A stretch of 64,000 nt of DNA. It comes from Leptolinea tardivitalis (lineage in GTDB: Bacteria; Chloroflexota; Anaerolineae; Anaerolineales; Anaerolineaceae). The notes beneath the pieces are model-generated. The model made no database searches, was not told the DNA's origin, and saw nothing but the letters and a program-made list of their open reading frames with translations. The position numbers and the translations under genes are program-made. The stretch is taken from assembly GCF_001050275.1 (NCBI RefSeq), contig NZ_BBYA01000009.1:248001-312000 (forward strand). The letters run 5' to 3'. Shown here piece by piece: positions 1 to 64,000 of the stretch. Positions within the stretch are counted from its first letter, which is position 1; every line of letters begins with the position of its first letter.

Positions 1-1365
1 CTTAGGACGATTGACCACCCGGCTGAGGGCGCGCGCCAGGTAGACTTCGTCTTCAAAATAGCAGCCTCCCACCTCGCGGAATTTTCGCAGTGGAACTTCT
101 GATGAAAGCACCGAAACCATTGATGGAATGATCGGGATCGGGCTTTTGTGCATGGCATCATCCAATACCCTGTAAATCTCCCAGTTATCCGAAAGCCCGG
201 AATCACCCATCATAAAGACGATGAAGTCATAATCATCCTTGACCTCTTCCATCAGGATGTTCAACACTTTTTCCATGACAGGTCCATTGATGGAGGGCAG
301 GCAGTCAGCCGGGTTATTTAGCCCGGCGCCCGGCGGAAGGACTTCGGCCAGCCGCTGACGGATGCGCTCGTTGTAAGGGGGGACTTCAAAACCCTGCCGG
401 TTGAGCTCGTCAGCCAGCATCACACCGGGCCCGCCCGCGTCGGTCACAATGGCAATGCGCTTTCCATCAGTGCGACCCTTCACACATTGAAGGATCATGG
501 CCACATCCACCAGTTCCATGCGGGAACTTACGCGAATCACCCCCGCTTTATCGAACAAGGCCTGCACGGCTGTATCATTGGTGGCCATTGCCCCGGTATG
601 ACTGGCAGCCGCACGGCTTCCAGCCTGGGTTGTTCCGGCTTTGATCCCGGCCACCAGACAGCCTTTTTTATTCAGGCTGCGTGCCGCTTTCAGGAATTTT
701 TGCGGATTGACGATACTTTCCTGATAGGTGATCATGATTTTTGAACTATCAGGTCCGTAACCGTCATCATAAATTTCCATAATATCGGGGACGCCGCTCT
801 GGGCGGAATTTCCCACGGTCAGGAAGGAATTAAAAGTTAAACCTCTGCGCATGGCATGTTCAGCCAGGAAGTCAACTGTGGCACCCGAACCGCTGATGAA
901 ATCAATGCCGCCGCGCACCAGATTAAAGGCCGCTCCTGTAAATTTACTGGCATGCGCATAGGTCATGATTCCAGAACAATTGGGGCCTAACAATAGAATG
1001 CCGTGTTTCGTGGCGATTTCTGCCAGGAGTTTTTCTTCTTTTTTGCCTTCCGGTCCAAGCTCACCAAAACCGGCACTGAGCACCACAACAATTTTGCTGC
1101 CGATGGCTGCCAGTTCTTCCAGGGAGGCACGCACAAATTTGGCCGGTACACCGATCAATGCCAGATCGGGAGCTTCGGGCAATTCCGGTATGGATGGATA
1201 GGCCTTAACGCCCTGGATCATTCCGCCTTTTGGATTGACCAGATACAGGTTGCCATTAAATCCCTTGGTCAATATATTTTTGGTCAACCGACCGCCAGGT
1301 TTGGATACATCTTCACTGGCGCCAATCACGGCAATACTCTTCGGCTCAAGAAGATTTTTCAGCAT
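1..1365 (-). CDS. ADP-forming acyl-CoA ligase, acetyl-CoA synthetase alpha-type (3' part outside window)
   Basis: The frame is open from an ATG at 1365 down to base 1 (455 codons) and runs off the left edge, so the C-terminal part is not visible. It begins with a CoA-binding Rossmann domain (motif AVIGAS near residue 12), followed by succinyl-CoA-ligase-like domains with the SHTGAMA motif, whose His is the phosphorylated residue in ADP-forming acetyl/acyl-CoA synthetases, and an IVTDAGGPG motif. The family converts acyl-CoA, ADP and phosphate to the free acid, CoA and ATP. A GGAGG site lies 6 bases before the ATG. It starts 26 bp after the fused indolepyruvate oxidoreductase on the same strand, which suggests one operon that ferments aromatic amino acids with substrate-level ATP formation. 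Whether an ATP-grasp beta domain is fused cannot be seen. Confidence 0.9.
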   Translation of the reverse strand, partial: MLKNLLEPKSIAVIGASEDVSKPGGRLTKNILTKGFNGNLYLVNPKGGMIQGVKAYPSIPELPEAPDLALIGVPAKFVRASLEELAAIGSKIVVVLSAGFGELGPEGKKEEKLLAEIATKHGILLLGPNCSGIMTYAHASKFTGAAFNLVRGGIDFISGSGATVDFLAEHAMRRGLTFNSFLTVGNSAQSGVPDIMEIYDDGYGPDSSKIMITYQESIVNPQKFLKAARSLNKKGCLVAGIKAGTTQAGSRAAASHTGAMATNDTAVQALFDKAGVIRVSSRMELVDVAMILQCVKGRTDGKRIAIVTDAGGPGVMLADELNRQGFEVPPYNERIRQRLAEVLPPGAGLNNPADCLPSINGPVMEKVLNILMEEVKDDYDFIVFMMGDSGLSDNWEIYRVLDDAMHKSPIPIIPSMVSVLSSEVPLRKFREVGGCYFEDEVYLARALSRVVNRPK

Positions 1366-1391
1366 GGATTTCCTCCGGGTTGACGTGTATT

Positions 1392-3905
1392 TCAGGCAGT
1401 AATTTTGCCTGCCGCCGCCAGTTCACGGCCGGCATGGAAGGCCGCCGTATTGGCCGCCCAGACTGCTGGTTTGGCATTGACCTGTTTGAGTGCCTGCACC
1501 CACATTGTTTCGGGGAAGGCATCAAATGGCGCCACAACACTGAGTACTCCCATCATCACCACATTGGCGATTCGGCCGGTCTGGTCGCCCAGTTCCAGTG
1601 CCTTGCCCAGCACATCCACTTTGATGGTGCGGTATCCTTTCAGGTTTTCCATGATCTGGTCATCAGATGGGTATTGTTCTTTCGGGAATCCCAGAGGCAA
1701 AATGCAGGTATCCGCCAGCAGTACCGTACCACCCGGCTTTAACAGGGATAGAAAATCAGGCCGCAGCACTTCACTCTTTTCCATGACGATCAGGCAGTCA
1801 GTGGTTCCGGGCAGGAACAGCGGGCTGGATGTTTTTCCGCAGGCGAAGGTGCTGATCACCGGTCCGCCCATTTGAGCCATACCGTGGGTTTCACCTTTAA
1901 TAATATTCTCTTTGTCGTAACCTGCCAGAAATGCCAGTTGTGTGAGTACATGCCCGAAGAAAAGATTTCCCTGACCGCCCACCCCGCGGATGGAGAGGGA
2001 TAGCCGTTCCGGTCGTTTAATGCCAGTGATATCAAACGGAGCGATGTCTGAGGGTACCGGATACTCGGGCATAGATTTTCGTTTAAGGTCTTTCAGGTCA
2101 ATCGGATGCAGCACGTGAGTCGGGCAGGTTTGCACACAGGCGGGGGTCATCCCACCGCAGCCGGTGCACAGATTGTTGACTACCGGAACTCCATCTGGAC
2201 CGGCTTCGATACCGGGGCAGATCAGGCAGGCGCCGCATTTCTTGCAGACCTCGGGATCCACGTAAACCCGCTGTGAACTGGGTTTGGCCATCTGGATGCA
2301 GCTTCCGTTTTGCACCACGATGGTGGTATAGGTGCCTTTGGCGGCTTCTTCAAGCGCGGTCTTTAGGGCAGTGCGCAGATTGTTCTTTTCATAGGCACCC
2401 ACTTCAATCACATTCGCTCCATGTGCCCGCAGACTGGCAGGCAGGCTGAAGCGCATGGGTTCTCCGGCGAGATTAGTCGGAGATGTTGGGGTGGGTTGAG
2501 CGCCGGTCATTCCCGTCCAGGAATTATCCAGAATAACCTTCACACCGGGCACATTGCGGTAAACAGCATTGCGGGTTCCGGCCATGCCGGTATGACATTC
2601 GGTGCTGTCTCCCACTACAGTGATACAGCGGGATGCTTTTTCAGGAAGATCCATCACATATCCAATACGCTGACCTTCGCTGGCTCCCATGGCCAGTCCC
2701 GTATCCATGGCGTTCATGAAATACAGCAGACCGTTGCAGCCGATATCGCCAAAGACCACTTCGACCAGTTTCTTCTTCTTTAAAAGCGCCATCTCGTTGG
2801 CAAACAACCGGTACGGGCAGCCGGCGCAAAGTGATGGGGGGCGTGAGATAGGCTGGGTTTCCACCTTCTTATGAGTGACCGGTTTGCCCAATTTCTCGGC
2901 GATCAGGGCTGGAGACCATTCGGTGAGGGTGCTGTATTCTTCTTTCCCAATGGGATGAAGTCCGGCTTGCTGCATGGCCTCCTGGATAAATCGGTAGCCG
3001 TCTTCTATCACATAAACGTCGCCGTCAATAGAGTTGTAGAACTCCGTAATCAGGTCCATGGGCAGTGGATTGGTGAAGGCCAGTGAAAGGATATCAAAAT
3101 CTAACCCGAGCGCGTTCTTGACCTCATGCACATACATGTCGCTTATACCGGCGGTGATCACGCCCATTTTTCCAGAACCTTTTTCCCAGTAATTTAGCGG
3201 GCTGCTTTCTACCATAGCCTGCAAGGCGGGCATGCGTTCGTGCATCGAGATATCAAAATTCTTGCGGGCAAAACCGGGGAACACATTGAATTCTTTGAGG
3301 CTCTCCGGCATAACCACAGGATCACGGCGAACCGGTTCCATCAGGTGGATCAAGCCTTCGCTGTGGCACAGGTTGCCATTGGGGAAAATGACCACCTGTG
3401 TTTTATATTGACGTCCGATTTCCACGGCAATGGCAGCCGATTCGTGTAATTCCTGATGGTTGCGCGGTTCAAAAACCGGAACAAAGCATGATTTGAACAG
3501 GTAGCGTGGATCAATGACATGCTGTGTGGAACTCGGTGTGAAATCACTGGCAATGTAATACACCAACGCACCACGTTCTTTGGCAAAGGGGGCTCCACTG
3601 GTAAAAATATCGCCAGCCTGAAACAGACCGGGAATCTTCATGGTGACCACGCAGTCGCGTCCGGCCAGGGAATGCCCCATGCCAACAGCCGAAGCTACTG
3701 CTTCATTGACAGACCAGTTCACATGGATCATGTCTTGTACCTGTGACAGACCCCGGTCAATCACCTCGCTGCTGGGCGTGCCCGGATAACCGTCAGCCGC
3801 ATGAACACCGCCGCGTACACAACCGACGGCAAAGGCGATATTCCCCTGAAGGATTTCGGTTTTTCCAGCGGGAGCTTCACACAATGCACGTATTGATTCA
3901 CCCAT
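1392..3905 (-). CDS. iorAB: Indolepyruvate:ferredoxin oxidoreductase, alpha and beta subunits fused
   Basis: The 837-residue product matches IorA followed by IorB in one chain; usually these are two proteins of about 600 and 200 residues. An N-terminal pyruvate-oxidoreductase-like domain (GYPGTPSSEV) is followed by a thiamine-diphosphate domain (GDIGCNG, then GDST..HTGMAG), a cysteine-rich ferredoxin domain at about residues 570-625 (CKKCGACLICPG, then CTGCGG and CVQTCP), and a C-terminal gamma-type domain (RGVGGQG, GETHGMAQMGG). The family oxidatively decarboxylates aryl pyruvates to aryl-acetyl-CoA and reduces ferredoxin. The ATG at 3905 is preferred over the upstream one because AGGAGT stands 7 bases before it. 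The following ADP-forming ligase would turn the CoA ester into ATP. Confidence 0.93.
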   Translation of the reverse strand: MGESIRALCEAPAGKTEILQGNIAFAVGCVRGGVHAADGYPGTPSSEVIDRGLSQVQDMIHVNWSVNEAVASAVGMGHSLAGRDCVVTMKIPGLFQAGDIFTSGAPFAKERGALVYYIASDFTPSSTQHVIDPRYLFKSCFVPVFEPRNHQELHESAAIAVEIGRQYKTQVVIFPNGNLCHSEGLIHLMEPVRRDPVVMPESLKEFNVFPGFARKNFDISMHERMPALQAMVESSPLNYWEKGSGKMGVITAGISDMYVHEVKNALGLDFDILSLAFTNPLPMDLITEFYNSIDGDVYVIEDGYRFIQEAMQQAGLHPIGKEEYSTLTEWSPALIAEKLGKPVTHKKVETQPISRPPSLCAGCPYRLFANEMALLKKKKLVEVVFGDIGCNGLLYFMNAMDTGLAMGASEGQRIGYVMDLPEKASRCITVVGDSTECHTGMAGTRNAVYRNVPGVKVILDNSWTGMTGAQPTPTSPTNLAGEPMRFSLPASLRAHGANVIEVGAYEKNNLRTALKTALEEAAKGTYTTIVVQNGSCIQMAKPSSQRVYVDPEVCKKCGACLICPGIEAGPDGVPVVNNLCTGCGGMTPACVQTCPTHVLHPIDLKDLKRKSMPEYPVPSDIAPFDITGIKRPERLSLSIRGVGGQGNLFFGHVLTQLAFLAGYDKENIIKGETHGMAQMGGPVISTFACGKTSSPLFLPGTTDCLIVMEKSEVLRPDFLSLLKPGGTVLLADTCILPLGFPKEQYPSDDQIMENLKGYRTIKVDVLGKALELGDQTGRIANVVMMGVLSVVAPFDAFPETMWVQALKQVNAKPAVWAANTAAFHAGRELAAAGKITA

Positions 3906-4047
3906 TCGTTTCACTCCTGATTGGTTGATGAAAAGTAAAAATAGTTTGAAAAGAAAAACCCGGAATCGCGGCAATGCCCGGCCCCAGGTTGACTTTTAAG
4001 AAATCTTCAAAAAAACTTGATGTCATTTTCCTTGAAATGTGGACAGT

Positions 4048-5196
4048 CTATTCAAACATACCGGCCACACCTCCACCTGGTTGAACAGGGATTTTTTTCA
4101 TGCGAAGGAATTCTTCTACTGAGAAGAGGAATTGCAGCATGTATTCACGTTCGGCTGCTTTACCCAGATGACCCACCCGGATAACTTTGCCAGTCAATTC
4201 ACCGAGACCGCCGCCAATGGCAATTTGATGTTCATCCATCAGCCATTTGGTCAATTCATCAAGGGTGAATTCCGGCCGGGCTTTCACCGCTGTGGCTATG
4301 GGAGAGGCATAAGCCTCAGGAACAAGCATCTCAAAGCCGAGATTGGTCAAACCTTTGCGCATGGACCGGCTGGCAGTGGCATAGCGGGCATAATGTGCTT
4401 CTACACCACGCTCAAATATTTTCTTGATGGCTGTTCGAGCAGCCAGAATAACATTGGTTGGAAGGGTAACCGGTGATGGATGCCAGGCGCCCCATTCCTG
4501 GATGTAATGCCGCCAGAGTTTGAGGTCAAGGTACCAGCATCCCGGTGCATCATGGCTGTCTATAACGGTCCAGGCATGCGGACTGACACTGATGAAACCA
4601 ATCCCCGGTGCAGCTTCAATGCATTTATTGGCGCCGCATACGCAGATATCAATTCCCCAATCATCCACCGGAATATCCACTCCAGCCAGCGACGAGACCG
4701 TATCCACAATGGTCACAAGACCAGCCTTCCGGGCAACAGCCATCAAATCTTTCAAAGGATTTAGGACAGTCGTGGATGTCTCATGATGGACCATGGCGAA
4801 GGCTACTGTATCGGGGTTTTCCTTTATTAATGATTCCAGAAGGTTGGGATCAAGCGGCTTCCCCCAGGCTGCTTTAAAGGGGATGATTTCGAGACGATGG
4901 GCCTGTGAAATTTCGACCAGGCGGTCTCCAAAGAAGCCATTTGTTCCAATGATGATTTTCTTACCCGGGGCTACAACACTGCCGATGGCCATATCGAGCA
5001 CAGCCGAAGCCGGCCCGGGAACCACATACATGTCATTTTTCGTCTGGAAGAGTCTGTGAAGCAGCTCATCCATCTCAACATGCACGGGCATCCAATCAGG
5101 ACCATAGTGGCGCATAACAGGGAGGCTTAGAGCATCCAGAACATCGTCATCAACATCACCGGGACCGGGAGTGAAAAGCTTAATATGTTGGGTCAT
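4048..5196 (-). CDS. Class V pyridoxal-phosphate aminotransferase (alanine-glyoxylate / serine-pyruvate type)
   Basis: The 382-residue protein has the class V fold-type I layout: the N-terminal FTPGPG motif, a PGPASA phosphate-binding loop, VDTVSSLAG with the cofactor-contacting Asp, and the Schiff-base Lys in CGANKCIEAAPG. It ends with a small domain and the conserved RVGHLG. The family moves amino groups between small amino acids and 2-oxo acids such as pyruvate or glyoxylate; the substrate here is not readable. The ATG at 5196 has AAGGA 7 bases upstream; a longer frame from 5256 lacks such a site. Its promoter region carries two palindromes (5253-5268 and 5279-5308). It is co-oriented with the IorAB/ligase pair and could feed it 2-oxo acids, but that link is inferred. 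Confidence 0.88.
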   Translation of the reverse strand: MTQHIKLFTPGPGDVDDDVLDALSLPVMRHYGPDWMPVHVEMDELLHRLFQTKNDMYVVPGPASAVLDMAIGSVVAPGKKIIIGTNGFFGDRLVEISQAHRLEIIPFKAAWGKPLDPNLLESLIKENPDTVAFAMVHHETSTTVLNPLKDLMAVARKAGLVTIVDTVSSLAGVDIPVDDWGIDICVCGANKCIEAAPGIGFISVSPHAWTVIDSHDAPGCWYLDLKLWRHYIQEWGAWHPSPVTLPTNVILAARTAIKKIFERGVEAHYARYATASRSMRKGLTNLGFEMLVPEAYASPIATAVKARPEFTLDELTKWLMDEHQIAIGGGLGELTGKVIRVGHLGKAAEREYMLQFLFSVEEFLRMKKIPVQPGGGVAGMFE

Positions 5197-5252
5197 GGGG
5201 AATTCCTTCAGGATTGATTTACAGGTAAAACAAAAAGAGGAAAATTGTTTCC

Positions 5253-5268
5253 TCATTAATATTAATGA
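5253..5268. promoter_or_regulatory. Perfect 16-bp palindrome upstream of the aminotransferase gene
   Basis: TCATTAATATTAATGA is an uninterrupted palindrome 57 bp upstream of the aminotransferase ATG, inside its presumed promoter. It may bind a dimeric regulator or simply be an AT-rich promoter element; nothing in the window identifies the binder. Confidence 0.4.
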
Positions 5269-5278
5269 ATCAAAACGG

Positions 5279-5308
5279 GCAATAATGTAGTTATGACTAC
5301 ATTATTGC
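5279..5308. promoter_or_regulatory. Perfect 13-bp inverted repeat with Crp-type geometry (candidate operator)
   Basis: Two 13-bp arms (5279-5291 and 5296-5308) are separated by 4 bases. The core reads TGTAG-N6-CTACA, the 5-6-5 layout of Crp-family sites (E. coli Crp: TGTGA-N6-TCACA), and it also fits GTA-N8-TAC. It lies between the end of a Crp/Fnr-family regulator gene and the start of the aminotransferase gene on the same strand. An operator for that regulator is the best guess. A terminator is less likely because no T run follows on the minus strand. Confidence 0.6.
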
Positions 5309-5332
5309 AGATTAAACTGTTTTTTATACAAA

Positions 5333-6034
5333 TTATTCAGGCTGTTCCACCAACCGGATCAGTTCGGGAAAGTTGGTGATTTCCAGCTTGTTTTTGGAAA
5401 ATTGACGGATAATGCCCATCTCTTTTAATTGACTGACCGCTTTGGTCACCGTCACCCGGTGAACACCCATCAGGCGGGCAATGTCATCCTGGGTCATTCC
5501 CGGTTGAAAGCTGACAGATTTCTGTCCGCTTTCGATATGAATCTCTTTAAAGCGCACCAGATAGACGATCATTTTACAGACTCGGGTGAACTGATTGCTG
5601 ACGAGTTCATCGGTCAGTAATTCAGTAAACATGCGGGCCTTGTACGAAACTGTCTGTACTAGTTCGAGCATAAGGGCAGGGTACTGGACGGCAATGACCT
5701 GTTCAATGGTTTCTTTCTTGAAATAATATAAGACACTGTCTGACCGGGTTTTCGCGCTGGCTTCTTCCGCGTCACCCCCGATGAAACAGGATACTTCACC
5801 GAAAATGCAGCCCCGGCCTACAATGAACAGCACCTTCTCAGGGCCATGAACGGTATGCAGGTTAATTTCAATGGAACCGTCCACAATATAGTACAGGCCA
5901 TTGATGAGCTCTTCTGTAAAAAAGATACGGCTGCCTTTGGGGAAGGCCTCGCGCACTCCAAGATGAAGTACCTTTTCCCAGGATGGGCACAGATTTTCGA
6001 AAATGGGGAGTTGGTAGAACATAATTGTTTCCAT
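5333..6034 (-). CDS. Crp/Fnr-family transcriptional regulator
   Basis: The 233-residue protein has an N-terminal cyclic-nucleotide-binding-type beta-barrel (GLYYIVDGSIEINL at about residues 46-59, GCIFGEVS near 75-82), a long dimerisation helix, and a C-terminal winged helix-turn-helix with QDDIARLMGVHRVTVTKAVSQL. No N-terminal cysteine cluster is present, so it is not an oxygen-sensing Fnr with an iron-sulfur centre. The effector is unknown. ATG at 6022 is an alternative start four codons in. It is followed on the same strand by a Crp-geometry palindrome and the aminotransferase gene, which makes it a likely local regulator of the amino-acid fermentation genes (inference). Confidence 0.9.
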   Translation of the reverse strand: METIMFYQLPIFENLCPSWEKVLHLGVREAFPKGSRIFFTEELINGLYYIVDGSIEINLHTVHGPEKVLFIVGRGCIFGEVSCFIGGDAEEASAKTRSDSVLYYFKKETIEQVIAVQYPALMLELVQTVSYKARMFTELLTDELVSNQFTRVCKMIVYLVRFKEIHIESGQKSVSFQPGMTQDDIARLMGVHRVTVTKAVSQLKEMGIIRQFSKNKLEITNFPELIRLVEQPE

Positions 6035-6464
6035 TATCGTACAAACCGGAGAAATGCAACAACCCCCTTTCCTGCCTTCCTTTTATATAACGAAAAGGAG
6101 TTGAGTGATTACATTGCGCCCGAATATGGATAAACTGAAGGTGGGAGCCCACGCTTTTGAGTAATAAAAGTGAACATTGAAAAACAAGAATGATCTTTTG
6201 CAGGTAAGAAGCAGCGGTGTGGATTATGGTACGCGATTGAGGCTGATCTCCGCCTGCTTCTTCTGCACTTTGCCGAATATGACGGTGACTTTGTTTAAAA
6301 TCATTATTCTTCTGGCAGTGGAAACCTTTCATCTCACAAGAGGTGAAGGAAGGAAACTTTCAGGAATAGGAGTCTGATAAACCACTGGCAAAATGGCACA
6401 TCTGAGCCTAAGATGGTAATGATACAATGCGAACCCGGATGATGAACTCTGCAGGCAGGTTGAT
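6035..6464. other. Intergenic region between divergent genes
   Basis: This 430-bp stretch lies between the Crp-type regulator and the FAD dehydrogenase, which point away from each other, so it should hold both promoters. No convincing gene, repeat or RNA structure was seen. Confidence 0.4.
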
Positions 6465-7886
6465 ATGACAGATACCTCGTATGATGTGATTATTGTCGGT
6501 GCAGGACCCAGCGGAATCTTTACCGCTTATGAGATTCGTGAACACAATCCCTCGTTGAAAATCCTCTTAATTGAAAAAGGCCATTCCATCGAAAAACGCA
6601 AATGCCCCAAACGCAAGACAGGCATTTGTGCCAACTGCAATCCCTGTAATATCACCACAGGTTTTTCCGGCGGGGGTAGTTTCAGTGATGGCAAACTATC
6701 CATCAATGAAGACGGCGAAATTGGCGGAGATCTGGTTCAATATATTGGACTTGAGAAATTCCGGAAAGTGCTGCACTACACGGATGCCCTGTATGTAGGT
6801 TTTGGGGCAGATCCGACTGTTTACGGTGTGGAAAAATCACCAATGGTGGATGCCATACATCGGAATGCTGCCCAGGCGCACATGAAATTAATCGATTCCG
6901 GTGTACGCCATATGGGGACGGAGAAAGCATATGAAATTTACTCGCGCATCCAGAAGGAACTGGAAAAACGCAATATCGAAATGCTGTTCGATTCCCCGGT
7001 GAAAGATTTCATCATCGATGAAAAGCCCGACGGTGAAAAATGGGTAAGGGGAGTGATCACTTTTGATGATCGCCAATACACGGCAGATCATGTGGTGGTG
7101 GGTATTGGCCGCGAAGGCAGCGAATGGTTGAATGGCATTTGCCGGGAATATGGTATTCATTCAAAAGTTGGCCCGGTGGATATCGGCTGCCGCATCGAAA
7201 CGGATGCTGCCATCACGGAGAGGATTGACAATACTCTGTATGAAGCCAAACTGGTGTATTACACCCCAACTTTTGAAGACAGAGTGCGTACCTTTTGCTG
7301 GAATCCACGCGGTGAGGTGGCGGAAGAAAAGTATGGCGAGACGCTGGCAACCGTCAACGGGCATAGTTACAAAGATGAAGCCTATAAAACGGGCAATACC
7401 AATTTTGCCCTGCTGGTCTCCAAGAACTTTACTCAGCCGTTTAAAACGCCCATTGAATACGGGCGTTATATTGCCGAAATGGGGAATATGCTTTCAGGTA
7501 ACAAGGTGATGGTGCAGCGATACGGCGATCTTAAACGCGGCCGCCGGACTACTGTGGAACGCCTGGCAAAGAACATCATTCGGCCGACCTTGAAAGATGC
7601 CGTACCCGGAGATTTAAGCCTGGTGCTGCCATACCGTATCATGGTGGATATCATTGAGACCATAGAGGGATTGGATAAGATCATGCCCGGCCTGTCGGGT
7701 GATAATACCCTGATTTATGGAGTGGAAGTCAAGTTTTATTCAAACCGGATTGTGGTGGATAAGCATTTCCAGACCAACATTCATAACCTGTATGTGTTGG
7801 GTGACGGTGCCGGTCTGACACGCGGCCTTATGCAGGCCAGTATGAACGGTGTTTGTATGGGAAGGATCCTGACAGGCACCTGGTAA
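6465..7886 (+). CDS. FAD-dependent dehydrogenase (COG2509-type)
   Basis: The 473-residue protein opens with a dinucleotide-binding motif, VIIVGAGPSGIFTAYE (residues 8-23), and closes with a second FAD contact, YVLGDGAGLTRG. Near residues 48-62 lies a cysteine-rich stretch (CPKRKTGICANCNPC) followed by GFSGGGSFSDGKL, both typical of a widespread but uncharacterised family of flavoprotein dehydrogenases related to the glutathione-reductase/lycopene-cyclase fold. Substrate and partner are unknown. It appears to be a single-gene unit; the next gene (msrA) converges on it with 1 bp between stop codons. Length is close to the family norm. Confidence 0.85.
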   Translation: MTDTSYDVIIVGAGPSGIFTAYEIREHNPSLKILLIEKGHSIEKRKCPKRKTGICANCNPCNITTGFSGGGSFSDGKLSINEDGEIGGDLVQYIGLEKFRKVLHYTDALYVGFGADPTVYGVEKSPMVDAIHRNAAQAHMKLIDSGVRHMGTEKAYEIYSRIQKELEKRNIEMLFDSPVKDFIIDEKPDGEKWVRGVITFDDRQYTADHVVVGIGREGSEWLNGICREYGIHSKVGPVDIGCRIETDAAITERIDNTLYEAKLVYYTPTFEDRVRTFCWNPRGEVAEEKYGETLATVNGHSYKDEAYKTGNTNFALLVSKNFTQPFKTPIEYGRYIAEMGNMLSGNKVMVQRYGDLKRGRRTTVERLAKNIIRPTLKDAVPGDLSLVLPYRIMVDIIETIEGLDKIMPGLSGDNTLIYGVEVKFYSNRIVVDKHFQTNIHNLYVLGDGAGLTRGLMQASMNGVCMGRILTGTW

Positions 7887-7887
7887 G

Positions 7888-8427
7888 TCAGCTTTTCAGA
7901 CGATCGGCAAATTTCTTCCGAAATTTTGCCACTTTGGGCGCTACAACCATCTGGCAGTACCCCTGCCCGGGGTTATGAGCAAAATATTCCTGATGGTAAT
8001 CTTCCGCCGGATAGAATGTGACGTATTTGTTGATTTCGGTGACGATCGGATTGTCCCAGATTTTTTCTTCTGTTAATTCGCGGATGACATCTTCAGCCGT
8101 CTTTTTTTGTTCATCAGTATGATAAAAAATGGCGGATCGGTATTGTGTCCCAATATCGGCTCCCTGCCGATTCAGGGTCGTGGGGTCATGTATCGAGAAA
8201 AATATTTCCAGCAGGTCGCGGAATGAAATGACCGCTGGTTCAAATGTTATCTGCACGGCTTCAGCATGGCCGGTTGTTCCGGTGCATACCTGCTGATAGG
8301 TAGGGTTGACGGTTGAACCGCCGGTGTAACCAGAGACAACATCGGTTACACCCTGAAGGTTATCGAAAACGGCTTCTAAACACCAGAAACATCCACCGGC
8401 CAGGGTGGCCGTTTGCGTTTGGCTCAT
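7888..8427 (-). CDS. msrA: Peptide-methionine (S)-S-oxide reductase
   Basis: The 179-residue cytosolic enzyme carries the MsrA signature GGCFWC at residues 11-16, where Cys13 is the catalytic nucleophile. YTGG and the conserved HAEAVQI and HQEYF stretches follow. It reduces methionine-S-sulfoxide in proteins with thioredoxin as the usual reductant. Length matches the stand-alone MsrA family, and no MsrB domain is fused. AGGAG lies 7 bases before the ATG. It is 10 bp downstream of a DUF4386-like membrane protein gene on the same strand, so co-transcription is likely. Confidence 0.95.
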
Positions 8428-8437
8428 TTATCTGCTC

Positions 8438-9103
8438 CTACTCACGAATAATTTCAGAAACGTCTGGTTTCCAACGGAAAAGAAAGGTACTGATCAGGGC
8501 CACCCAGATAAGCAGTGTCGGCAATGAAAGGTAAAGCAAGACCTGCAGAAGCTGTTGATCCACGATATAACTCAGTCCGCCGAAGAATAACAGCAAGGAT
8601 AAAACAAATCCCAGCCAACCGCTCCATTGGGGAATATTGCGAGCTTGATTTATCAATATGGATGACGTAAGAACCACACCTGCCAGCGCCAGCAACTTGA
8701 AAGTATCAAGATCGTTTATTATGGTCAGGATCAATCTGTATGGGATCTCATTTGAATGGCTCAAATTACCCGATAAGACCTGTTGAAAACCAGCCTGTAC
8801 CAGAGAAATGCCTGAGGCCGCGATACCGAGACCAAATGTGACCAGAATTGGAACCAGTTTATCCTTTTGACTTTTGAAGAGAAAAACTACTAAACCGGAA
8901 ATGAAAACGAGAAGGGCTATCCCGGCTGCACCATCAATGAGAAAAGCCTGAACACTGTGGATCAGACTGTGAGTCGAATAGTACATCCCCAATTCCATCG
9001 AAGATGATGTTATTTTTGGTGCACCTGGCTCTAAAATCAAACCAGTTATCCAGAAAAGAACATAAACCCATCCTGCAATAGCAGAAACCCTCATTAATTT
9101 CAT
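8438..9103 (-). CDS. DUF4386-like integral membrane protein
   Basis: The 221-residue protein has about six hydrophobic segments: near residues 7-24, 52-76, 84-105, 132-151, 161-178 and 185-208. It is polar only in short loops and at the C-terminus. The pattern and the N-terminal start (R.SAIAGWVYVLFWITG) resemble DUF4386 proteins, which have no known function. GGGAGG lies 5 bases before the ATG. A perfect 20-bp operator-like inverted repeat sits 15 bp upstream of the ATG, so a repressor probably controls this gene and the downstream msrA. Confidence 0.7.
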   Translation of the reverse strand: MKLMRVSAIAGWVYVLFWITGLILEPGAPKITSSSMELGMYYSTHSLIHSVQAFLIDGAAGIALLVFISGLVVFLFKSQKDKLVPILVTFGLGIAASGISLVQAGFQQVLSGNLSHSNEIPYRLILTIINDLDTFKLLALAGVVLTSSILINQARNIPQWSGWLGFVLSLLLFFGGLSYIVDQQLLQVLLYLSLPTLLIWVALISTFLFRWKPDVSEIIRE

Positions 9104-9117
9104 GTGTACCTCCCACT

Positions 9118-9137
9118 TTACGTTAGACCAAACGTAA
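9118..9137. promoter_or_regulatory. Operator-like inverted repeat before the DUF4386-like gene
   Basis: TTACGTT at 9118-9124 and AACGTAA at 9131-9137 form a perfect 7-6-7 inverted repeat just upstream of the Shine-Dalgarno site of the minus-strand gene. The geometry fits a TetR- or MarR-type dimeric repressor. No such regulator is adjacent. Confidence 0.5.
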
Positions 9138-9286
9138 CTCGAAAGTCCAATTTATTTTTAATTATGTATATATAGGATAATATTACTCGTAATATATTTA
9201 CAGCATCCTTGTACATACCATTATTTTCAATATGCTGGTTAGATATGGATAAAGATTTATCGAGAGAAGGATGGAAGGATGATTAG

Positions 9287-9796
9287 TTAATTGGGAAGGA
9301 ACATGGCATACACCCGGCGTTTTTCCCCTCCAGGTTGAACCACTTCCTTTTCAAGATGCATTCCTACCTTAATTGCCACATGTTCAGAGGCAACATTTTC
9401 CGGGTTAACCTGAGCAACCAGCCGGTTGATGTTTCTAACATAGTAAGCATACGAACTTAATGCACGTCCAATTTCTGTGGCATACCCTTTCCCCCAGAAT
9501 TTTTTTGCTAAAACATAGATCAATTCATACTCGGTTAATCCGTCAATCTCTTTGCCGAGAACACCACAATGCCCGATCACCAGGCCACTGGATTTTTCCA
9601 CCAATGGCCTGAGGTCATATGGCTCAGCCAGGGGATTTGCTGCGGTTTCAGCCAGATTTTTCTTCAAGGCTTCCGGTTCGCGGGGGCCGCCCAAGAATCG
9701 GGTAACATCTTTGTCAGTCCATAACGCAACCAGGGTTGGAATGTCATCAGGAAGCATGTAGCGCAATAACAGGCGTTCCGTCTCAAGAATGATCAT
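9287..9796 (-). CDS. GNAT acetyltransferase, RimJ/RimL-like
   Basis: The 169-residue protein starts with the RimJ/RimL-type ETERLLLRYMLPDD and has the acetyl-CoA-binding stretch LAKKFWGKGYATEIGRAL at about residues 95-112. It ends with the conserved pattern of an Asn-rich strand (RNINRLVAQVNPENVAS) and KVGMHLE. The family acetylates protein N-termini or small amines; the substrate is unknown. AGGA lies 7 bases before the ATG. The gene follows a DUF2568-like membrane protein gene by 8 bp, so the two are probably one transcript. Confidence 0.85.
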   Translation of the reverse strand: MIILETERLLLRYMLPDDIPTLVALWTDKDVTRFLGGPREPEALKKNLAETAANPLAEPYDLRPLVEKSSGLVIGHCGVLGKEIDGLTEYELIYVLAKKFWGKGYATEIGRALSSYAYYVRNINRLVAQVNPENVASEHVAIKVGMHLEKEVVQPGGEKRRVYAMFLPN

Positions 9797-9804
9797 GGAT
9801 TATC

Positions 9805-10167
9805 CTATTGAATCAGATTCTCGTTTTCATTCCATTTATATATATACAACAAAATGATATTCACCATGGAGGTGATTCCAAAAATGATTGCCGTAATCCA
9901 CTGATGCAGGGAAAATAAGGCCAGAATGGCCAGAAAAAAGATGAACAATTTTATGAAAATCAACCGGGGTTCTTTCAACCGTGATTTTGATGCCGGCGCG
10001 AGATACTTTCCCCAGATTAGAGCCAGCAAGATTGGCAATCCTGCTCCCAGGATGATTTTTTGAAAAAAAGAGCCAGAGACCGAGACACCCCAGAAACCGA
10101 AAATCACCAGCAGGCACAGCTCCAGGACGAATGCCACGGCAAGATTAATCATTTTCAACGGAACCAT
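9805..10167 (-). CDS. YrdB-like small membrane protein (DUF2568)
   Basis: The 120-residue protein has four predicted membrane helices (about residues 7-28, 32-50, 67-86 and 88-110) and the features of the YrdB/DUF2568 family: a charged K-S-R-L-K-EPR loop after the second helix and a conserved WGKY. No function is known for the family. AAGGGA lies 8 bases before the ATG. It is the first gene of a likely two-gene unit with the GNAT gene. Confidence 0.75.
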   Translation of the reverse strand: MVPLKMINLAVAFVLELCLLVIFGFWGVSVSGSFFQKIILGAGLPILLALIWGKYLAPASKSRLKEPRLIFIKLFIFFLAILALFSLHQWITAIIFGITSMVNIILLYIYKWNENENLIQ

Positions 10168-10505
10168 AAACCCATCCCTTCCTTATAGATAGATGGTAGG
10201 CTGACGGTCATGGAAAAACAAGATCGTTGTACACAACATGTTGCCGAAACTGAAGCCGATTTGAAAAGAGGATGATTTATGGTATGAAACCTGCCGGGAA
10301 ATAATCATCTATGGCTGGAACCCCCTGGGGTATTTGGAGTATTATCCTGAAAGGGTTTTCTGACGTAGATTTAATATTATTAATGTGAGGAGACAACAAT
10401 TTATTAATTTTCGTTAGGGAGGGGGGATTGCTTTGTGGAATCCTGGCAAACATCCATTATCAAATCTTCATCGGCTTCGGTACAATAAAAGTTGATAGAT
10501 TTTGA
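10168..10505. other. Intergenic region between divergent genes
   Basis: This 338-bp region separates the DUF2568 gene (minus) from HMG-CoA reductase (plus) and should hold both promoters. A TACAAT hexamer about 25 bp before the reductase start could be a -10 box, but its -35 is poor. No gene was seen. Confidence 0.35.
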
Positions 10506-11825
10506 ATGATTCAGGCAGGTATGCTTGTGAACACTCATAAAATGGAAAGTCTGGATAAACTCAGGTTTTATGAATTGACTCTGCAGGAGCGCGGTAGTTA
10601 CCTGCAAAAACAAACCGGATTGACAGATGCCGAGATGGACGCCCTGTGCGGTCTGGCCGGACTGGCACCGGCTTCCGCCGATAAAATGGTGGAAAATGCC
10701 ATCGGTATTTACAGCCTGCCGATGGGCATTGCCCAGAATTTTGTAGTGAACGGCCGCAAGGTCTGGGTCCCCATGGTGGTCGAAGAGCCTTCTGTGGTGG
10801 CCGGGGCATCTTTTATGGCGCGGCTGGCGAGGGCGGGCGGCGGGTTCTTCGCCTCGGCTGATGAACCTTGCATGATCGGGCAGATGCAAATTCTTGGTTT
10901 GCCTGACCTGGAAAAAGCCCGTAAATTGCTGCTTGACCACGGTGCTGAATTGCTGGATGAGGCTGCCCGAATTGACCCGGTCTTGCAGGAACTGGGCGGC
11001 GGCCCCCGCGAGATGGAAATCAGGATTGTGGAAGATAGTCCCATTGGTCCTTTTATGGTGCTGCACATCATTCTGGATGTCCGTGACGCCATGGGGGCGA
11101 ATGCCGTCAACACTGCCTGTGAACGGCTGGCTCCCAGGGTGGAAGCCCTGACCGGCGGACGCGTGCACCTGCGCATTCTGTCAAACCTGGCTGACCGGCG
11201 CCTTGCCCGTGCCAGAGTGACCATCCCCGTAAGCGAACTGGCATTCGACGGATACAGCGGCGAACAGGTGCGTGACGGAATTATCGAAGCCTGGGCATTT
11301 GCGGCAGTGGATCCATATCGTGCAGCAACCCATAACAAGGGCATCATGAACGGTGTGGATGCCGTGGTCATTGCCACCGGCAATGACTGGCGCGCCGTGG
11401 AGGCCGGGGCGCATGCTTTTGCCGCCCGCAGCGGTCGCTATACCAGCCTGTCTACCTGGGGACAGGATAAGGACGGTTCCCTGGTGGGTTCACTTGAAAT
11501 GCCGATGGCTGTAGGGATTGTGGGCGGGGCAACCCGGGTTCACCCCGGCGCGAAAGCGGCGGTCAAACTGCTGGGTGTTCAAACCGCCCGTGAACTGGCG
11601 GAGATTATTGTTTCGGTGGGTCTGGCACAGAATATGGCAGCTCTGCGCGCCCTGGCGACAGAAGGTATCCAGCGCGGACACATGACCCTGCATGCCCGTC
11701 AGGTGGCGGCGGCTGCCGGAGCGGAGGGTGCCATGATCGACCGGGTGGCAGACCGCATGGTTCAGGAAAAAACCATCCGCATTGATCGTGCGCAGGAAAT
11801 ATTAAAGGAAATAACAGGCAGGTAG
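10506..11825 (+). CDS. mvaA: Hydroxymethylglutaryl-CoA reductase, class II
   Basis: The 439-residue enzyme aligns along its length with class II HMG-CoA reductases. It carries ENAIG (catalytic Glu63), VVEEPSVVAGASFMA, THNKG (Lys278), GNDWRAVEAGAHA (Asp294) and RGHMTLHA (His392/396, the C-terminal catalytic His region). All active-site residues are present. It interconverts HMG-CoA and mevalonate with NAD(P)H. Class II enzymes are often labelled degradative, but the HMG-CoA synthase downstream suggests a biosynthetic role here. Homologues align from Met13 (10542), so the first 12 residues may not be translated; no start has a strong Shine-Dalgarno site. It heads the mevalonate cluster. Confidence 0.95.
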   Translation: MIQAGMLVNTHKMESLDKLRFYELTLQERGSYLQKQTGLTDAEMDALCGLAGLAPASADKMVENAIGIYSLPMGIAQNFVVNGRKVWVPMVVEEPSVVAGASFMARLARAGGGFFASADEPCMIGQMQILGLPDLEKARKLLLDHGAELLDEAARIDPVLQELGGGPREMEIRIVEDSPIGPFMVLHIILDVRDAMGANAVNTACERLAPRVEALTGGRVHLRILSNLADRRLARARVTIPVSELAFDGYSGEQVRDGIIEAWAFAAVDPYRAATHNKGIMNGVDAVVIATGNDWRAVEAGAHAFAARSGRYTSLSTWGQDKDGSLVGSLEMPMAVGIVGGATRVHPGAKAAVKLLGVQTARELAEIIVSVGLAQNMAALRALATEGIQRGHMTLHARQVAAAAGAEGAMIDRVADRMVQEKTIRIDRAQEILKEITGR

Positions 11826-11912
11826 CTGCTCAACAGCCATAAATCCCTGAAAAAGTTGTTTCGTTCCACTCACGGTGGAGACGAATTTGTAGTCAAAAAC
11901 ATCGGAGACCTA

Positions 11913-12992
11913 ATGACCGAAGAACATGTGCATAAAAATGGATTACTGAAACCCAACCGACCGGTGGGCATCATCGGATACGGCGCCTATGTGCCGCGTT
12001 ACCGCCTGCCGGGAGCGGAAGTGGCCCGCATCTGGACGGGCGGTACGGGCGGATCACCCGTAAAAGAAAAATCTGTACCCGGGCTGGATGAAGATGTAAT
12101 CACCATGTCTATTGAAGCTGCCCGAAACGCCCTGGCGCGAGCCGGGATTGACCCGTTTGAATTGCGCGCTGTGTGGGTGGGGTCCGAATCACACCCGTAT
12201 GCCGTCAAACCGACCGGCACCATCGTAGCCGAAGCCATCGGTGCCACACCGGCTGTTTCAGCGGCCGATTGGGAATTTGCCTGCAAGGCTGGAACCGAAG
12301 CCTTTACCGCTGCCATGGGTCTGGTGGGCTCGAAGATGGCCAACTATGCCCTGGCCATCGGCATGGATACAGCACAGGGACGGCCGGGTGATGCCCTGGA
12401 ATATACGGCGGCCGCCGGAGGAGCCGCGTATATCCTCGGTCCGGCGGAAGAAGCCCTGGCGGTGGTCGATTCGGCGTATTCCTATGTTTCTGATACGCCC
12501 GATTTCTTCCGGCGGGCGGAACAGAAATATCCGGAGCACGGTCAGCGGTTTACCGGTGAACCGGCGTACTTTACGCACATCACATCGGCTGCTCGCGCTA
12601 TGCTCGATCTGACTGGCGCTGCACCGGAGGATTTCACCTTTGCCGTGTTTCACCAACCCAATGCCAAATTTCCCCAGCGGGCAGCCAGCCTGCTGGGATT
12701 CAAGCCCGAACAGATTACTGCTGGACTGCTCTCCCCGGTGATCGGCAATACATATGCCGGAGCCGCTCTGATTGGTCTGAGTGCGGTACTGGATATTGCC
12801 AAGCCCGGCGACCGGATACTGGTTGTCTCGTTTGGTTCCGGCGCCGGATCAGATGCCTTTGATATTCGGGTGACAGATAAGATCACGGAACGGCAAAAGA
12901 AGGCACCCACAACACAGGATTACATTGCCCGCCGTACACCCATTGACTACGGTACGTACGTCCGCATTCGCGGCAATCTGGCATTGAAGTAG
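11913..12992 (+). CDS. Hydroxymethylglutaryl-CoA synthase, archaeal type
   Basis: The 359-residue protein has the thiolase-fold residues of HMG-CoA synthase: Glu92 in GSES, nucleophile Cys124 in FACKAGTEA, and His247 in [22 protein letters not shown] and [11 protein letters not shown] lie near the C-terminus. It condenses acetyl-CoA with acetoacetyl-CoA. The archaeal-type subfamily is known to form a complex with a thiolase and a DUF35 protein, and both partners follow here. ATG at 11913 is chosen because GGAG precedes it by 5 bases; a longer frame starts at 11856 without such a site. The thiolase-like gene begins 11 bp downstream. Confidence 0.95.
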
Positions 12993-13003
12993 GAGCCGAC
13001 CGA

Positions 13004-14164
13004 ATGAGAGACGTAGTCATTGCCGGGATCGGACAGATTCCTGTGGGTGAACACTGGGACCTCAGCCTGCGGACGATGGCGGCACGAGCCATGCTGGCTG
13101 CCATTAAAGATGGCGGCGGAATGAAACCGCAGGCCATGTATATTGGAAATTTCCTCAGCCCGGTGCTTTCGCACCAGGAAAATCTGGGTGCTCTGTTAAC
13201 GGACAACGCCGGTCTGACCGGTATCGAAGCCTTCACTGTGGAAGCGGCCGGTGCATCTGGCGGAGCCGCTTTGCGAGTGGGCGTCAATGCGGTTGCCTCG
13301 GGATTTATTGATTGTGCTCTGGTGCTGGGTGTGGAAAAAATTACCGACATGGTCGGTTCAGAAGTAGAAGCGGCTGTTGCACAATCTTCTGATTATGATT
13401 ATGAAGCCATGACGGGTTTGAGTTCCGCCGGACAGGCTGCCCTGTTAATGCAGCGTTACCTCTATGAATACAATCCTCCCCGCGAGGCCTTTGGCGAGTT
13501 TGCCCTGATCGCTCACGCCAACGGAGCAAATAATCCCAATGCCTTTTTCCGTAAAGCCATCAGCCGTGAAGCGTATGCCTCGGCGGGTATGGTCAGTGAT
13601 CCCGTCAATATGTTTGACATGGGCCCTTACGCAGACGGAGCCGCCGCTGTTCTATTAACCGCCCGCGATACGGCGCCGAAAGATCTGCCCCATCCTTTAG
13701 TGCGGGTGAGCGGGTCCAGTGTGGTCATCGATACGCTGGCCTTGCATGACCGGCCCAACCCTCTGGCGTTTGATGCCGCCTGCCAGTCAGTGGAACGTGC
13801 GTGCAGTCAGGCTGGGATAATGCCGGGTGATGTTGACCTTTTCGAAGTGTGTGATGCTTTCAGTATCTATGCCCTGCTATCGTTGGAAGCTGCCGGTCTT
13901 GCCCGGCACGGCGAAGGCTGGAAGATGGCTGTCAATGGTGAGCTTTCCATCAACGGGAAACTGCCCATTCTGACAATGGGCGGCTGCAAAGCCCGGGGTA
14001 ATCCCCTGGGTGCTGTGGGTGTGTACCAGGCTGTGGAAGCCGTCCAGCAACTCCGCGGACAGGCAGGTAGAAATCAGGTTAAAGATGCCCGCCGGGCGCT
14101 CATCCAGTCACTGGGCGGCCCCGCCTCAACGGCGGCTGCTCACATTCTGGAACGCCTGGATTAA
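13004..14164 (+). CDS. Thiolase-like protein, archaeal acetoacetyl-CoA thiolase type, lacking the catalytic residues
   Basis: The 386-residue protein is full length and aligns with the archaeal/SCP2-type thiolase that partners HMG-CoA synthase and DUF35 (start RDVVIAGIGQIPVGEHW; LSLEAAGL and VGVYQ late). The three catalytic positions are changed. The nucleophile Cys of the EAACASGG motif is Gly83 (EAAGASGG), the His of EVHDAF is Cys283 (EVCDAF), and the His of GHP is Asn333 (GNPLGA). I checked each codon in the DNA: GGT, TGT and AAT. Everything around them is well kept, so it is not an ordinary pseudogene. It may be a scaffold that holds DUF35 on HMG-CoA synthase, or it may have another chemistry, as in Ltp2-type retro-aldolases. 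Confidence 0.88.
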   Translation: MRDVVIAGIGQIPVGEHWDLSLRTMAARAMLAAIKDGGGMKPQAMYIGNFLSPVLSHQENLGALLTDNAGLTGIEAFTVEAAGASGGAALRVGVNAVASGFIDCALVLGVEKITDMVGSEVEAAVAQSSDYDYEAMTGLSSAGQAALLMQRYLYEYNPPREAFGEFALIAHANGANNPNAFFRKAISREAYASAGMVSDPVNMFDMGPYADGAAAVLLTARDTAPKDLPHPLVRVSGSSVVIDTLALHDRPNPLAFDAACQSVERACSQAGIMPGDVDLFEVCDAFSIYALLSLEAAGLARHGEGWKMAVNGELSINGKLPILTMGGCKARGNPLGAVGVYQAVEAVQQLRGQAGRNQVKDARRALIQSLGGPASTAAAHILERLD

Positions 14165-14192
14165 ACCCGACGGCTGAGCTTGTGGTGAATCC

Positions 14193-14380
14193 GATGGCTG
14201 AGCCTGTCCGATGGCTGAGCCTGTCGAAGCCCGATGGCCCTGCCCTCGACAGGCTCGGGCAGTGGAACCATCCCGGTGGCTGAACCAGACCGGAGGCTGA
14301 GCTTGTCGAAGCCCGAAAGCCTTGCCCTCGACAGGCTCGGACACCGGAACCATCCCGGTGGCTGAGCCTGTCGAAGCCCG
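14193..14380. repeat. 82-bp imperfect tandem repeat with palindromic units
   Basis: Two copies of an 82-bp unit (starting at 14213 and 14295, the second slightly incomplete) follow the thiolase-like gene. An extra partial copy lies upstream. Each unit contains a GAGCCTGTCGAAGCCC-like element and its inverse CCCTCGACAGGCTCGG, so the RNA or single strand can fold into strong hairpins. Similar short GC-rich dispersed repeats occur in intergenic regions of many bacteria. It separates the thiolase-like and DUF35 genes, which normally lie side by side. Confidence 0.8.
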
Positions 14381-14459
14381 GCAATTTGATAGTATTTGAT
14401 AGCCCTGCCCCTATACACTAGGCTTACATATTTGGCTGTAAAAGAAAGAAGATGTGATT

Positions 14460-14858
14460 ATGGAAATACCTCGCCATTGGAGATTGAAAAAACAACGTTA
14501 CGGACTGGTCGGTGAAGTCTGCCCGCACTGTGACGCAAAAATCTTCCCGCCGCGTGACGTATGTCCGCATTGCGGTGGTGAAGCTAAAACCGCGTTCAAC
14601 TTCAGCGGCCGTGGCGAGGTGTACTCTTACACCGTAATGCATGATGCCCCTGCCGGTTTTGACCAGAATACTCCCTATGCTGTGGCGTTGGTCAAACTGG
14701 AAGAAGGTCCCGTGGTCACAGCACAGTTGACTGACCTTGGCGAAGAGCAGCCGCGCATTGGCATGCCAGTCGAGATGGTCACCCGCAAAATCCGCGAAGA
14801 TGCCAACGAACGCGGTATGTTGATCTACGGGTATAAGTTCAGACCGGTATTAAGATAA
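14460..14858 (+). CDS. DUF35 OB-fold protein with N-terminal zinc ribbon
   Basis: The 132-residue protein has a rubredoxin-like zinc ribbon (CPHC at about residues 21-24 and CPHCGG at 37-42) followed by an OB-fold domain (YSYTVMHDAPAGF, VALVKLEEGP). In archaea this protein bridges thiolase and HMG-CoA synthase and helps form the shared CoA-binding site; in actinobacterial steroid catabolism DUF35 proteins partner thiolase-like aldolases. It is the last gene of the mevalonate cluster and is followed by a strong terminator. A GTG at 14454 is an alternative start. A badly decayed second copy lies at 19852-20265. Confidence 0.9.
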   Translation: MEIPRHWRLKKQRYGLVGEVCPHCDAKIFPPRDVCPHCGGEAKTAFNFSGRGEVYSYTVMHDAPAGFDQNTPYAVALVKLEEGPVVTAQLTDLGEEQPRIGMPVEMVTRKIREDANERGMLIYGYKFRPVLR

Positions 14859-14875
14859 TAATTTTCAGACTATTG

Positions 14876-14908
14876 AAGCGCTCTCCAGAGATGGAGGGCG
14901 CTTTTGAT
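14876..14908 (+). terminator. Rho-independent terminator of the HMG-CoA cluster
   Basis: An 11-bp stem (AAGCGCTCTCC pairing with GGAGGGCGCTT, one G-T pair) closes a 6-base loop and ends in TTTTGATTT. It lies 17 bp after the DUF35 stop. Confidence 0.85.
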
Positions 14909-15109
14909 TTCTGGTTTGTAATGTGATTGATGAAAAATAAAGTAATTATGCGAACCAAAAAACCCGAATTTAGCATGATGACGGAGATCTGTCGTCACTA
15001 TTTTTCTTTTCTCGGACAATAACTTGATGTGTTGTCAACCTGTTTGATTAATTATAGAAATCCATTAGGTCGTACTCGAATCTATTTACCTGCAAAGAGT
15101 TTTTCCACA

Positions 15110-15856
15110 ATGGATATACCGCGTATCTTCAACATCACGGAAAGTGCTCACCGCATCCACAACCCGTTTTCACCCGAAAAACTTGCCACTCTTGGTGCAG
15201 CGCTGCGTCTGGAATCGGGAGCTCGAGTTCTAGACCTCGGCAGCGGTTCAGGAGAGATGCTGTGCACCTGGGCACATGATCACGGAATTATTGGCATCGG
15301 GGTCGACATAAGCCAGTTGTTCACCGAACAGGCGAAACTCCGTGCCGAAGAACTCGGCGTTACCGATAAAGTTAAATTCATACATGGCGATGCTGCCGGC
15401 TATGTCTCTGACGAGAAGGTCAATGTGGCAGCCTGTGTCGGCGCCACCTGGATTGCCGGGGGAGTAGCCGGCACGATTGAGCTTCTATCGCAAAGCCTGC
15501 TTACTGGAGGGATCATCCTCATCGGGGAGCCTTACTGGCGGCAGCTGCCACTGACGGAAGATGTTGCCAGGGGGTGCCTGGCCAACTCGATCTCTGACTT
15601 TCTCATGCTTCCAGAACTTCTTGCGTCTTTCAACCGCGTTGGCTGTGATGTTATTGAAATGGTTCTGGCCAATCAGGACGACTGGGACAGATATGAGGCG
15701 GCCAAATGGCTCACCATGCGCCGATGGCTTGAAGCCAATCCCAACGACGAGTTCGCGAAAGATGTTCGAGTCAAATTGACCTCAGAACCGGAGCGATATG
15801 CCACATACACACGTGAATATCTGGGCTGGGGTGTGTTTGCGTTGATGCTGAGGTAA
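15110..15856 (+). CDS. SAM-dependent methyltransferase, class I
   Basis: The 248-residue protein (from Met at 15110) has the class I methyltransferase motif I VLDLGSGSGEML, motif II GIGVDIS with the ribose-binding Asp, and a later GDAAGYV. It resembles small-molecule methyltransferases, but the acceptor cannot be told from sequence. The frame extends back to 15029, but the added 27 residues look non-coding and neither start has a clear ribosome site. It stands alone between a terminator and a long AT-rich gap. Confidence 0.8.
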   Translation: MDIPRIFNITESAHRIHNPFSPEKLATLGAALRLESGARVLDLGSGSGEMLCTWAHDHGIIGIGVDISQLFTEQAKLRAEELGVTDKVKFIHGDAAGYVSDEKVNVAACVGATWIAGGVAGTIELLSQSLLTGGIILIGEPYWRQLPLTEDVARGCLANSISDFLMLPELLASFNRVGCDVIEMVLANQDDWDRYEAAKWLTMRRWLEANPNDEFAKDVRVKLTSEPERYATYTREYLGWGVFALMLR

Positions 15857-16526
15857 TGCATTTGTGATCCTCCGAATTGTCAAAAGCTGTACTGCGTTAA
15901 GTTTATTGACCTGTCAGAATATGATACTGTCTGAATTCATTTCTACGGGCTGATTATCCATATAAAAAATGTGATGATGAATATCATTTTTTTTAGGGAT
16001 ATGTTACTTTTAATGTTTTATTTATTTTCTTGAGAAATCGATTCAGATATACTTGGCTGTGTGAATTCAGTTGGTTATCGGTTAATAAAATTTTGTTTTT
16101 CTAAAATTTATTCCAATTGAAAAAAACCAATTTGAATCATTTTTGTGAAACAAACTAACCAGCTTCTAAAAAATCTGATTCAAGGTTTTTGACAGATCAC
16201 CTGGTTGTTTGAGTTTTTATCTTTTCTTGATCTCCACTCTCTATATTAGATAACTCTCTTTGTTTAATATGACTTTAGCCAAACCTTGCACCATTCATTC
16301 AAAAATAAAAATCGAGGGAAGTACCGTTGCTGCTTACAATAAAAATCAACCATGGTCAACTGGCCCGTATGGATTCCATACAGGGTGAATGTGCAAAACA
16401 AATAACTCAAGAAGGCTTCGCAGGAACTTCTGGAGGTTTCATGGGGGCAGATAACCATTCCTTCTTAATGAAGGTGAACGGTTTTATTTGCATTAAGCCA
16501 TATGAGCAGCAGGGAGATTCAAGAAA
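15857..16526. other. Long AT-rich intergenic region and structured 5' leader of the adhesin gene
   Basis: No gene is seen in these 670 bp. The last 120 bp before the adhesin start can form consecutive small stems: AGAAG/CTTCT (16410-16431), GGTT/AACC (16435-16456) and CCTTC/GAAGG (16460-16474). I compared this by eye with c-di-GMP riboswitch consensus features and found no match, so it is left as an unassigned leader. Confidence 0.35.
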
Positions 16527-19500
16527 GTGATCCATAAGCGCATCGCCCAATTATTAACAGCATGGATGATCGTTGTTCTTATCTGGCCGGTTGGAGTTAC
16601 CGGTAGGGTATTCGCAGAAGACACCTGGGTTAACATTACTTCGGCTGCCGAGTTCAATAACATCCGTTCAAATTTGACAGCCAATTACCGCCTGATGGCC
16701 GATATCGATCTGACCGGTTACCCCAATTGGACGCCCATAGGAACTGACGCTTCCCGTTTTACCGGACAATTGGATGGCAACGGGAAGATCATTAGCAACT
16801 TGAGCCTGACCAACACCTCTACCAATAACCAGGGGTTGTTTGGAGTAATCGGTACGGCTGGTAAATTAACGAACGTGGTCGTGGAACACGCCAATCTTTC
16901 CGCCGGGGTTAATACCGGTATCCTGGCTGGAACCAATTACGGGCAGATCAGTGCAAGTTCGGCCAGTGGCAACATCTCCGGGTATGACAATGTCGGCGGT
17001 CTGGTGGGATCCAACTACGGGCAAATTTCCAACTCTTTTACCCAATCTCAGGTATCCGGTAAAAACAATGTGGGCGGTTTGGTCGGTTACAACAACGGCA
17101 CAGTGCAAACTTCTTACGCCGCATCTGTGGTTTCAATGTCAGTTTTAAACAACTATTTGCAGTTTGATGGTGTAGATGATTACATTGAGATTCCTCACCA
17201 GTCTTACTACATGACCAACAGTTTTACTCTAGAAGCCTGGTTCCAATGGGATAAAGCAGGTACTGATGATACCCAATTTATCACAGGCAAAGGGTTTGAG
17301 CAGTTTGAAATTCACACGGGGGGCGGTTCGGGTGTAAACGGCATTCGTTTTATTCCAGTTTACCGGCCAAAAACTCTCTACGCCGATGGACGAGCTTACC
17401 AGGATGTACGTAACGTAATCCAGCCAGGCTGGTTTCATGTAGCTGCTGTATGGGATTACTCGACCCAAACTGCACGTGTCTATATAAATGGCCAACCACA
17501 AAATATCTACCAGGTGGGAAATAATGTTGGCACCATCGCTCCGGTACCGCTGAAAAATCCTGGTGTCAATCCATACGCAGATAATCTCAGCAATTTTACA
17601 ATTGGTATTCGGTCAGATATGACTTTCCCCTTCAAAGGTAAAATCAGCGATGTGCGTTTTTGGAACACAGTACGTACCAGTGAAGAAATTAATGCGGATA
17701 AAAACAAACAGCTTACCGGCAGCGAATCCGGTTTGATGGGCTACTGGAAATTGAATGAACCTTCTGGAACGGTCGCAACAGACAGTACCAGCAACCATAA
17801 TAATGGAACCGTTATGGGTGGTGCCGTCCGAGTGCAGGAGAGTGGCATTAATTATGGTGGACTGGTGGGTCTTAATGCAAGCAGCGTAACTGGCTCCTAC
17901 TACGACTCGGCTATTTCAGGACAAACGGATGAAGGCAAAGGCGTTCCATCAACAACCAGCGCCATGAAATCCATCAGCACCTTTAGCGGCTGGGACTTTA
18001 CCTCCATCTGGAAAATCAACGAAGGTAATTCATACCCTTACTTCAACCGGTTTTCCGTAAAGTATTCCGCCGATCCCAATGGCACCATTGACGGCTATGC
18101 ATCGCAGATTGTAAGTCCTGGTGGAATAGGCAGCTCTGTAACGGCAGTAGCCAATAAAGATTACAAATTTGAAAAATGGAGCGACAACCTCACCACGGCT
18201 GCCCGTCAGGACACGAATGTAAGCGGCGATTTGAGTGTTACTGCCAGCTTTTTGGAAGCCGTTCCCCCTGATACTCTTTCCATTGTTGTTGCCGATACTT
18301 CTCTGGTTGTTGGCGAAACCAGCCCGGTGATTTTCACTTTTTCTGAAGCTGTTACAGATCTGACTACGGCCGATCTGACGGTGGATAACGGCAGCCTGAG
18401 TGAACCCACATCCTCAGATGGAGGTCTCACCTGGATTGCCACTCTCACCCCCGCCGCGAATGTGAGTGCTGCAACCAATATCATCACCCTGGATAACAGC
18501 GGCGTGCAGGACCTGGCCGGGAATCCCGGCATCGGTACCACCGATTCAAATAATTATGCCGTCGACACTACCCTCTTGAGTGTATCCGTGGAACAGGCAA
18601 AGGATCAAGCTGATCCAACAAACACAGGTCCCATCCTGTTTAACGCCACATTCAGCAAGCCGGTCAGTGGTTTTACAAAAGAGGATATTTCGTTTGATGG
18701 CAGTACCGTTTCAGGCAGTCTGGTTGCTGCGTTGAGCGAAATCGCGCCCAATGATGGCACAACATACGAGATTTCAATCACTGGTATGACTGGCAAAGGA
18801 TTAGTTGTGGTGTCCATCCCTGCTAACAAGGTTATGGACGCATTGGGCAACCAGAATTCAGCCAGTACAGGCAAGGATAATACTGTAACCTTCGACACCA
18901 CATCCCCACAAGTGACCATTCCCAAACTTCAGGCAAATTATAGCGGCCTCAGCCCGATAAGTTTTGGGGTGAATTTCAATAAACCGATGAACAATCCCAT
19001 TGGTGACACTGATACCGATGATGTGACCAATCCGGATAACTACCTGCTGGTGAAAACCGGACCAAATCAAATCTTTGACACACTATCCTGCGTTGCAGGA
19101 TTGGCTTCTGACGATATACAATTTGCCTTCAACAGTGTGGATTACAACGATACATCCAACTCTTCTATCATCCACCTGTCAAACCGATTGCCAATAGGAT
19201 CGTACCGTTTGTTTATTTGTGGAACCACCTCAATTGTTGACCTGGCCGGTAATCCTATTAATGGGGGTAAAGACGCAGTTTTTAACTTTACCGTGTACCC
19301 GGAAGCTGGATCCTTGCCCGAAACCGGTTTTCCTCAGGAGAAAATTACAATTCTGCCCGTTCAACCGGCGGATATGACCTACGCGAATAGCGGATTAACG
19401 CTTTCCATTCCCAGTCTGGGTGTGCAGACGGCAATTGTGGGTGTGCCGCGCAGTGAGCAAAGCTGGGACGTATCCTGGCTGGGCAATCGCGTCGGTTATC

Positions 19501-19820
19501 TTTACGGCTCGGCTTATCCCACTTTGCCGGGTAACACTGTTCTTACCGGGCACACGTGGAATGCTGATAATACCCCGGGCATTTTTGCCAACATAAAAAA
19601 TTTGAGCCATGGTGATATTCTGAAGATATTCGCTTATGGACAAACCTATACCTTTGAAGTGCGTGAAAATAGTCTGGTCGAATCTGATAATGTTGATGTG
19701 GCAATGAAGCACGAGGAATTGTCCTGGGTGACTCTGCTGACCTGCGAATCATACGATGCAGGGACAGGAGATTATGCTTACAGGCGCATGGTCAGAGCTG
19801 TATTGATCAGCGTGGAATAA
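16527..19820 (+). CDS. Secreted multidomain adhesin fused to a C-terminal sortase, with an internal LPETG motif
   Basis: The 1,097-residue protein starts (GTG, GGGAG upstream) with a signal peptide of about 30 residues ending VFA. Next come GLUG-type repeats (VGGLVG.NYGQIS) to about residue 205, a LamG/concanavalin-like domain (about 210-435), and a resumed GLUG-like stretch (GGLVGLNASSVTGSYYDS). An InlB-type beta-repeat (about 512-580) follows, then three bacterial Ig-like domains (about 585-925). LPETG is at residues 930-934. A sortase domain fills the rest, with His1009 (LTGHTW), Cys1073 (TLLTCES) and Arg1086/1087 in sortase spacing. The sortase should cleave LPXTG-like motifs and attach proteins to the wall; its likely substrate motif lies in its own linker. 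No transmembrane helix flanks the sortase, so the signal peptide may serve as anchor. Confidence 0.9.
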   Translation: MIHKRIAQLLTAWMIVVLIWPVGVTGRVFAEDTWVNITSAAEFNNIRSNLTANYRLMADIDLTGYPNWTPIGTDASRFTGQLDGNGKIISNLSLTNTSTNNQGLFGVIGTAGKLTNVVVEHANLSAGVNTGILAGTNYGQISASSASGNISGYDNVGGLVGSNYGQISNSFTQSQVSGKNNVGGLVGYNNGTVQTSYAASVVSMSVLNNYLQFDGVDDYIEIPHQSYYMTNSFTLEAWFQWDKAGTDDTQFITGKGFEQFEIHTGGGSGVNGIRFIPVYRPKTLYADGRAYQDVRNVIQPGWFHVAAVWDYSTQTARVYINGQPQNIYQVGNNVGTIAPVPLKNPGVNPYADNLSNFTIGIRSDMTFPFKGKISDVRFWNTVRTSEEINADKNKQLTGSESGLMGYWKLNEPSGTVATDSTSNHNNGTVMGGAVRVQESGINYGGLVGLNASSVTGSYYDSAISGQTDEGKGVPSTTSAMKSISTFSGWDFTSIWKINEGNSYPYFNRFSVKYSADPNGTIDGYASQIVSPGGIGSSVTAVANKDYKFEKWSDNLTTAARQDTNVSGDLSVTASFLEAVPPDTLSIVVADTSLVVGETSPVIFTFSEAVTDLTTADLTVDNGSLSEPTSSDGGLTWIATLTPAANVSAATNIITLDNSGVQDLAGNPGIGTTDSNNYAVDTTLLSVSVEQAKDQADPTNTGPILFNATFSKPVSGFTKEDISFDGSTVSGSLVAALSEIAPNDGTTYEISITGMTGKGLVVVSIPANKVMDALGNQNSASTGKDNTVTFDTTSPQVTIPKLQANYSGLSPISFGVNFNKPMNNPIGDTDTDDVTNPDNYLLVKTGPNQIFDTLSCVAGLASDDIQFAFNSVDYNDTSNSSIIHLSNRLPIGSYRLFICGTTSIVDLAGNPINGGKDAVFNFTVYPEAGSLPETGFPQEKITILPVQPADMTYANSGLTLSIPSLGVQTAIVGVPRSEQSWDVSWLGNRVGYLYGSAYPTLPGNTVLTGHTWNADNTPGIFANIKNLSHGDILKIFAYGQTYTFEVRENSLVESDNVDVAMKHEELSWVTLLTCESYDAGTGDYAYRRMVRAVLISVE

Positions 19821-19851
19821 TTACTCTCTGTGGTTGTAGAAGAAAAAAGAT

Positions 19852-20265
19852 GTGATTATTCAGAAACCTCGCCGTTTGCGATTGAAAGAAACAACGTTAC
19901 GAACCGGTCGGTGAAGTCTGTCTGCACAGTGATATAGAAATCTCTCGGCTGTGTAATGTCTGTCCATATTATGGCGGCCAAGCTGAAACTGTCTTAAACT
20001 TCAACGGCCGGAGTGAGGTGTGCTCTTACACCATAATGCCTGATACCCTTGCTGGTTTTAACCGGAACACTGCCGAGCTGTGGGGTTGGTCAAACTGGAA
20101 GAAAATTCTGTATTCACCGCACAATTGACCGACCTGGTCGAAAAACAGCCGCGCATCGGCCTGCCTGTAGAGATGGGCACTCGAAAAATCCGCGAAGATG
20201 CCATTTAACATGGTATGTTGATGTACGGGTATACCTTCAGGCCTGTGATGGCTGGGATGAAATAA
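19852..20265 (+). pseudogene. Decayed second copy of the DUF35 gene
   Basis: The DNA from GTGATTATT at 19852 onward aligns base by base with the intact DUF35 gene at 14454-14858, including the upstream AGAAGATGTGATTAT context. Shared pieces include AACAACGTTACG, CGGTCGGTGAAGTCTG, CTCTTACACC and AAATCCGCGAAGATGCCA. It has lost its ATG, the zinc-ribbon cysteines (one CPHC now reads through CHSD with a TAG following), and the reading frame, with several in-frame stops including a TAA near 20206. It sits directly after the adhesin-sortase gene. It looks like an old duplication of the cluster end that has drifted without selection. Confidence 0.85.
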
Positions 20266-20290
20266 ACAGCGTGCTGTATGTAAAAGATAG

Positions 20291-20335
20291 AAAATCGTTT
20301 TTCATGATAGAAAGGCGATTTTTATTGTTTTTTTA
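20291..20335 (+). terminator. Possible terminator after the DUF35 pseudogene
   Basis: AAAATCG (20291-20297) pairs with CGATTTT (20316-20322) across an 18-base loop, and a long T-rich tract follows. Weak but plausible; it corresponds in position to the terminator after the intact DUF35 gene but is not the same sequence. Confidence 0.4.
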
Positions 20336-20472
20336 TGAATAAACTTTATGCAATGATAATAGTGTTCGATGAGAAGGGCGGATTTTTTCGTTTTTCTCTA
20401 AATTTGAAAAGTAAGGGATCAAACTTTTCATGATCTCAAGGCGAATCTAGTCCTGACAATAAGAGGTACGAG

Positions 20473-22164
20473 ATGGCGAAAATATTAAATAATAAAAAGC
20501 GGATCTCTTTACTGCTCTTATCGCTGATGATGATCGTCACCGTTTGTTCATTCAATAGTATGTCACCAAAATTGACCCTATTCAATAATGGCACAATCTA
20601 TATAGATGCTGACAATAAAGTGAATAATTTGCTTGTGAAAGATGGCATTGTAGTTGGATATGATGTAGATCCACAAAAATATCAAAATGCAGAAATTATT
20701 GATCTCAATGGGGCTGCAGCATACCCCGGCTTTATAGACAGCCATGTGCATCTTATCAGTATGGCTGTTGCGGGAAGTATCCTTGTTCCAACAGGAGAGG
20801 AAACGGATCCGACAAAGATAGCGACCATTGTCGGAGATCGTTGTAAAAAAGTTTCCCGAGGTACTCCCGTGATGGCACATGGATTTGTACTCTAAAATTA
20901 TGATACAGACTGGGGTCTCAGTGACCTGGAGAATCTAGACGCGGCTACTGGACCTGATTGTCCTGTGATGATTGCTGATCAGTTAGGTCACAGTTATATT
21001 GTCAACACCGCTGCGATGCGTCTCAGCAACCTTGACGGTTCAACGGCAGATCCACCGGGCGGGAAGATAGTAAAACATGACGGCAAACCGACGGGTATGC
21101 TCAGGGAAACAGCCGGTTCGATTGTTGGAAATGCTGCAATTTTTCCACTGGTGCAAAATAGCCAGGCCAAACCGTTTGCCCTGGGGTTAATGAAGAAATG
21201 GGCGGCTATGGGATATACATCTGTTGTCGATTTGATGGGCGGGCCGATGGGGAGGACGATGAAGACAGAACTATGTCGAGAACTTGAAAGCGAAGGCTCT
21301 CTCCCTCTTAGAGTCTATTATGCTTATACATTCTTCCATCTGGATGATATGGAAGATTATCGCAACGCGGGAAAAGACACCGAATTTGTACATTTTACCG
21401 GTCTAAAACTTTTCATTGACGGAGCAGCTGGGCAGGGTGGTGCCTGGACTAGCTGGGAGAACACACTCGGAGATCATGGGCTAAATGCGATTACCTTTGA
21501 TGACTCTTATGGCGAAAAGTACAATATTTTCAGGATTCTTGAAAAGTCTGAGGAACTTGGACTCGACATGCACTATCATGTTGGCGGAGATAAAGGAATC
21601 GATGCTGTGCTCAGTGCCATTGAGGCGGTGAAAGAGAAAAATGGTTCTTTGAAAGGTACGCACACCTTATATCACCTGGGGCTGATTACGGATGATCAAA
21701 TCCTGCGGATGAAAAAACTGGGTTCCAATGTGATTGCGGACGTGCAGCCGTCGCTTCATTGGGAATTCCAGAGACCGCAAACAGAATACTATTACGGTGA
21801 TCATGCGAAAGGATCATATCCGTATTCGAAGATGAAGGATGCCGGTATTACCCTTGCATTTTCGACTGATTATGCATCCAATTTGGAAAAGCTAAGCTGG
21901 CCAACTGAAATTATGAGAGTAGCGCTTACCGGTGGCGGCAATCCTGATAATCAGCCATTAACGATGCGGGATATGATTGAGGGTTTTACAGTAGGCGGCT
22001 TTGCCACTACCCCCGAAACAAAATTGGGCAAACTCCATGTTGGTTATAAAGCTGATTTAGTGGTGTATGAGAAAGATTTATATTCTATACCCGCGGAAAA
22101 ACTATCAAAAGATAATCCGCGCGTTCTTTCCACATGGATCGGAGGAAAGAAGATAACCCCATAG
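20473..22164 (+). pseudogene. Exported amidohydrolase (YtcJ-like) interrupted by an in-frame stop
   Basis: One continuous frame of 563 codons encodes an amidohydrolase-3-type protein, broken only by TAA at 20893-20895 (codon 141). The first part has an N-terminal hydrophobic signal segment (residues 10-25) and the metal-binding PGFIDSHVHL. The part after the stop continues at once with NYDTDWGLSDLENL and carries GHSYIVNTAAM, DGAAGQGGAW, HYHVGGDKGIDAV and the late FSTDYASNL. The family hydrolyses amide or ester-like bonds in small molecules. Either it is a recent nonsense pseudogene, or the stop is suppressed or is a sequencing error; codon choice on both sides still looks selected. Confidence 0.82.
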
Positions 22165-22831
22165 TTTTATCAGTCAGGTAATTGAACACTTCTGTTGTGC
22201 TTTTGAGGTCGTTAAGTTGCCTGGTAATGCATACATCAGATGTGTTTGATATTCTGTGCCCTTAGTGATATCACAGAGGGTGTTTTAATGTTTTTAAAAA
22301 GAAAAACCGATACCTTTTATTGTGAATGAGGATTATATAGACGAGAGTCGATTTTAGACGGTTTGGGATGTTATTCTCAATGTTTCTCAGATCGTGCTGT
22401 GACATTGAAACAGGAGTTTATTATCTTATCCATTTGTGATTTATTTCCATTAGATGATACAACATCTTTAGCATTATGTTGAACATGTTTTTCAATTCAA
22501 GAATCCCAATAAATCCAAACATTTCATGCCATTAATCGTTAAACGATTATATTGATCTTCACTGCGCAGACCACTTGGAATTTTTAAGTAGAAATTTACA
22601 CCTTTACTGAACAAATTATCTAATCCTACAGTCCTTCTTATTCAGGCGTTTTTTGTTTATTTATTAGAAAAGTGCGGTAGTAATGGATAAAAAGGGGTAA
22701 GAGAATATTTTCAGAAACATTTTCATTTTATGTGAGGTCGAATTTATTCGAAGCGGATCAACCGTCTGTATAATTATTGCTTATTAGTTGAAAAAAAAAC
22801 AGGATTTCTTTGCTTAGGATTCGAGAGACCA
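22165..22831. other. AT-rich intergenic region with a hairpin
   Basis: This 667-bp stretch contains no recognisable gene. Near its start CCCT (22259-22262) pairs with AGGG (22277-22280) around the palindrome GTGATATCAC, followed by TGTTTTAATGTTTTT; this is a probable terminator of the amidohydrolase transcript. The rest is AT-rich without visible repeats. Confidence 0.45.
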
Positions 22832-23902
22832 ATGAAAATTTACAGTATTACCACAGACAACAAGTTCAAAGAGTATGCTGAAATTGGATTCAAAGATGAG
22901 CATCGAGAGTCGATTTTGGAGAATTGGCTTGAAAATAATCCCGATAAAATTATTGAAGACGGTAAATTACTCATAATTGGCCGTCAGGTAAATACCAATC
23001 TTGGCAGTTATATTGACCTTCTCGCTATTGACAGACAAGGCGATTTATTGGTTATTGAGCTTAAAAGAGACCGTACTCCCCGTGAGACTCTTGCGCAGGC
23101 TCTTGAATATTGTTCCTTTGCAGAGAAATTGAGTTATGAGCAATTAGATGAGATTTTTCGCGATTATTCGGGCGATGAAGCTTTAAACCTTGCCCAATAC
23201 CATCGAGAGTATTTTGGTCTTATACCTGATGAAGCGGTTGTATTCAATAATGACCAACGGATTGTTATTGTTGGTCAGAAGATCACACCTGAGATTCGTC
23301 AAACATCTTTATTCTTGAGAAACAAGGGAGTAAGAGTAACTTGTCTCGAATTTACCTTTTTTAAAGCTGATGGTGGCTTGCGTCTGTTATCAACAAATAT
23401 CGTGGTAGGCAGCGAATCCCCCAATATTTCTAAAGTATCGTCAAGTTCATTGCCTGCAATTACTGAAAGTTTTTTTCTCAATTCAATAGACTCAAATGGG
23501 AAAGTAATATTTGAAAAACTTTTAACATGGGCAAAATCAAAATCATTTCCAATTCATTGGGGTACAAAAGGTTTCTCACTTAATGTTGATTTATCGGGAA
23601 CTCACGTAGCTTTTTGTTTCGGGTATCCACCAAATGCTGTCTATCAACAATCCATATATTCCGCACTATTTGGGCGTGGAGGTTTGTTAAGTAAGATTGA
23701 TATTTCTGAGCAAGAATTACAATCCTTGTTTTCAGATGCCCGAAATACTGGTTTATTCCAACCCGCTGGCAGAGAATTAAAGTGCTTAATAAATAGGCAG
23801 TTTTCAGAAGAGGAAACTGATAAGTTAATTTTGTGGCTTACAAAAGTTACGCAAGAGGTTGAAAAACATGGGTTGAAAGGGCAAGGCGAAAGCCACATCT
23901 AA
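22832..23902 (+). CDS. NucS-like (DUF91) nuclease-domain protein
   Basis: The 356-residue protein has an N-terminal PD-(D/E)xK-type domain of the NucS/DUF91 kind. Glu and Asn-rich helices (ESILENWLENNPDKII) come first, then the active-site strand IDLLAIDRQGDLLVIELKR (Asp and the ExK pair at about residues 62-78) and the QALEYCSFAEKL helix. A C-terminal domain of about 150 residues with no match I recognise follows (WAKSKSFPIHWGTKGFS). Proteins of this type occur as orphan nucleases in repair or defence loci; the role here is unknown. It stands alone between long gaps, and its lower GC than the neighbours hints at transfer. Confidence 0.75.
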   Translation: MKIYSITTDNKFKEYAEIGFKDEHRESILENWLENNPDKIIEDGKLLIIGRQVNTNLGSYIDLLAIDRQGDLLVIELKRDRTPRETLAQALEYCSFAEKLSYEQLDEIFRDYSGDEALNLAQYHREYFGLIPDEAVVFNNDQRIVIVGQKITPEIRQTSLFLRNKGVRVTCLEFTFFKADGGLRLLSTNIVVGSESPNISKVSSSSLPAITESFFLNSIDSNGKVIFEKLLTWAKSKSFPIHWGTKGFSLNVDLSGTHVAFCFGYPPNAVYQQSIYSALFGRGGLLSKIDISEQELQSLFSDARNTGLFQPAGRELKCLINRQFSEEETDKLILWLTKVTQEVEKHGLKGQGESHI

Positions 23903-24259
23903 TGTCTTGGGGCATTATCCTGGCTAATACCGATTACAATGCTCAGGAGCTCCACCACTCGGAAAAAATGTGAGAAATATTTAACAGCTGGAGAAGTATC
24001 CCTTTAATTTTGCCAGACCGCTAACACCAGTCACTAGACATTATCCGATCGCTGTTTCAGCACAATTAAGTATCTATGGCAAAACGCCCTTCAATCTACG
24101 TGGAGGATATTTTTGTTTATATTATGTTGTTCGAAGAAATAATTAACTTTCAACAATAAAAGAGTAGAAATAAAATTCTTCGGTACTGGAAGATTTTTCA
24201 AACTTCATTGAAAACGCGATCACCTGAGTGCTGAATAATCAAAGCCGGAATATGGAAAA
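23903..24259. other. Intergenic region without recognised features
   Basis: About 350 bp between the nuclease gene and a cell-wall-hydrolase-like remnant. No start, motif or repeat could be supported. Confidence 0.3.
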
Positions 24260-24579
24260 ATATCAAGATGTTTGGCGGCTGAATCGGCGGAAGAGTATGA
24301 CGTCAATCCGGTTGGCAAGCCGCCCAGAGGTTCATTTGTTTTCTATCGCGCCGAAGGGCCGATAGATGGTGTGGAGAAGATTGGGGGCATGTCGGGTTAT
24401 GTATCGGCAATGGTGATACGATCCTAACCTGGAATGTCTTTCGCATTGACAAGTATTTGAAGGTTCAAACACTTGCCGGTGCCCCGGGTTGGAGTCAGCC
24501 GGAATATCTTGGCTGGACGCCGCCGGATGTGTTTTTAAGGGGATTTATTGCCCATTCGAATCGTCCAGTGATCAAATAG
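24260..24579 (+). pseudogene. C-terminal remnant of a CHAP/NlpC-like secreted hydrolase gene
   Basis: In one frame the DNA reads KPPRGSFVFYRAEGPIDG. After a one-base shift near 24370 it continues WGHVGLCIGNGDTIL, TWNVFRIDKYLKV and YLGWTPPDVFLRGF to a TAG at 24577. The WGHVGL.IG.G..I..W pattern is that of the His-containing strand pair of CHAP-type cysteine amidase/peptidase domains. The N-terminal part with the catalytic Cys is absent. It is a truncated, frameshifted remnant. Confidence 0.6.
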
Positions 24580-24662
24580 GATAAAATAGATTAGAATAAA
24601 CACATATAAATCGCCTGTTAAATTGTCCATCGGATTGTACAAGTTAATATCGGAGGTTTTCC

Positions 24663-25112
24663 ATGTCAGATTATCAGAATATGGATGCATTAATTCCCCT
24701 ACAGGTAGGTGCGCTGACTGTGGAGCAAATCGCCGCCATCTTTACTCACCTCCCGGTGGATATCACCTTTGTAGACGAGGGCAACGATGTACGCTTTTAT
24801 TCCGGTGGAAAGAGCCGGGTTTTTGAGCGCACTCCCGATATCATCGGGCGGAATGTGTTGAATTGCCATTCGCCCGACAGCGTACAGATCGTTTTCAAGA
24901 TCCTGGAGGATTTCCGCGCCAGGACGCGCGACACTGCCGAGTTCTGGATTCAGACAAAACCAGGGGATAATGAGAACCGCTTCATTCACATCCGTTATTA
25001 CGCCGTGCGCGATCCCGGGGGTAAATTTCTGGGTACGTTGGAAGTCACCCAGGACGTGACGGAAATCCAGAAGTTGACCGGCGAACGCAAGCTGCTGGAC
25101 GAAGTGAAGTAG
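24663..25112 (+). CDS. Stand-alone PAS-domain protein, DUF438-type
   Basis: The 149-residue protein matches the PAS domain that usually ends DUF438/hemerythrin-like proteins: LTVEQIAAIFTHLPVDITFVDEGNDVRFYS at about residues 18-47, then the R..IIGRNVLNCHSP motif and FWIQ, FIHIRYYAVRD, GTLEVTQDVT. The hemerythrin and DUF438 parts are missing, so this is only the sensory module. A GGAGG lies 6 bases before the ATG. Ligand and partner are unknown. Its gene sits between a decayed remnant and the DUF4256 gene. Confidence 0.8.
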   Translation: MSDYQNMDALIPLQVGALTVEQIAAIFTHLPVDITFVDEGNDVRFYSGGKSRVFERTPDIIGRNVLNCHSPDSVQIVFKILEDFRARTRDTAEFWIQTKPGDNENRFIHIRYYAVRDPGGKFLGTLEVTQDVTEIQKLTGERKLLDEVK

Positions 25113-25156
25113 GACTGCTGCGCTTTGAAGTGCAACGGGTATTTCCGGTAAAGAAT

Positions 25157-25717
25157 ATGGAAAATAAACCTCTTTCTCCCGATCAAATCTCAAATCTGTT
25201 TGGTGTGTTGAAAGCCCGTTTTGACCAGAATCTCGGCCGACACCCTGGCATTGACTGGGGTGACATTCAAACCCGGCTGGAAGCCAGCCCGCAGAAGCTG
25301 TGGTCGCTCAGCGAAATGGAACGTACCGGCGGCGAGCCGGACGTGGTCGGACAGGATCAAACCAGCGGCGAATACATTTTCTTCGACTGTTCCGCAGAAA
25401 CCCCCTCCGGACGCCGCAACCTGTGCTACGACCGACAGGCGTTGGACGCGCGCAAGGAACACAAACCGGCAGACAGCGCCATGGACATGGCCGCCGCTAT
25501 GGGTATTGAGCTCCTGACGGAAGAGCTGTATAAACAGCTGCAGGCGTTGGGCAAGTTCGATACGAAGACCTCAAGCTGGCTACGAACCCCGCCTGAGATC
25601 CGCAAGTTTGGCGGGGCCATTTTCGGTGACCGGCGCTATGATCACGTCTTCATCTATCACAATGGGGCGGATTCGTACTACGGAGTCAGGGGATTCCGCG
25701 GTGTATTGCGGGTCTAA
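25157..25717 (+). CDS. DUF4256 domain protein
   Basis: The 186-residue cytosolic protein matches the DUF4256 family by its ordered motifs: LFGVLKARFDQNL, GIDWGDIQTRLEA, KLWSLSEMERTGGEPDVV, FFDCSAETPSGRRNLCYDR, MGIELLTEELY, the late SSWLRTPPEIRKFGGAIFGDRRYDHVF and ADSYYGVRGFRG. No function is known for the family. ATG at 25157 is preferred; a frame from 25130 adds nine residues. It follows the PAS gene by 44 bp and may be co-transcribed. Confidence 0.85.
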   Translation: MENKPLSPDQISNLFGVLKARFDQNLGRHPGIDWGDIQTRLEASPQKLWSLSEMERTGGEPDVVGQDQTSGEYIFFDCSAETPSGRRNLCYDRQALDARKEHKPADSAMDMAAAMGIELLTEELYKQLQALGKFDTKTSSWLRTPPEIRKFGGAIFGDRRYDHVFIYHNGADSYYGVRGFRGVLRV

Positions 25718-25732
25718 CCGGCACTCGTTCAG

Positions 25733-26115
25733 GTGTCAGACAGGCAGAGGATGGAAAAGCTGTTCGCCGCAGGCCTGCGGGATGTCTTCCTTACGCCCAT
25801 TCCGATGAAAAGGAATCGCCCCGGCACCCTGCCGGGAGTGATAGCCCTGTGGCGTGATGAAGCCCGGCCGGTGGATTCACTCCTGGGTGAGACCACCACG
25901 CTGGGGTTGCGCGTGCAATCCATCGAACGCGTTGAGGCGCATCGGGAGTTCCGGCAGGTGGATATGGTCTTTGGGTGATTTTCCTTGAAAGAGAGGATTC
26001 AGAATGGCCGGATCATCCAGTCTGTCTCCGAGTACGAAAACTGCCTGCGGAAACTAAAGTCGGCCTGTATAAGGTCTACCAGGCAGTCCAGCAGGCGTTG
26101 AAGGAAGAAAAAAGA
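25733..26115 (+). pseudogene. C-terminal remnant of larC (nickel-pincer cofactor synthesis, DUF111)
   Basis: The fragment encodes MEKLFAAGLRDVFLTPIPMK, NRPGTLPGVIAL and GETTTLGLRVQSIER, which is the conserved core of the C-terminal LarC domain. After a frameshift near 25975 the typical tail NGRIIQSVSEYENC and, after another shift, VGLYKVYQAVQQALKEE can still be read. The first two thirds of larC are missing and no larB or larE is near. Intact LarC loads nickel into the pincer cofactor of lactate racemase-like enzymes; this copy cannot be functional. Confidence 0.75.
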
Positions 26116-26155
26116 TCAGGGAGTAATCCCGTATATCTTAATAAATCGGCTACTT

Positions 26156-26626
26156 TTACTTCGTTAGTGGAATGGAAATGACAAACGAATCATCCCCGCA
26201 TTTTATGGTTCCCGTCAACACAGACTTCTTATTAATAGCCTCACCTGAAACAGGGTAATCACCGCTGCATGAGCGTGGTCTAAAAATATACCCGGTGAAT
26301 TTCCCCTTAATGATCACCCGGCATTTTTCATCGGGATTTCCCACATAACAGGTATATGGATGCAGTCCCTTGATGGCCATGCATTTTCCGATGCTGATAA
26401 TTTCATCCGATGATCTGTCGCTCATAACCAGAGTCATTTCGTCCTGCGTTTTGCAGTATTGCTCGCCATGATTCCAGGTCCAGGTATGTTCTCCTGTACC
26501 TGTAAATGTCATTACATCTTCAAAATTCTGGGCTTCCTGAAGAAAATTCAAAGAAGAATTACATGCCAGTACACAGAGCAGACAAAGAAACAGGATCAAG
26601 TAATGAGGGAATTTAATTCGTGGCAT
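26156..26626 (-). CDS. Small lipoprotein of unknown function
   Basis: The 156-residue product starts with a lipoprotein signal peptide (MPRIKFPHY, a hydrophobic run, and lipobox VLAC with Cys at about residue 22). The mature part has several cysteines (YCK, GKCM, YTCYV, KCRV, RSCS, IKCG) that may form disulfides. I recognise no family. ATG at 26626 is chosen because AGGAGA lies 5 bases upstream; the frame runs further back without a good start. It is probably exposed on the outer face of the membrane. Confidence 0.7.
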   Translation of the reverse strand: MPRIKFPHYLILFLCLLCVLACNSSLNFLQEAQNFEDVMTFTGTGEHTWTWNHGEQYCKTQDEMTLVMSDRSSDEIISIGKCMAIKGLHPYTCYVGNPDEKCRVIIKGKFTGYIFRPRSCSGDYPVSGEAINKKSVLTGTIKCGDDSFVISIPLTK

Positions 26627-26881
26627 CGTTATCTCCTTTTCTGTCACGTAGACAGCCGCCCTTGGTGGATAGGGGATGCTTTTAAACACGGCCAACGGAT
26701 AATTAATTTCACCCTGACCCAGCCGGCATCTGCCCGCTGGATGAAACCGGCTTCCTTTAAATTTTTACATATTTTTTTAAATTTCATCCTACATGGCAAA
26801 CACCATGGAAATGCAGATGACGGACTGTTGTATCATAACCGGGAAAGTTTCCTGGTTCGATCGATAGAAGTATGATCGTTG

Positions 26882-27553
26882 CTACAGGTCCGGCAGCTGC
26901 CAGTTGATGGGTGCAAGTCCGGCGGACTGCAGGATGGCATTGGTTTTGGAAAAATGCGCACAGCCGAAGAAACCCCGCGAAGCCGAAAGCGGCGACGGAT
27001 GGGGAGCCTTCAGCACGGTGTGACGGGTGGTATCAATCCCTTCCGCTTTACGCTGGGCGTAACTGCCCCACAGCAAAAAAACTACCCGCTGGCTGCGGTT
27101 GTTGACCGCACGCAAAACGGCATCGGTAAAATTTTCCCAGCCTTTGCCCTGGTGTGAATTGGCCTGGTGCGCCCGCACTGTGAGTACGGCATTCAGCAGA
27201 AGCACCCCCTGTTCCGCCCAGGGAATCAAACAGCCGTTATTGGGAATTCGAAACTGGACATCATTGTGTAATTCTTTGTAGATATTTTGCAGGGAAGGCG
27301 GAACTTCCACACCCGGCCGTACAGAAAATGCCAGTCCGTGAGCCTGATTTTCTTCATGGTACGGATCCTGCCCGATGATCACAACGCGTACCTGGTCAAA
27401 AGGCGTATAGCGCAGTGCATTGAACACATCTGCACCCGGTGGAAAGACTTTGTATTTACGGCGCTCTTCCCCGACAAAACGGTAAAGCTGCTGGTAATAC
27501 GGCTCGGTGGTTTCGCCGACTAAAGCGGGAAGCCAGCTATCCGGAATGGGCAT
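26882..27553 (-). CDS. ung: Uracil-DNA glycosylase, family 1
   Basis: The 223-residue enzyme has the family 1 water-activating motif GQDPYH (Asp63), the uracil-binding LLLNAVLTV and the DNA-intercalation motif HPSPLSA. It removes uracil from DNA in base-excision repair. Start at 27553 is chosen because AAGGAG lies 6 bases before it; the ATG at 27571 has none. Length is normal for the family. Confidence 0.96.
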   Translation of the reverse strand: MPIPDSWLPALVGETTEPYYQQLYRFVGEERRKYKVFPPGADVFNALRYTPFDQVRVVIIGQDPYHEENQAHGLAFSVRPGVEVPPSLQNIYKELHNDVQFRIPNNGCLIPWAEQGVLLLNAVLTVRAHQANSHQGKGWENFTDAVLRAVNNRSQRVVFLLWGSYAQRKAEGIDTTRHTVLKAPHPSPLSASRGFFGCAHFSKTNAILQSAGLAPINWQLPDL

Positions 27554-27809
27554 GAAAGGCTCCTTGCGCATTATGCGGGAGAATTGACCCGCAGCGGTCA
27601 GTGAGATGTGGCGATAATCGTTCTGATTTTACATCAGGTTTCAAGATATGGAATCTCTGATGTGGTAAAAATGTTTTATCTGTTTTGGATATTTTCAAAA
27701 TATCTTTCATGTAATCGGGAAAATACACTTGTTGGGATTTGCCCTCATTTTTACTATCTGTGTAAAATTGTCTCAAATTAATGAATGATAGTAAAAAAGG
27801 GAGATTTTT

Positions 27810-28340
27810 ATGACCACACCGGCAATTCTGATCAGAGACGAAACCGAAAAGGATAAAGCGGTCATCACCGAAGTGACGGCCGCTGCCTTTGAGACCCTGG
27901 AGATCAGCAGCCACACGGAACAGTACATCGTCGAGGCGCTGCGCGCGGCCGGTGCTCTGACCATTTCTCTGGTGGCCGAGATGGACGGCCGGGTGGTGGG
28001 TCATATTGCTTTTTCCCCTGTGCAGATGTCAGATGGCACAAAAGACTGGTACGGGCTCGGGCCGGTTTCCGTGCTTCCAGCCTACCAGCGGTCGGGAATT
28101 GGTAAAGCATTGATACGCGAAGGTTTGTCTCGATTGAAAGCCCTGGGAGGAAAAGGCTGCTGCCTGGTGGGGCACCCGGAGTATTACGTCAAGTTCGGGT
28201 TCCGCAATGCCACCGGCCTTGAACATGAAGGCATACCCCCCGAAGTGTTCTTTGTGCTGCCGTTTGACGGCCCCGTCCCACAGGGGAAAGTCACCTTCCA
28301 TGAAGCCTTTCTGGCCGACGGTCATCCCGCGCAGGGTTAA
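27810..28340 (+). CDS. GNAT N-acetyltransferase, YhbS-like
   Basis: The 176-residue protein has the acetyl-CoA-binding signature LPAYQRSGIGKALIREGL (about residues 89-106) and the YhbS-type tail LVGHPEYYVKFGFRNA, then EVFFVL. The substrate is unknown. AAGGGAGA lies 6 bases before the ATG. It stands alone, convergent with the radical SAM gene. Confidence 0.9.
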   Translation: MTTPAILIRDETEKDKAVITEVTAAAFETLEISSHTEQYIVEALRAAGALTISLVAEMDGRVVGHIAFSPVQMSDGTKDWYGLGPVSVLPAYQRSGIGKALIREGLSRLKALGGKGCCLVGHPEYYVKFGFRNATGLEHEGIPPEVFFVLPFDGPVPQGKVTFHEAFLADGHPAQG

Positions 28341-28397
28341 TCCACAATCGGTATTTTCCACGTGAGGAATATGTAAACACAACCCCCGGGCTGTCGG

Positions 28398-29267
28398 TTA
28401 TTTCATCTTTTCCTTCATCGGCCGGGTATAACTGGATGAAATGCCGTATTTCTTCCGCAATTCGTTGACAACCCGATACAGGCTGTCTTTATACTCTTTG
28501 CCGGCGCCGCCGGTTTTATACATAGACTGTAATGGGGGAAATAGCTCGGGGTAATTTTCCTGGATGAAATCAAAGAAGACCTTGCGGGTTTCCCCGCGTA
28601 AATATAGGGTGCCGGGAAGCATGTAGTGAACACCGCTTTCCCGGGCCCCGATACACAGGGCTTCGATATTTTCCCGGCTGTCCGTCAGATACGGGATGAT
28701 CGGCATCACATGCAGCCCGACCGAAGCGTTGGTTTTGCGGAACTGTTTGAGCATGGCAAACCGTTCGGCCGATGGCGCTGAGCCGGGTTCCAGTTTTTGA
28801 CGGATGTTTTCGTCTGTGGTGGTGATGGTGGCGGCGATATTGATATAGGTGATATGCGACAACTCGTCGATCAGGTCAAAATCACGCAGGGGGAGAGTCG
28901 ATTTTGTTGAGATGATGGCCGGTGTTCGATACTTGATCAACAGCTTCAAGATTTCGGGCATGAGCTGCCAGGTCTCTTCTGCTTTCTGGTAGCTGTCAGT
29001 CACACCGCCAATGTTGACAACCTCCCGCTTCCATCCGGGGGAACTGAGTTCACGTTCCAGCACGTCCACGATGTTGGATTTGACATGGATATCATCATAA
29101 AAACCATCTGAATTCAGATACTGGTGCGAATAAATGGCATAACAGTACCGGCAGGCGTGACGGCAACCCCGGTAAATATTCAAATCCCAACCATAGGGAA
29201 TCTTCCGCTTGAGCCGGGTCAGGGCGCTTTCACAGTGTATTTCTTTAACGGTGAGTTGGTTATCCAT
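28398..29267 (-). CDS. Radical SAM protein of the spore-photoproduct-lyase-like (SPL) family
   Basis: The protein (289 residues from 29267, or 293 from the ATG at 29279) has the iron-sulfur/SAM motif CRHACRYC near residue 35 within LNIYRGCRHACRYCYA. A TIM-barrel-like core with NIGGVTDSYQKAEE, IISTKSTLPLRDFDLI and LHVMPIIPYLTD follows. It is related to the SplB/Rv2578c-type radical SAM proteins common in bacteria that do not form spores; their substrates are mostly unknown. No DNA-repair partner is adjacent apart from ung about 1 kb away. Confidence 0.85.
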   Translation of the reverse strand: MDNQLTVKEIHCESALTRLKRKIPYGWDLNIYRGCRHACRYCYAIYSHQYLNSDGFYDDIHVKSNIVDVLERELSSPGWKREVVNIGGVTDSYQKAEETWQLMPEILKLLIKYRTPAIISTKSTLPLRDFDLIDELSHITYINIAATITTTDENIRQKLEPGSAPSAERFAMLKQFRKTNASVGLHVMPIIPYLTDSRENIEALCIGARESGVHYMLPGTLYLRGETRKVFFDFIQENYPELFPPLQSMYKTGGAGKEYKDSLYRVVNELRKKYGISSSYTRPMKEKMK

Positions 29268-29441
29268 TATCCCTATCATTTCCTGTGCAACATGGATATG
29301 TTATCTGCCGGTTAAATCAGGTCTATTCTACTCAAAAGACCTTGTGAACTGTCAGTTGTACCATACCGGATGGGCTTCGATGTATTATCCCCCCTTTTAT
29401 CAGCCATACATCTGTTATTGCTGTTTTACCGATTAAATAAT

Positions 29442-29594
29442 GGCGGACTCAAACGCCTGAGCCTCGAAACCGGGACGGAGCCGTTCTTTGCCCCGGCGCG
29501 GGCGCTCTACCGCAGGAACGGTTTTGAGGTCTGCGGTCCTTTCAACGGATACACCGATGACCCGAACAGCGTCTATATGACGAGGGAGATTTAG
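29442..29594 (+). pseudogene. C-terminal remnant of a GNAT acetyltransferase
   Basis: Only about 50 codons remain: LKRLSLETGTEPFFAPARAL, YRRNGFEVCGPFNGY and DPNSVYMTREI. This is the typical last third of a GNAT protein (LETG, AR.LY...GF, the final strand with SV.M). No start or acetyl-CoA loop is present upstream, so it is a truncated remnant. Confidence 0.7.
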
Positions 29595-29997
29595 GATCAA
29601 TCTACCGCAGACCGGTCAAGGCGGCCGTCCTCCTGGCAGCTGCTGGTGTTGGGGGAGTTTATGAAGGCTGTGAGGGGAAAATTAGGGGAAATGGAGGCGG
29701 ATACAGCGAAGGGAGAAAAGGCTGGATGTCTGCCAGAGTGTTTTGTGGATGTAAAATGAAGGTATATGGAAAGGGGATGCGGACAGAGATGTTGGGTGAT
29801 GAAATGAGGGATTATGACAAAAGAACCGTGGAAGCAAAAACAAGCCTTGCTGGTTTACTGATGATGGATAGTTCTGTCAGGTATGCCGAAGATACCCTGA
29901 ATTCGCGCACCCCCCTTCAAGAAAATGGATTTTCCGGTATAATTTCAGGGAGGGATGCGCGATCAAAAGAATATATTAAAAGAAAGAGCGCATCACG
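29595..29997 (+). promoter_or_regulatory. CRISPR leader region with promoter and leader-end inverted repeat
   Basis: This 400-bp purine-rich stretch precedes the first repeat and has no gene of its own. A perfect TATAAT (29938-29943) with a weak TTCAAG 16 bases upstream lies 55 bp before the array. GATGCGC (29954-29960) and GCGCATC (29988-29994) form an inverted repeat that ends 3 bp before repeat 1. Both fit transcription of the array on the plus strand. Confidence 0.6.
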
Positions 29998-31285
29998 GTT
30001 AAAAACAATAAATGCCCGTCAGGGCATTGAGACAGATATTCCGTGGGATGACATTGCGTCTATGATTTCGGTTAAAAACAATAAATGCCCGTCAGGGCAT
30101 TGAGACAATTTCTTGTTCTACGCAAATTGATGCAAACCACATTCGTTAAAAACAATAAATGCCCGTCAGGGCATTGAGACTTCACATCCAAAATAGATAA
30201 TCTTATTGATATCAAAGTTAAAAACAATAAATGCCCGTCAGGGCATTGAGACTCTGCAATGGGAAAGAAATAAGCTCCCCGAAGAATACCACATTCGTTA
30301 AAAACAATAAATGCCCGTCAGGGCATTGAGACTTTTTCGCTTGTACGTGCGTCACCTTTCATAGCGAAAAATGTTAAAAACAATAAATGCCCGTCAGGGC
30401 ATTGAGACATAGATGGGAATGAGCACAATGAAGGCATCTGAGAATAGTTAAAAACAATAAATGCCCGTCAGGGCATTGAGACTTCATCAGTTGTCAATTC
30501 TGCTGTCATATTCCCGATGGCGTTAAAAACAATAAATGCCCGTCAGGGCATTGAGACAGAAAAACTGTACTTCGTTCCCGCTTTCGTAGCTAAGTTAAAA
30601 ACAATAAATGCCCGTCAGGGCATTGAGACAAATACAAGCAATGACATCGGATTTTTCCCGTCTGTGTTAAAAACAATAAATGCCCGTCAGGGCATTGAGA
30701 CCTCATCATTCATTTCGCTGCAATCACCCATTGCAGCGCTTGTTAAAAACAATAAATGCCCGTCAGGGCATTGAGACACAGTACAATCCATTCCTCTAAG
30801 CTCACTTTAACCTCCTAGGTTAAAAACAATAAATGCCCGTCAGGGCATTGAGACGAATACTTTCATCTTGCCATAGACACCATAGATGTTAAAAAAATAA
30901 ATGCCCGTCAGGGCATTGAGACCCAATAAATTTGACTTCATTGGCCTTCAGTTCAGTTAAAAACAATAAATGCCCGTCAGGGCATTGAGACGCGTGTTCC
31001 TTTGTCTAATTCGTCTAAATCGTTAGACAGTTAAAAACAATAAATGCCCGTCAGGGCATTGAGACATATGCCTCCCTGAATTGCTCAATCGAATCTGTTC
31101 TGGTTAAAAACAATAAATGCCCGTCAGGGCATTGAGACCTGTTAAAAAGTCGAATCCATGTTTCCCTATCGCCGTTAAAAACAATAAATGCCTGTCAGGG
31201 CATTGAGACTGAGTATGAAGAAAAGGAATATCAAACCCAACTCCATTGTGTTAAAAACAATAAATGCCCGTCAGGGCATTGAGAC
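29998..31285 (+). CRISPR. CRISPR array, 18 repeats and 17 spacers, no adjacent cas genes
   Basis: A 36-bp repeat begins GTTAAAAACAATAAATG and ends GGGCATTGAGAC. It contains the stem ATGCCC-GTCA-GGGCAT followed by ATTGAGAC, which resembles the 8-base 5' handle ATTGAAAC of Cas6-processed type I and III systems. Repeats start at 29998, 30071, 30145, 30217, 30297, 30373, 30447, 30522, 30594, 30666, 30742, 30819, 30888, 30956, 31030, 31103, 31174 and 31250. Repeat 13 (30888) lacks one base and repeat 17 (31174) has a C-to-T change in the stem; the rest, including the last, are identical. Spacers are 33-44 bp, all different. Degenerate copies near the right end, the handle and the promoter agree on plus-strand transcription. 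No cas gene is in this window. Confidence 0.98.
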
Positions 31286-31506
31286 ATAATCTGCCTGTTG
31301 GTGGTTGACTTTGAAGGTATCAGGGGGTAAAACACCCAGTGCCCATCAAAAGTCAGATGTGCGGGTATCCCATCGCCACAAATTCCCCTGCCGGCCAAAC
31401 ATCCGTACAGCGAGCGCCATAAACAGAAATATTCACCCCATTTGCCCCTTATTGATTCGATACGCTAGAATTACCGGATACATCCCCGCCCATCTGGAGG
31501 AATCTC

Positions 31507-32523
31507 ATGAAGCGAGCACTTCCGGTAATTGTGTTTCTGGCGCTGGCTCTCATCACACTTACAGCCGCCGCCGCGCCGCATCCTCCCATCACCCCTGAAA
31601 ACGTGACTCAACTGGTCAGGCAGTCTGAAACCGGCACGCCGTCTCTGCGCCGGGTTGTCTTTTCACCTGACGGTTCTCTGTTTGCCACCGCCGCCGGCAA
31701 TGACAACGACTACGGCATCAAGATCTGGCAAAGGGATGATCTGTCTCTCAAGAAGGAGATCACGAACCTGACCGGCATTGTGTGGGATATCGCCTTCTCG
31801 CCGGATGGCAGGTTTCTGGTTTCGGCGGCAGACGACACCAACGGGCGCACACTGCGGGTGTGGAATCCGGCCGACGGCGCGCAGGTGGCTGTGCCCATCG
31901 CCCTGCCGTCATCCTCCAGCCTGGCTTTTTCGCCCGACGGCTCCCATCTGGCGGTCGGCGGACTCACCGGCTGGCCCAACGGCACCATCTGGATCTATGA
32001 CACAAAGACCTGGGATGTGGAGCAGCAGTGGAAAGCCGCCAATCAGAATGTCACAGCGCTGGTGTATACCTCAGACGGCCGCCGGTTGGTCAGTGCGGGT
32101 ACCGATGGACTCATCCGGGTGTGGTCTGTGGCAGATGGCAAAGAAGAGAAAGTGTTTTCCGCCGGAAAGCAGGCCAACCGCCTGGCGCTTTCGCCCGACG
32201 GTCAGCGGCTGGCTTCGTCATTTTGCGCGGCATTTGATGCTTCTGGCTGCACAAAGGGTGGGGTGGCTGTCTGGAATACGCAGGATTGGAAGAAGCTGCA
32301 AAAATTTGACGATCTGGCGGAATGCCTGGCGTTCTCGCCGGATGGACTCCTGCTTGTCACCGGCTCGGGTCAGCATGACCCGGTAATGCGATTCCGCCGT
32401 GTGCAAGACTGGACGCTGGTGCATACCCTCGCAGGAGATACCCGCAGCGCGGCTCTGTCACCCGACGGCCGGCTGCTGGTGTCGTTGGAGTGGAACAAAG
32501 TCCTGGTATGGGCGGTACCCTGA
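31507..32523 (+). CDS. Exported WD40-repeat protein
   Basis: The 338-residue protein has a signal peptide (MKRALPVIVFLALALI to about residue 23) followed by six or seven WD40-like blades, each with the strand pattern (V)(A/V)FSPDG..L.(S/V)....(I/V)(R/K)(V/I)W. The blades fill almost the whole mature chain, giving a beta-propeller outside the membrane, probably for protein contacts. GGAGG lies 7 bases before the ATG. The gene stands alone just after the CRISPR array; there is no sign that it belongs to it. Confidence 0.88.
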   Translation: MKRALPVIVFLALALITLTAAAAPHPPITPENVTQLVRQSETGTPSLRRVVFSPDGSLFATAAGNDNDYGIKIWQRDDLSLKKEITNLTGIVWDIAFSPDGRFLVSAADDTNGRTLRVWNPADGAQVAVPIALPSSSSLAFSPDGSHLAVGGLTGWPNGTIWIYDTKTWDVEQQWKAANQNVTALVYTSDGRRLVSAGTDGLIRVWSVADGKEEKVFSAGKQANRLALSPDGQRLASSFCAAFDASGCTKGGVAVWNTQDWKKLQKFDDLAECLAFSPDGLLLVTGSGQHDPVMRFRRVQDWTLVHTLAGDTRSAALSPDGRLLVSLEWNKVLVWAVP

Positions 32524-32643
32524 CATTCGGGAAACCGTCTCGATTCAGTATCCATCGGTTAAATAAAACATCGGAAAACTTGAAATCCGACATTTTTACA
32601 GTATAGTTAGGCTCTGTCAGGATTATCTTTTCCCTGGTGTTAC

Positions 32644-33771
32644 ATGACCTTAGAAATTGATTTATCCGTTCAACTATTCCATCAAACCTTCCGTAATCCG
32701 GTGATTCCGGCGGTGGGCCCCAATGTGGGTTCGGGCGCCATGCTGCGCAGGGCGGCGGAAGGCGGAGCAGGCGGACTGCTGGCCAAGACGATCTCCCGTG
32801 TGGCGGCGCCGGTACCCCACCCCAATATGGTGCGCCTCGGGAAAGACAGTCTGCTGAACACCGAGTTGTGGAGCGAGCTGCCGCCTGAACAGTGGTTTTC
32901 ACACGAGTACGGCATTGCCCTGTCAGCCGCCCGGGAATTCAACCTGCCGTTGATTGCCAGTGTCGGGTACACCGCTGAAGACCTGGCTGCCCTGGGTCCG
33001 CGCCTGGAAAAAGCCGGAGCCGATGCCATCGAATTCTCCATCCACTATCTTGACACCCAGCGTCTGCTGGAAACAGCCCGGGCGCTAAGGAACGCCGTCT
33101 CCGTACCCATTATTGCCAAGCTCAGTTCCCATGCCGGTGACCTGGGCGAACTGGCGCAGGTGCTTGATCCGTATGTAGACGGTTTCACCTGCATCAACAG
33201 CTTCGGTCCGACCCTGATGATTGATATTGAACGCGGCGAGTCACCGCTGGGCTCCAAATTCGGGTACGGCTGGTTATCCGGCCCGGCCGTCAAACCGCTG
33301 GCAGTACGGTCAGTGTTCGAGGTGGCGCGTGTCACCGATAAACCGGTCATCGGGGTGGGCGGCGTTTCCAGCGGGGCGGATGTGATCGAATTCTTCATGG
33401 CGGGGGCGTCCCTGGTGGGTGTGTGTACCGCCGCCATTCTTAAAGGCCCGACGATTTATGGCAAAATTGCCGAAGAAACTGGCCAGTGGCTGCAAGATCA
33501 CGGCTATCACAGCCTGGATGACATAAAGGGTCTGTACCTCAACCGGTACAGGCAGGGTCAACCGGTGGTCACAGCGGTGGAACAGTCTGCCCGGGTGGAT
33601 GAAAATCGCTGCAAAGCCTGCGGTCAGTGCGAGAAAGTCTGCCAGTTTGGCGCCCTGCGCGCCCCGCTAAAAGAAATCGCCCGGGTGGATGCCTCAAAAT
33701 GCGCCGCCTGCGGCCTGTGTGTATCTGTATGTCCATTTGACGCGCTGCAATTGCATCCGCGCGAGACGTAA
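32644..33771 (+). CDS. Dihydroorotate-dehydrogenase-like flavoprotein with C-terminal two-cluster ferredoxin domain
   Basis: The 375-residue protein has a DHOD/PreA-type TIM barrel (residues 1-300) with the FMN-phosphate site VIGVGGVSSGADVIEF and GASLVGVCTA. A ferredoxin domain with CKACGQCEKVC and CAACGLCVSVC follows (residues about 320-370). The usual active-site loop (NxSCPN in dihydroorotate dehydrogenases, a CPH loop in dihydropyrimidine dehydrogenases) is replaced by FSIHYLD at 131-137, so the catalytic Cys or Ser is missing and the substrate is likely different. It is followed after 22 bp by a MetF-type reductase; electron delivery to that enzyme is a possible role. Confidence 0.85.
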   Translation: MTLEIDLSVQLFHQTFRNPVIPAVGPNVGSGAMLRRAAEGGAGGLLAKTISRVAAPVPHPNMVRLGKDSLLNTELWSELPPEQWFSHEYGIALSAAREFNLPLIASVGYTAEDLAALGPRLEKAGADAIEFSIHYLDTQRLLETARALRNAVSVPIIAKLSSHAGDLGELAQVLDPYVDGFTCINSFGPTLMIDIERGESPLGSKFGYGWLSGPAVKPLAVRSVFEVARVTDKPVIGVGGVSSGADVIEFFMAGASLVGVCTAAILKGPTIYGKIAEETGQWLQDHGYHSLDDIKGLYLNRYRQGQPVVTAVEQSARVDENRCKACGQCEKVCQFGALRAPLKEIARVDASKCAACGLCVSVCPFDALQLHPRET

Positions 33772-33793
33772 AATTAAAAGTGGTGAGCATCTC

Positions 33794-34702
33794 ATGAACC
33801 TGTCTGAAATATTTAAGCAGCAAAAAGTCCATTTCAGTTTTGAATTTTTCCCCCCGAAAACCGAAGAAGCCTCCCATGCTTTGTTGGAGACGATCAGCAA
33901 GTTGTCGCCCATCCAGCCGTCATTCGTCAGCGTAACATACGGGGCGGGCGGCTCCACCAACCAGTTGACGCAAAACCTGGTGATCCGCCTGAAACAGGAG
34001 ACCCCGCTCAATGTTGTGGCGCATCTGACGGCCATCGGCGCGAGCCGCGATGAGATCAAAGCCCAGCTGGACCGCTATTCGGCGGCAGGTATCGAAAATG
34101 TGCTGGCTCTGCGGGGCGATCCGCCGAAGGGAAATCCGTCATTTGCACCGGCGGCCGATGGTTTCGCTCATGCCGCCGATATGGTCGCCTTTATTAAAAA
34201 GAACTTCCCCCATTTCAGCGTCAGCGTAGCGGGTTTCCCGGAAGGGCACCCTGAAACCCCCAACCGCCTGCTGGAGATGGATTACCTGAAAGCCAAGGTG
34301 GATGCGGGCGCGGACTGCATTTGCACCCAGCTCTTTTTTGATAACCGCGATTTTTATGATTTCTGCGAACGCTGTGAAATTGCCGGAATTAAAGTGCCGA
34401 TTATTGCTGGCATCATGCCGGTGACGTCTATCAGCGGTTTGAGGCGCATGTCAGAGCTGGCGCTGGGAGCACGCATCCCGGCCAAACTGCTGCGCGCGGT
34501 GTTACGTGCCCGGGGCGATGACGCCGTGGAAAAGATCGGCATCCACTGGTCAACCCAACAGGTTTTTGACCTGTATGACCATAACGTCAGCGGCATTCAC
34601 TTCTACACCCTCAACCATTCCAAAGCGACCCTGAAGATCTATGAGACGTTGGGCATGAGTCTGGGCGAAGCCTGGCATATTCCCAACCACAACGGAGGAT
34701 GA
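33794..34702 (+). CDS. metF: Methylenetetrahydrofolate reductase, MetF type
   Basis: The 302-residue enzyme has the MTHFR barrel motifs FEFFPPKTEEA, FVSVTYGAGGS, HLTAIGASRDEI, LALRGDPPKG and QLFFDN, and later GIMPVTS. FAD-dependent MTHFR reduces 5,10-methylene- to 5-methyl-tetrahydrofolate for methionine synthesis or the Wood-Ljungdahl branch. Start at 33794 is chosen because GTGAG lies 7 bases upstream and it matches the family N-terminus; the frame reaches back to 33689. The preceding iron-sulfur flavoprotein gene is likely in the same operon. No MetV, MetH or acetogenic gene is in the window. Confidence 0.93.
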   Translation: MNLSEIFKQQKVHFSFEFFPPKTEEASHALLETISKLSPIQPSFVSVTYGAGGSTNQLTQNLVIRLKQETPLNVVAHLTAIGASRDEIKAQLDRYSAAGIENVLALRGDPPKGNPSFAPAADGFAHAADMVAFIKKNFPHFSVSVAGFPEGHPETPNRLLEMDYLKAKVDAGADCICTQLFFDNRDFYDFCERCEIAGIKVPIIAGIMPVTSISGLRRMSELALGARIPAKLLRAVLRARGDDAVEKIGIHWSTQQVFDLYDHNVSGIHFYTLNHSKATLKIYETLGMSLGEAWHIPNHNGG

Positions 34703-34823
34703 ACCGGGTTGTAGAGGGAAAACCAAAAATGAAATATAGCTGGTGGAAATCAAAATGACCGGGTATATTCTCTTGGTATTCCAGTGTATACTATTTATGT
34801 CATGATTTAAAAAGGTGGCATAT

Positions 34824-35069
34824 ATGGAATACAGGGTACAGATGAACGCCGATGGCAGATTTGTTCTTCCTTCCCGGATGCGCAAGGAATTAAAACTCGA
34901 ACCGGGAGATGAAGTTATTTTGCGACTCGAAGATGGTTCTGTCCGTCTTATTCCTCTGCCGCAGGCCGTATCCTATGCAAGACAAACCGTCCGTAAATAC
35001 ATCAAAGAAGGTACATCACTGGTTGATGACTTGATACAATCCCGCCGGGAGCAAGCGGCGCGTGAATAA
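34824..35069 (+). CDS. VapB-type antitoxin with AbrB/MazE DNA-binding domain
   Basis: The 81-residue protein has the SpoVT/AbrB swapped-hairpin fold: YRVQMNADGRFVLPSRMRKE, then LEPGDEVILRLEDGSVRL. A charged C-terminal tail (YIKEGTSLVDDLIQSRRE) should wrap the toxin. AAGGTGG lies 5 bases before the ATG at 34824. Its stop overlaps the PIN toxin start by 8 bp, the normal antitoxin-toxin arrangement. It should neutralise the toxin and repress the operon. Confidence 0.88.
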   Translation: MEYRVQMNADGRFVLPSRMRKELKLEPGDEVILRLEDGSVRLIPLPQAVSYARQTVRKYIKEGTSLVDDLIQSRREQAARE

Positions 35070-35445
35070 ATATGTGCTCGATGCCTCCGCGTTGCTGGCA
35101 TTGCTTAACAATGAAACCGGCGCAAATATTGTGGAAGAATTGCTTCCAGAATCTGTGATCTCTTCCATTAATTTCTCTGAAGTCGTTGCACGGCTCTCGC
35201 TTCTTGGGATTCCAAATGATGAGATTCACAATGCGCTGGATATTCTTGGGCTGGAGATCATCCTGTTTGATAGTGACCTTGCATATTTGACGGGAAATCT
35301 GGCAGCCCCGACAAAACCTTTCGGATTATCCATTGGAGATCGCGCCTGTCTTGCCTTGGCGATGAAGACCGGAAGAACAGCTGTCACAGCAGATACGATC
35401 TGGGGAAAGATCCCGGTTAAGGTTGACGTAAAATTGATTCGATGA
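35062..35445 (+). CDS. VapC-type PIN-domain ribonuclease toxin
   Basis: The 127-residue protein has the full set of PIN acidic residues: Asp7 in VLDASALLAL, Glu in NFSEVVA, Asp in GDRACLALA and Asp in TADTIW. PIN toxins cut RNA, often initiator tRNA or rRNA. The start overlaps the AbrB-type antitoxin gene by 8 bp. Unlike the YefM-YoeB and MazEF-type modules elsewhere in the window, this pair looks intact. Confidence 0.9.
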   Translation: MNKYVLDASALLALLNNETGANIVEELLPESVISSINFSEVVARLSLLGIPNDEIHNALDILGLEIILFDSDLAYLTGNLAAPTKPFGLSIGDRACLALAMKTGRTAVTADTIWGKIPVKVDVKLIR

Positions 35446-35468
35446 ACAATCTGAGAGGATCAGTCAAA

Positions 35469-35734
35469 TCAATAGTGATATCCTGCCTGCAGGAAATCAA
35501 TCTGGTTGCCGAGCACCAGGTAAACAATCCGATGTTCCTGAGTCAACCGCCGAAACCAGGCACCTGGTGAGAAACCAGGCACCTGGTGAAAGATATTTCA
35601 GAGGCTCCGGCTTTCCAATTCCATTAAACGGATCCCGCAGAATAGCTTCAATTAAATCGAAAGCCCGTATTGCCAACCTGGGATCTGTCTCTACTCAAAA
35701 AAAGCAGATCATCAATGAACTCCGGTTGAAATAT
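35469..35734 (-). pseudogene. YoeB/Txe-type toxin gene disrupted by a 19-bp tandem duplication and a frameshift
   Basis: The minus strand still encodes FQPEFIDDLL, then in another frame VETDPRLAIRAFDLIEAILR and GKPEPLKYLSPGAWF. After the duplication it reads RRLTQEHRIVYLVLGNQI and the final QAGYHY typical of YoeB. Removing one copy of the 19-bp repeat (35552-35589) restores the frame exactly through to the stop. A second lesion, a one-base shift at the T7 run near 35700, lies upstream, and the expected start codon position reads ATA. It lies directly behind the intact YefM-type antitoxin. Confidence 0.85.
35552..35589. repeat. Perfect 19-bp tandem duplication inside the yoeB-like gene
   Basis: GAAACCAGGCACCTGGTGA occurs twice without gap (35552-35570 and 35571-35589). 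The unit contains the palindrome CCAGGCACCTGG with one off-centre base. Being 19 bp long, it shifts the toxin frame by one. Confidence 0.97.
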
Positions 35735-35750
35735 GGCTGTTTATTCTCCC

Positions 35751-36029
35751 TTACTCAATACCGGTCTCCCGGCGTAACTCTTCTACCGACATTGGTTTTA
35801 AGTCATTTTTCAGAGCCCTTCCCAGAGCTGTAAGCAATCGTTCGGCATTGGCTGGTGATCGCAATAGATAGGCAGTTTCGGATAGACTAGCCAGTTTGAA
35901 AGCGGCAATCATGGCTGCCTCTTCTTTCCCCCGTTGTTGAATTAGAACAACTTCACGGTCGTATGTTACCTGATCGAGCAATTTTGCCAATCTGGCACAT
36001 GCCTGGGTATAGGTTGTCTGAATGGTCAT
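35751..36029 (-). CDS. YefM/Phd-type antitoxin
   Basis: The 92-residue protein matches YefM/Phd antitoxins: an N-terminal DNA-binding half (TTYTQACARLAKLLDQV, EVVLIQQRGKEEAAMIA) and a helix with AYLLRSPANAERLLTAL. An acidic toxin-binding tail (PMSVEELRRETGIE) ends it. AGGAAA lies 5 bases before the ATG. Its cognate toxin downstream is broken, so it is now an orphan antitoxin that may still repress its promoter through the TGTACA-type operator at 36043-36061. Confidence 0.9.
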   Translation of the reverse strand: MTIQTTYTQACARLAKLLDQVTYDREVVLIQQRGKEEAAMIAAFKLASLSETAYLLRSPANAERLLTALGRALKNDLKPMSVEELRRETGIE

Positions 36030-36042
36030 AAAATTTCCTACA

Positions 36043-36061
36043 TGTACAGATTTGCTGTACA
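36043..36061. promoter_or_regulatory. YefM-type operator with TGTACA core
   Basis: TGTACAG (36043-36049) and CTGTACA (36055-36061) form a perfect inverted repeat 14 bp upstream of the antitoxin ATG. E. coli YefM is known to bind palindromes with a TGTACA core, so the site fits autoregulation of this module. Confidence 0.7.
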
Positions 36062-36206
36062 GTAACCCCCTTTTTCAGTCAAGGAGTTTATAAATTGATA
36101 AGGTAATTTCATTACCTTTGTTATCTTCATTCAAAACCAGCATGTGTACGGTTCGTTTATAATATTGTTTTTAATCATCCTCTACGGCAGATTGGAATTA
36201 TTTGCA

Positions 36207-38144
36207 ATGACCACAACTTTAACCACCATCATCTTCCAATCTGCCAAACTGGGAGACATCCCGTACCTCATCAAAGAACTTGAATGGGCTCAAAACCTGT
36301 TGGATCAGGGGGCAGAACCCGGCCGGATATTTGGCGTTAGTGGAGGGAATTTCGCTGCCCTGGCCTTCGGTCTTGAACTGGCTGCCCGCCGGTCTCCGCA
36401 GACCTGGGGTAAGGCAGCCGGAACAGTTGCGGAATTCCGTCAATTTCTTGGTAATGCCCACAGCAGTCATATCCGGTCCCTTAAATTAAATCCAAAGTAC
36501 GGTTTTTACACACTTAAACCTCTGCGCTGGTGGGTCACATATTACCTATCTGCCCGTACCGGCCGGGCTGACTGGAAAGTCTCTGATCTCAATGTGCCCC
36601 TCTACCTGTGTTCACTGGATAGCGGCGCCATCTTCCGCATGTACGGTCCGCCCGATGAGAGCCTGCAATGCGATCACGGCTTTGTTCACATTGATCCTCC
36701 GCAGGATGCTCCCCTGCTGGATGCCTGGATTGCCGGATTGAGCACATTACTTTCGACAGATGCACAGACCGTGAATGGCGAATGGCGCTTTGACTGCCGC
36801 CCGGGGATTGTGGATGCCGGGGCGATGGTCGCCGATCTTCAAGCGGCCGATCCGCGCCCCATCCTGCGTTCCCAGCCATATACCCGCATTCGGCCGTGGC
36901 AGCTCAACTGGTTCACGTCGTCTTTCGTTATGCACTCGCAGCATGAACGCAACCATGCCCTGCTGGCCAGTCTATACCTTGATCTTCTGGGCCGGCATGA
37001 AGCGTTGAAGAAGCTGGTAATCACCGCCGATCAGAGGGAGACGGATTCCCCGGTGATCGGTCATGTTGACCTGCCATACATTGGCAGCACGGAAGCCGCC
37101 ACCAATATGCGTCAGTCTGTGGAAAACCGGGTGGAATTAACCCAGACTTTCACCGCCATCTTGAACGGAGAGCAAGACGGCCAGTCATCTGGAAAATCGG
37201 TAGGGCAGCTCGATAATTTCCCCTTCGACCGACCGGCCAATGTCATCTACGGGGCTGGGGGCTTTTCCGGTATTCTTGCCGGCATGGTCACCACGCGGGC
37301 TGTGGATGAAGGTTTCGCGCGCGGCGGCGGAGAGATCCGCTATGTCTACGGAGTGTCAGCCGGGGTGTTGAACGGTTTCTTCCATTCCGTGCAGCTGGCT
37401 GCCGCCCGTCATCCCGATATCTACAAACCGGCTGCGCTGCATGCGTTGGATGACCTTGAAAACCTGATGGAACATCTCGAACGCAAAAAGTTCATTTCCT
37501 ATAACAAGAATCCCTTGAAACTCTGGAAGGGATTTGGCAACCTTGGACCGCTTGAGGTGTTTCTACTGGATAGACTGGCTGCCTACACCGGCTCAACCCA
37601 CCCGGAGAGTATCACCTTTGATGATATTGCCCTCCCATTGACAGTGTCAGCATCACGTAAGGACGGCTATCCGGAATATATGGGTATGACCAATCCTGTG
37701 CGTTCGTTTGTGTGGCAAGGACGTACCTGGGAGGTAAGACCGGCGCCGGTGGTGAAAGCCGTGCTGGCCGGTTGGAGTATGAACACTTACATCATCCCAA
37801 CCCGGTTGAACGATCAGGAGTACACCGATGGCGGCGGCACGTTTTATGATCAGTCCCTGATGGTGGCCTGCTTGGACCGCGAATTGACCAATCTGCTCAA
37901 TATCCATCTCGACGAACCTTACGGTCATTCCTACAACCTGCCAGAGCATTTTGACCTGTTGAAGACCGTATTTGAAACGCATAACCTGTGTTTTCCAGAA
38001 GAGCGCCGCCGTATGCGTAAAATGACAGACCTGCTTTATGAACATTTTGCCCTGCGCAGGCGTGCCGAAATACTGGGCATCAGTCTGCCTCCCGATTTTC
38101 GTAAAAACTGGGTGATCGAATATTCCAGAGCTATAGAACTGTAA
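36207..38144 (+). CDS. Protein with two tandem patatin-like phospholipase domains
   Basis: The 645-residue protein holds two patatin-like domains. The first has the nucleophile motif GVSGG (Ser45) and a DAGA motif (Asp203) but no glycine-rich oxyanion loop at its start (QSAKLGD). The second has GAGGFSG as oxyanion loop, GVSAG (Ser384) and DGG (Asp541), a complete Ser-Asp dyad. Patatins hydrolyse acyl chains from phospholipids or other esters. Start at 36207 matches the domain onset; a longer frame from 36144 adds a hydrophobic piece that could be a signal anchor. The transporter gene follows after 7 bp, so both are probably one operon. Family lengths are usually about 300 residues per domain. 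Confidence 0.8.
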   Translation: MTTTLTTIIFQSAKLGDIPYLIKELEWAQNLLDQGAEPGRIFGVSGGNFAALAFGLELAARRSPQTWGKAAGTVAEFRQFLGNAHSSHIRSLKLNPKYGFYTLKPLRWWVTYYLSARTGRADWKVSDLNVPLYLCSLDSGAIFRMYGPPDESLQCDHGFVHIDPPQDAPLLDAWIAGLSTLLSTDAQTVNGEWRFDCRPGIVDAGAMVADLQAADPRPILRSQPYTRIRPWQLNWFTSSFVMHSQHERNHALLASLYLDLLGRHEALKKLVITADQRETDSPVIGHVDLPYIGSTEAATNMRQSVENRVELTQTFTAILNGEQDGQSSGKSVGQLDNFPFDRPANVIYGAGGFSGILAGMVTTRAVDEGFARGGGEIRYVYGVSAGVLNGFFHSVQLAAARHPDIYKPAALHALDDLENLMEHLERKKFISYNKNPLKLWKGFGNLGPLEVFLLDRLAAYTGSTHPESITFDDIALPLTVSASRKDGYPEYMGMTNPVRSFVWQGRTWEVRPAPVVKAVLAGWSMNTYIIPTRLNDQEYTDGGGTFYDQSLMVACLDRELTNLLNIHLDEPYGHSYNLPEHFDLLKTVFETHNLCFPEERRRMRKMTDLLYEHFALRRRAEILGISLPPDFRKNWVIEYSRAIEL

Positions 38145-38151
38145 GGATGCC

Positions 38152-39561
38152 ATGACAACTTCCACCAGACTTTCTTCCAAAACAAAACTGGCGTACGGAG
38201 TCGGCGACCTCGGGGCAGCCATTGCCACCGCCATCAATGGGTTCTTTCTGCTGAACTTTCTAATTAATGTGGCCGGATTGCGGCCGGGTATTGCCGGAAA
38301 TGTTTTTCTGGTGGCGAAAATCTGGGATGCCGTCAATGATCCCATCATTGGCTGGCTGACTGACCGCACCGTGAGCAAGTTCGGGCGCCGCCGGCCGTGG
38401 CTGCTGATCGGCGCCATTCCGTTCGGGCTGGCTTTCTTCCTGCAGTGGATTGTTCCGCCCCTGAATGAAACCGGTCTGTTCTGGTATTACCTGCTGATCG
38501 CCATCTTGTTGGATACTGCCTATACGGCCGTTAATGTACCGTATGTGTCTCTTACGGCTGAATTGACGCAGGATTATGACGAACGCACCCGCCTTTCTTC
38601 TGTCCGGATGGGTTTCTCCATTCTGGGCGGTGTGTTGGCCGCTTTCTTCCACGGCATCATTGTCAGCCAGTTTCCTCAGGATCCCAAGCTGGGGTATATG
38701 GTCAGTGCGGCTGTGTGGGCGGTCACTATTGCCGGGCCGTGTTTCATCACCTTCTTCGGTACAAAGGAACCTGATTTCGCCATCAATGCCAAACCTGCGG
38801 TTGAAGGCCCTGGGTTCTTTGAAGGTTTGAAGATTGCCTTGAGCAATAAACCTTTCATCCTTGTTACCACGATTTACATGCTCTCCTGGCTGGCCATCCA
38901 GTTTGCACAGAATAACTTGCAGCTCTACACCAAAGACTGGATCAAGATGGATATGGGCCTGTTCAGTTTCTTGCTGCTGGCCATACAGTTTTCTTCCTTT
39001 ATATGGGTGCTCATCTGGGCAAAGGTCAGTGAAAAGATCGGCAAGCAGAATGTATATTACCTGGGCGCGGGCTTCTTTGTCCTCGCCCTGATGGGATTGT
39101 TCTTCCTGCAACCGGGGCAGGTTGTCGCTACTTTCGTATTGGCCGTCATTGCCGGGATTGGCATATCCGTCGGTTATCTGGTCCCCTGGAGCATGGTGCC
39201 TGATGTGGTCGAGCTGGACGAGCTGGAAACCGGACAGCGGCGCGAGGGTGTATTCTATGGTTTCTTTGTATTCCTCCAAAAAATGGGACTGGCTGTAGGC
39301 CTGTTTATATCCGGCTGGGCACTCGAACTTTCCGGATATGTCAATGCCACCCCGGGTCTCCCTGATCCGGTTCAGCCTGCTTCAGCACTTTTTGCCATCC
39401 GTGTGCTCATTGGTCCGGCCAGTGCTGTGATCCTTCTGCTCAGTTTCCTGGCGGTGAAGGCTTACCCGATCACCCGTGAAAAGCATGCTGAGATTAAAGT
39501 CGAACTGGATAAGCGAAAGAACAATCAACCCATTCCATCAACCTTATTGCCTGAAGAATAA
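38152..39561 (+). CDS. GPH/MelB-type major facilitator transporter
   Basis: The 469-residue protein has 12 predicted membrane helices and the glycoside-pentoside-hexuronide (MelB) family signatures: KLAYGVGDLG at the start, the cation-site stretch WDAVNDPIIGWLTDRT and GRRRPWLL, then NVPYVSLTAELT. The family includes sodium- or proton-coupled sugar symporters, and the animal lysolipid carrier MFSD2A is a distant relative. AAGGA lies 5 bases before the ATG. Its pairing with a double patatin gene, instead of a glycosidase, is unusual and hints at a lipid-derived substrate (inference). Confidence 0.88.
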   Translation: MTTSTRLSSKTKLAYGVGDLGAAIATAINGFFLLNFLINVAGLRPGIAGNVFLVAKIWDAVNDPIIGWLTDRTVSKFGRRRPWLLIGAIPFGLAFFLQWIVPPLNETGLFWYYLLIAILLDTAYTAVNVPYVSLTAELTQDYDERTRLSSVRMGFSILGGVLAAFFHGIIVSQFPQDPKLGYMVSAAVWAVTIAGPCFITFFGTKEPDFAINAKPAVEGPGFFEGLKIALSNKPFILVTTIYMLSWLAIQFAQNNLQLYTKDWIKMDMGLFSFLLLAIQFSSFIWVLIWAKVSEKIGKQNVYYLGAGFFVLALMGLFFLQPGQVVATFVLAVIAGIGISVGYLVPWSMVPDVVELDELETGQRREGVFYGFFVFLQKMGLAVGLFISGWALELSGYVNATPGLPDPVQPASALFAIRVLIGPASAVILLLSFLAVKAYPITREKHAEIKVELDKRKNNQPIPSTLLPEE

Positions 39562-39679
39562 TTTGGTGGATGGACATAGATATGACGGGATGACATGAAT
39601 TTCTTTCTTCTCGCTTTTTGAAGCATAGAAGATATGAAGTAAAATAGATCATATCTTCTATTTATTTGACGGAGAGGTA

Positions 39680-40105
39680 ATGGAAACGGTCAACGATGTT
39701 GAATTGCGTGATGAAACTATCTTCCCTGATGATCATGTCCTTTCTGCTATGCTGGGTGATTCTTTTTCTGCCTATCAGGAATTGCTCAAATTGTTTGACG
39801 ATAACCAGTTGAACTACGGCTGGCGCTTCTATCACGATGTAAACATGTGGCTATGTAAAGTTCAAAAGAAAGAGAAAACCATTGTCTGGATGTCTGCGAA
39901 ACAGGGGTACGCCCAGGCGACCATCTATTTTCCGGAAAAACATATCGATCAGATTTACACACTGAATATCAGCGAAGAACGTAAGGACCTTATCCGCAAT
40001 ACAAAAAACACGGGTAAATCCAAACCCTGTATCTTCGAGGTCCGGTCAGCAGATGTTCTGACGGATTTTAACGAAGTGATGCAATTCAAAATAAGAGCCA
40101 AATAA
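39680..40105 (+). CDS. DUF3788 family protein
   Basis: The 141-residue protein resembles DUF3788: W-R-FYHD-NMWLCKV in the middle followed by an aromatic strand TIVWMSAKQG, AQATIYFPEKH and a Lys/Arg-rich end. The fold of this family is thought to be YdhG-like, but no function is known. GGAGAGG lies 2-4 bases before the ATG. It ends in front of a perfect bidirectional terminator. Confidence 0.7.
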   Translation: METVNDVELRDETIFPDDHVLSAMLGDSFSAYQELLKLFDDNQLNYGWRFYHDVNMWLCKVQKKEKTIVWMSAKQGYAQATIYFPEKHIDQIYTLNISEERKDLIRNTKNTGKSKPCIFEVRSADVLTDFNEVMQFKIRAK

Positions 40106-40161
40106 TCGGCGAAAAGGGAGAGGAATCCCTCCACAAGAAAGTAATGCTTCCCGGATAAACC

Positions 40162-40190
40162 ACAAAGAACGCCGTAAGGCGTTCTTTGTC
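40162..40190. terminator. Bidirectional terminator hairpin
   Basis: Two perfect 12-bp arms (ACAAAGAACGCC and its complement) enclose GTAA. The A-rich and T-rich stem ends work on both strands, between the converging DUF3788 and permease-prefix-type genes. Confidence 0.85.
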
Positions 40191-40216
40191 TATTTGGTGT
40201 ATCAGGGCAACAAAAA

Positions 40217-40930
40217 TCAGTTAGTTGCCAGATGTTTTTTCCTGTCAACATTGAGCCATTGCAGAAGGATTAATCCCAATAGGGGAAGAAGAATTCCCGA
40301 AACCAGCTGGTACATGGAGACTACAGCCGAGTATTCTGCGTACATGGTTATGGGCATATTGGCCGCTGTAATACTGGTCAACAAAATCCCTCCGATGGGA
40401 ACGAGAAGGAATAAACCGGCCAGACAACCCAGCAACCACCCCCATCTCTGTTCAACGAATTGTGAAAATGGTGACTGACGGACAATCCCCAAGGTTTTTT
40501 CCCGGGTCAGGGTTTTAACACCCAGCCAGAGAATGACCGGCAGCAGAATGGAAAGAACCACAAACAGGATGCCGCTTGAAAGAATGGATTTTGTAGACAT
40601 CAGCAGCCACGAACTGCCTGCTCTGGCCAGAAAAGCCCAGACAGTACTGAGTGCCTGAAAGCCCAGGATGCCAATGACCATCCAGCGCAGCCGATGGATC
40701 CACAGGCTGCCGGTATTGACCTTTTCAAATTCCGCTTCCAGATTTGCCCCTGTACCGATGCGTCTGGCGGCAATCAGGAAGGCCTCTTCTTCTGATAAGC
40801 CGAGGCTGACCAGATGAGAGATACCCATCCGCAGATGGTCTTCGAGTTCATCTATATCATCTGCCAGGATGTTTTCCTGCAGATTCAGTCCGGATTTCCA
40901 ACGGGAAATCAATTCGTCAAGGTTATGCAT
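40217..40930 (-). CDS. Membrane protein with permease-prefix-like N-terminal domain
   Basis: The 237-residue protein starts with a soluble helical domain (LISRWKSGLNLQENILADDI, then ELEDHLRMGISHLVSLGLSE and AARRIG) of the kind found as prefix 1 in ABC permeases and paired with PadR regulators. Four to five membrane helices follow (about residues 80-100, 113-135, 165-190, 205-225). It is translationally coupled to the PadR gene (8-bp overlap). In other bacteria such pairs respond to membrane or drug stress; that role is only suggested here. Confidence 0.75.
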   Translation of the reverse strand: MHNLDELISRWKSGLNLQENILADDIDELEDHLRMGISHLVSLGLSEEEAFLIAARRIGTGANLEAEFEKVNTGSLWIHRLRWMVIGILGFQALSTVWAFLARAGSSWLLMSTKSILSSGILFVVLSILLPVILWLGVKTLTREKTLGIVRQSPFSQFVEQRWGWLLGCLAGLFLLVPIGGILLTSITAANMPITMYAEYSAVVSMYQLVSGILLPLLGLILLQWLNVDRKKHLATN

Positions 40931-41255
40931 ACGACCCCTTCCATAGTCTATTCAAGGTATTGTTTACAATCCCCCATTGATGTTTTTCTTCCTGCAAGGC
41001 ACTGACGCCTTTTTTGTTAAGTCTGTAATACTTCCGTTTTCGTCCGGAATCCATCAATCTCCATTCGGATGTCACCAGCTCTTCTTTTTCCAGGCGGTGA
41101 AGCACCGGATACAGCATCCCTTCTGACCAGCTAATTTCTTCTTCCGATAATTCGCTAATACGCTGGATGATTTCATAGCCGTAGCTTTCCCCTTCGGCCA
41201 ATATGGACAGGATCAACGGTGTGGATGAAGCCGCCACAAGTTCTTTATTCAGCAT
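40923..41255 (-). CDS. PadR-family transcriptional repressor
   Basis: The 110-residue protein is a short PadR-type winged helix: STPLILSILAEGESYGYEII near residue 8, SEGMLYPVLHRLEKEELV in the recognition region, RKRKYYRLNKKG in the wing, then a dimerising C-terminal helix. GGAGG lies 4 bases before ATG 41255; the frame runs further upstream but lacks a site. It overlaps the membrane protein gene by 8 bp, and its own promoter carries a likely PadR operator at 41274-41304. Confidence 0.9.
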   Translation of the reverse strand: MLNKELVAASSTPLILSILAEGESYGYEIIQRISELSEEEISWSEGMLYPVLHRLEKEELVTSEWRLMDSGRKRKYYRLNKKGVSALQEEKHQWGIVNNTLNRLWKGSYA

Positions 41256-41273
41256 AGTCCTCCTTTTATACAT

Positions 41274-41315
41274 AACAGTTTTAGGTATTATACATAGAAC
41301 TGTTAGGTAATGCAA
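41274..41315 (-). promoter_or_regulatory. Promoter of the PadR operon with embedded operator
   Basis: On the minus strand TTGCAT (41310-41315) and a perfect TATAAT (41287-41292) are 17 bp apart. AACAGTT lies inside the spacer (41298-41304) and AACTGTT just downstream (41274-41280). These form an inverted repeat within two near-identical 20-bp direct repeats (each TATACATA...TTAGGTA). PadR bound there would block RNA polymerase, so autorepression is likely. Confidence 0.75.
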
Positions 41316-41379
41316 GCCCTCCATATTCACTACAGATCTGTTTGGGACAGATTTGGGGGAGAGTGTTGCAATTTATGAT

Positions 41380-42606
41380 CTACAGGCGGATTGTTGCTCG
41401 GTCTGATCCCTGATCAATCGAGATAATCTGACGTTCACCGGCGGCAGTTATTTCATATTCTCCAGGGAATCCACTGAAATGTAAGCAGCCATTTTCATCC
41501 GTGAAAAAGTCCGTTTTTTCCAGCCACCATTCGCCTTTAACCCGTTTCAACAGCTCGTCATAGGCCGGTTTGGCCGAACCGTCACGCCGGATCAAACCGC
41601 CGGGTGAATTCAACCAGTTGCCGTCCTGCATATCCCACCAGGTGATGCTTTGCACCAGTGGATGGGCAAACAGGGTTTCATAGTGCATCACGGCTTCTAT
41701 TGCCTGACGTTCCTCGCCTTCCGGTGTTGACGGCCAATCTTTCACCTGATAATCGTTTAAATCAACAATCTCCGGTGGCATCAATTGACCGGAAACCAGG
41801 GTGGTTTCTGTAAAATGAATCGGCAGATTGAAACGACTGAATCGTTCCAGAATTTCCAGAGTCTTTTCTACTCCCCAGTAACCCTGATGCATGTGCGATT
41901 GAATCCCAATGGCATCAAATTTCACTCCGGCTGCCAGGCATCCCTCTACCAGAATATCATAGGCAACAGATGTATCAAAGTCATTGATTAGGAAGATGGC
42001 ATCCGGATTTTCTGCCCGGGCAGTCTCGAACATCGTCTTGATAGTCTGTATCCGTCCCATTTCTTTGCAGATGCGGGTGATGCCGTTGTCATACCGGTTA
42101 AAAACCGGCATGATCACGGCTTCGTTGATTACATCCCACATATCAATCAAACCACGGAAATCGGAAACCTCGCGGCGGATCCGTTTTTTCTCCTCAGCGA
42201 GGATTTCAGAATTGGTAAGGGGAAGCAGCCAGTCGGCGCACAGCGTATGCCAGCACAAAGGATGCCCTTTCACTGTCAAATGATGGTCAAGACACCATTG
42301 GGCGGCGTGTTTCAAAGATTCTGTTTTTGGCTGGCCGCGCTGCGGTTCAAATTGACCCCAGTAAAATGGCAGAGTGGCTGCATTAAAGAGAGTGGTGAGC
42401 TTTTCCGCCCTGATGTGAGCCTGTTCCAGTGATTTACCCGTGTACTCGTTATTTGCCAGTGGAACGGTATCAAAAGCGGCTGTACCAAAGAGGAATTTGT
42501 GATTGATCTGCTTAACGATCGCCGGTTGATTGATGAGGGGTGAACCATCGGTATTTAAGAGAGTGATAGTTGAGTGAAACATACGGCTCTTGAGTTGACT
42601 GTTCAT
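41380..42606 (-). CDS. Endo-1,4-beta-xylanase, glycoside hydrolase family 10, probably intracellular
   Basis: The 408-residue protein has GH10 motifs in order: LFGTAAF, FNAATLPFYWGQFEP, VKGHPLCWHTL, WDVINEA with the acid/base Glu, IGIQSHMHQGY, the nucleophile Glu in HFTETT, and WWDMQDGNW. A short beta-rich domain precedes and another follows the barrel (HFSGFPGEYEITAAG). No signal peptide is present, so it likely acts on imported xylo-oligosaccharides. Some positions, such as INEA for NEAF/NEA-L, are divergent, and the substrate may be another beta-1,4-glycan. It is a single-gene unit. Confidence 0.88.
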   Translation of the reverse strand: MNSQLKSRMFHSTITLLNTDGSPLINQPAIVKQINHKFLFGTAAFDTVPLANNEYTGKSLEQAHIRAEKLTTLFNAATLPFYWGQFEPQRGQPKTESLKHAAQWCLDHHLTVKGHPLCWHTLCADWLLPLTNSEILAEEKKRIRREVSDFRGLIDMWDVINEAVIMPVFNRYDNGITRICKEMGRIQTIKTMFETARAENPDAIFLINDFDTSVAYDILVEGCLAAGVKFDAIGIQSHMHQGYWGVEKTLEILERFSRFNLPIHFTETTLVSGQLMPPEIVDLNDYQVKDWPSTPEGEERQAIEAVMHYETLFAHPLVQSITWWDMQDGNWLNSPGGLIRRDGSAKPAYDELLKRVKGEWWLEKTDFFTDENGCLHFSGFPGEYEITAAGERQIISIDQGSDRATIRL

Positions 42607-42825
42607 TGGTTCCTCCGGTTACGCGATATTTAATCCGTTCGTTTTATTTCACTGATGTAATGGATAGGCGATCCCATCTTACCATGATAGGATTCTTTAT
42701 AATATCCATGTCTTTTAATCTTCCGGGTTTTATAAAAGACAATCTCTTTATTTCATCCTGACCATTGCTCCAATGGATAAACCCGGATGCAATCAAAATT
42801 CATAAAACATGGTCGGTGATTTCCC

Positions 42826-43290
42826 ATGAACGAACAAATCCATGATTATGTAGTCTCAAAAATATCCAGTGCGGCATCAGATGATGACATTATTTATTCC
42901 ATCTGTCAGGAAAAGGGATTTAATTGGGAAGAAGCCAGCCAATTAGTGGAACAAGTCAAAGAAGAGCACAATGATGACATAGCAACCCGGCAGGCTCCCA
43001 TTAAAATGTTCTTATCTATTGTTTTCTTTATTTTGGGAATTGTTCTGGTGATTGGTCCTATCCTTTATCTTTGGAATATGTTGGACATGTTAAGGGTTTT
43101 ATCTGAATTCCTCAATGGCCGCGGTGGTACTCAGTCAGCAATAAAGCTGTTGCAGAGTCGGTGTCTTTTATTGAACTGGTATGAACTGCCTTCCTGGTTT
43201 TCCTTAATTGCTCTTGGAGCCGCGATTTTCGCGGCAAACATCCAGTATATTCAAGAATTCTGGAGACAATTGTTGCCAGGTCAGGATTGA
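42826..43290 (+). CDS. Membrane protein of unknown function
   Basis: The 154-residue protein has a polar N-terminal helical part (EQIHDYVVSKISSAASDDDI, WEEASQLVEQVKEE) like a short UBA-type or recruitment domain. Two membrane segments follow (about residues 62-85 and 122-140), separated by a loop with a Gly-rich patch. I recognise no family. No strong ribosome site is visible, but codon use and the clean frame support a real gene. It lies between the xylanase (divergent) and the DUF72 gene. Confidence 0.6.
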   Translation: MNEQIHDYVVSKISSAASDDDIIYSICQEKGFNWEEASQLVEQVKEEHNDDIATRQAPIKMFLSIVFFILGIVLVIGPILYLWNMLDMLRVLSEFLNGRGGTQSAIKLLQSRCLLLNWYELPSWFSLIALGAAIFAANIQYIQEFWRQLLPGQD

Positions 43291-43352
43291 CTTGAAATAT
43301 CCAATACGTTCCGGGTAAGACAGAAAAACTTGTTTGGGTTATCATTTTATTC

Positions 43353-44105
43353 ATGGTTGAGCATCAGAATACAGATCTAACTACTTTTTTTATCGGTACT
43401 TCCGGCTGGACATATGAACACTGGAAGGGTTGCTTTTACCCGGAAAGCCTGGCCAGGAAAAAATGGTTTGACTTTTACTCCACCCGGTTTAATGCTGTTG
43501 AAATCAATGCCACGTTCTACCGGTCATTTCGTGATCAGACGTACCTGAATTGGAAGGCGCATGCCCCGCAGGGATTCGGGTACGTGTTAAAGGTGCCCAA
43601 GACCATCACCCACAGAAAATTGCTCAAAGACGTTGAAGTGGACATTCAGGCCTTTTGTCAGTCAGCTGCCCTGTTGGAAGAATCATGGAAAATGGTCCTT
43701 TTACAGGTGCCTCCCAATTTGACGTATGATCCGGGGTTGCTGCGCGCTGCCTTGCAAGTGTTCCCGGATCCTTCACGTGTGGCGGTGGAATTTCGACATG
43801 ATTCCTGGTTCAATGCGGATATTGAACGGTTGTTATCTACGCTTGGCGTAGCTTTTTGCAATGTTGATTCACCCCGTCATGCCTTAACGGATTTCCTTAC
43901 ATCAGAGCGGGCTTATATTCGCCTGCACGGACGCGAACACTGGTATTCGTCCAATTATCCTGATGAAGATCTGGTCTATCTGGCCAGTCTATTGCGCCGG
44001 TTGTCTGTCCGCGGTGCCAGAGAGGTCTACGTCTTTTTCAATAATGACTTTGGGGGCTTTGCCCCTGCCAATGCTCTGACATTGAAACGTTTTCTTGACT
44101 CTTGA
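43353..44105 (+). CDS. DUF72 (YecE-like) protein
   Basis: The 250-residue protein carries the DUF72 TIM-barrel signatures: FIGTSGWTYEHWKGCFYP, FNAVEINATFYR, GFGYVLKVPKTITH, LLQVPPNL, VAVEFRHDSW, then AYIRLHGR and VYVFFNND. The family is common but without a confirmed reaction. Length is normal. The start has no clear Shine-Dalgarno site but matches the family N-terminus. Confidence 0.92.
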   Translation: MVEHQNTDLTTFFIGTSGWTYEHWKGCFYPESLARKKWFDFYSTRFNAVEINATFYRSFRDQTYLNWKAHAPQGFGYVLKVPKTITHRKLLKDVEVDIQAFCQSAALLEESWKMVLLQVPPNLTYDPGLLRAALQVFPDPSRVAVEFRHDSWFNADIERLLSTLGVAFCNVDSPRHALTDFLTSERAYIRLHGREHWYSSNYPDEDLVYLASLLRRLSVRGAREVYVFFNNDFGGFAPANALTLKRFLDS

Positions 44106-44238
44106 ATGTTTTTTGATGGCAGTTCGATTGTTACAATTATTCAAATATGTCTCCATTGCACTTGACTGACCTGAATTTGGTTGCCAATCAAGAAACTTTC
44201 CAGAAAATCAAGTAGTAAATAAATATTCGGATAGCTTA

Positions 44239-45024
44239 ATGAGCGAGAAGAAAAAGCAGTATTACATCGTAATAAAAGGCCGGCTGTCGGGTGTTTACAC
44301 AAAATGGTTCGGTACCGGAGAAGCGGTTGAACAGGTGAAGGATTTCCCTGGAGCGGTGTATAAGGGTTTTTATACGCGTGAGGAAGCCGTCAACTGGTTG
44401 GAAACCTTCTCTGAAGATGAGCTTATAAAATCTTCACCTGAGTTGGTGGATTTTATCCACAAAACCACTCCAGAGAACAACGAGCTGACCCTTCCCCCTG
44501 TGGAAGAATTTTTGAAAGCCGGAAAAGTGGTCATTTTTACAGATGGCTCTGCCATCGGAAACCCCGGACCCGGTGGATATGGTGTTGTGATGAAATTCAG
44601 AGAACATCGTAAAGAACTTTCCGGAGGATTCCGTCAGACGACCAACAACCGTATGGAAATTCAGGCGTGTATTGAAGGCTTGCGGGCATTGAAGCAAAAA
44701 TCCGATGTGGTGATCATCAGTGATTCGAAGTATGTGGTTGAAAGTATGACCAAGGGTTGGGTCAGACGATGGCAGTCCAATGGCTGGCGTCGTAATGATA
44801 AAGAGATGGCCGAAAATATTGATCTTTGGATGCAAATGCTGGATTTGTGCGATCGGCATTCAGTTGAGTTTCGCTGGATCAAAGGGCATAACAACACAAA
44901 GGAGAATGAACGTTGTGACCAATTGGCTGTTTCCTTTGCTCAGAGGAATGACCTTCCGGCAGATGTAACATTTGAAAAAGGTCTCTCTGAAAAGGATATG
45001 CCTTTATTTTCTTCTTTGAGATAA
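44239..45024 (+). CDS. rnhA: Ribonuclease HI with N-terminal viroplasmin-like hybrid-binding domain
   Basis: The 261-residue protein begins with a caulimovirus-viroplasmin/hybrid-binding domain (YYIVIKGRLSGVYTKWFGTG, KGFYTREEAVNWL) as in eukaryotic RNase H1. A linker leads to an RNase HI domain from about residue 95. The four acidic catalytic residues are in FTDGSAIGNPGPGG, NRMEIQA, SDSKYV and ENERCDQLA. It cleaves RNA in RNA-DNA hybrids. Compared with the E. coli enzyme it has the extra N-terminal domain, which usually increases processivity. Confidence 0.93.
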   Translation: MSEKKKQYYIVIKGRLSGVYTKWFGTGEAVEQVKDFPGAVYKGFYTREEAVNWLETFSEDELIKSSPELVDFIHKTTPENNELTLPPVEEFLKAGKVVIFTDGSAIGNPGPGGYGVVMKFREHRKELSGGFRQTTNNRMEIQACIEGLRALKQKSDVVIISDSKYVVESMTKGWVRRWQSNGWRRNDKEMAENIDLWMQMLDLCDRHSVEFRWIKGHNNTKENERCDQLAVSFAQRNDLPADVTFEKGLSEKDMPLFSSLR

Positions 45025-45109
45025 GCATATTCAAATTGTATAATAAACAAATTGGGCGTGGCATTGGCCCGTAACGTTATTGCCATTGCAGATTTCAGGG
45101 AGGAATTCA

Positions 45110-45601
45110 ATGAAAAGGCTGAAATACAGCGTTTTATTCTTTAGCACAATCCTCGCGTATGTAATCTTCCACATTACAGAAGAAGCGCTGGGAAACTTCC
45201 CATTATTTATGCATCAAAATTGGGGTATCCCCAATATTGGATATGCCCGCTGGCTTTATCACAACATCATTTTCTTTTTACCTGTATTGATGATTGGTTT
45301 CCTGATGTATCTAATTGATGAGAAAAGGATTTATCTGGGGCTCGGCATTACATTCTGGGGAATTCTCAATTTCTTTGAACATACTTTTTATACTATAAAG
45401 AACGGCGTTGTCTCACCGGGCTTCTTTTCATCATTGATTTTTGTTGCTCTGGCAATTCTGACAATGATTACACTCGCAAAACAGAAAAACCTTACAAAAA
45501 AGATCGTGATCTCTTCGGTTCTTACGGCCGGTGTCTATTGGTTGATATCTATAGCCCTTGTTTTAACCTGTTCCCAACTCGTGGCAAAAATCTTCCAATA
45601 A
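45110..45601 (+). CDS. HXXEE-domain membrane protein
   Basis: The 163-residue protein has the family-naming motif HITEEA near residue 20, a second conserved FFEHTFYTI near 88-96 and NGVVSPG. These are embedded in five hydrophobic segments; the charged residues in membrane helices suggest metal or proton chemistry. The family has no known function. AGGGAGGA lies 6 bases before the ATG at 45110; the frame starts ten codons earlier. Confidence 0.8.
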   Translation: MKRLKYSVLFFSTILAYVIFHITEEALGNFPLFMHQNWGIPNIGYARWLYHNIIFFLPVLMIGFLMYLIDEKRIYLGLGITFWGILNFFEHTFYTIKNGVVSPGFFSSLIFVALAILTMITLAKQKNLTKKIVISSVLTAGVYWLISIALVLTCSQLVAKIFQ

Positions 45602-45756
45602 TCTGAATGTTCCAGAGCAAGAAATTGATTTTGCACGTAGTTGGTGGTGAATTACCGGTAATACCAAAGATTGGTTGATCTGTATAATGAATATGGATTA
45701 AGGGCGGTAGCCACGAAATTTGCATTTTTCATAAGTGGAACCGGGAAGGTGGAAAA

Positions 45757-46614
45757 ATGACCAAATACTCACGTAACCATGTTTTGGTGGTGTTTATTCT
45801 TTTAATTCTGGGATTTTCTGGCTGTAGACCTGAACCTGAGCCAACAGTTGAATTTCCGCCGGTCGCCATTCCTGATTCGGAAATCCGGCAGCTCAAATCA
45901 ACCGCCACCGGACGGTCGTATGATCTGTACATTCGATACCCCAATAATTATGTAAAAGACGGCGGTTTAAAATACCCGGTCCTCTATCTGCTGGATGCCC
46001 AGTGGGATTTTAAAATGCTGGATTCGATTTACGGCTGTCTGGAGTATGACGGATATATTCCTTCAATTTTTATCGTGGGGATTACATACTCAGGCAAAGA
46101 TGTTGACTATAACGCTCTTCGGGCTATGGACTTTACCCCTGTACATGATGACACCGTTCGCGGCTCCGGCGATGCTCCCAAGTTCTTATCCTTCATCAAG
46201 ACAGAATTAATGCCTTTTATTGAGTCAAATTACCGCATTGATACCAGCAAACAGGTTTTGATGGGTAGTTCGTACGGCGGTACTTTTACCCTCTATACCC
46301 TGTTTACAGAGCCTAGTCTTTTCAAAGGATATGTTGCGTCAAGTCCGGTTACTGTGTATGGCAACCGGTTTGCGTTTGATCAGGAAGAAAACTATGCCGC
46401 CAGCCATAAAGAACTGCCTGCACGATTATTTATTGGTGTAGGCGGGGATGAGAATCTACTGGAACCGGTAAAATCATTCATCAACGTGCTGGAAAAAAGG
46501 AATTATGCCGGTCTCAAGATGGAAACACGGATCATAGAGGGTGCTGCACATTCCAGTAATAAACCAGAAGTGTACACCCGGGGATTGAAATTCGTGTTTC
46601 TCGATGTGCCCTGA
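45757..46614 (+). CDS. Exported esterase-D-type alpha/beta hydrolase (lipoprotein)
   Basis: The 285-residue protein has a lipoprotein signal (LLILGFSGC, Cys at about residue 23). The COG2819/IroE-type alpha/beta-hydrolase fold follows: YPVLYLLDAQWDF, IVGITYSGKD, the nucleophile elbow LMGSSYGG, a late Asp in GVGGDENLLEP and the His of GAAHSSN. Such enzymes cleave esters, including siderophores such as enterobactin. No siderophore transport gene is near, so the substrate stays open. AAGGTGG lies 5 bases before the ATG. Confidence 0.85.
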   Translation: MTKYSRNHVLVVFILLILGFSGCRPEPEPTVEFPPVAIPDSEIRQLKSTATGRSYDLYIRYPNNYVKDGGLKYPVLYLLDAQWDFKMLDSIYGCLEYDGYIPSIFIVGITYSGKDVDYNALRAMDFTPVHDDTVRGSGDAPKFLSFIKTELMPFIESNYRIDTSKQVLMGSSYGGTFTLYTLFTEPSLFKGYVASSPVTVYGNRFAFDQEENYAASHKELPARLFIGVGGDENLLEPVKSFINVLEKRNYAGLKMETRIIEGAAHSSNKPEVYTRGLKFVFLDVP

Positions 46615-46623
46615 TTTAATGAA

Positions 46624-47499
46624 TCATCTTTTACCGGTAATTTGTATGGCAAATTCCTTCATCGTTGATGTGAAGTATTTTTGTCTGTGATAAATCAGAC
46701 AAAATTTTCGGCGCAATTTCAGTTCAGATATTGGAACAATATGGATAGTCTTTTCCATAAGTTCCTGTTGAATTGCCACGATAGGTAATACACCCAGCCC
46801 AAGGTTATTCAGTACAGCAAGTTTGATAGCTTCTGTGCTGTTATAAACACCAGCTTCTTTCCATGGAATGCCAGCTGCATTCATCTGAGTTGTAAAAATT
46901 TCCTTTGTGCCGCTGCCATCCTCCCGAACAATAAAAGGGAATTCAGCCAATTGCTCTGGTTTCACTGATGGTAATTTCATCAAAGGATGTTTGGAAGAGC
47001 AAACAATAGCCAGATCATCATATAAAAAAGTTTCCTCCAGGATATCGTCTGAGTGAACCATGCCTTCTACCAGTCCAAAATCCAGCTTATCTTCCAACAA
47101 AAGGCTTTCAATCTCGCGGGTATTATCTACCCTGGAAAAGATTTCCACATCAGGAAAGCGATCTTTATATTTCGCAATTGCATCGGGAAGAAAATAGGCA
47201 CCCACGGTTTGGCTTGCTCCGATGCGTAAGATTCCGGCATGGTTTAAGTCAGATAGTTCTTTTTTTGCCTGAGCTTCCAGATTAATAATATGCCGTGCAT
47301 AAGACTGCAACCGTTTCCCTGCTTCCGTGAGGAATAATCGGTGATTTAATCTTTCAAATAGACGTGTATCGTAATACTTCTCCAGATCACTTATCATTTG
47401 GCTCACAGAGGGTTGACTCATATACAGTGATTTGGCTGCCATGGTCATGTTCATATAGTCGCAAACTGATAAAAAAACAGTTAAATGTCGAATATTCAT
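46624..47499 (-). CDS. LysR-family regulator, divergent to yeiH
   Basis: The 291-residue protein has the LysR N-terminal winged helix (MNIRHLTVFLSVCDYMNMTM, AKSLYMSQPSVSQMISDLE) and a periplasmic-binding-protein-like effector domain (LRIGASQTVGAYFLP). It is divergent from the yeiH-like gene, as in the YeiE-YeiH arrangement of enterobacteria and in CysB-like sulfur regulation. Its start codon lies inside the long inverted repeat at 47491-47520, so it can probably repress itself. Confidence 0.92.
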   Translation of the reverse strand: MNIRHLTVFLSVCDYMNMTMAAKSLYMSQPSVSQMISDLEKYYDTRLFERLNHRLFLTEAGKRLQSYARHIINLEAQAKKELSDLNHAGILRIGASQTVGAYFLPDAIAKYKDRFPDVEIFSRVDNTREIESLLLEDKLDFGLVEGMVHSDDILEETFLYDDLAIVCSSKHPLMKLPSVKPEQLAEFPFIVREDGSGTKEIFTTQMNAAGIPWKEAGVYNSTEAIKLAVLNNLGLGVLPIVAIQQELMEKTIHIVPISELKLRRKFCLIYHRQKYFTSTMKEFAIQITGKR

Positions 47500-47520
47500 A
47501 AGTAAATCCTTATGAATATT
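47491..47520. promoter_or_regulatory. 30-bp perfect inverted repeat overlapping the LysR start codon
   Basis: Arms AATATTCATAAG and CTTATGAATATT (12 bp each) are separated by TAAATC. The repeat covers the LysR gene start (47497-47499) and lies 78 bp before yeiH. It contains several T-N11-A frames as expected for LysR proteins. It may be the repression site of the regulator, or an RNA hairpin that hides the start codon. Confidence 0.75.
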
Positions 47521-47597
47521 ATCATATCATACTATTTTACATATTCTTATTTTCTATTTATTATCCAGAAATACTTACAATACAAGGTGAATTAAAT

Positions 47598-48590
47598 ATG
47601 TGGATTAAAAAGTTTTCCATCCTGGCAGGTATCTCTCTATCTTTGGCATTAGCCACAGTTGGTTACTGGCTCGGTAAAATATTCCCTATTATTGGTGGAG
47701 CTGTATTTAGTATTCTTCTGGGAATCCTGCTGGCTTCCGTCTGGAAACGTCCTGCTTTTTTTGAAACTGGCATCCGTTTCACATCAAAATATATCCTTCA
47801 ATTGGCTGTAATCTTACTGGGTTTCGAAATGAGTATTGGCAGTGTACTGGTTGTCGGGAGACAATCGCTCTGGGTAATTATCGTGACACTGTCCACGTCA
47901 TTTCTTGTCGTTTTTCTTGCAGGTCGTTTTCTGAAAGTCAATAGAACACTGCGAGTGTTGATTGGTGTTGGAACTGCCATTTGCGGTGGATCTGCTATAG
48001 CAGCCGCATCTTCTGCCATTCAGGCGAAAGATCAAGATGTTTCATACTCGATTTCCACCATTTTCCTTTTCAATGTAATTGCTGTATTTCTGTTCCCCCC
48101 TATGGGCAGACTACTGGGTTTGTCGGATACCGGTTTTGGTATGTGGGCTGGAACGGCAATCAATGATACATCGTCAGTTGTTGCAGCCAGTTATGCCTTC
48201 AGTAATGCAGCCGGCAACTTCGCTACGATAGTAAAACTGACTCGCAGTTTAATGATTGTGCCTATCACGCTAATTCTGGCAATTGCTTACGCACGAATCA
48301 ATGGCGATAAAAACAAATTTTCCTTTATAAAAGTGTTTCCCTGGTTTGTTATCGGATTTTTAGCAACCGCCATTGTTACCAGTTTGGGATTTATCCCGGC
48401 AGAAAATTCCCATTTTCTTGCTTGGATTGGTAAGTTCTTGATAATGACTGCTATGGCAGCGATTGGGTTAAACACCAATATTCAGAAATTTATCACAGCT
48501 GGTCCACGGGCATTATCATTGGGGGGCATTACCTGGCTGGCCGTTATGGGATCTTCATTGGCTATCCAACTTGCCAGTCGAATCTGGTAA
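47598..48590 (+). CDS. yeiH: YeiH-family transporter, putative sulfate/sulfonate exporter
   Basis: The 330-residue protein has about ten membrane helices and the YeiH/UPF0324 motifs: VILLGFEMSIG, the conserved ICGGSAIAAASSAIQ, WAGTAINDTSSVVAA and KLTRSLMIVPI. The family is often labelled sulfate exporter, on limited evidence. AAGGTG lies 7 bases before the ATG. It is driven from the LysR-controlled divergent promoter region. The gene ends in front of a very strong hairpin. Confidence 0.9.
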   Translation: MWIKKFSILAGISLSLALATVGYWLGKIFPIIGGAVFSILLGILLASVWKRPAFFETGIRFTSKYILQLAVILLGFEMSIGSVLVVGRQSLWVIIVTLSTSFLVVFLAGRFLKVNRTLRVLIGVGTAICGGSAIAAASSAIQAKDQDVSYSISTIFLFNVIAVFLFPPMGRLLGLSDTGFGMWAGTAINDTSSVVAASYAFSNAAGNFATIVKLTRSLMIVPITLILAIAYARINGDKNKFSFIKVFPWFVIGFLATAIVTSLGFIPAENSHFLAWIGKFLIMTAMAAIGLNTNIQKFITAGPRALSLGGITWLAVMGSSLAIQLASRIW

Positions 48591-48684
48591 AAATGAATTA
48601 GAAAGTATCTTTAAGGATAAACCGCAGGGATTTTGATCTGACTTTACTTTCCGTCTAGAACAATAATACCTGAATGAAGGCTTA

Positions 48685-48718
48685 AAAGCAGACCGCAGAA
48701 TTTTCTGCGGTCTGCTTT
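48685..48718. terminator. Bidirectional terminator between yeiH and osmC
   Basis: Two perfect 16-bp arms (48685-48700 and 48703-48718) with AAA/TTT ends lie between the converging genes. Confidence 0.9.
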
Positions 48719-48752
48719 CCCATTACTTCTTTGGAGTATGATTCGAAAAACC

Positions 48753-49169
48753 TCAGGCTAATCTGGCCGTTAACTTCATCTCCACTGCGGATAGAGCCTG
48801 GGAAACCGGGCATCCAGCTTTAGCCTGTTCGGCAAACTCGACAAAGGTTTTTTCATCAATACCGGGAACTTCACCAATAGTCGAAAGTTCAATCAGGGTG
48901 ATTTTAGGACCATCGCCCAGATGTACTTTGGCGGTGGTGGAAATGCGGGTGGGGGTGTGATTGGCTTTGGACAGGATGGCTGAGAGGAACATGGAAAAGC
49001 ACCCTGCATGGGCGGCACCGATCAATTCTTCCGGGTTTGTACCCGGGCCATCTTCAAAGCGGGAAGCACGGGTAAAACTGCCTTCATAAGCGCCCGATCC
49101 AAGGCGCATAGTTCCCTTACCGTCAACTAGATTTCCATTCCATACGGCCGATGATTCTCGAATTGCCAT
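48753..49169 (-). CDS. osmC: OsmC-family peroxiredoxin
   Basis: The 138-residue protein matches the OsmC subfamily: TMRLGSGAYEGSFTRASRFE near the start, GTNPEELIGAAHAGCFSMFLS with the first catalytic Cys, and AKAGCPVSQALS with the second. It reduces organic hydroperoxides. A TTGAAC-N17-TACGCT promoter lies upstream. The ATG is preceded by AGGAGCGTTCAA-type spacing. Confidence 0.93.
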   Translation of the reverse strand: MAIRESSAVWNGNLVDGKGTMRLGSGAYEGSFTRASRFEDGPGTNPEELIGAAHAGCFSMFLSAILSKANHTPTRISTTAKVHLGDGPKITLIELSTIGEVPGIDEKTFVEFAEQAKAGCPVSQALSAVEMKLTARLA

Positions 49170-49509
49170 TTGAACGCTCCTTTTGCGTATTAATTATTTT
49201 TATAAAAAGAGCGTAGCATGATGACGGCACAGGTTCAATACAAGGTATCATCTTTTTCAAATATTCCTTTAGCCTGAATTGTTCACAAAAAAGGCAGAAG
49301 ATCCATTTGAATTCAAGTTCGGTTGTAATAGATTTGATTCGCTTACATTTGAGTCGGGTGATAATATTCACGCCTGCCAGATGAAATGACGTAATACATA
49401 ACTTTTCACAGCTTTTAATTGGCTGATTGAATTCACACACCAGAATCAACAGGAAATTTACAGAATCTACAAAGAAAGGATTACTGCCATTTTGCAGTAA
49501 CTTAATAGC
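49170..49509. other. Intergenic region between divergent osmC and aldehyde dehydrogenase genes
   Basis: A minus-strand promoter for osmC can be read: TTGAAC (49233-49238) and TACGCT (49210-49215), 17 bp apart. Nothing specific was seen for the plus strand. No gene is evident in these 340 bp. Confidence 0.4.
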
Positions 49510-50967
49510 ATGGATGCACAAACCCTGTCTGAGCGAGTGGAACGGTTACGCATCACTTTTCGGAGTGGAAAAACACGCTCTATTGAGTACCGTCAGTCTC
49601 AATTGCTGGCCCTTAAGAGAATGTTGACGGAATGCAGTTCTGATTTTGATACTGCGTTGAAGGCAGATTTGAATAAGAGCACTTTCGAATGTTATGCCAC
49701 TGAGGTCGGGTTTCTTCTGGGAGAAACCAACCATGCATTGGAACATCTTAAGACATGGATGCAGCCTCTGGAAAAAAGCACACCGGTATTCCTTCAACCG
49801 GCAAAGAGCCGGGTGGTCTTTGAACCGCTGGGGGTGGCATTAATTCTGGGAGCCTGGAATTATCCAATTCAGCTTACGCTCGGTCCTCTCGTGGCTGCCA
49901 TCGCTGCCGGCAACGCTGCCGTCATCAAGCCGCCGCGCACGGCAAAAAACACTTTTCAAACCATTGCCCGGATTTTGCCTCAATACCTTGACCCCGATGC
50001 ATACATGGTGATTGATGATGACACAGCCAATGACCTTATCCTGAATGAACGCTGGGATAAGATCTTTTTCACCGGAAGTGCAGAGGTAGGCCGGATCGTC
50101 ATGCAGGCGGCGGCCAAACATCTAACCCCCGTTACATTGGAACTGGGTGGCAAGAGTCCAGCGCTGGTGGATGAAACAGCCAATTTACGGGTCGCCGCCC
50201 GCCGCATCGTTCAGGGGAAATTTTTCAATGCGGGGCAGACCTGTGTGGCACCTGATTATATTCTGGTGCAAGAAAACATCCTTGATAAACTGATTTCCGA
50301 ACTGACCTGGGCTTTACATGAATTCTATGGAGATGATCCCCGGGAAAGTGATGAATATGCCCGGATTATCAATGTAAAACAATTTGATACCCTGATTGGC
50401 TACCTTTCCGATGGCGATATTGTTATTGGCGGGCAGTCTGATCGCGAGCAACGCTATATCGCACCTACGATTTTGAAAAACGTTTCTCCCGAAGCACCCG
50501 TTATGCAATTCGAAATCTTTGGTCCCATATTGCCGGTATTGCCGGTCAAAGATATGGATCACGCTTTGCAATTTGTTCAACAACGCGAGAAACCCCTGGC
50601 TTTTTATGTGTTTTCGGAAAACAGGGCGGAAGTGGAAAAAATTCTGAACAATTCGACATCCGGCGGTGTGTGTGTAAACGAGACGATCAACCACCTGGTG
50701 GTACCCGGTCTGCCATTTGGTGGAGTGGGCAACAGTGGCATGGGGAAATATCACGGTGAATGGGGTTTCAGGGAATTCTCTAATGCCCGGGCTGTTTTGG
50801 ATCATGAGACCAGTTTTGATCCGTCTCTGCGGTATCCACCTTATGGAACCGAAAAATTGAACCGCATGAAGAAGTTGATGGAAATGCGTATTCCTTATCT
50901 GTTTGAAGGTCTGGTTGGCAGGTTATTGCGCCGCCAGGGAGATAAAATATTGCAGTTTATAAAGTAA
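49510..50967 (+). CDS. Aldehyde dehydrogenase, class 3-type (fatty or aromatic aldehydes)
   Basis: The 485-residue protein follows the short class 3 ALDH pattern: EPLGVALILGAWNYPIQL, IKPPRTA in place of KPSE, FTGSAEVGRIVMQAA, the catalytic Glu in ELGGKSPA and the nucleophile Cys in NAGQTCVAPD. A C-terminal membrane-near hydrophobic helix is weak (YLFEGLVGRLL). It oxidises aldehydes with NAD(P). No ribosome site is visible. A strong terminator follows the stop at 50989. Confidence 0.9.
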   Translation: MDAQTLSERVERLRITFRSGKTRSIEYRQSQLLALKRMLTECSSDFDTALKADLNKSTFECYATEVGFLLGETNHALEHLKTWMQPLEKSTPVFLQPAKSRVVFEPLGVALILGAWNYPIQLTLGPLVAAIAAGNAAVIKPPRTAKNTFQTIARILPQYLDPDAYMVIDDDTANDLILNERWDKIFFTGSAEVGRIVMQAAAKHLTPVTLELGGKSPALVDETANLRVAARRIVQGKFFNAGQTCVAPDYILVQENILDKLISELTWALHEFYGDDPRESDEYARIINVKQFDTLIGYLSDGDIVIGGQSDREQRYIAPTILKNVSPEAPVMQFEIFGPILPVLPVKDMDHALQFVQQREKPLAFYVFSENRAEVEKILNNSTSGGVCVNETINHLVVPGLPFGGVGNSGMGKYHGEWGFREFSNARAVLDHETSFDPSLRYPPYGTEKLNRMKKLMEMRIPYLFEGLVGRLLRRQGDKILQFIK

Positions 50968-50988
50968 TGTTGACCGAAAAAAATAAAA

Positions 50989-51026
50989 AAGAATCTGACA
51001 ATCAAAGGCTCGATTGTCAGATTCTT
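50989..51026 (+). terminator. Terminator of the aldehyde dehydrogenase gene
   Basis: Perfect 15-bp arms (AAGAATCTGACAATC and its complement) enclose an 8-base loop. An A-rich tract precedes and TTGT follows. Confidence 0.85.
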
Positions 51027-51149
51027 GTATAAACATGATGGGTATGGTATTCACAAATCATCCTGATGGAACATTTAAAGACCACATGGGATTTGAAGGT
51101 AAAATTATCTATCACAACATACTTCACTCAAATCCCATGGGGGAAAAAC

Positions 51150-52018
51150 ATGAGCACGCCCGACAACCAAGTTTTCCATTCCGAAAGTCAGAATTGGTTG
51201 CAACGTCATCCACTGGTCTCGTATTTCTGTCTGGCTTATGCGATTTCCTGGATATTGAGCATCCCGTTTATTCTATCTGAATGGGGTATTCTGAGTGGAG
51301 ATTTCAGACCATTCTTTATTGTAAAATCGTTCGGGCCTTTTCTGGCTGCCTATATCTTGACAGGTTTTCTTGAAGGGAAAGACGGCGTAAAACGGTTTCG
51401 GAAATCTGTACGGCAATGGCAAACAGGCTGGTTGTGGTATCTGATTACGTTGCTGGTTATTCCGGCTTTGCTCCTGGGGGGATTCTTATCCAACCTGGAT
51501 CGTTGGCCGGATTCAAAGGAATCACACCTCTTATTCTGGTAAATTATGCTGTAACCTACCTGGTCGTGTTCTTTGGCGGGGGGCCGCTTGGAGAAGAACC
51601 TGGTTGGCGTGGTTTTGCCCTTCCCCGGTTGCAGAAACAATATGGCCCGTTGGCGGGCACATTGATCTTGAGTGCGTTGTGGACCTGCTGGCACCTGCCC
51701 GATTTTTTGACGTCAGCCCAGGGCGGCGGGCCGGGGACGGGTATTTCTGCGTTTCTGGTCAATTTCCCGATTTTTCTTGCCCTGGTCACAGCCATTGCTG
51801 TCATTCTGACGTGGATCTTCAATAACACCAGGGGTAGCGTTTTCCTGTCTATATTGGCGCATGCCAGCGTGAATACTCCACAGGTTGTGCTGGTACCGCT
51901 TTTCTCGGCTGTTACGACTACCAGCTTGAATCTGGCCGCCTTGATCGGATTCAGCCTTCCTGCCGTAGTACTTTTACTCGTTACCCACGGTAAACTGGGT
52001 TATACCTTAAAAGACTAA
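51150..52018 (+). pseudogene. CPBP-family intramembrane metalloprotease gene with a frameshift
   Basis: The first part (51150 to about 51530) encodes HPLVSYFCLAYAISWILSIP, then SFGPFLAAYILTG and a third helix. A one-base frame change in the overlap 51475-51540, near a G6 run at 51475-51480, leads to the second part, which has the CPBP active-site motifs EEPGWRGFALP, CWHLPDFL and HASVNTP. Without the shift neither half is complete. The family includes CAAX-type proteases and bacteriocin-immunity proteins. GGGGGAAAAAC precedes ATG 51150. It could be a recent mutation, a phase-variable tract or a homopolymer sequencing error. Confidence 0.8.
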
Positions 52019-52285
52019 AAGTTCTCGCAGGAAAATATCATACGGCTACCCGTATTTTTCGTCGCGTATTATATAAAAGTGCAATAACTATTTGACATGG
52101 ATCTGCCTGTTGCTTTTTTTTAAATCTCTTAATTATGTAAAAATCACAATCTAATGTACAATAATAATCGCGAATAAAAAGATTTCTGGGGGAAACAGAC
52201 GTCTTTCGGAAAGGAGATGATGTTCAGACATACTGCTCCTGCTTTTGGTTTAAAAGATGAATATATATTTTTCAGGAGGAAAGTT

Positions 52286-53605
52286 ATGCAAAAAAGGTTT
52301 TTATGTCTGGTAAGCGTAATTCTGATTCTTGCATTCTCGCTTTCCGCTTTTGCACCGGCTGCACCCGCTGTCCAGAAGAAACAGGTTGAAGTCTTCTCCT
52401 GGTGGGTTGGCCCTGGCGAAGCTGATGGTCTGGCTGCCATGGTAAAAGTCTTTAACGCAAAGTATCCTGATATTACCTTCGTTAATGCTGCCGTGGCTGG
52501 TGGTGCCGGTACAAACGCCAAAGCGGTTTTGCAGACCCGCCTTGCCGCCAATGACGCACCAGATTCCTGGCAAGCCCATGCCGGTCAGGAAACCATCGCC
52601 AACTATGTGGCAGCGAATCAGGTTGCACCTTTAGACGACCTGTTCAAAACTACCGGTTTAAATGACGTTCTTCCAAAGACCCTCCTTCCATTAATTTCGA
52701 AAGACGGTCATCCTTATAGCGTTCCGGTTAATATTCACCGTTCCAACGTCCTGTGGTTCAACCCGAAAGTCTTAAAAGATGCCGGTGTAACGGCCAATCC
52801 CAAGACTGATTTCAAAACCTGGGACGATTTCTTCGCCGCCTGCGATAAGATCAAGGCCGCCGGAAAGACCTGCCTTTCCATGGGTGCTCCCTGGACGGCC
52901 ATTCACCTCTTTGAGAATGTGATGATCGGAACCATTGGTCCTGATAAATGGAACGGCCTATGGTCGAACCCACCAACCACTGACTGGGCTGGCGCCGATG
53001 TAAAGAAAGGCATTGCCAATTTTGCCAAAGCCCTCTCTTACACAAACCCCGATGCCTCTACACTATCTGACTGGCAGCCGGCTTCCAAGATGGTTTCTGA
53101 TGGCGATGCCGCCTTCAACATCATGGGTGACTGGGCATACGGCTATTACGCCAACCCGGCTCCGAACGGCCTGGCTCTGAAACCCCATGAACAATTTGAC
53201 TGGGCGGTCTCTCCGGGAACCTATGGCGTCTTCAACTTCCTGGCAGACAGCTTTGTTTTACCCGCCAAGGCCAAGAATGCGGAAGGCACCAATGCCTGGT
53301 TGACTGTTGCCGCTTCCAAGGAAGGTCAGGAAGCCTTCAACCCGTTGAAAGGTTCCATCTGCGCCCGTACTGATTGCGATATGAGCAAATTCAGTGAATA
53401 TTCCAAAGATACGGCCAAAGACTGGTCTTCCAATACAGTGGTTGGCAGTTTGCAGCATGGTGTGGTTGCTGCACCTGCCTGGGCTACGAAGATCGGAACC
53501 GCTATGGGATTGTTCCAGGCGAGTAAATTGGACGATGCCGCACAGGCTGACTTCCAAAAAGCCCTTGCCGATGCCTGCAAGTCTGACGGCACCTGCAAGA
53601 AATAA
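52286..53605 (+). CDS. Sugar ABC transporter substrate-binding protein (family 1)
   Basis: The 439-residue protein has a cleavable signal peptide (MQKRFLCLVSVILILAFSLS to about AFAPAAPA). The family 1 binding-protein fold follows: VEVFSWWVGPGEADGL at the start of the mature chain, WQAHAGQE, PYSVPVNIHRSNVLWFNPKVL and DAAFNIMGDWAYGYYA. AGGAGG lies 6 bases before the ATG at 52286. It delivers a sugar to the two permeases encoded downstream. A hairpin in the gap to the permease genes probably keeps its level higher than theirs. The exact sugar is not readable. Confidence 0.93.
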   Translation: MQKRFLCLVSVILILAFSLSAFAPAAPAVQKKQVEVFSWWVGPGEADGLAAMVKVFNAKYPDITFVNAAVAGGAGTNAKAVLQTRLAANDAPDSWQAHAGQETIANYVAANQVAPLDDLFKTTGLNDVLPKTLLPLISKDGHPYSVPVNIHRSNVLWFNPKVLKDAGVTANPKTDFKTWDDFFAACDKIKAAGKTCLSMGAPWTAIHLFENVMIGTIGPDKWNGLWSNPPTTDWAGADVKKGIANFAKALSYTNPDASTLSDWQPASKMVSDGDAAFNIMGDWAYGYYANPAPNGLALKPHEQFDWAVSPGTYGVFNFLADSFVLPAKAKNAEGTNAWLTVAASKEGQEAFNPLKGSICARTDCDMSKFSEYSKDTAKDWSSNTVVGSLQHGVVAAPAWATKIGTAMGLFQASKLDDAAQADFQKALADACKSDGTCKK

Positions 53606-53630
53606 TCCTGAATATATCTACACAAGCATG

Positions 53631-53653
53631 GGGCGGCTCTTTTTGAGCCGCCC
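53631..53653 (+). terminator. Attenuator hairpin between binding protein and permease genes
   Basis: GGGCGGCTC and GAGCCGCCC (9 bp each) enclose TTTTT. The T tract after the stem is short, so partial read-through into the permease genes is expected, as is common for binding-protein operons. Confidence 0.7.
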
Positions 53654-53774
53654 ATTCTTACCCAATCAAATCATTTTGCCTCTTTTGATACCCCGTCAAT
53701 TGTATGGTCCAAAATCCTTGCGAAGGAGATTTTGTTGAAATGCAAAGAATAATCGGCAGAAAGAGAGACAAGAT

Positions 53775-54848
53775 ATGTCATTGAAATTCAAGCTGAATAT
53801 TCCACATCTTATCCTCTCGGTTATTCTGATGGCTGTAGGAATTTCGGCCATCTTTGCTCTTTCAAAGATCGACCTGATCCTTTTTGAAAAGAACTTCACC
53901 TCCATTGGTATTCTGTTGGCCGCTCTTATTTTTTATAGTGGCATCATTCTGATTGTTATGATGTTTGAAAACGAGACTCTTCTTTCCATCTCGTTGCTTT
54001 TCCCTTCTGTTGTGGCTGTGGCCATCTTTGTATATGGGTTTATCGGCTGGTCAATACGGGTTTCACTGAGCAAATGGAAGGGCTTAACTCCAGATTTCAC
54101 CTGGGTGGGACTTGCACAATATCAGGAATTGTTCAAGGACCCCCGTTTCCTGATTGATGTCCGTAATACAGTGATGTTCACGGTACTTTTCATTGCCGGG
54201 TGTCTGATCATTGGTCTAACACTGGCCATCCTGCTGGATCAGAAATTAAAAGGAGAATCGATTTTTCGAAGCATTTTCCTCTTCCCCATGTCCATCTCAT
54301 TCATCGCCTCCGGTGTGGTGTGGGGCTGGTTGATGAACCCGGCCACCGGAAGCCGCACGGCTGGTATCAACCTGATATTCAAATCTCTGGGATTGAATTC
54401 TCTGATCAGCCTGTGGCACTCCACGCCGCAGCCGTGGGGGATGGCCTTCACAGTCATACCGGCGGTTTGGATGCTCTCTGGATATACCATGGCCCTGTAT
54501 CTGGGCGGCATGCGGGCCATATCAGATGACCTGCGGGAAGCCGCCCGCGTGGATGGGGCGAGCGAATTTGAAATCTACCGGTATATTGTGTTCCCCATGC
54601 TGCAGCCGGTCACCCTCAGTGCAGTCATCATTCTGGGTCATATGTCGTTGAAGATTTTCGACCTTATCGTTGCATTGGGAAATAAGGATATCCGGTTGGA
54701 TGTTCCGGGTATCTACATGTGGGTGACAACTTTTGATGGTACGAATTACGCCCAGGGAGCGGCGATCGGTGTGTTGATGTTAATCAGTGTTGCCATACTG
54801 GTTATTCCATACCTGGTTCAGAATATCCGCACGGAGACAGAACTATGA
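53775..54848 (+). CDS. Sugar ABC transporter permease, MalF/UgpA type
   Basis: The 357-residue protein has about eight membrane helices, two more at the N-terminus than usual (residues 12-30 and 40-68). The inner-membrane ATPase-contact motif EAARVDGASEFEIYRYIVFP lies at about residues 255-275. It forms the transport pore with the next gene product. The genes overlap by 4 bp. No ATPase gene is in the operon, so a shared MsmX-like ATPase from elsewhere is likely. Confidence 0.92.
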   Translation: MSLKFKLNIPHLILSVILMAVGISAIFALSKIDLILFEKNFTSIGILLAALIFYSGIILIVMMFENETLLSISLLFPSVVAVAIFVYGFIGWSIRVSLSKWKGLTPDFTWVGLAQYQELFKDPRFLIDVRNTVMFTVLFIAGCLIIGLTLAILLDQKLKGESIFRSIFLFPMSISFIASGVVWGWLMNPATGSRTAGINLIFKSLGLNSLISLWHSTPQPWGMAFTVIPAVWMLSGYTMALYLGGMRAISDDLREAARVDGASEFEIYRYIVFPMLQPVTLSAVIILGHMSLKIFDLIVALGNKDIRLDVPGIYMWVTTFDGTNYAQGAAIGVLMLISVAILVIPYLVQNIRTETEL

Positions 54849-55672
54849 CCCATCGCAAACCTGTTGTTTCAGTTCTGTACTATACGTTTCTTATCGCGTT
54901 GATGCTGGTCTATCTTCTGCCTATATATCTGTTGCTGCTTACAGGGTTTAAGCCGTTTGACCAGGTGGATTTAAAAACCATGTGGAACCTGCCGGTTGGT
55001 GGGTTATATATTGATAACTTCATTGCAGGGTACAAGCAATTGGCGCCCAACATTGATAACAGCCTCAAGATGGTCATCCCTGAGGCCCTCCTTTCGGCTT
55101 TGCTGGGTTCCATCAATGGCTACCTGCTGGCAAAATGGAAATTTAAGGGCTCCAATCTCCTGTTTAGTCTGATTCTGTTCGGGATGTTCATTCCGTATCA
55201 AAGCATCTTGATCCCGCTGGTGAAATTCATGCAGTCCATTAACCTGTACGGTGACCTGCCCGGTCTGGTAATGGTGCACATCATTTATGGTATTCCCATC
55301 ACCACGTTGATCTTCCGGAATTACTATGCCGGTATTTCTTCCGAAATTCTGGAAGCCGGGCGCATTGACGGAGCCAGCCTGCTTGGACTGTACCGTTACA
55401 TCATGTTCCCGCTATCCGCGCCCAGTTTTGCCGTGGTCATCATCTGGCAGTTCACCCAGGCCTGGAATGAATTCCTGTTTGCCGTGGTGCTCACCAACCA
55501 GTCCAACTGGCCGGTGACGGTGGCATTGAACAATCTGGCTGGCAGTCAACTGGTGCAGTGGAACGTACTGATGGCAGCCACGTTTATGGCTGCTCTGCCC
55601 ACCATGCTGGTCTACATTTTCCTCGGCCGGTTCTTCCTGCGCGGCTTGATGGCCGGAGCATTGAAAGAGTAA
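54845..55672 (+). CDS. Sugar ABC transporter permease, MalG/UgpE type
   Basis: The 275-residue protein has six membrane helices and the EAA-type motif EAGRIDGASLLGLYRYIMFP (about residues 176-195). FLLGRF-like C-terminal membrane anchoring (IFLGRFFLRGLMAGALKE) is typical of MalG. It overlaps the first permease by 4 bp (ATGA) and closes the operon before a terminator. Confidence 0.93.
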   Translation: MTHRKPVVSVLYYTFLIALMLVYLLPIYLLLLTGFKPFDQVDLKTMWNLPVGGLYIDNFIAGYKQLAPNIDNSLKMVIPEALLSALLGSINGYLLAKWKFKGSNLLFSLILFGMFIPYQSILIPLVKFMQSINLYGDLPGLVMVHIIYGIPITTLIFRNYYAGISSEILEAGRIDGASLLGLYRYIMFPLSAPSFAVVIIWQFTQAWNEFLFAVVLTNQSNWPVTVALNNLAGSQLVQWNVLMAATFMAALPTMLVYIFLGRFFLRGLMAGALKE

Positions 55673-55701
55673 ATTCTCTTTATCAACCGTACTTGACAAG
55701 A

Positions 55702-55748
55702 AACAAGCCCACCATTTTGAGATAGATTGGTAAGGTGGACTTGTTTTT
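55702..55748 (+). terminator. Terminator of the sugar ABC operon
   Basis: AACAAGCCCACC pairs with GGTGGACTTGTT (one mismatch) across a 20-base loop; five T follow. Confidence 0.75.
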
Positions 55749-55782
55749 GAATCTCATTTTTCCTTCATAGGATCAGGGATCT

Positions 55783-56134
55783 TTATTCCGTAACAGGATA
55801 TTCGATTACCAGTCCAATCGAATGGGATATCTGATTCATTTCTTTGGGCGTAAGCGAACCTATTTTCTTTATAAACCGAATGGTTGAAACAGACCGGATT
55901 TGAAATGTATCTGCACTGGATCTTTTCTGTAAGCCGTTTTTCGGCGTTGGATTGATCTTAACCATCCAGGGTGCTTGTTGGTAATGCAATTTTCAATCCG
56001 TGAGGGGGCACCACGATACGGAGAGGTAGTTTTCCGATGGCATTACTGCTGACAATCGCAACAGGACAAGTTTTCTTGATCTCTGCTCCAATGGTGGGAT
56101 CAAAGTTGATCAACCAGATTTCGCCTCTATCCAT
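55783..56134 (-). pseudogene. MazF/PemK-type toxin gene, frameshifted and with a nonsense codon
   Basis: From ATG 56134 the minus strand reads MDRGEIWLINFDPTIGAEIK, then CPVAIVSSNAIGK and LPLRIVVP, a clear MazF/PemK start. At the C5 run (56004-56008) the frame slips. In the next frame TD-stop-KLHYQQAPWMVKI is read, where TGA (55993-55995) stands in the place of the conserved Trp. PKNGLQKRSSADTFQIRSVS and KIGSLTPKEM follow to the stop at 55783. The gene overlaps the antitoxin remnant by 8 bp. Both lesions together make it inactive. Confidence 0.85.
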
Positions 56135-56375
56135 GGATTACGTCATCACCATTCAATGCAGTCATATCTGTGAGGTCGGAGTCGGTGGAATAATCGGCAA
56201 GCAATGCATCGGCTGCCATCGCCATTTCTTTATGGTTTGAAACCTGAGTTGTGAATTTAAGTACTTTCGAACAAGTTCAGAAAAAGAAAGCCCATCTTTG
56301 TCTGCGATTTTTTTATAAATCGCTCTGTTCTTTTTCGAGTATCACCTGTTTACGGACATAATTTATTGACATCAT
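56127..56375 (-). pseudogene. Ribbon-helix-helix antitoxin gene (partner of the MazF remnant), frameshifted
   Basis: Pieces in three frames give MSINYVRKQVILEKEQSD, YKKIADKDGLSFSELVRKYL and, at the end, ALLADYSTDSDLTDMTALNG. The first two form a ribbon-helix-helix DNA-binding domain (SFSELVRKYL helix); the last is the toxin-binding tail common in RHH antitoxins of MazF toxins. GAGGAT precedes the ATG at 56375. At least two frameshifts separate the pieces. Its presumed operator remains perfect at 56409-56443. Confidence 0.75.
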
Positions 56376-56408
56376 ATCCTCGCTTTTGGTTGTTACATAT
56401 TATCAACA

Positions 56409-56443
56409 CAATTGAGTGTGTATTGAAAATACACACTCAATTG
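56409..56443. promoter_or_regulatory. Perfect 16-bp inverted repeat, operator of the decayed toxin-antitoxin module
   Basis: CAATTGAGTGTGTATT and its complement are separated by GAA, 34 bp upstream of the antitoxin start. Ribbon-helix-helix antitoxins bind such palindromes. Not a single mismatch is seen although both genes behind it are broken. Confidence 0.8.
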
Positions 56444-56561
56444 GTAGAATACACCAACAATCTGTTTAAGAGGATTTTTTCCGGTGGAAAAAGATACCAA
56501 CAGAATGACTCTTTACATGAAATGTATAAATTTAGATGTAAGTAAATTCAGACGAGAGGTT

Positions 56562-57677
56562 TCACTTCACGGCGAATAACCCGATCACAGTATCAAACAT
56601 CTTGCGAGAATCGGCCAGTGCTTTCTCAAACCAGGCCGATTCTGAAGGCAGATACAGCTCGCGGAATTCATTTTTCACCCATTCAGCCGCTTCCGGGCTG
56701 CCGCCTTGCTGGTTGAGCTGGTTTTTCAGTATGGTAATGCGCAGGCTGCGGGCTGCCTGTATGGTGGAATCACCATAGGTACCGAATTCACAGGTGGCGG
56801 CAAAGAATTTTGCTTCGGGAAATTCGCGGGCAGCCAGCTGGTATTCCCAATCGATCATATCGCCTTGCATGGTATAAAATTCGTCCGGGTTGGCAGCGGC
56901 TACCCGCGGGGTGCCATAGCAGGCGGCAAGTTCCGCGGCTGGCCGCTTCTCATACGGCGAGGTGACCAGGGTCATCTGGTCGCGCGGACCGTACCCGGTG
57001 TGCATGTCAAGGTGGGAGATGTCTTTATAACCGGTAAAACCCTGCCGGTACACAGTCATCATGGTATCTGTCTCCGGTTGTCTGTCAAATCCGCCAAAAT
57101 ATATACCTTCCGGATGGTTGTATTGCCCCATCAAAGCGGCTTCACGTATGCGCCGGGGACCGAATACGGCGAAGTTCCTTATTGTTCTGCCGATAAATCC
57201 CAGCTTTGAACCGGCCAGATTGTTGAGCGGTTCTTGCGGTTGGAAGTAGGGCATAAGCGCCGGGTAGTCAGGATTGGTTTGCTTCAATCGGGCAAAATCA
57301 CCATCAAAGAAGTTGCGGTTAAGGTCAACATTGGACGAATTCTGGCGTTCCCAATTGTGCATCCCCCAGGGATTAATAGCATGAATCAACAAGAGGCCTG
57401 TGGTTTGTGGATCCAGCCTGTGGACGTATTCCTCAAAGAACAATTCCATCACGGCTGAACCGAGAAAACCCTCTATACCATGTTCGCCGGTGGTGATGAC
57501 CAGCAGCCGGTCTTTGGAAACGGATGGTTCGCAGGTGATCACATCGGTTGTCAGATTGGGATCAACAACCAAAGGCAAACTGGTCAGGCGGGTTGCCGGC
57601 CAGCGGCTGGTCAAGTCAGCCAGATGTGCCTGAAATCGGGAACGTGATGTCAGATAGGAATCAGGGATAGTGGTCAT
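56562..57677 (-). CDS. DUF2817 zinc peptidase-like protein (M14-related)
   Basis: The 371-residue protein matches DUF2817: the zinc ligands in GEHGIEGFLG (His and Glu), INPWGMHNWERQNSSNVDLN, NRNFFDG, a third zinc His in LDMHTGYGPRD and the catalytic Glu in TCEFGTYGD. It has no signal peptide. The fold is that of M14 carboxypeptidases; the substrate is unknown. The YfcC-type carrier gene starts 30 bp upstream on the same strand, so the two are probably an operon for uptake and cleavage of an amino-acid derivative or peptide (inference). Confidence 0.88.
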   Translation of the reverse strand: MTTIPDSYLTSRSRFQAHLADLTSRWPATRLTSLPLVVDPNLTTDVITCEPSVSKDRLLVITTGEHGIEGFLGSAVMELFFEEYVHRLDPQTTGLLLIHAINPWGMHNWERQNSSNVDLNRNFFDGDFARLKQTNPDYPALMPYFQPQEPLNNLAGSKLGFIGRTIRNFAVFGPRRIREAALMGQYNHPEGIYFGGFDRQPETDTMMTVYRQGFTGYKDISHLDMHTGYGPRDQMTLVTSPYEKRPAAELAACYGTPRVAAANPDEFYTMQGDMIDWEYQLAAREFPEAKFFAATCEFGTYGDSTIQAARSLRITILKNQLNQQGGSPEAAEWVKNEFRELYLPSESAWFEKALADSRKMFDTVIGLFAVK

Positions 57678-57707
57678 AAAGGATTGCCTTTGAAATTGAT
57701 GACGATT

Positions 57708-59162
57708 TTAGAACGGCCCATAATGGGTAAGCACGGCGATGCCCAGAAATGCCACTGTGGCCAGAATAACCCAGACCCACAAATTGAGAACCCAGCGAAG
57801 CCACTTGGGGAAGGGAATTACTGTGAGGCTGAGAGTTATAAGCAAAGCGGCGTTGGTGGGATAAACCATATTGGAAAACCCGTCTCCAAATGTATAGGCG
57901 CTGACGGCGATCTGCCGGTTGACACCCACCAGGTCAGCCAGGGGCATGATGATGGGAATCAGCAGAAAGGCTTTGGCGGATCCTGAGGTGATGAATAATT
58001 CGAGCACCAGGGTAAGGCCGTAGATCATCAAGGCAGCTGTGAACGGGCTGGTGCCCTGTAATCCATTATTGGCCCAGTGAAGAACCGTATCCAGAATCCC
58101 TCCGGATGAGATGATGTGTTTGACGCTGGCCGCCATCATCAACAGAGGTACAGCAGGAACGATACCCACAAATCCGTCCCAGGCAGCCTTCCAGGCAGAT
58201 TTGCCTGCACCTGAGATCAGACCGGCACCAATACCGCCAATGACGAATAGCAGACCCGTAAGCGGGAGAGCGATGTCTCGTAAGATCTCCACGAAGGGGA
58301 TGGCGATCAAGACGACCAGAATCAAGGCGAAAAACACGCCCAGAAATATGGCGGCGTTCTTCATTTTCGGATTGGTTGACATAGTGTCGTCAACATTGTA
58401 GGAACCAAATTTGATTTTCTCAGCTTTATCTTCTTCAAACACCAGCGATGTTTCTGGCTTCTTCTCCACCTTTCTGGCATATCGCGAAATAAAGACAGCC
58501 AGAATACCATAGACCACCACAAATAGAATCACTCTTGGTCCGGCGCCTGAGTAGAGCGGCAATCCGGAAAGCTGTTGGGCAATTCCGATGGTGAATGGAT
58601 TAAACACGGCGGTGGAAAATCCTACATTGGTGGCCAGAATGGACATTCCAAGACCAGTCAGGGAATCCCACCCGAGGTAATACGCCAGTCCAAGGATGAG
58701 TGGCACCAGCGGGATGACTTCTTCAAAAATCCAAAAAAAAGATCCCAATGCCATGAAAACAAAGGTGACCACCAGCAGGAGCGTGTATTTACGCCCTCCG
58801 AATGTTTTTACGATGCGGGCAATTACCGCCTGCAATATTCCGCTGCGATCCATAATGCCGAAGGCGGTACCCACCAGCAGAATAAATACTATGATGGGTA
58901 CAACTTTAGTCAGTCCATCTGGAGTGGCCAGCACTTCAAACGGGGAGGTGAACCACCGCCAGATCGGGAAATCTGGTTTGGCTACATATTGAAAAGAAGC
59001 CGGATCAATCACCTCGCGGCCATCGACTTTGATACGGTCATATTGTCCGGCCGGGATCACCAGCGTGAGTATGCCGGAAACCATCATAAGCAGAAAGATG
59101 ATGGCCACAGCCTGAAGGAATGCTCGTGTGCTGATTTGTGCACCTGATTTTTGTTCTGCCAT
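57708..59162 (-). CDS. YfcC-family membrane carrier
   Basis: The 484-residue protein has about 12 membrane helices and YfcC/arginine-ornithine-antiporter-like motifs: LTLVIPAGQYDR near residue 37, GTAFGIMDRSGI, FWIFEEVIPLVPL, VGFSTAVFNPFTIGIAQ, then ITSGSAKAFLLIPIIMPLAD and MVYPTNA. The family exchanges amino acids, peptides or dicarboxylates across the membrane. Start 59162 has GGGAGA 8 bases upstream; a longer frame begins at 59228. It precedes the DUF2817 peptidase gene by 30 bp. Confidence 0.88.
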   Translation of the reverse strand: MAEQKSGAQISTRAFLQAVAIIFLLMMVSGILTLVIPAGQYDRIKVDGREVIDPASFQYVAKPDFPIWRWFTSPFEVLATPDGLTKVVPIIVFILLVGTAFGIMDRSGILQAVIARIVKTFGGRKYTLLLVVTFVFMALGSFFWIFEEVIPLVPLILGLAYYLGWDSLTGLGMSILATNVGFSTAVFNPFTIGIAQQLSGLPLYSGAGPRVILFVVVYGILAVFISRYARKVEKKPETSLVFEEDKAEKIKFGSYNVDDTMSTNPKMKNAAIFLGVFFALILVVLIAIPFVEILRDIALPLTGLLFVIGGIGAGLISGAGKSAWKAAWDGFVGIVPAVPLLMMAASVKHIISSGGILDTVLHWANNGLQGTSPFTAALMIYGLTLVLELFITSGSAKAFLLIPIIMPLADLVGVNRQIAVSAYTFGDGFSNMVYPTNAALLITLSLTVIPFPKWLRWVLNLWVWVILATVAFLGIAVLTHYGPF

Positions 59163-59332
59163 GAGGTTGTCTCCCGTGGTGGGTTTCATGAAAAATATAG
59201 AATTTGAAATAGCATATGGGATAAGCAATGATTCTATATCATTCGTCGAAAACCGGGTTAATCAAATTTGTATCGTTTTCTTCCGAATAAAAACGCCTCT
59301 ATACTCGTTATATCTATAGAGGTTGAAACACT

Positions 59333-59911
59333 GTGCCCGAACATATATCAGAAATTGAAGAAAATCTGCTGATGGAAGCCAGAACCGGCGATCGAAATGC
59401 CTACGGTGAACTGGCTGGCCGTTGCTATTCCGATGTCATCCGGGTGGTATATCGTGCCTGCGGTGATACTGCCCTGGCACAGGATGCAGTACAGGAAGCC
59501 TTTATCCGTGCCTGGGTAAAACTGCCGGAATTTCAGGCCAGGGCGCCTTTCAGCCACTGGGTGTGCCGCATTGCGGTTAATGTTGCACTCGATACTCTTC
59601 GGGAAAAACCTCAAGAAAGTATCGAAGATAATCCGACAATGACCCATCTGGCAGGGAAAAACCTCGATCCTGAAACAGCGTACGTGGCTCGTGAACAGGC
59701 CGACCGTGTGCAGAATGCCATCAAATCATTACCTGAAGCCGCCCGAACGGTTCTGGTATTTCGTGAATATGGTCAGATGTCATATGACGAAATCGCAGCA
59801 ACATTGGAGATCCCTGTTGGTACGGTTATGTCCCGCCTTAATTATGCCCGGAGCAAGCTTCGGGAATTATTACTGGAAGAATGCATGGAAACGGAGCGTG
59901 AGTATGCCTGA
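59333..59911 (+). CDS. ECF RNA polymerase sigma factor
   Basis: The 192-residue protein (GTG start, AGAGG 9 bases before) has sigma region 2 (NAYGELAGRCYSDVIRVVYR, DAVQEAFIRAWVKL, then FSHWVCRIAVN) and region 4 (LPEAARTVLVFREYGQMSYD, EIAATLEIPVGTVMSRLNYA). It directs RNA polymerase to a small regulon, commonly for surface or envelope stress. Its stop overlaps the start of the anti-sigma gene by 8 bp. Confidence 0.94.
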   Translation: MPEHISEIEENLLMEARTGDRNAYGELAGRCYSDVIRVVYRACGDTALAQDAVQEAFIRAWVKLPEFQARAPFSHWVCRIAVNVALDTLREKPQESIEDNPTMTHLAGKNLDPETAYVAREQADRVQNAIKSLPEAARTVLVFREYGQMSYDEIAATLEIPVGTVMSRLNYARSKLRELLLEECMETEREYA

Positions 59912-60518
59912 TCTGATGCGTGAAAAACTGGGAGCTTATCTCGATGGTGAATTAGCCGCCTGTGATCGGGTGGAGTTGGAAGCTCATGTTGAAACCTGTC
60001 AGGCCTGCCGGGTGGAATTAGAAGAAATGCGGCACCTGTCTGCCATATTGAAAGACGCCATCGAACCCGAATTTATCCCTGCGGCTGACTTCAAGGCACA
60101 GTTGATGCTGCAACTCCCACGCAGCGCGGCCGCCCCATCTGACGACAGCCGCTGGCTGCCGTGGATAGCGCCGTTTATTGTTTTGATTGTGCTGATCTTC
60201 TTTCAGGTGACCTTTAATCTTTCATCTCTGATCGCCTGGCTCAATCCTATAGGGCTTTTCAATGGTATGGCGGCCTTGTCAAACCCGGCTCCCAGGGAAA
60301 TGCTCTGGTTTATTACCGCTCAGGCTACCATTGGTGGTTTCCTGGATACGTCAGAGATGATGGGTCTGCAAATCCTCAATGATCTGGGATTGGTCACCCG
60401 CAACCTCTTTGTCGCACTCCTCTGGCAGATCGGAGCGGCTTTTCTGTACTGGGGTGTATTTACGGCCGTCTGGCACAGCCGGATTAAATCTATGTGGATG
60501 GCTTCGGCCGATCATTAA
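59904..60518 (+). CDS. Transmembrane anti-sigma factor with zinc-binding ZAS domain
   Basis: The 204-residue protein has a ZAS domain at the N-terminus (GAYLDGELAACDRVELEAHV, then His-x3-Cys-x2-Cys in HVETCQAC) and two to three membrane helices (about residues 93-110, 135-152, 175-192). The ZAS domain should hold the sigma factor encoded just before. ATG at 59904 overlaps the sigma gene by 8 bp. What signal acts on it is unknown. Confidence 0.88.
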   Translation: MPDLMREKLGAYLDGELAACDRVELEAHVETCQACRVELEEMRHLSAILKDAIEPEFIPAADFKAQLMLQLPRSAAAPSDDSRWLPWIAPFIVLIVLIFFQVTFNLSSLIAWLNPIGLFNGMAALSNPAPREMLWFITAQATIGGFLDTSEMMGLQILNDLGLVTRNLFVALLWQIGAAFLYWGVFTAVWHSRIKSMWMASADH

Positions 60519-60573
60519 TCAATTACCGGAAATCAAGACCGGTATCAGGTTCAAAAGAAAGTAAAGGAAAACT

Positions 60574-61692
60574 ATGGTAAATATTGGGAAAATCTTAAAG
60601 CGGTCCTGGCATATTCTCTGGAATTACCGGGTTTTATGGATTTTTGGCGTGCTGCTGGCGCTGACTTCGGGAGGCGGTAATGGCGGTGCAAATGGCGGTG
60701 GAAGCAGCTCGCGATCTTCAGGCGCAGAATTTAATGGCTTTCACGGCGGTATCCCGAACGATGCCCCCCAATGGGTCCGTGATTGGTATGAATGGGGTAC
60801 TCAAAATGTGCTTCCGCTTTTCATGCACCCCGAACAACACATCAGCACATTTGTGACAATCGGTATCGTGATTCTTCTTGTCATTTTGCTGATAAGTATT
60901 CTGTTTGCCCTGGTTCGTTACCCGGCCGAGACTGCCGTAGTCCGCATGGTGGATGAATTTGAGAATACGGGCAGCAAAGTCAGTTTCAAACAGGGATGGA
61001 AACTCGGTTGGAACAGACGTGCGTTCCGGATGTGGCTGGTAGATCTGTTGTTATTCCTTCCAGTATTTGTGTTGCTCCTGCTTATTCTGGCTGCCGGATT
61101 GATTGTCTTTGCCAGTGTATCGTCCACTTTCCAGGTGACCAATACCTTTGGGATAGTAGCTGCCATAGGACTGGCCTTCCTGAGCCTTTTCCTGTTGATC
61201 GTGGCAGGAATCCTGCTTTCTCTGCTAAGAAACCTTGCCATCCGGGCTGTATCTTTGGAAGATATGCGGGCGATGGAAGCGCTGAAATTTGGCTGGGCCA
61301 TGTTCAAACGTAACTGGAAGAGTGTTGGCTTGATGTGGTTGGTTATGATGGGTATCGGTATCGGGTTTGGGATCGCGGGTTTAATTCTGTTCTTCCTGCT
61401 TATTCCGGCTTATCTGATCTTGCTGCTGCCCGCCGGACTGGTGGCAGCAGTGCCTGGCGCGATCGCCTACGGCATCACCAGTATCTTTACCGCCGGTCCG
61501 CTGACATGGATCATCGCTTTCCTGGTGGCAATACCGTTCTTTTTCACCATTTTGTTTGCCCCTATGGTGGTCGTCAGCGGGTGGTTCAAGATTTATGAAG
61601 GCAACGTTTGGACGCTCACATATCGGGAGATCAAGGCACTCGAAAACCTGTCCACTCCTGAGATACTGGGAGACAACGTGCCGGCTGCATAA
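60574..61692 (+). CDS. Polytopic membrane protein, likely in the ECF sigma operon
   Basis: The 372-residue protein has about six long membrane segments (residues 12-31, 93-115, 160-190, 195-222, 245-285, 295-340). A Gly/Ser/Asn-rich extracellular loop (GGGNGGANGGGSSSRSSG) follows the first helix. It resembles the glycerophosphodiester-phosphodiesterase-associated membrane domain group and unannotated Chloroflexota membrane proteins, but I cannot assign a function. It follows the anti-sigma gene by 55 bp with AAAGGA before the ATG, so it is probably the third gene of the unit. Confidence 0.75.
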   Translation: MVNIGKILKRSWHILWNYRVLWIFGVLLALTSGGGNGGANGGGSSSRSSGAEFNGFHGGIPNDAPQWVRDWYEWGTQNVLPLFMHPEQHISTFVTIGIVILLVILLISILFALVRYPAETAVVRMVDEFENTGSKVSFKQGWKLGWNRRAFRMWLVDLLLFLPVFVLLLLILAAGLIVFASVSSTFQVTNTFGIVAAIGLAFLSLFLLIVAGILLSLLRNLAIRAVSLEDMRAMEALKFGWAMFKRNWKSVGLMWLVMMGIGIGFGIAGLILFFLLIPAYLILLLPAGLVAAVPGAIAYGITSIFTAGPLTWIIAFLVAIPFFFTILFAPMVVVSGWFKIYEGNVWTLTYREIKALENLSTPEILGDNVPAA

Positions 61693-61731
61693 TCTGCATA
61701 TATGATTTCATACGAAATAAATTAAACACAA

Positions 61732-61772
61732 GAGGCTGTCATATAAGACGAATAATCTTTTGTGACAGCCTC
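61732..61772. terminator. Bidirectional terminator
   Basis: GAGGCTGTCA and TGACAGCCTC (10 bp each, perfect) enclose a 21-base loop between the converging membrane-protein and phosphoglycerate-mutase genes. Confidence 0.75.
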
Positions 61773-61796
61773 GAAATTTTGTTAAGCTGTGAAAAA

Positions 61797-62540
61797 TTAC
61801 TTGGCTTTTCCCTGATTCGCCACACTGGCCATTTTGGCTTCGATGGCTGCCTGGTCACCCAGGTAGTATTTCTTGACCACTTTGAATTTATCGTCAAACT
61901 CGTAAACGAGCGGTACACCGGTGGGAATATTGACACCGACGATTTCATCATCGGTAAGGTTGTCAAAATACTTGACCAGAGCACGCAATGAGTTGCCGTG
62001 AGCGACGATGACTATTCTCTTGCCTGCCTGCATGTCTTTTTTAATAACCTCTTCAAAGTAGGGCACCACACGGGCAACGGTATCCTTCAGACTTTCAGTC
62101 AGGGGAAGCTGGTCTTTCTTTTCATTGCGGTACTGCACCTGGTTCTGCGGGTTGCGCTCATCTGATTTCTCCAACGCAGGCGGCTGGATATCATATGAGC
62201 GGCGCCAGATTTTAACCTGTTCTTCGCCATATTTGGCGGCCGTCTCAGCTTTATTGAGACCCTGCAGGGCACCGTAATGGCGTTCGTTCAGCAGAAAGGT
62301 TTTCTTGACAGGAAGCCATTCACGATCCAGTTCTTCCAGTACATAATTCAGGGTGTGTATAGCCCGCTTCAAATATGATGTGTAACAGATATCGAAATCG
62401 TACCCTTCCTGTTTAAGGATCTGGCCGGCGCTTTTCGCTTCTTCCCGGCCTTTATCTGAAAGATCAACATCTGTCCACCCGGTAAACAAGTTGAGCCGAT
62501 TCCATTCACTTTCACCGTGTCGAATCAAGACTAATTTCAT
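61797..62540 (-). CDS. gpmA: 2,3-bisphosphoglycerate-dependent phosphoglycerate mutase
   Basis: The 247-residue enzyme has the phospho-His motif [10 protein letters not shown] at residues 4-13, [13 protein letters not shown], the substrate-contacting [16 protein letters not shown] and the second active-site His in [12 protein letters not shown]. It interconverts 3- and 2-phosphoglycerate in glycolysis. Start at 62540 has AGAGGAA upstream; the frame extends 15 codons earlier. Length is normal for GpmA. Confidence 0.96.
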
Positions 62541-62646
62541 AGTATCTTCCTCTTTTTCCAAAAGACTGTGGATTCTCGTGTTCAATAACAGGTCTAATTT
62601 TACTCAAAGCTGGTAATTATGACAAAGAAAAGACTATGTAAAACTA

Positions 62647-62675
62647 TTGATACATATTTGGCAATGTCATATAAC
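62647..62675 (+). promoter_or_regulatory. Sigma-70-type promoter of the acyltransferase gene
   Basis: TTGATA (62647-62652) and TATAAC (62670-62675) are 17 bp apart, 108 bp before the ATG. Confidence 0.6.
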
Positions 62676-62783
62676 ACAGCCATCGGATTATAGTAATATA
62701 AACATACAGAGCATGGTTTTTTCGCAGAATCAAAGATGAATTGTAACAATCAACCAACACTCTCTATGGGGAAATAAAACCAG

Positions 62784-63920
62784 ATGAATGTAAAGAAATC
62801 GTCACAACCGGTATTCCACCTGGGTTACAGGCCGGCTATTAATGGATTGCGGGGTTTTGCTGTGCTATGGGTGATGGCATTCCATTTCAACTTACCATTA
62901 GGTCGTGATGGCATATTTGGAGTGGATATGTTTTTTGCCATAAGTGGATTCTTGATTTCTATTCTTCTCATAGAAGAATATGAGAAGAACAAGAAAATCC
63001 GGTTACTGGATTTCTATATTCGCCGGATATTACGATTGTATCCTGCACTCCTTTGTATGTTGATCGCTGTTGTTTTTTTTGTTCCAAGAGCATATATCAT
63101 TTCCACTCTTTTCTATTTCACAAACTGGATTAAAGCTCTTCATCTTCAACCTGAGAGTTTATATCTCGATCATACCTGGTCGTTATCTATTGAAGAACAG
63201 TTTTATTTAATATGGCCGGTTTTGTTAATGATTTTGTTACGGTCAAAATTACCCAGAAAAGTTCTTTTTGTTTTTCCGGCATCATTAGGCTTGATTTCAG
63301 CCTTTTCGCGAGTTTGTATATGGAATTCAACTCAGGATTGGTTTCGCGTGTATATGGGTACAGATTTGCATGCAGATGGTCTGTTGTTAGGATCCGCTCT
63401 TGGACTGCAGACAGCATATACAGACCCCTCCTATTTCAATAAACATAAAATGGTTAATACACTCATTACGGTATTGTCGTTTACTTTACTGGCATGGTTG
63501 TTGATTGAGAAACAGATGGACCGGTCGTTCATACCAATTGCCGGGAATCTACTGGTTTCGTTAATCACTCTCGTAATACTCTATCGGCTGGTTCTCGCTC
63601 CTTCACAACTAATTATAAAAATATTGAGTTTCCCTCTCCTGGTTAAAATTGGCGTCATTTCTTATGGACTATATTTGTGGCATTCCCCTATTGGCGCGTG
63701 GATTGATTTGGGAAAGTCGAGTATCAATCCAATTTTTCTCGGATATATAAAAATCTTACTTACGTGCTTTATAGCAACAATTTCATACGTATTTGTGGAG
63801 AAACCATTTCTTAAACTCAAGAATCGGTACTCACCGAACAAGTCAGAATGCACAGTGGAATCCTCAGAATCAAATTCTCCGAAACAAAGCATCCTCGAAG
63901 TACAGGATAGCCTTAAATAA
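62784..63920 (+). CDS. Acyltransferase 3 family (OafA/YrhL-like) membrane protein
   Basis: The 378-residue protein has about ten membrane helices and the acyltransferase 3 motifs: YRPAINGLRGFAVLWVMAFH with the conserved Arg and His, GVDMFFAISGFLIS, RRILRLYPAL, and HTWSLSIEEQFYLIWP. It transfers acetyl or similar groups to surface glycans or peptidoglycan. A Ser/Glu-rich tail of about 35 residues follows the last helix. GGGG lies 12 bases before the ATG. No glycan-synthesis gene is in reach of the window. Confidence 0.92.
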   Translation: MNVKKSSQPVFHLGYRPAINGLRGFAVLWVMAFHFNLPLGRDGIFGVDMFFAISGFLISILLIEEYEKNKKIRLLDFYIRRILRLYPALLCMLIAVVFFVPRAYIISTLFYFTNWIKALHLQPESLYLDHTWSLSIEEQFYLIWPVLLMILLRSKLPRKVLFVFPASLGLISAFSRVCIWNSTQDWFRVYMGTDLHADGLLLGSALGLQTAYTDPSYFNKHKMVNTLITVLSFTLLAWLLIEKQMDRSFIPIAGNLLVSLITLVILYRLVLAPSQLIIKILSFPLLVKIGVISYGLYLWHSPIGAWIDLGKSSINPIFLGYIKILLTCFIATISYVFVEKPFLKLKNRYSPNKSECTVESSESNSPKQSILEVQDSLK

Positions 63921-64000
63921 TCGGTCTGTCTCTTGTAGGATGGGATAAAACAGATTTGCATCCTTACAGCTAACATATAATTAGTGTGATGGCAACTCCT

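Follow-up and report, generated by a model that had tools for sequence, protein, structure and literature searches.

A proposed non-catalytic thiolase subunit encoded in the HMG-CoA synthase cluster of Leptolinea tardivitalis

The HMG-CoA synthase gene cluster

The window, a stretch of 64,000 nucleotides from the genome of Leptolinea tardivitalis, carries on one strand a cluster of four genes which encode HMG-CoA reductase, HMG-CoA synthase, a thiolase homologue, and a DUF35 protein. HMG-CoA reductase (10506..11825, +; 439 aa) is recognized by PF00368 (E 2.8e-109) and, above its cut-off, by TIGR00532. The archaeal-type HMG-CoA synthase (11856..12992, +) possesses the Glu/Cys/His triad, scores above the cut-offs of TIGR00748 and NF003274, and has 6esq_I as closest solved relative (E 3.5e-125); its open reading frame opens with TTG, and the true start probably lies further in, homology beginning at residue 36-37. 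The gene of the thiolase homologue (13004..14164, +) starts with ATG 11 bases past the HMG-CoA synthase stop and encodes a full-length protein of 386 aa. The DUF35 protein (14454..14858, +), composed of a zinc ribbon and an OB fold (PF12172, PF01796), has 6esq_E as closest solved relative (E 4.1e-32) and is expected to form the bridge between the thiolase fold and HMG-CoA synthase. In the gap between the two latter genes (14165-14440), a GGCTGAGCCTGT-type unit is repeated in both direct and inverted orientation; among these repeats is an 82-base unit present twice with 84% identity. About 5 kb downstream of the cluster, past an open reading frame at 16527-19820, lies a second DUF35 gene (19886-20250, +), which is broken: it contains a stop, and its two pieces, which stand in different frames, are 58% and 76% identical to the cluster copy. 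A second piece of a thiolase or HMG-CoA synthase gene was not found within the window by tblastn (E ≤ 1).

The genome itself (G000; 3.69 Mb, 99% complete) also encodes mevalonate kinase and a mevalonate-type decarboxylase. No match to IspH or DXR, two markers of the MEP pathway, was obtained in it with searches that were each positive in 10 of 14 control genomes, and mevalonate is therefore probably the sole isoprenoid route of this organism.

In archaea, thiolase, HMG-CoA synthase, and a DUF35 protein form a complex, the primary paper on which reportedly appeared in PNAS in 2018. According to passages of a later article, the thiolase of this complex makes acetoacetyl-CoA and the acetoacetyl group moves between the active sites without release (PMC12329534), and passages of another place CoA at an interface formed by all three proteins (PMC6392133). 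The cluster in the window resembles the Methanothermococcus complex (6esq) in having the same genes side by side and an intact HMG-CoA synthase triad; moreover, 6esq is the closest solved relative of both HMG-CoA synthase and the DUF35 protein by sequence and provides the best structure match and the second-best sequence match of the thiolase homologue. The difference resides in the thiolase subunit, which in the window lacks the catalytic residues needed for channelling, that is, the Cys and both His.

Loss of the catalytic residues

Direct reading and alignment with relatives place Gly83 (EAAGASGG; codon GGT, 13250..13252, +) at the position of the nucleophilic Cys, Cys283 (EVCDAF; codon TGT, 13850..13852, +) at that of the HDAF His, and Asn333 (GNP; codon AAT, 14000..14002, +) at that of the GHP His. 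The initial annotation had reported these three replacements in an otherwise full-length protein, and the alignment bears it out, residue numbers included. The closest solved thiolases, 7yvy and 6esq, both have Cys/His/His at the three positions, whereas the Cys of CxSG and the His residues of HDxF and GHP, which characterize a catalytic acetoacetyl-CoA thiolase, are all replaced in the thiolase homologue. Its homology to the archaeal-type thiolases extends over the full length (PF22691, E 9e-44, above cut-off), and NF004720 matches residues 1-384 with E 5.9e-110 and 367.7 bits, which is below the cut-off of 420. The AlphaFold2 model has a mean pLDDT of 95.8, and its best structural match is 6esq_A (Z 63.0, rmsd 1.3 Å over 384 residues). 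Given the established chemistry of thiolases, the loss of all three residues argues that the protein is catalytically inactive, and with the Cys and both His gone, channelling from a thiolase step of its own is not expected.

Distribution of Cys-less copies and the residues that replace the triad

The loss was followed in 142 HMG-CoA synthase-linked thiolases of the phylum, which represent a fetched subset of all matches in genomes picked by kinship. The Cys is absent in 86 of them: in all 29 cluster copies of the family to which L. tardivitalis belongs (27 of which lack all three residues), in 22 of 25 from the rest of the order, in 19 of 72 from the rest of the class, and in all 16 from the rest of the phylum. 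The phylum search gave a match of any kind (E ≤ 1e-70) in 33 of 151 genomes, so this type of cluster is by no means general among these bacteria. At least 80 further loci came from a pattern-seeded scan of named genomes and were left out of these prevalence counts because the seeding favours a degenerate GHP region; they are included in the column entropies given below, where they bias position 333, and in the count of HMG-CoA synthase triads at loci with a Cys-less thiolase. Glu/Cys/His is present in 160 of 164 such loci, and the remaining four have a gap at one or two triad positions and no substitution.

Two of the three genus-mates (G003, G001) have the identical Gly/Cys/Asn; no cluster thiolase was found in the third (G002), whose HMG-CoA synthase gene runs into the contig end. 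A private defect of the L. tardivitalis genome, with close relatives still carrying Cys/His/His, had been named as the finding that would overturn the initial annotation; it is rejected by the 29 of 29 family copies without Cys. Gly/Cys/Asn as such, whose fixation in a clade was also in question, is not constant across the family: all its cluster copies read have lost the Cys, but the substitutes at each of the three positions vary widely. Across all 86 Cys-less copies, the Cys position is occupied by Gly (53), Asp (15), Glu (12), Ser (2), Gln (2), Ala (1), or Asn (1), and the HDAF His position by nine different residues. In the 19 Cys-less copies from the rest of the class, the HDAF His is kept in 18 and the GHP His in 6, which suggests that the HDAF His goes last; three copies of the class sample, however, keep the Cys and lack the GHP His, so the residues need not disappear in one set order.

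In the copies from other classes, 14 of 16 (L239-L247, L249-L251, L272, L273) have Gly, then Ser/Thr/Cys, then Asp at the three positions, mostly with the motifs ELxDPHG and KARGD among those displayed, a pattern conserved enough for a possible lineage-specific role. Among 48 copies without HMG-CoA synthase in the fetched stretch, 40 have Cys/His/His; two of the other eight (L043, L149) fall among the Cys-less cluster copies in the tree, one is distant, and five (L069, L128, L136, L139, L144) form a thiolase-like clade unlinked to HMG-CoA synthase, in which Thr replaces the Cys and both His are kept, with the motif RAATATGA in four of the five.

These data bear on the suggestion of the initial annotation that the protein might have acquired a new chemistry, acting as an aldolase, a decarboxylase, or another enzyme by means of different residues of the same pocket. 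Thiolase folds without the Cys can indeed be working enzymes: according to passages of PMC12329534, the steroid aldolases Ltp2 and Sal (PDB 6OK1, 9MYR) combine a thiolase fold with a DUF35 protein and do not perform thiolase chemistry. Tyr stands at the HDAF His position in 4 of the 86 Cys-less copies, and the set repeated in the other classes likewise points in this direction. However, the aldolases use the catalytic Tyr of YDxF/Y and, as far as these passages go, have a hydratase as neighbour, whereas the window has Cys in EVCDAF and HMG-CoA synthase next to it. The aldolase reading is thus disfavoured for the window by the missing Tyr motif and the variability of the positions. Close relatives differ at the three positions, the varied replacements argue against one common new chemistry, and no adjacent gene points to another pathway, so that a new activity of any kind is unlikely and this branch of the suggestion has gained little. 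The archaeal thiolase-like protein ST0096 of Sulfolobus tokodaii (PDB 4YZO; Z 54.6) is similar in having Ser at the Cys position but differs in that both His are kept (ELHD, GHP).

Selection and column conservation

The dN/dS of the thiolase homologue is 0.066-0.100 (three pairs within the genus, with synonymous sites near saturation), which is near the 0.055-0.078 that HMG-CoA synthase gave in these three genomes (three pairs, likewise near saturation); a rough value of 0.028 was obtained for the DUF35 protein from one pair in the genus. The intact archaeal-type paralogue of the thiolase gave 0.025 and 0.028 in two of six pairs, the other four being saturated. By this rough comparison, the Cys-less copy is constrained, but less tightly than the intact paralogue. 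The test for selection proposed in the initial annotation thus speaks for a gene that is not decaying, and neutral decay is rejected on the low dN/dS. A decaying gene or an error of sequencing or assembly, for which the lost residues and nothing further would speak, is highly improbable also in view of the Cys-less state of every family cluster copy read, the intact reading frame, and the gene order kept in relatives.

Within the protein, the active-site columns are relaxed. The three catalytic columns have entropy ranks of 145, 102, and 125 of 382 in the Cys-less group, which corresponds to ordinary variability, whereas intact cluster copies show little or no variation there. Mean column entropy is 1.50 in the Cys-less group, the larger and broader set, versus 1.05 in intact cluster copies, and 59 of 386 columns are at least 95% conserved versus 95 in the intact copies. 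The strongest local loosening lies around HDAF, 3% of stretches of equal length being equally loose. A regulatory subunit, whose silent pocket would bind acetyl-CoA, acetoacetyl-CoA, or another ligand and thereby tune HMG-CoA synthase, would agree with the full fold and the strong selection, but its active-site columns would hardly be expected to be relaxed instead of fixed, and we consider this role distinctly unlikely. A special conservation of the helix expected to contact the DUF35 protein was not seen; helix 141-156 is loosened above average, and this counts against a simple argument from interface conservation.

Other thiolases as sources of acetoacetyl-CoA

The initial annotation had called for a search for a second, complete thiolase, and L. 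tardivitalis proved to have two candidates. One, located at C15:103089-104234 of G000, is an unlinked, intact archaeal-type paralogue with Cys/His/His, 45% identical to the thiolase homologue. The other is a classical thiolase whose CASG, NEAF, and GHP motifs are intact. The best NCBIfam matches of the latter are 3-oxoadipyl-CoA thiolase models, below their cut-offs, and its role in acetoacetyl-CoA formation is therefore putative.

Classical thiolases were searched for in 147 genomes (79 + 68), 133 of which have a read cluster copy, Cys-less in 81 and with Cys in 52; G040, whose cluster holds a Cys-less copy next to an intact one, and three genomes with Cys/His/Asn were counted as intact. Another thiolase was scored as absent if there was neither a PF00108 match at E ≤ 1e-40 nor a second archaeal-type match at E ≤ 1e-20 or 1e-40; weaker or distant thiolases fall outside the count. 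By this measure, 80 of the 81 genomes with a Cys-less copy have another thiolase, a classical one in 74 and a fetched intact paralogue in 6, and the sole exception, G035, is 80% complete. Among the 52 genomes with a Cys copy, 10 have neither thiolase, and all 10 keep Cys/His/His; classical thiolases are frequent here as well (42 of 52). The association of a Cys-less copy with another thiolase has a Fisher p of 3.6e-4, which ignores ancestry; the tree offers too small a number of independent pairs for a corrected test.

The intact paralogue might also act inside the complex, making acetoacetyl-CoA together with the Cys-less subunit as a mixed thiolase. Ketosynthases pair with a chain-length factor in an analogous manner. 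Such a partnership would be consistent with the cluster of G040, in which a Cys-less and an intact copy flank the DUF35 gene, with the paralogue-type second match that accompanies the Cys-less copy in nearly all genomes of the family (24 unlinked paralogues were read, none of them with a lost catalytic residue), and with G037 and G051, where a copy of the intact-paralogue clade stands alone in the cluster; these two and the intact copy of G040 are the three intact exceptions in the order. Against it stand several genomes, such as G123, G112, G164, G141, G114, and G094, in which the Cys-less copy is the sole archaeal-type thiolase matched at E ≤ 1e-40 and, conversely, paralogue-type matches in G011, G027, and G053, where HMG-CoA synthase gave no match at E ≤ 1e-15; the paralogue of G027 (L070), the one read among these three, is intact. 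A mixed thiolase is accordingly given a low probability.

Evolutionary history of the loss

In a careful tree of 64 rows, which included two archaeal outgroup sequences and from which three active-site stretches were excluded, intact copies are basal, and a single nested clade (support 99/94) unites 20 of the 29 Cys-less cluster rows, with nine outside. The clade holds the rows from Anaerolineales, part of those from the remainder of the class, and four of the five rows from other classes. Six changes of the Cys state are needed on this tree and five on a quick tree of 151 rows, which include two stand-alone Cys-less groups; on the quick tree, many forks of which are weak, the other-class rows lie outside the main Cys-less clade. 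A topology that unites all 29 Cys-less cluster rows passes the AU test (p-AU 0.234), so several losses are a property of the best tree, and thiolase catalysis was perhaps lost repeatedly. At L050 of G040 (2763-6549), genes for HMG-CoA synthase, a Cys-less thiolase, the DUF35 protein, and an intact thiolase follow one another, a possible intermediate.

A probable pseudo-thiolase as structural and CoA-site subunit

The probable explanation for these observations is that the thiolase homologue is a pseudoenzyme, retained for its part in the structure and in the CoA site, while acetoacetyl-CoA comes from other enzymes. It would descend from an acetoacetyl-CoA thiolase that belonged to an archaeal-type thiolase/HMG-CoA synthase/DUF35 complex. 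Having lost thiolase catalysis, it would still assemble with HMG-CoA synthase and the DUF35 protein, supporting the structure and supplying one wall of the CoA site that the three share. If the thiolase subunit provides a wall of this site, its catalysis, once redundant, can fall silent, but the subunit cannot be dropped; its retention would follow from the continuing need of the complex for partner and wall. Acetoacetyl-CoA would be made by separate thiolases, in L. tardivitalis the archaeal-type paralogue and the classical enzyme, and would reach HMG-CoA synthase from solution, not by channelling. The scaffold proposed as one option in the initial annotation fits the lineage-wide loss, the strong purifying selection, the intact HMG-CoA synthase, and the presence of other thiolases. 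It is also conceivable, at a clearly lower probability, that the thiolase half serves as an entry port, capturing acetoacetyl-CoA in the shared CoA site and handing it to HMG-CoA synthase.

A precedent for a three-part assembly in which one member lacks catalytic residues is the Friedel-Crafts acylase PhlABC (PpATase; PDB 5M3K), whose three subunits are all required for activity according to passages of PMC6392133. There, as these passages describe it, the inactive member is the HMG-CoA-synthase-like PhlA, whose Cys is replaced by Gly115, and the active one is the thiolase-like PhlC; the thiolase homologue of the window would thus be the mirror image of PhlA. Among the papers listed by searches of the open-licence PMC literature, none describes thiolases without the Cys in the HMG-CoA synthase clusters of Chloroflexota.

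HMG-CoA synthase genes without a thiolase neighbour would weaken the scaffold reading and were sought in 26 genomes, chosen because no cluster thiolase had been read in them or because their matches were weak or incomplete. Eleven of these have an HMG-CoA synthase match. That of G106, with 27% identity, is only distantly related; the contigs of G143 and G144 end after part of a thiolase gene next to the match; in G036, there is no thiolase in the 591 bases remaining after the gene; and in the other seven, the HMG-CoA synthase gene itself reaches the contig end. There was thus no clean counter-example among the 11 matches, a comparison of weak power.

Implications

Proteins of this kind could easily be misnamed acetyl-CoA acetyltransferase, and annotations should be read with this in mind. 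Living lineages hold coexisting states in which only the Cys, the Cys and one His, or all three residues are lost, so the steps from enzyme to scaffold could be assayed directly. If the entry-port variant were true, the channelling complex of Chloroflexota would have been uncoupled, perhaps repeatedly, with docking in place of channelling. A thiolase half that is silent and nevertheless under strong selection would represent a natural separation of catalysis from assembly in a probably essential pathway.
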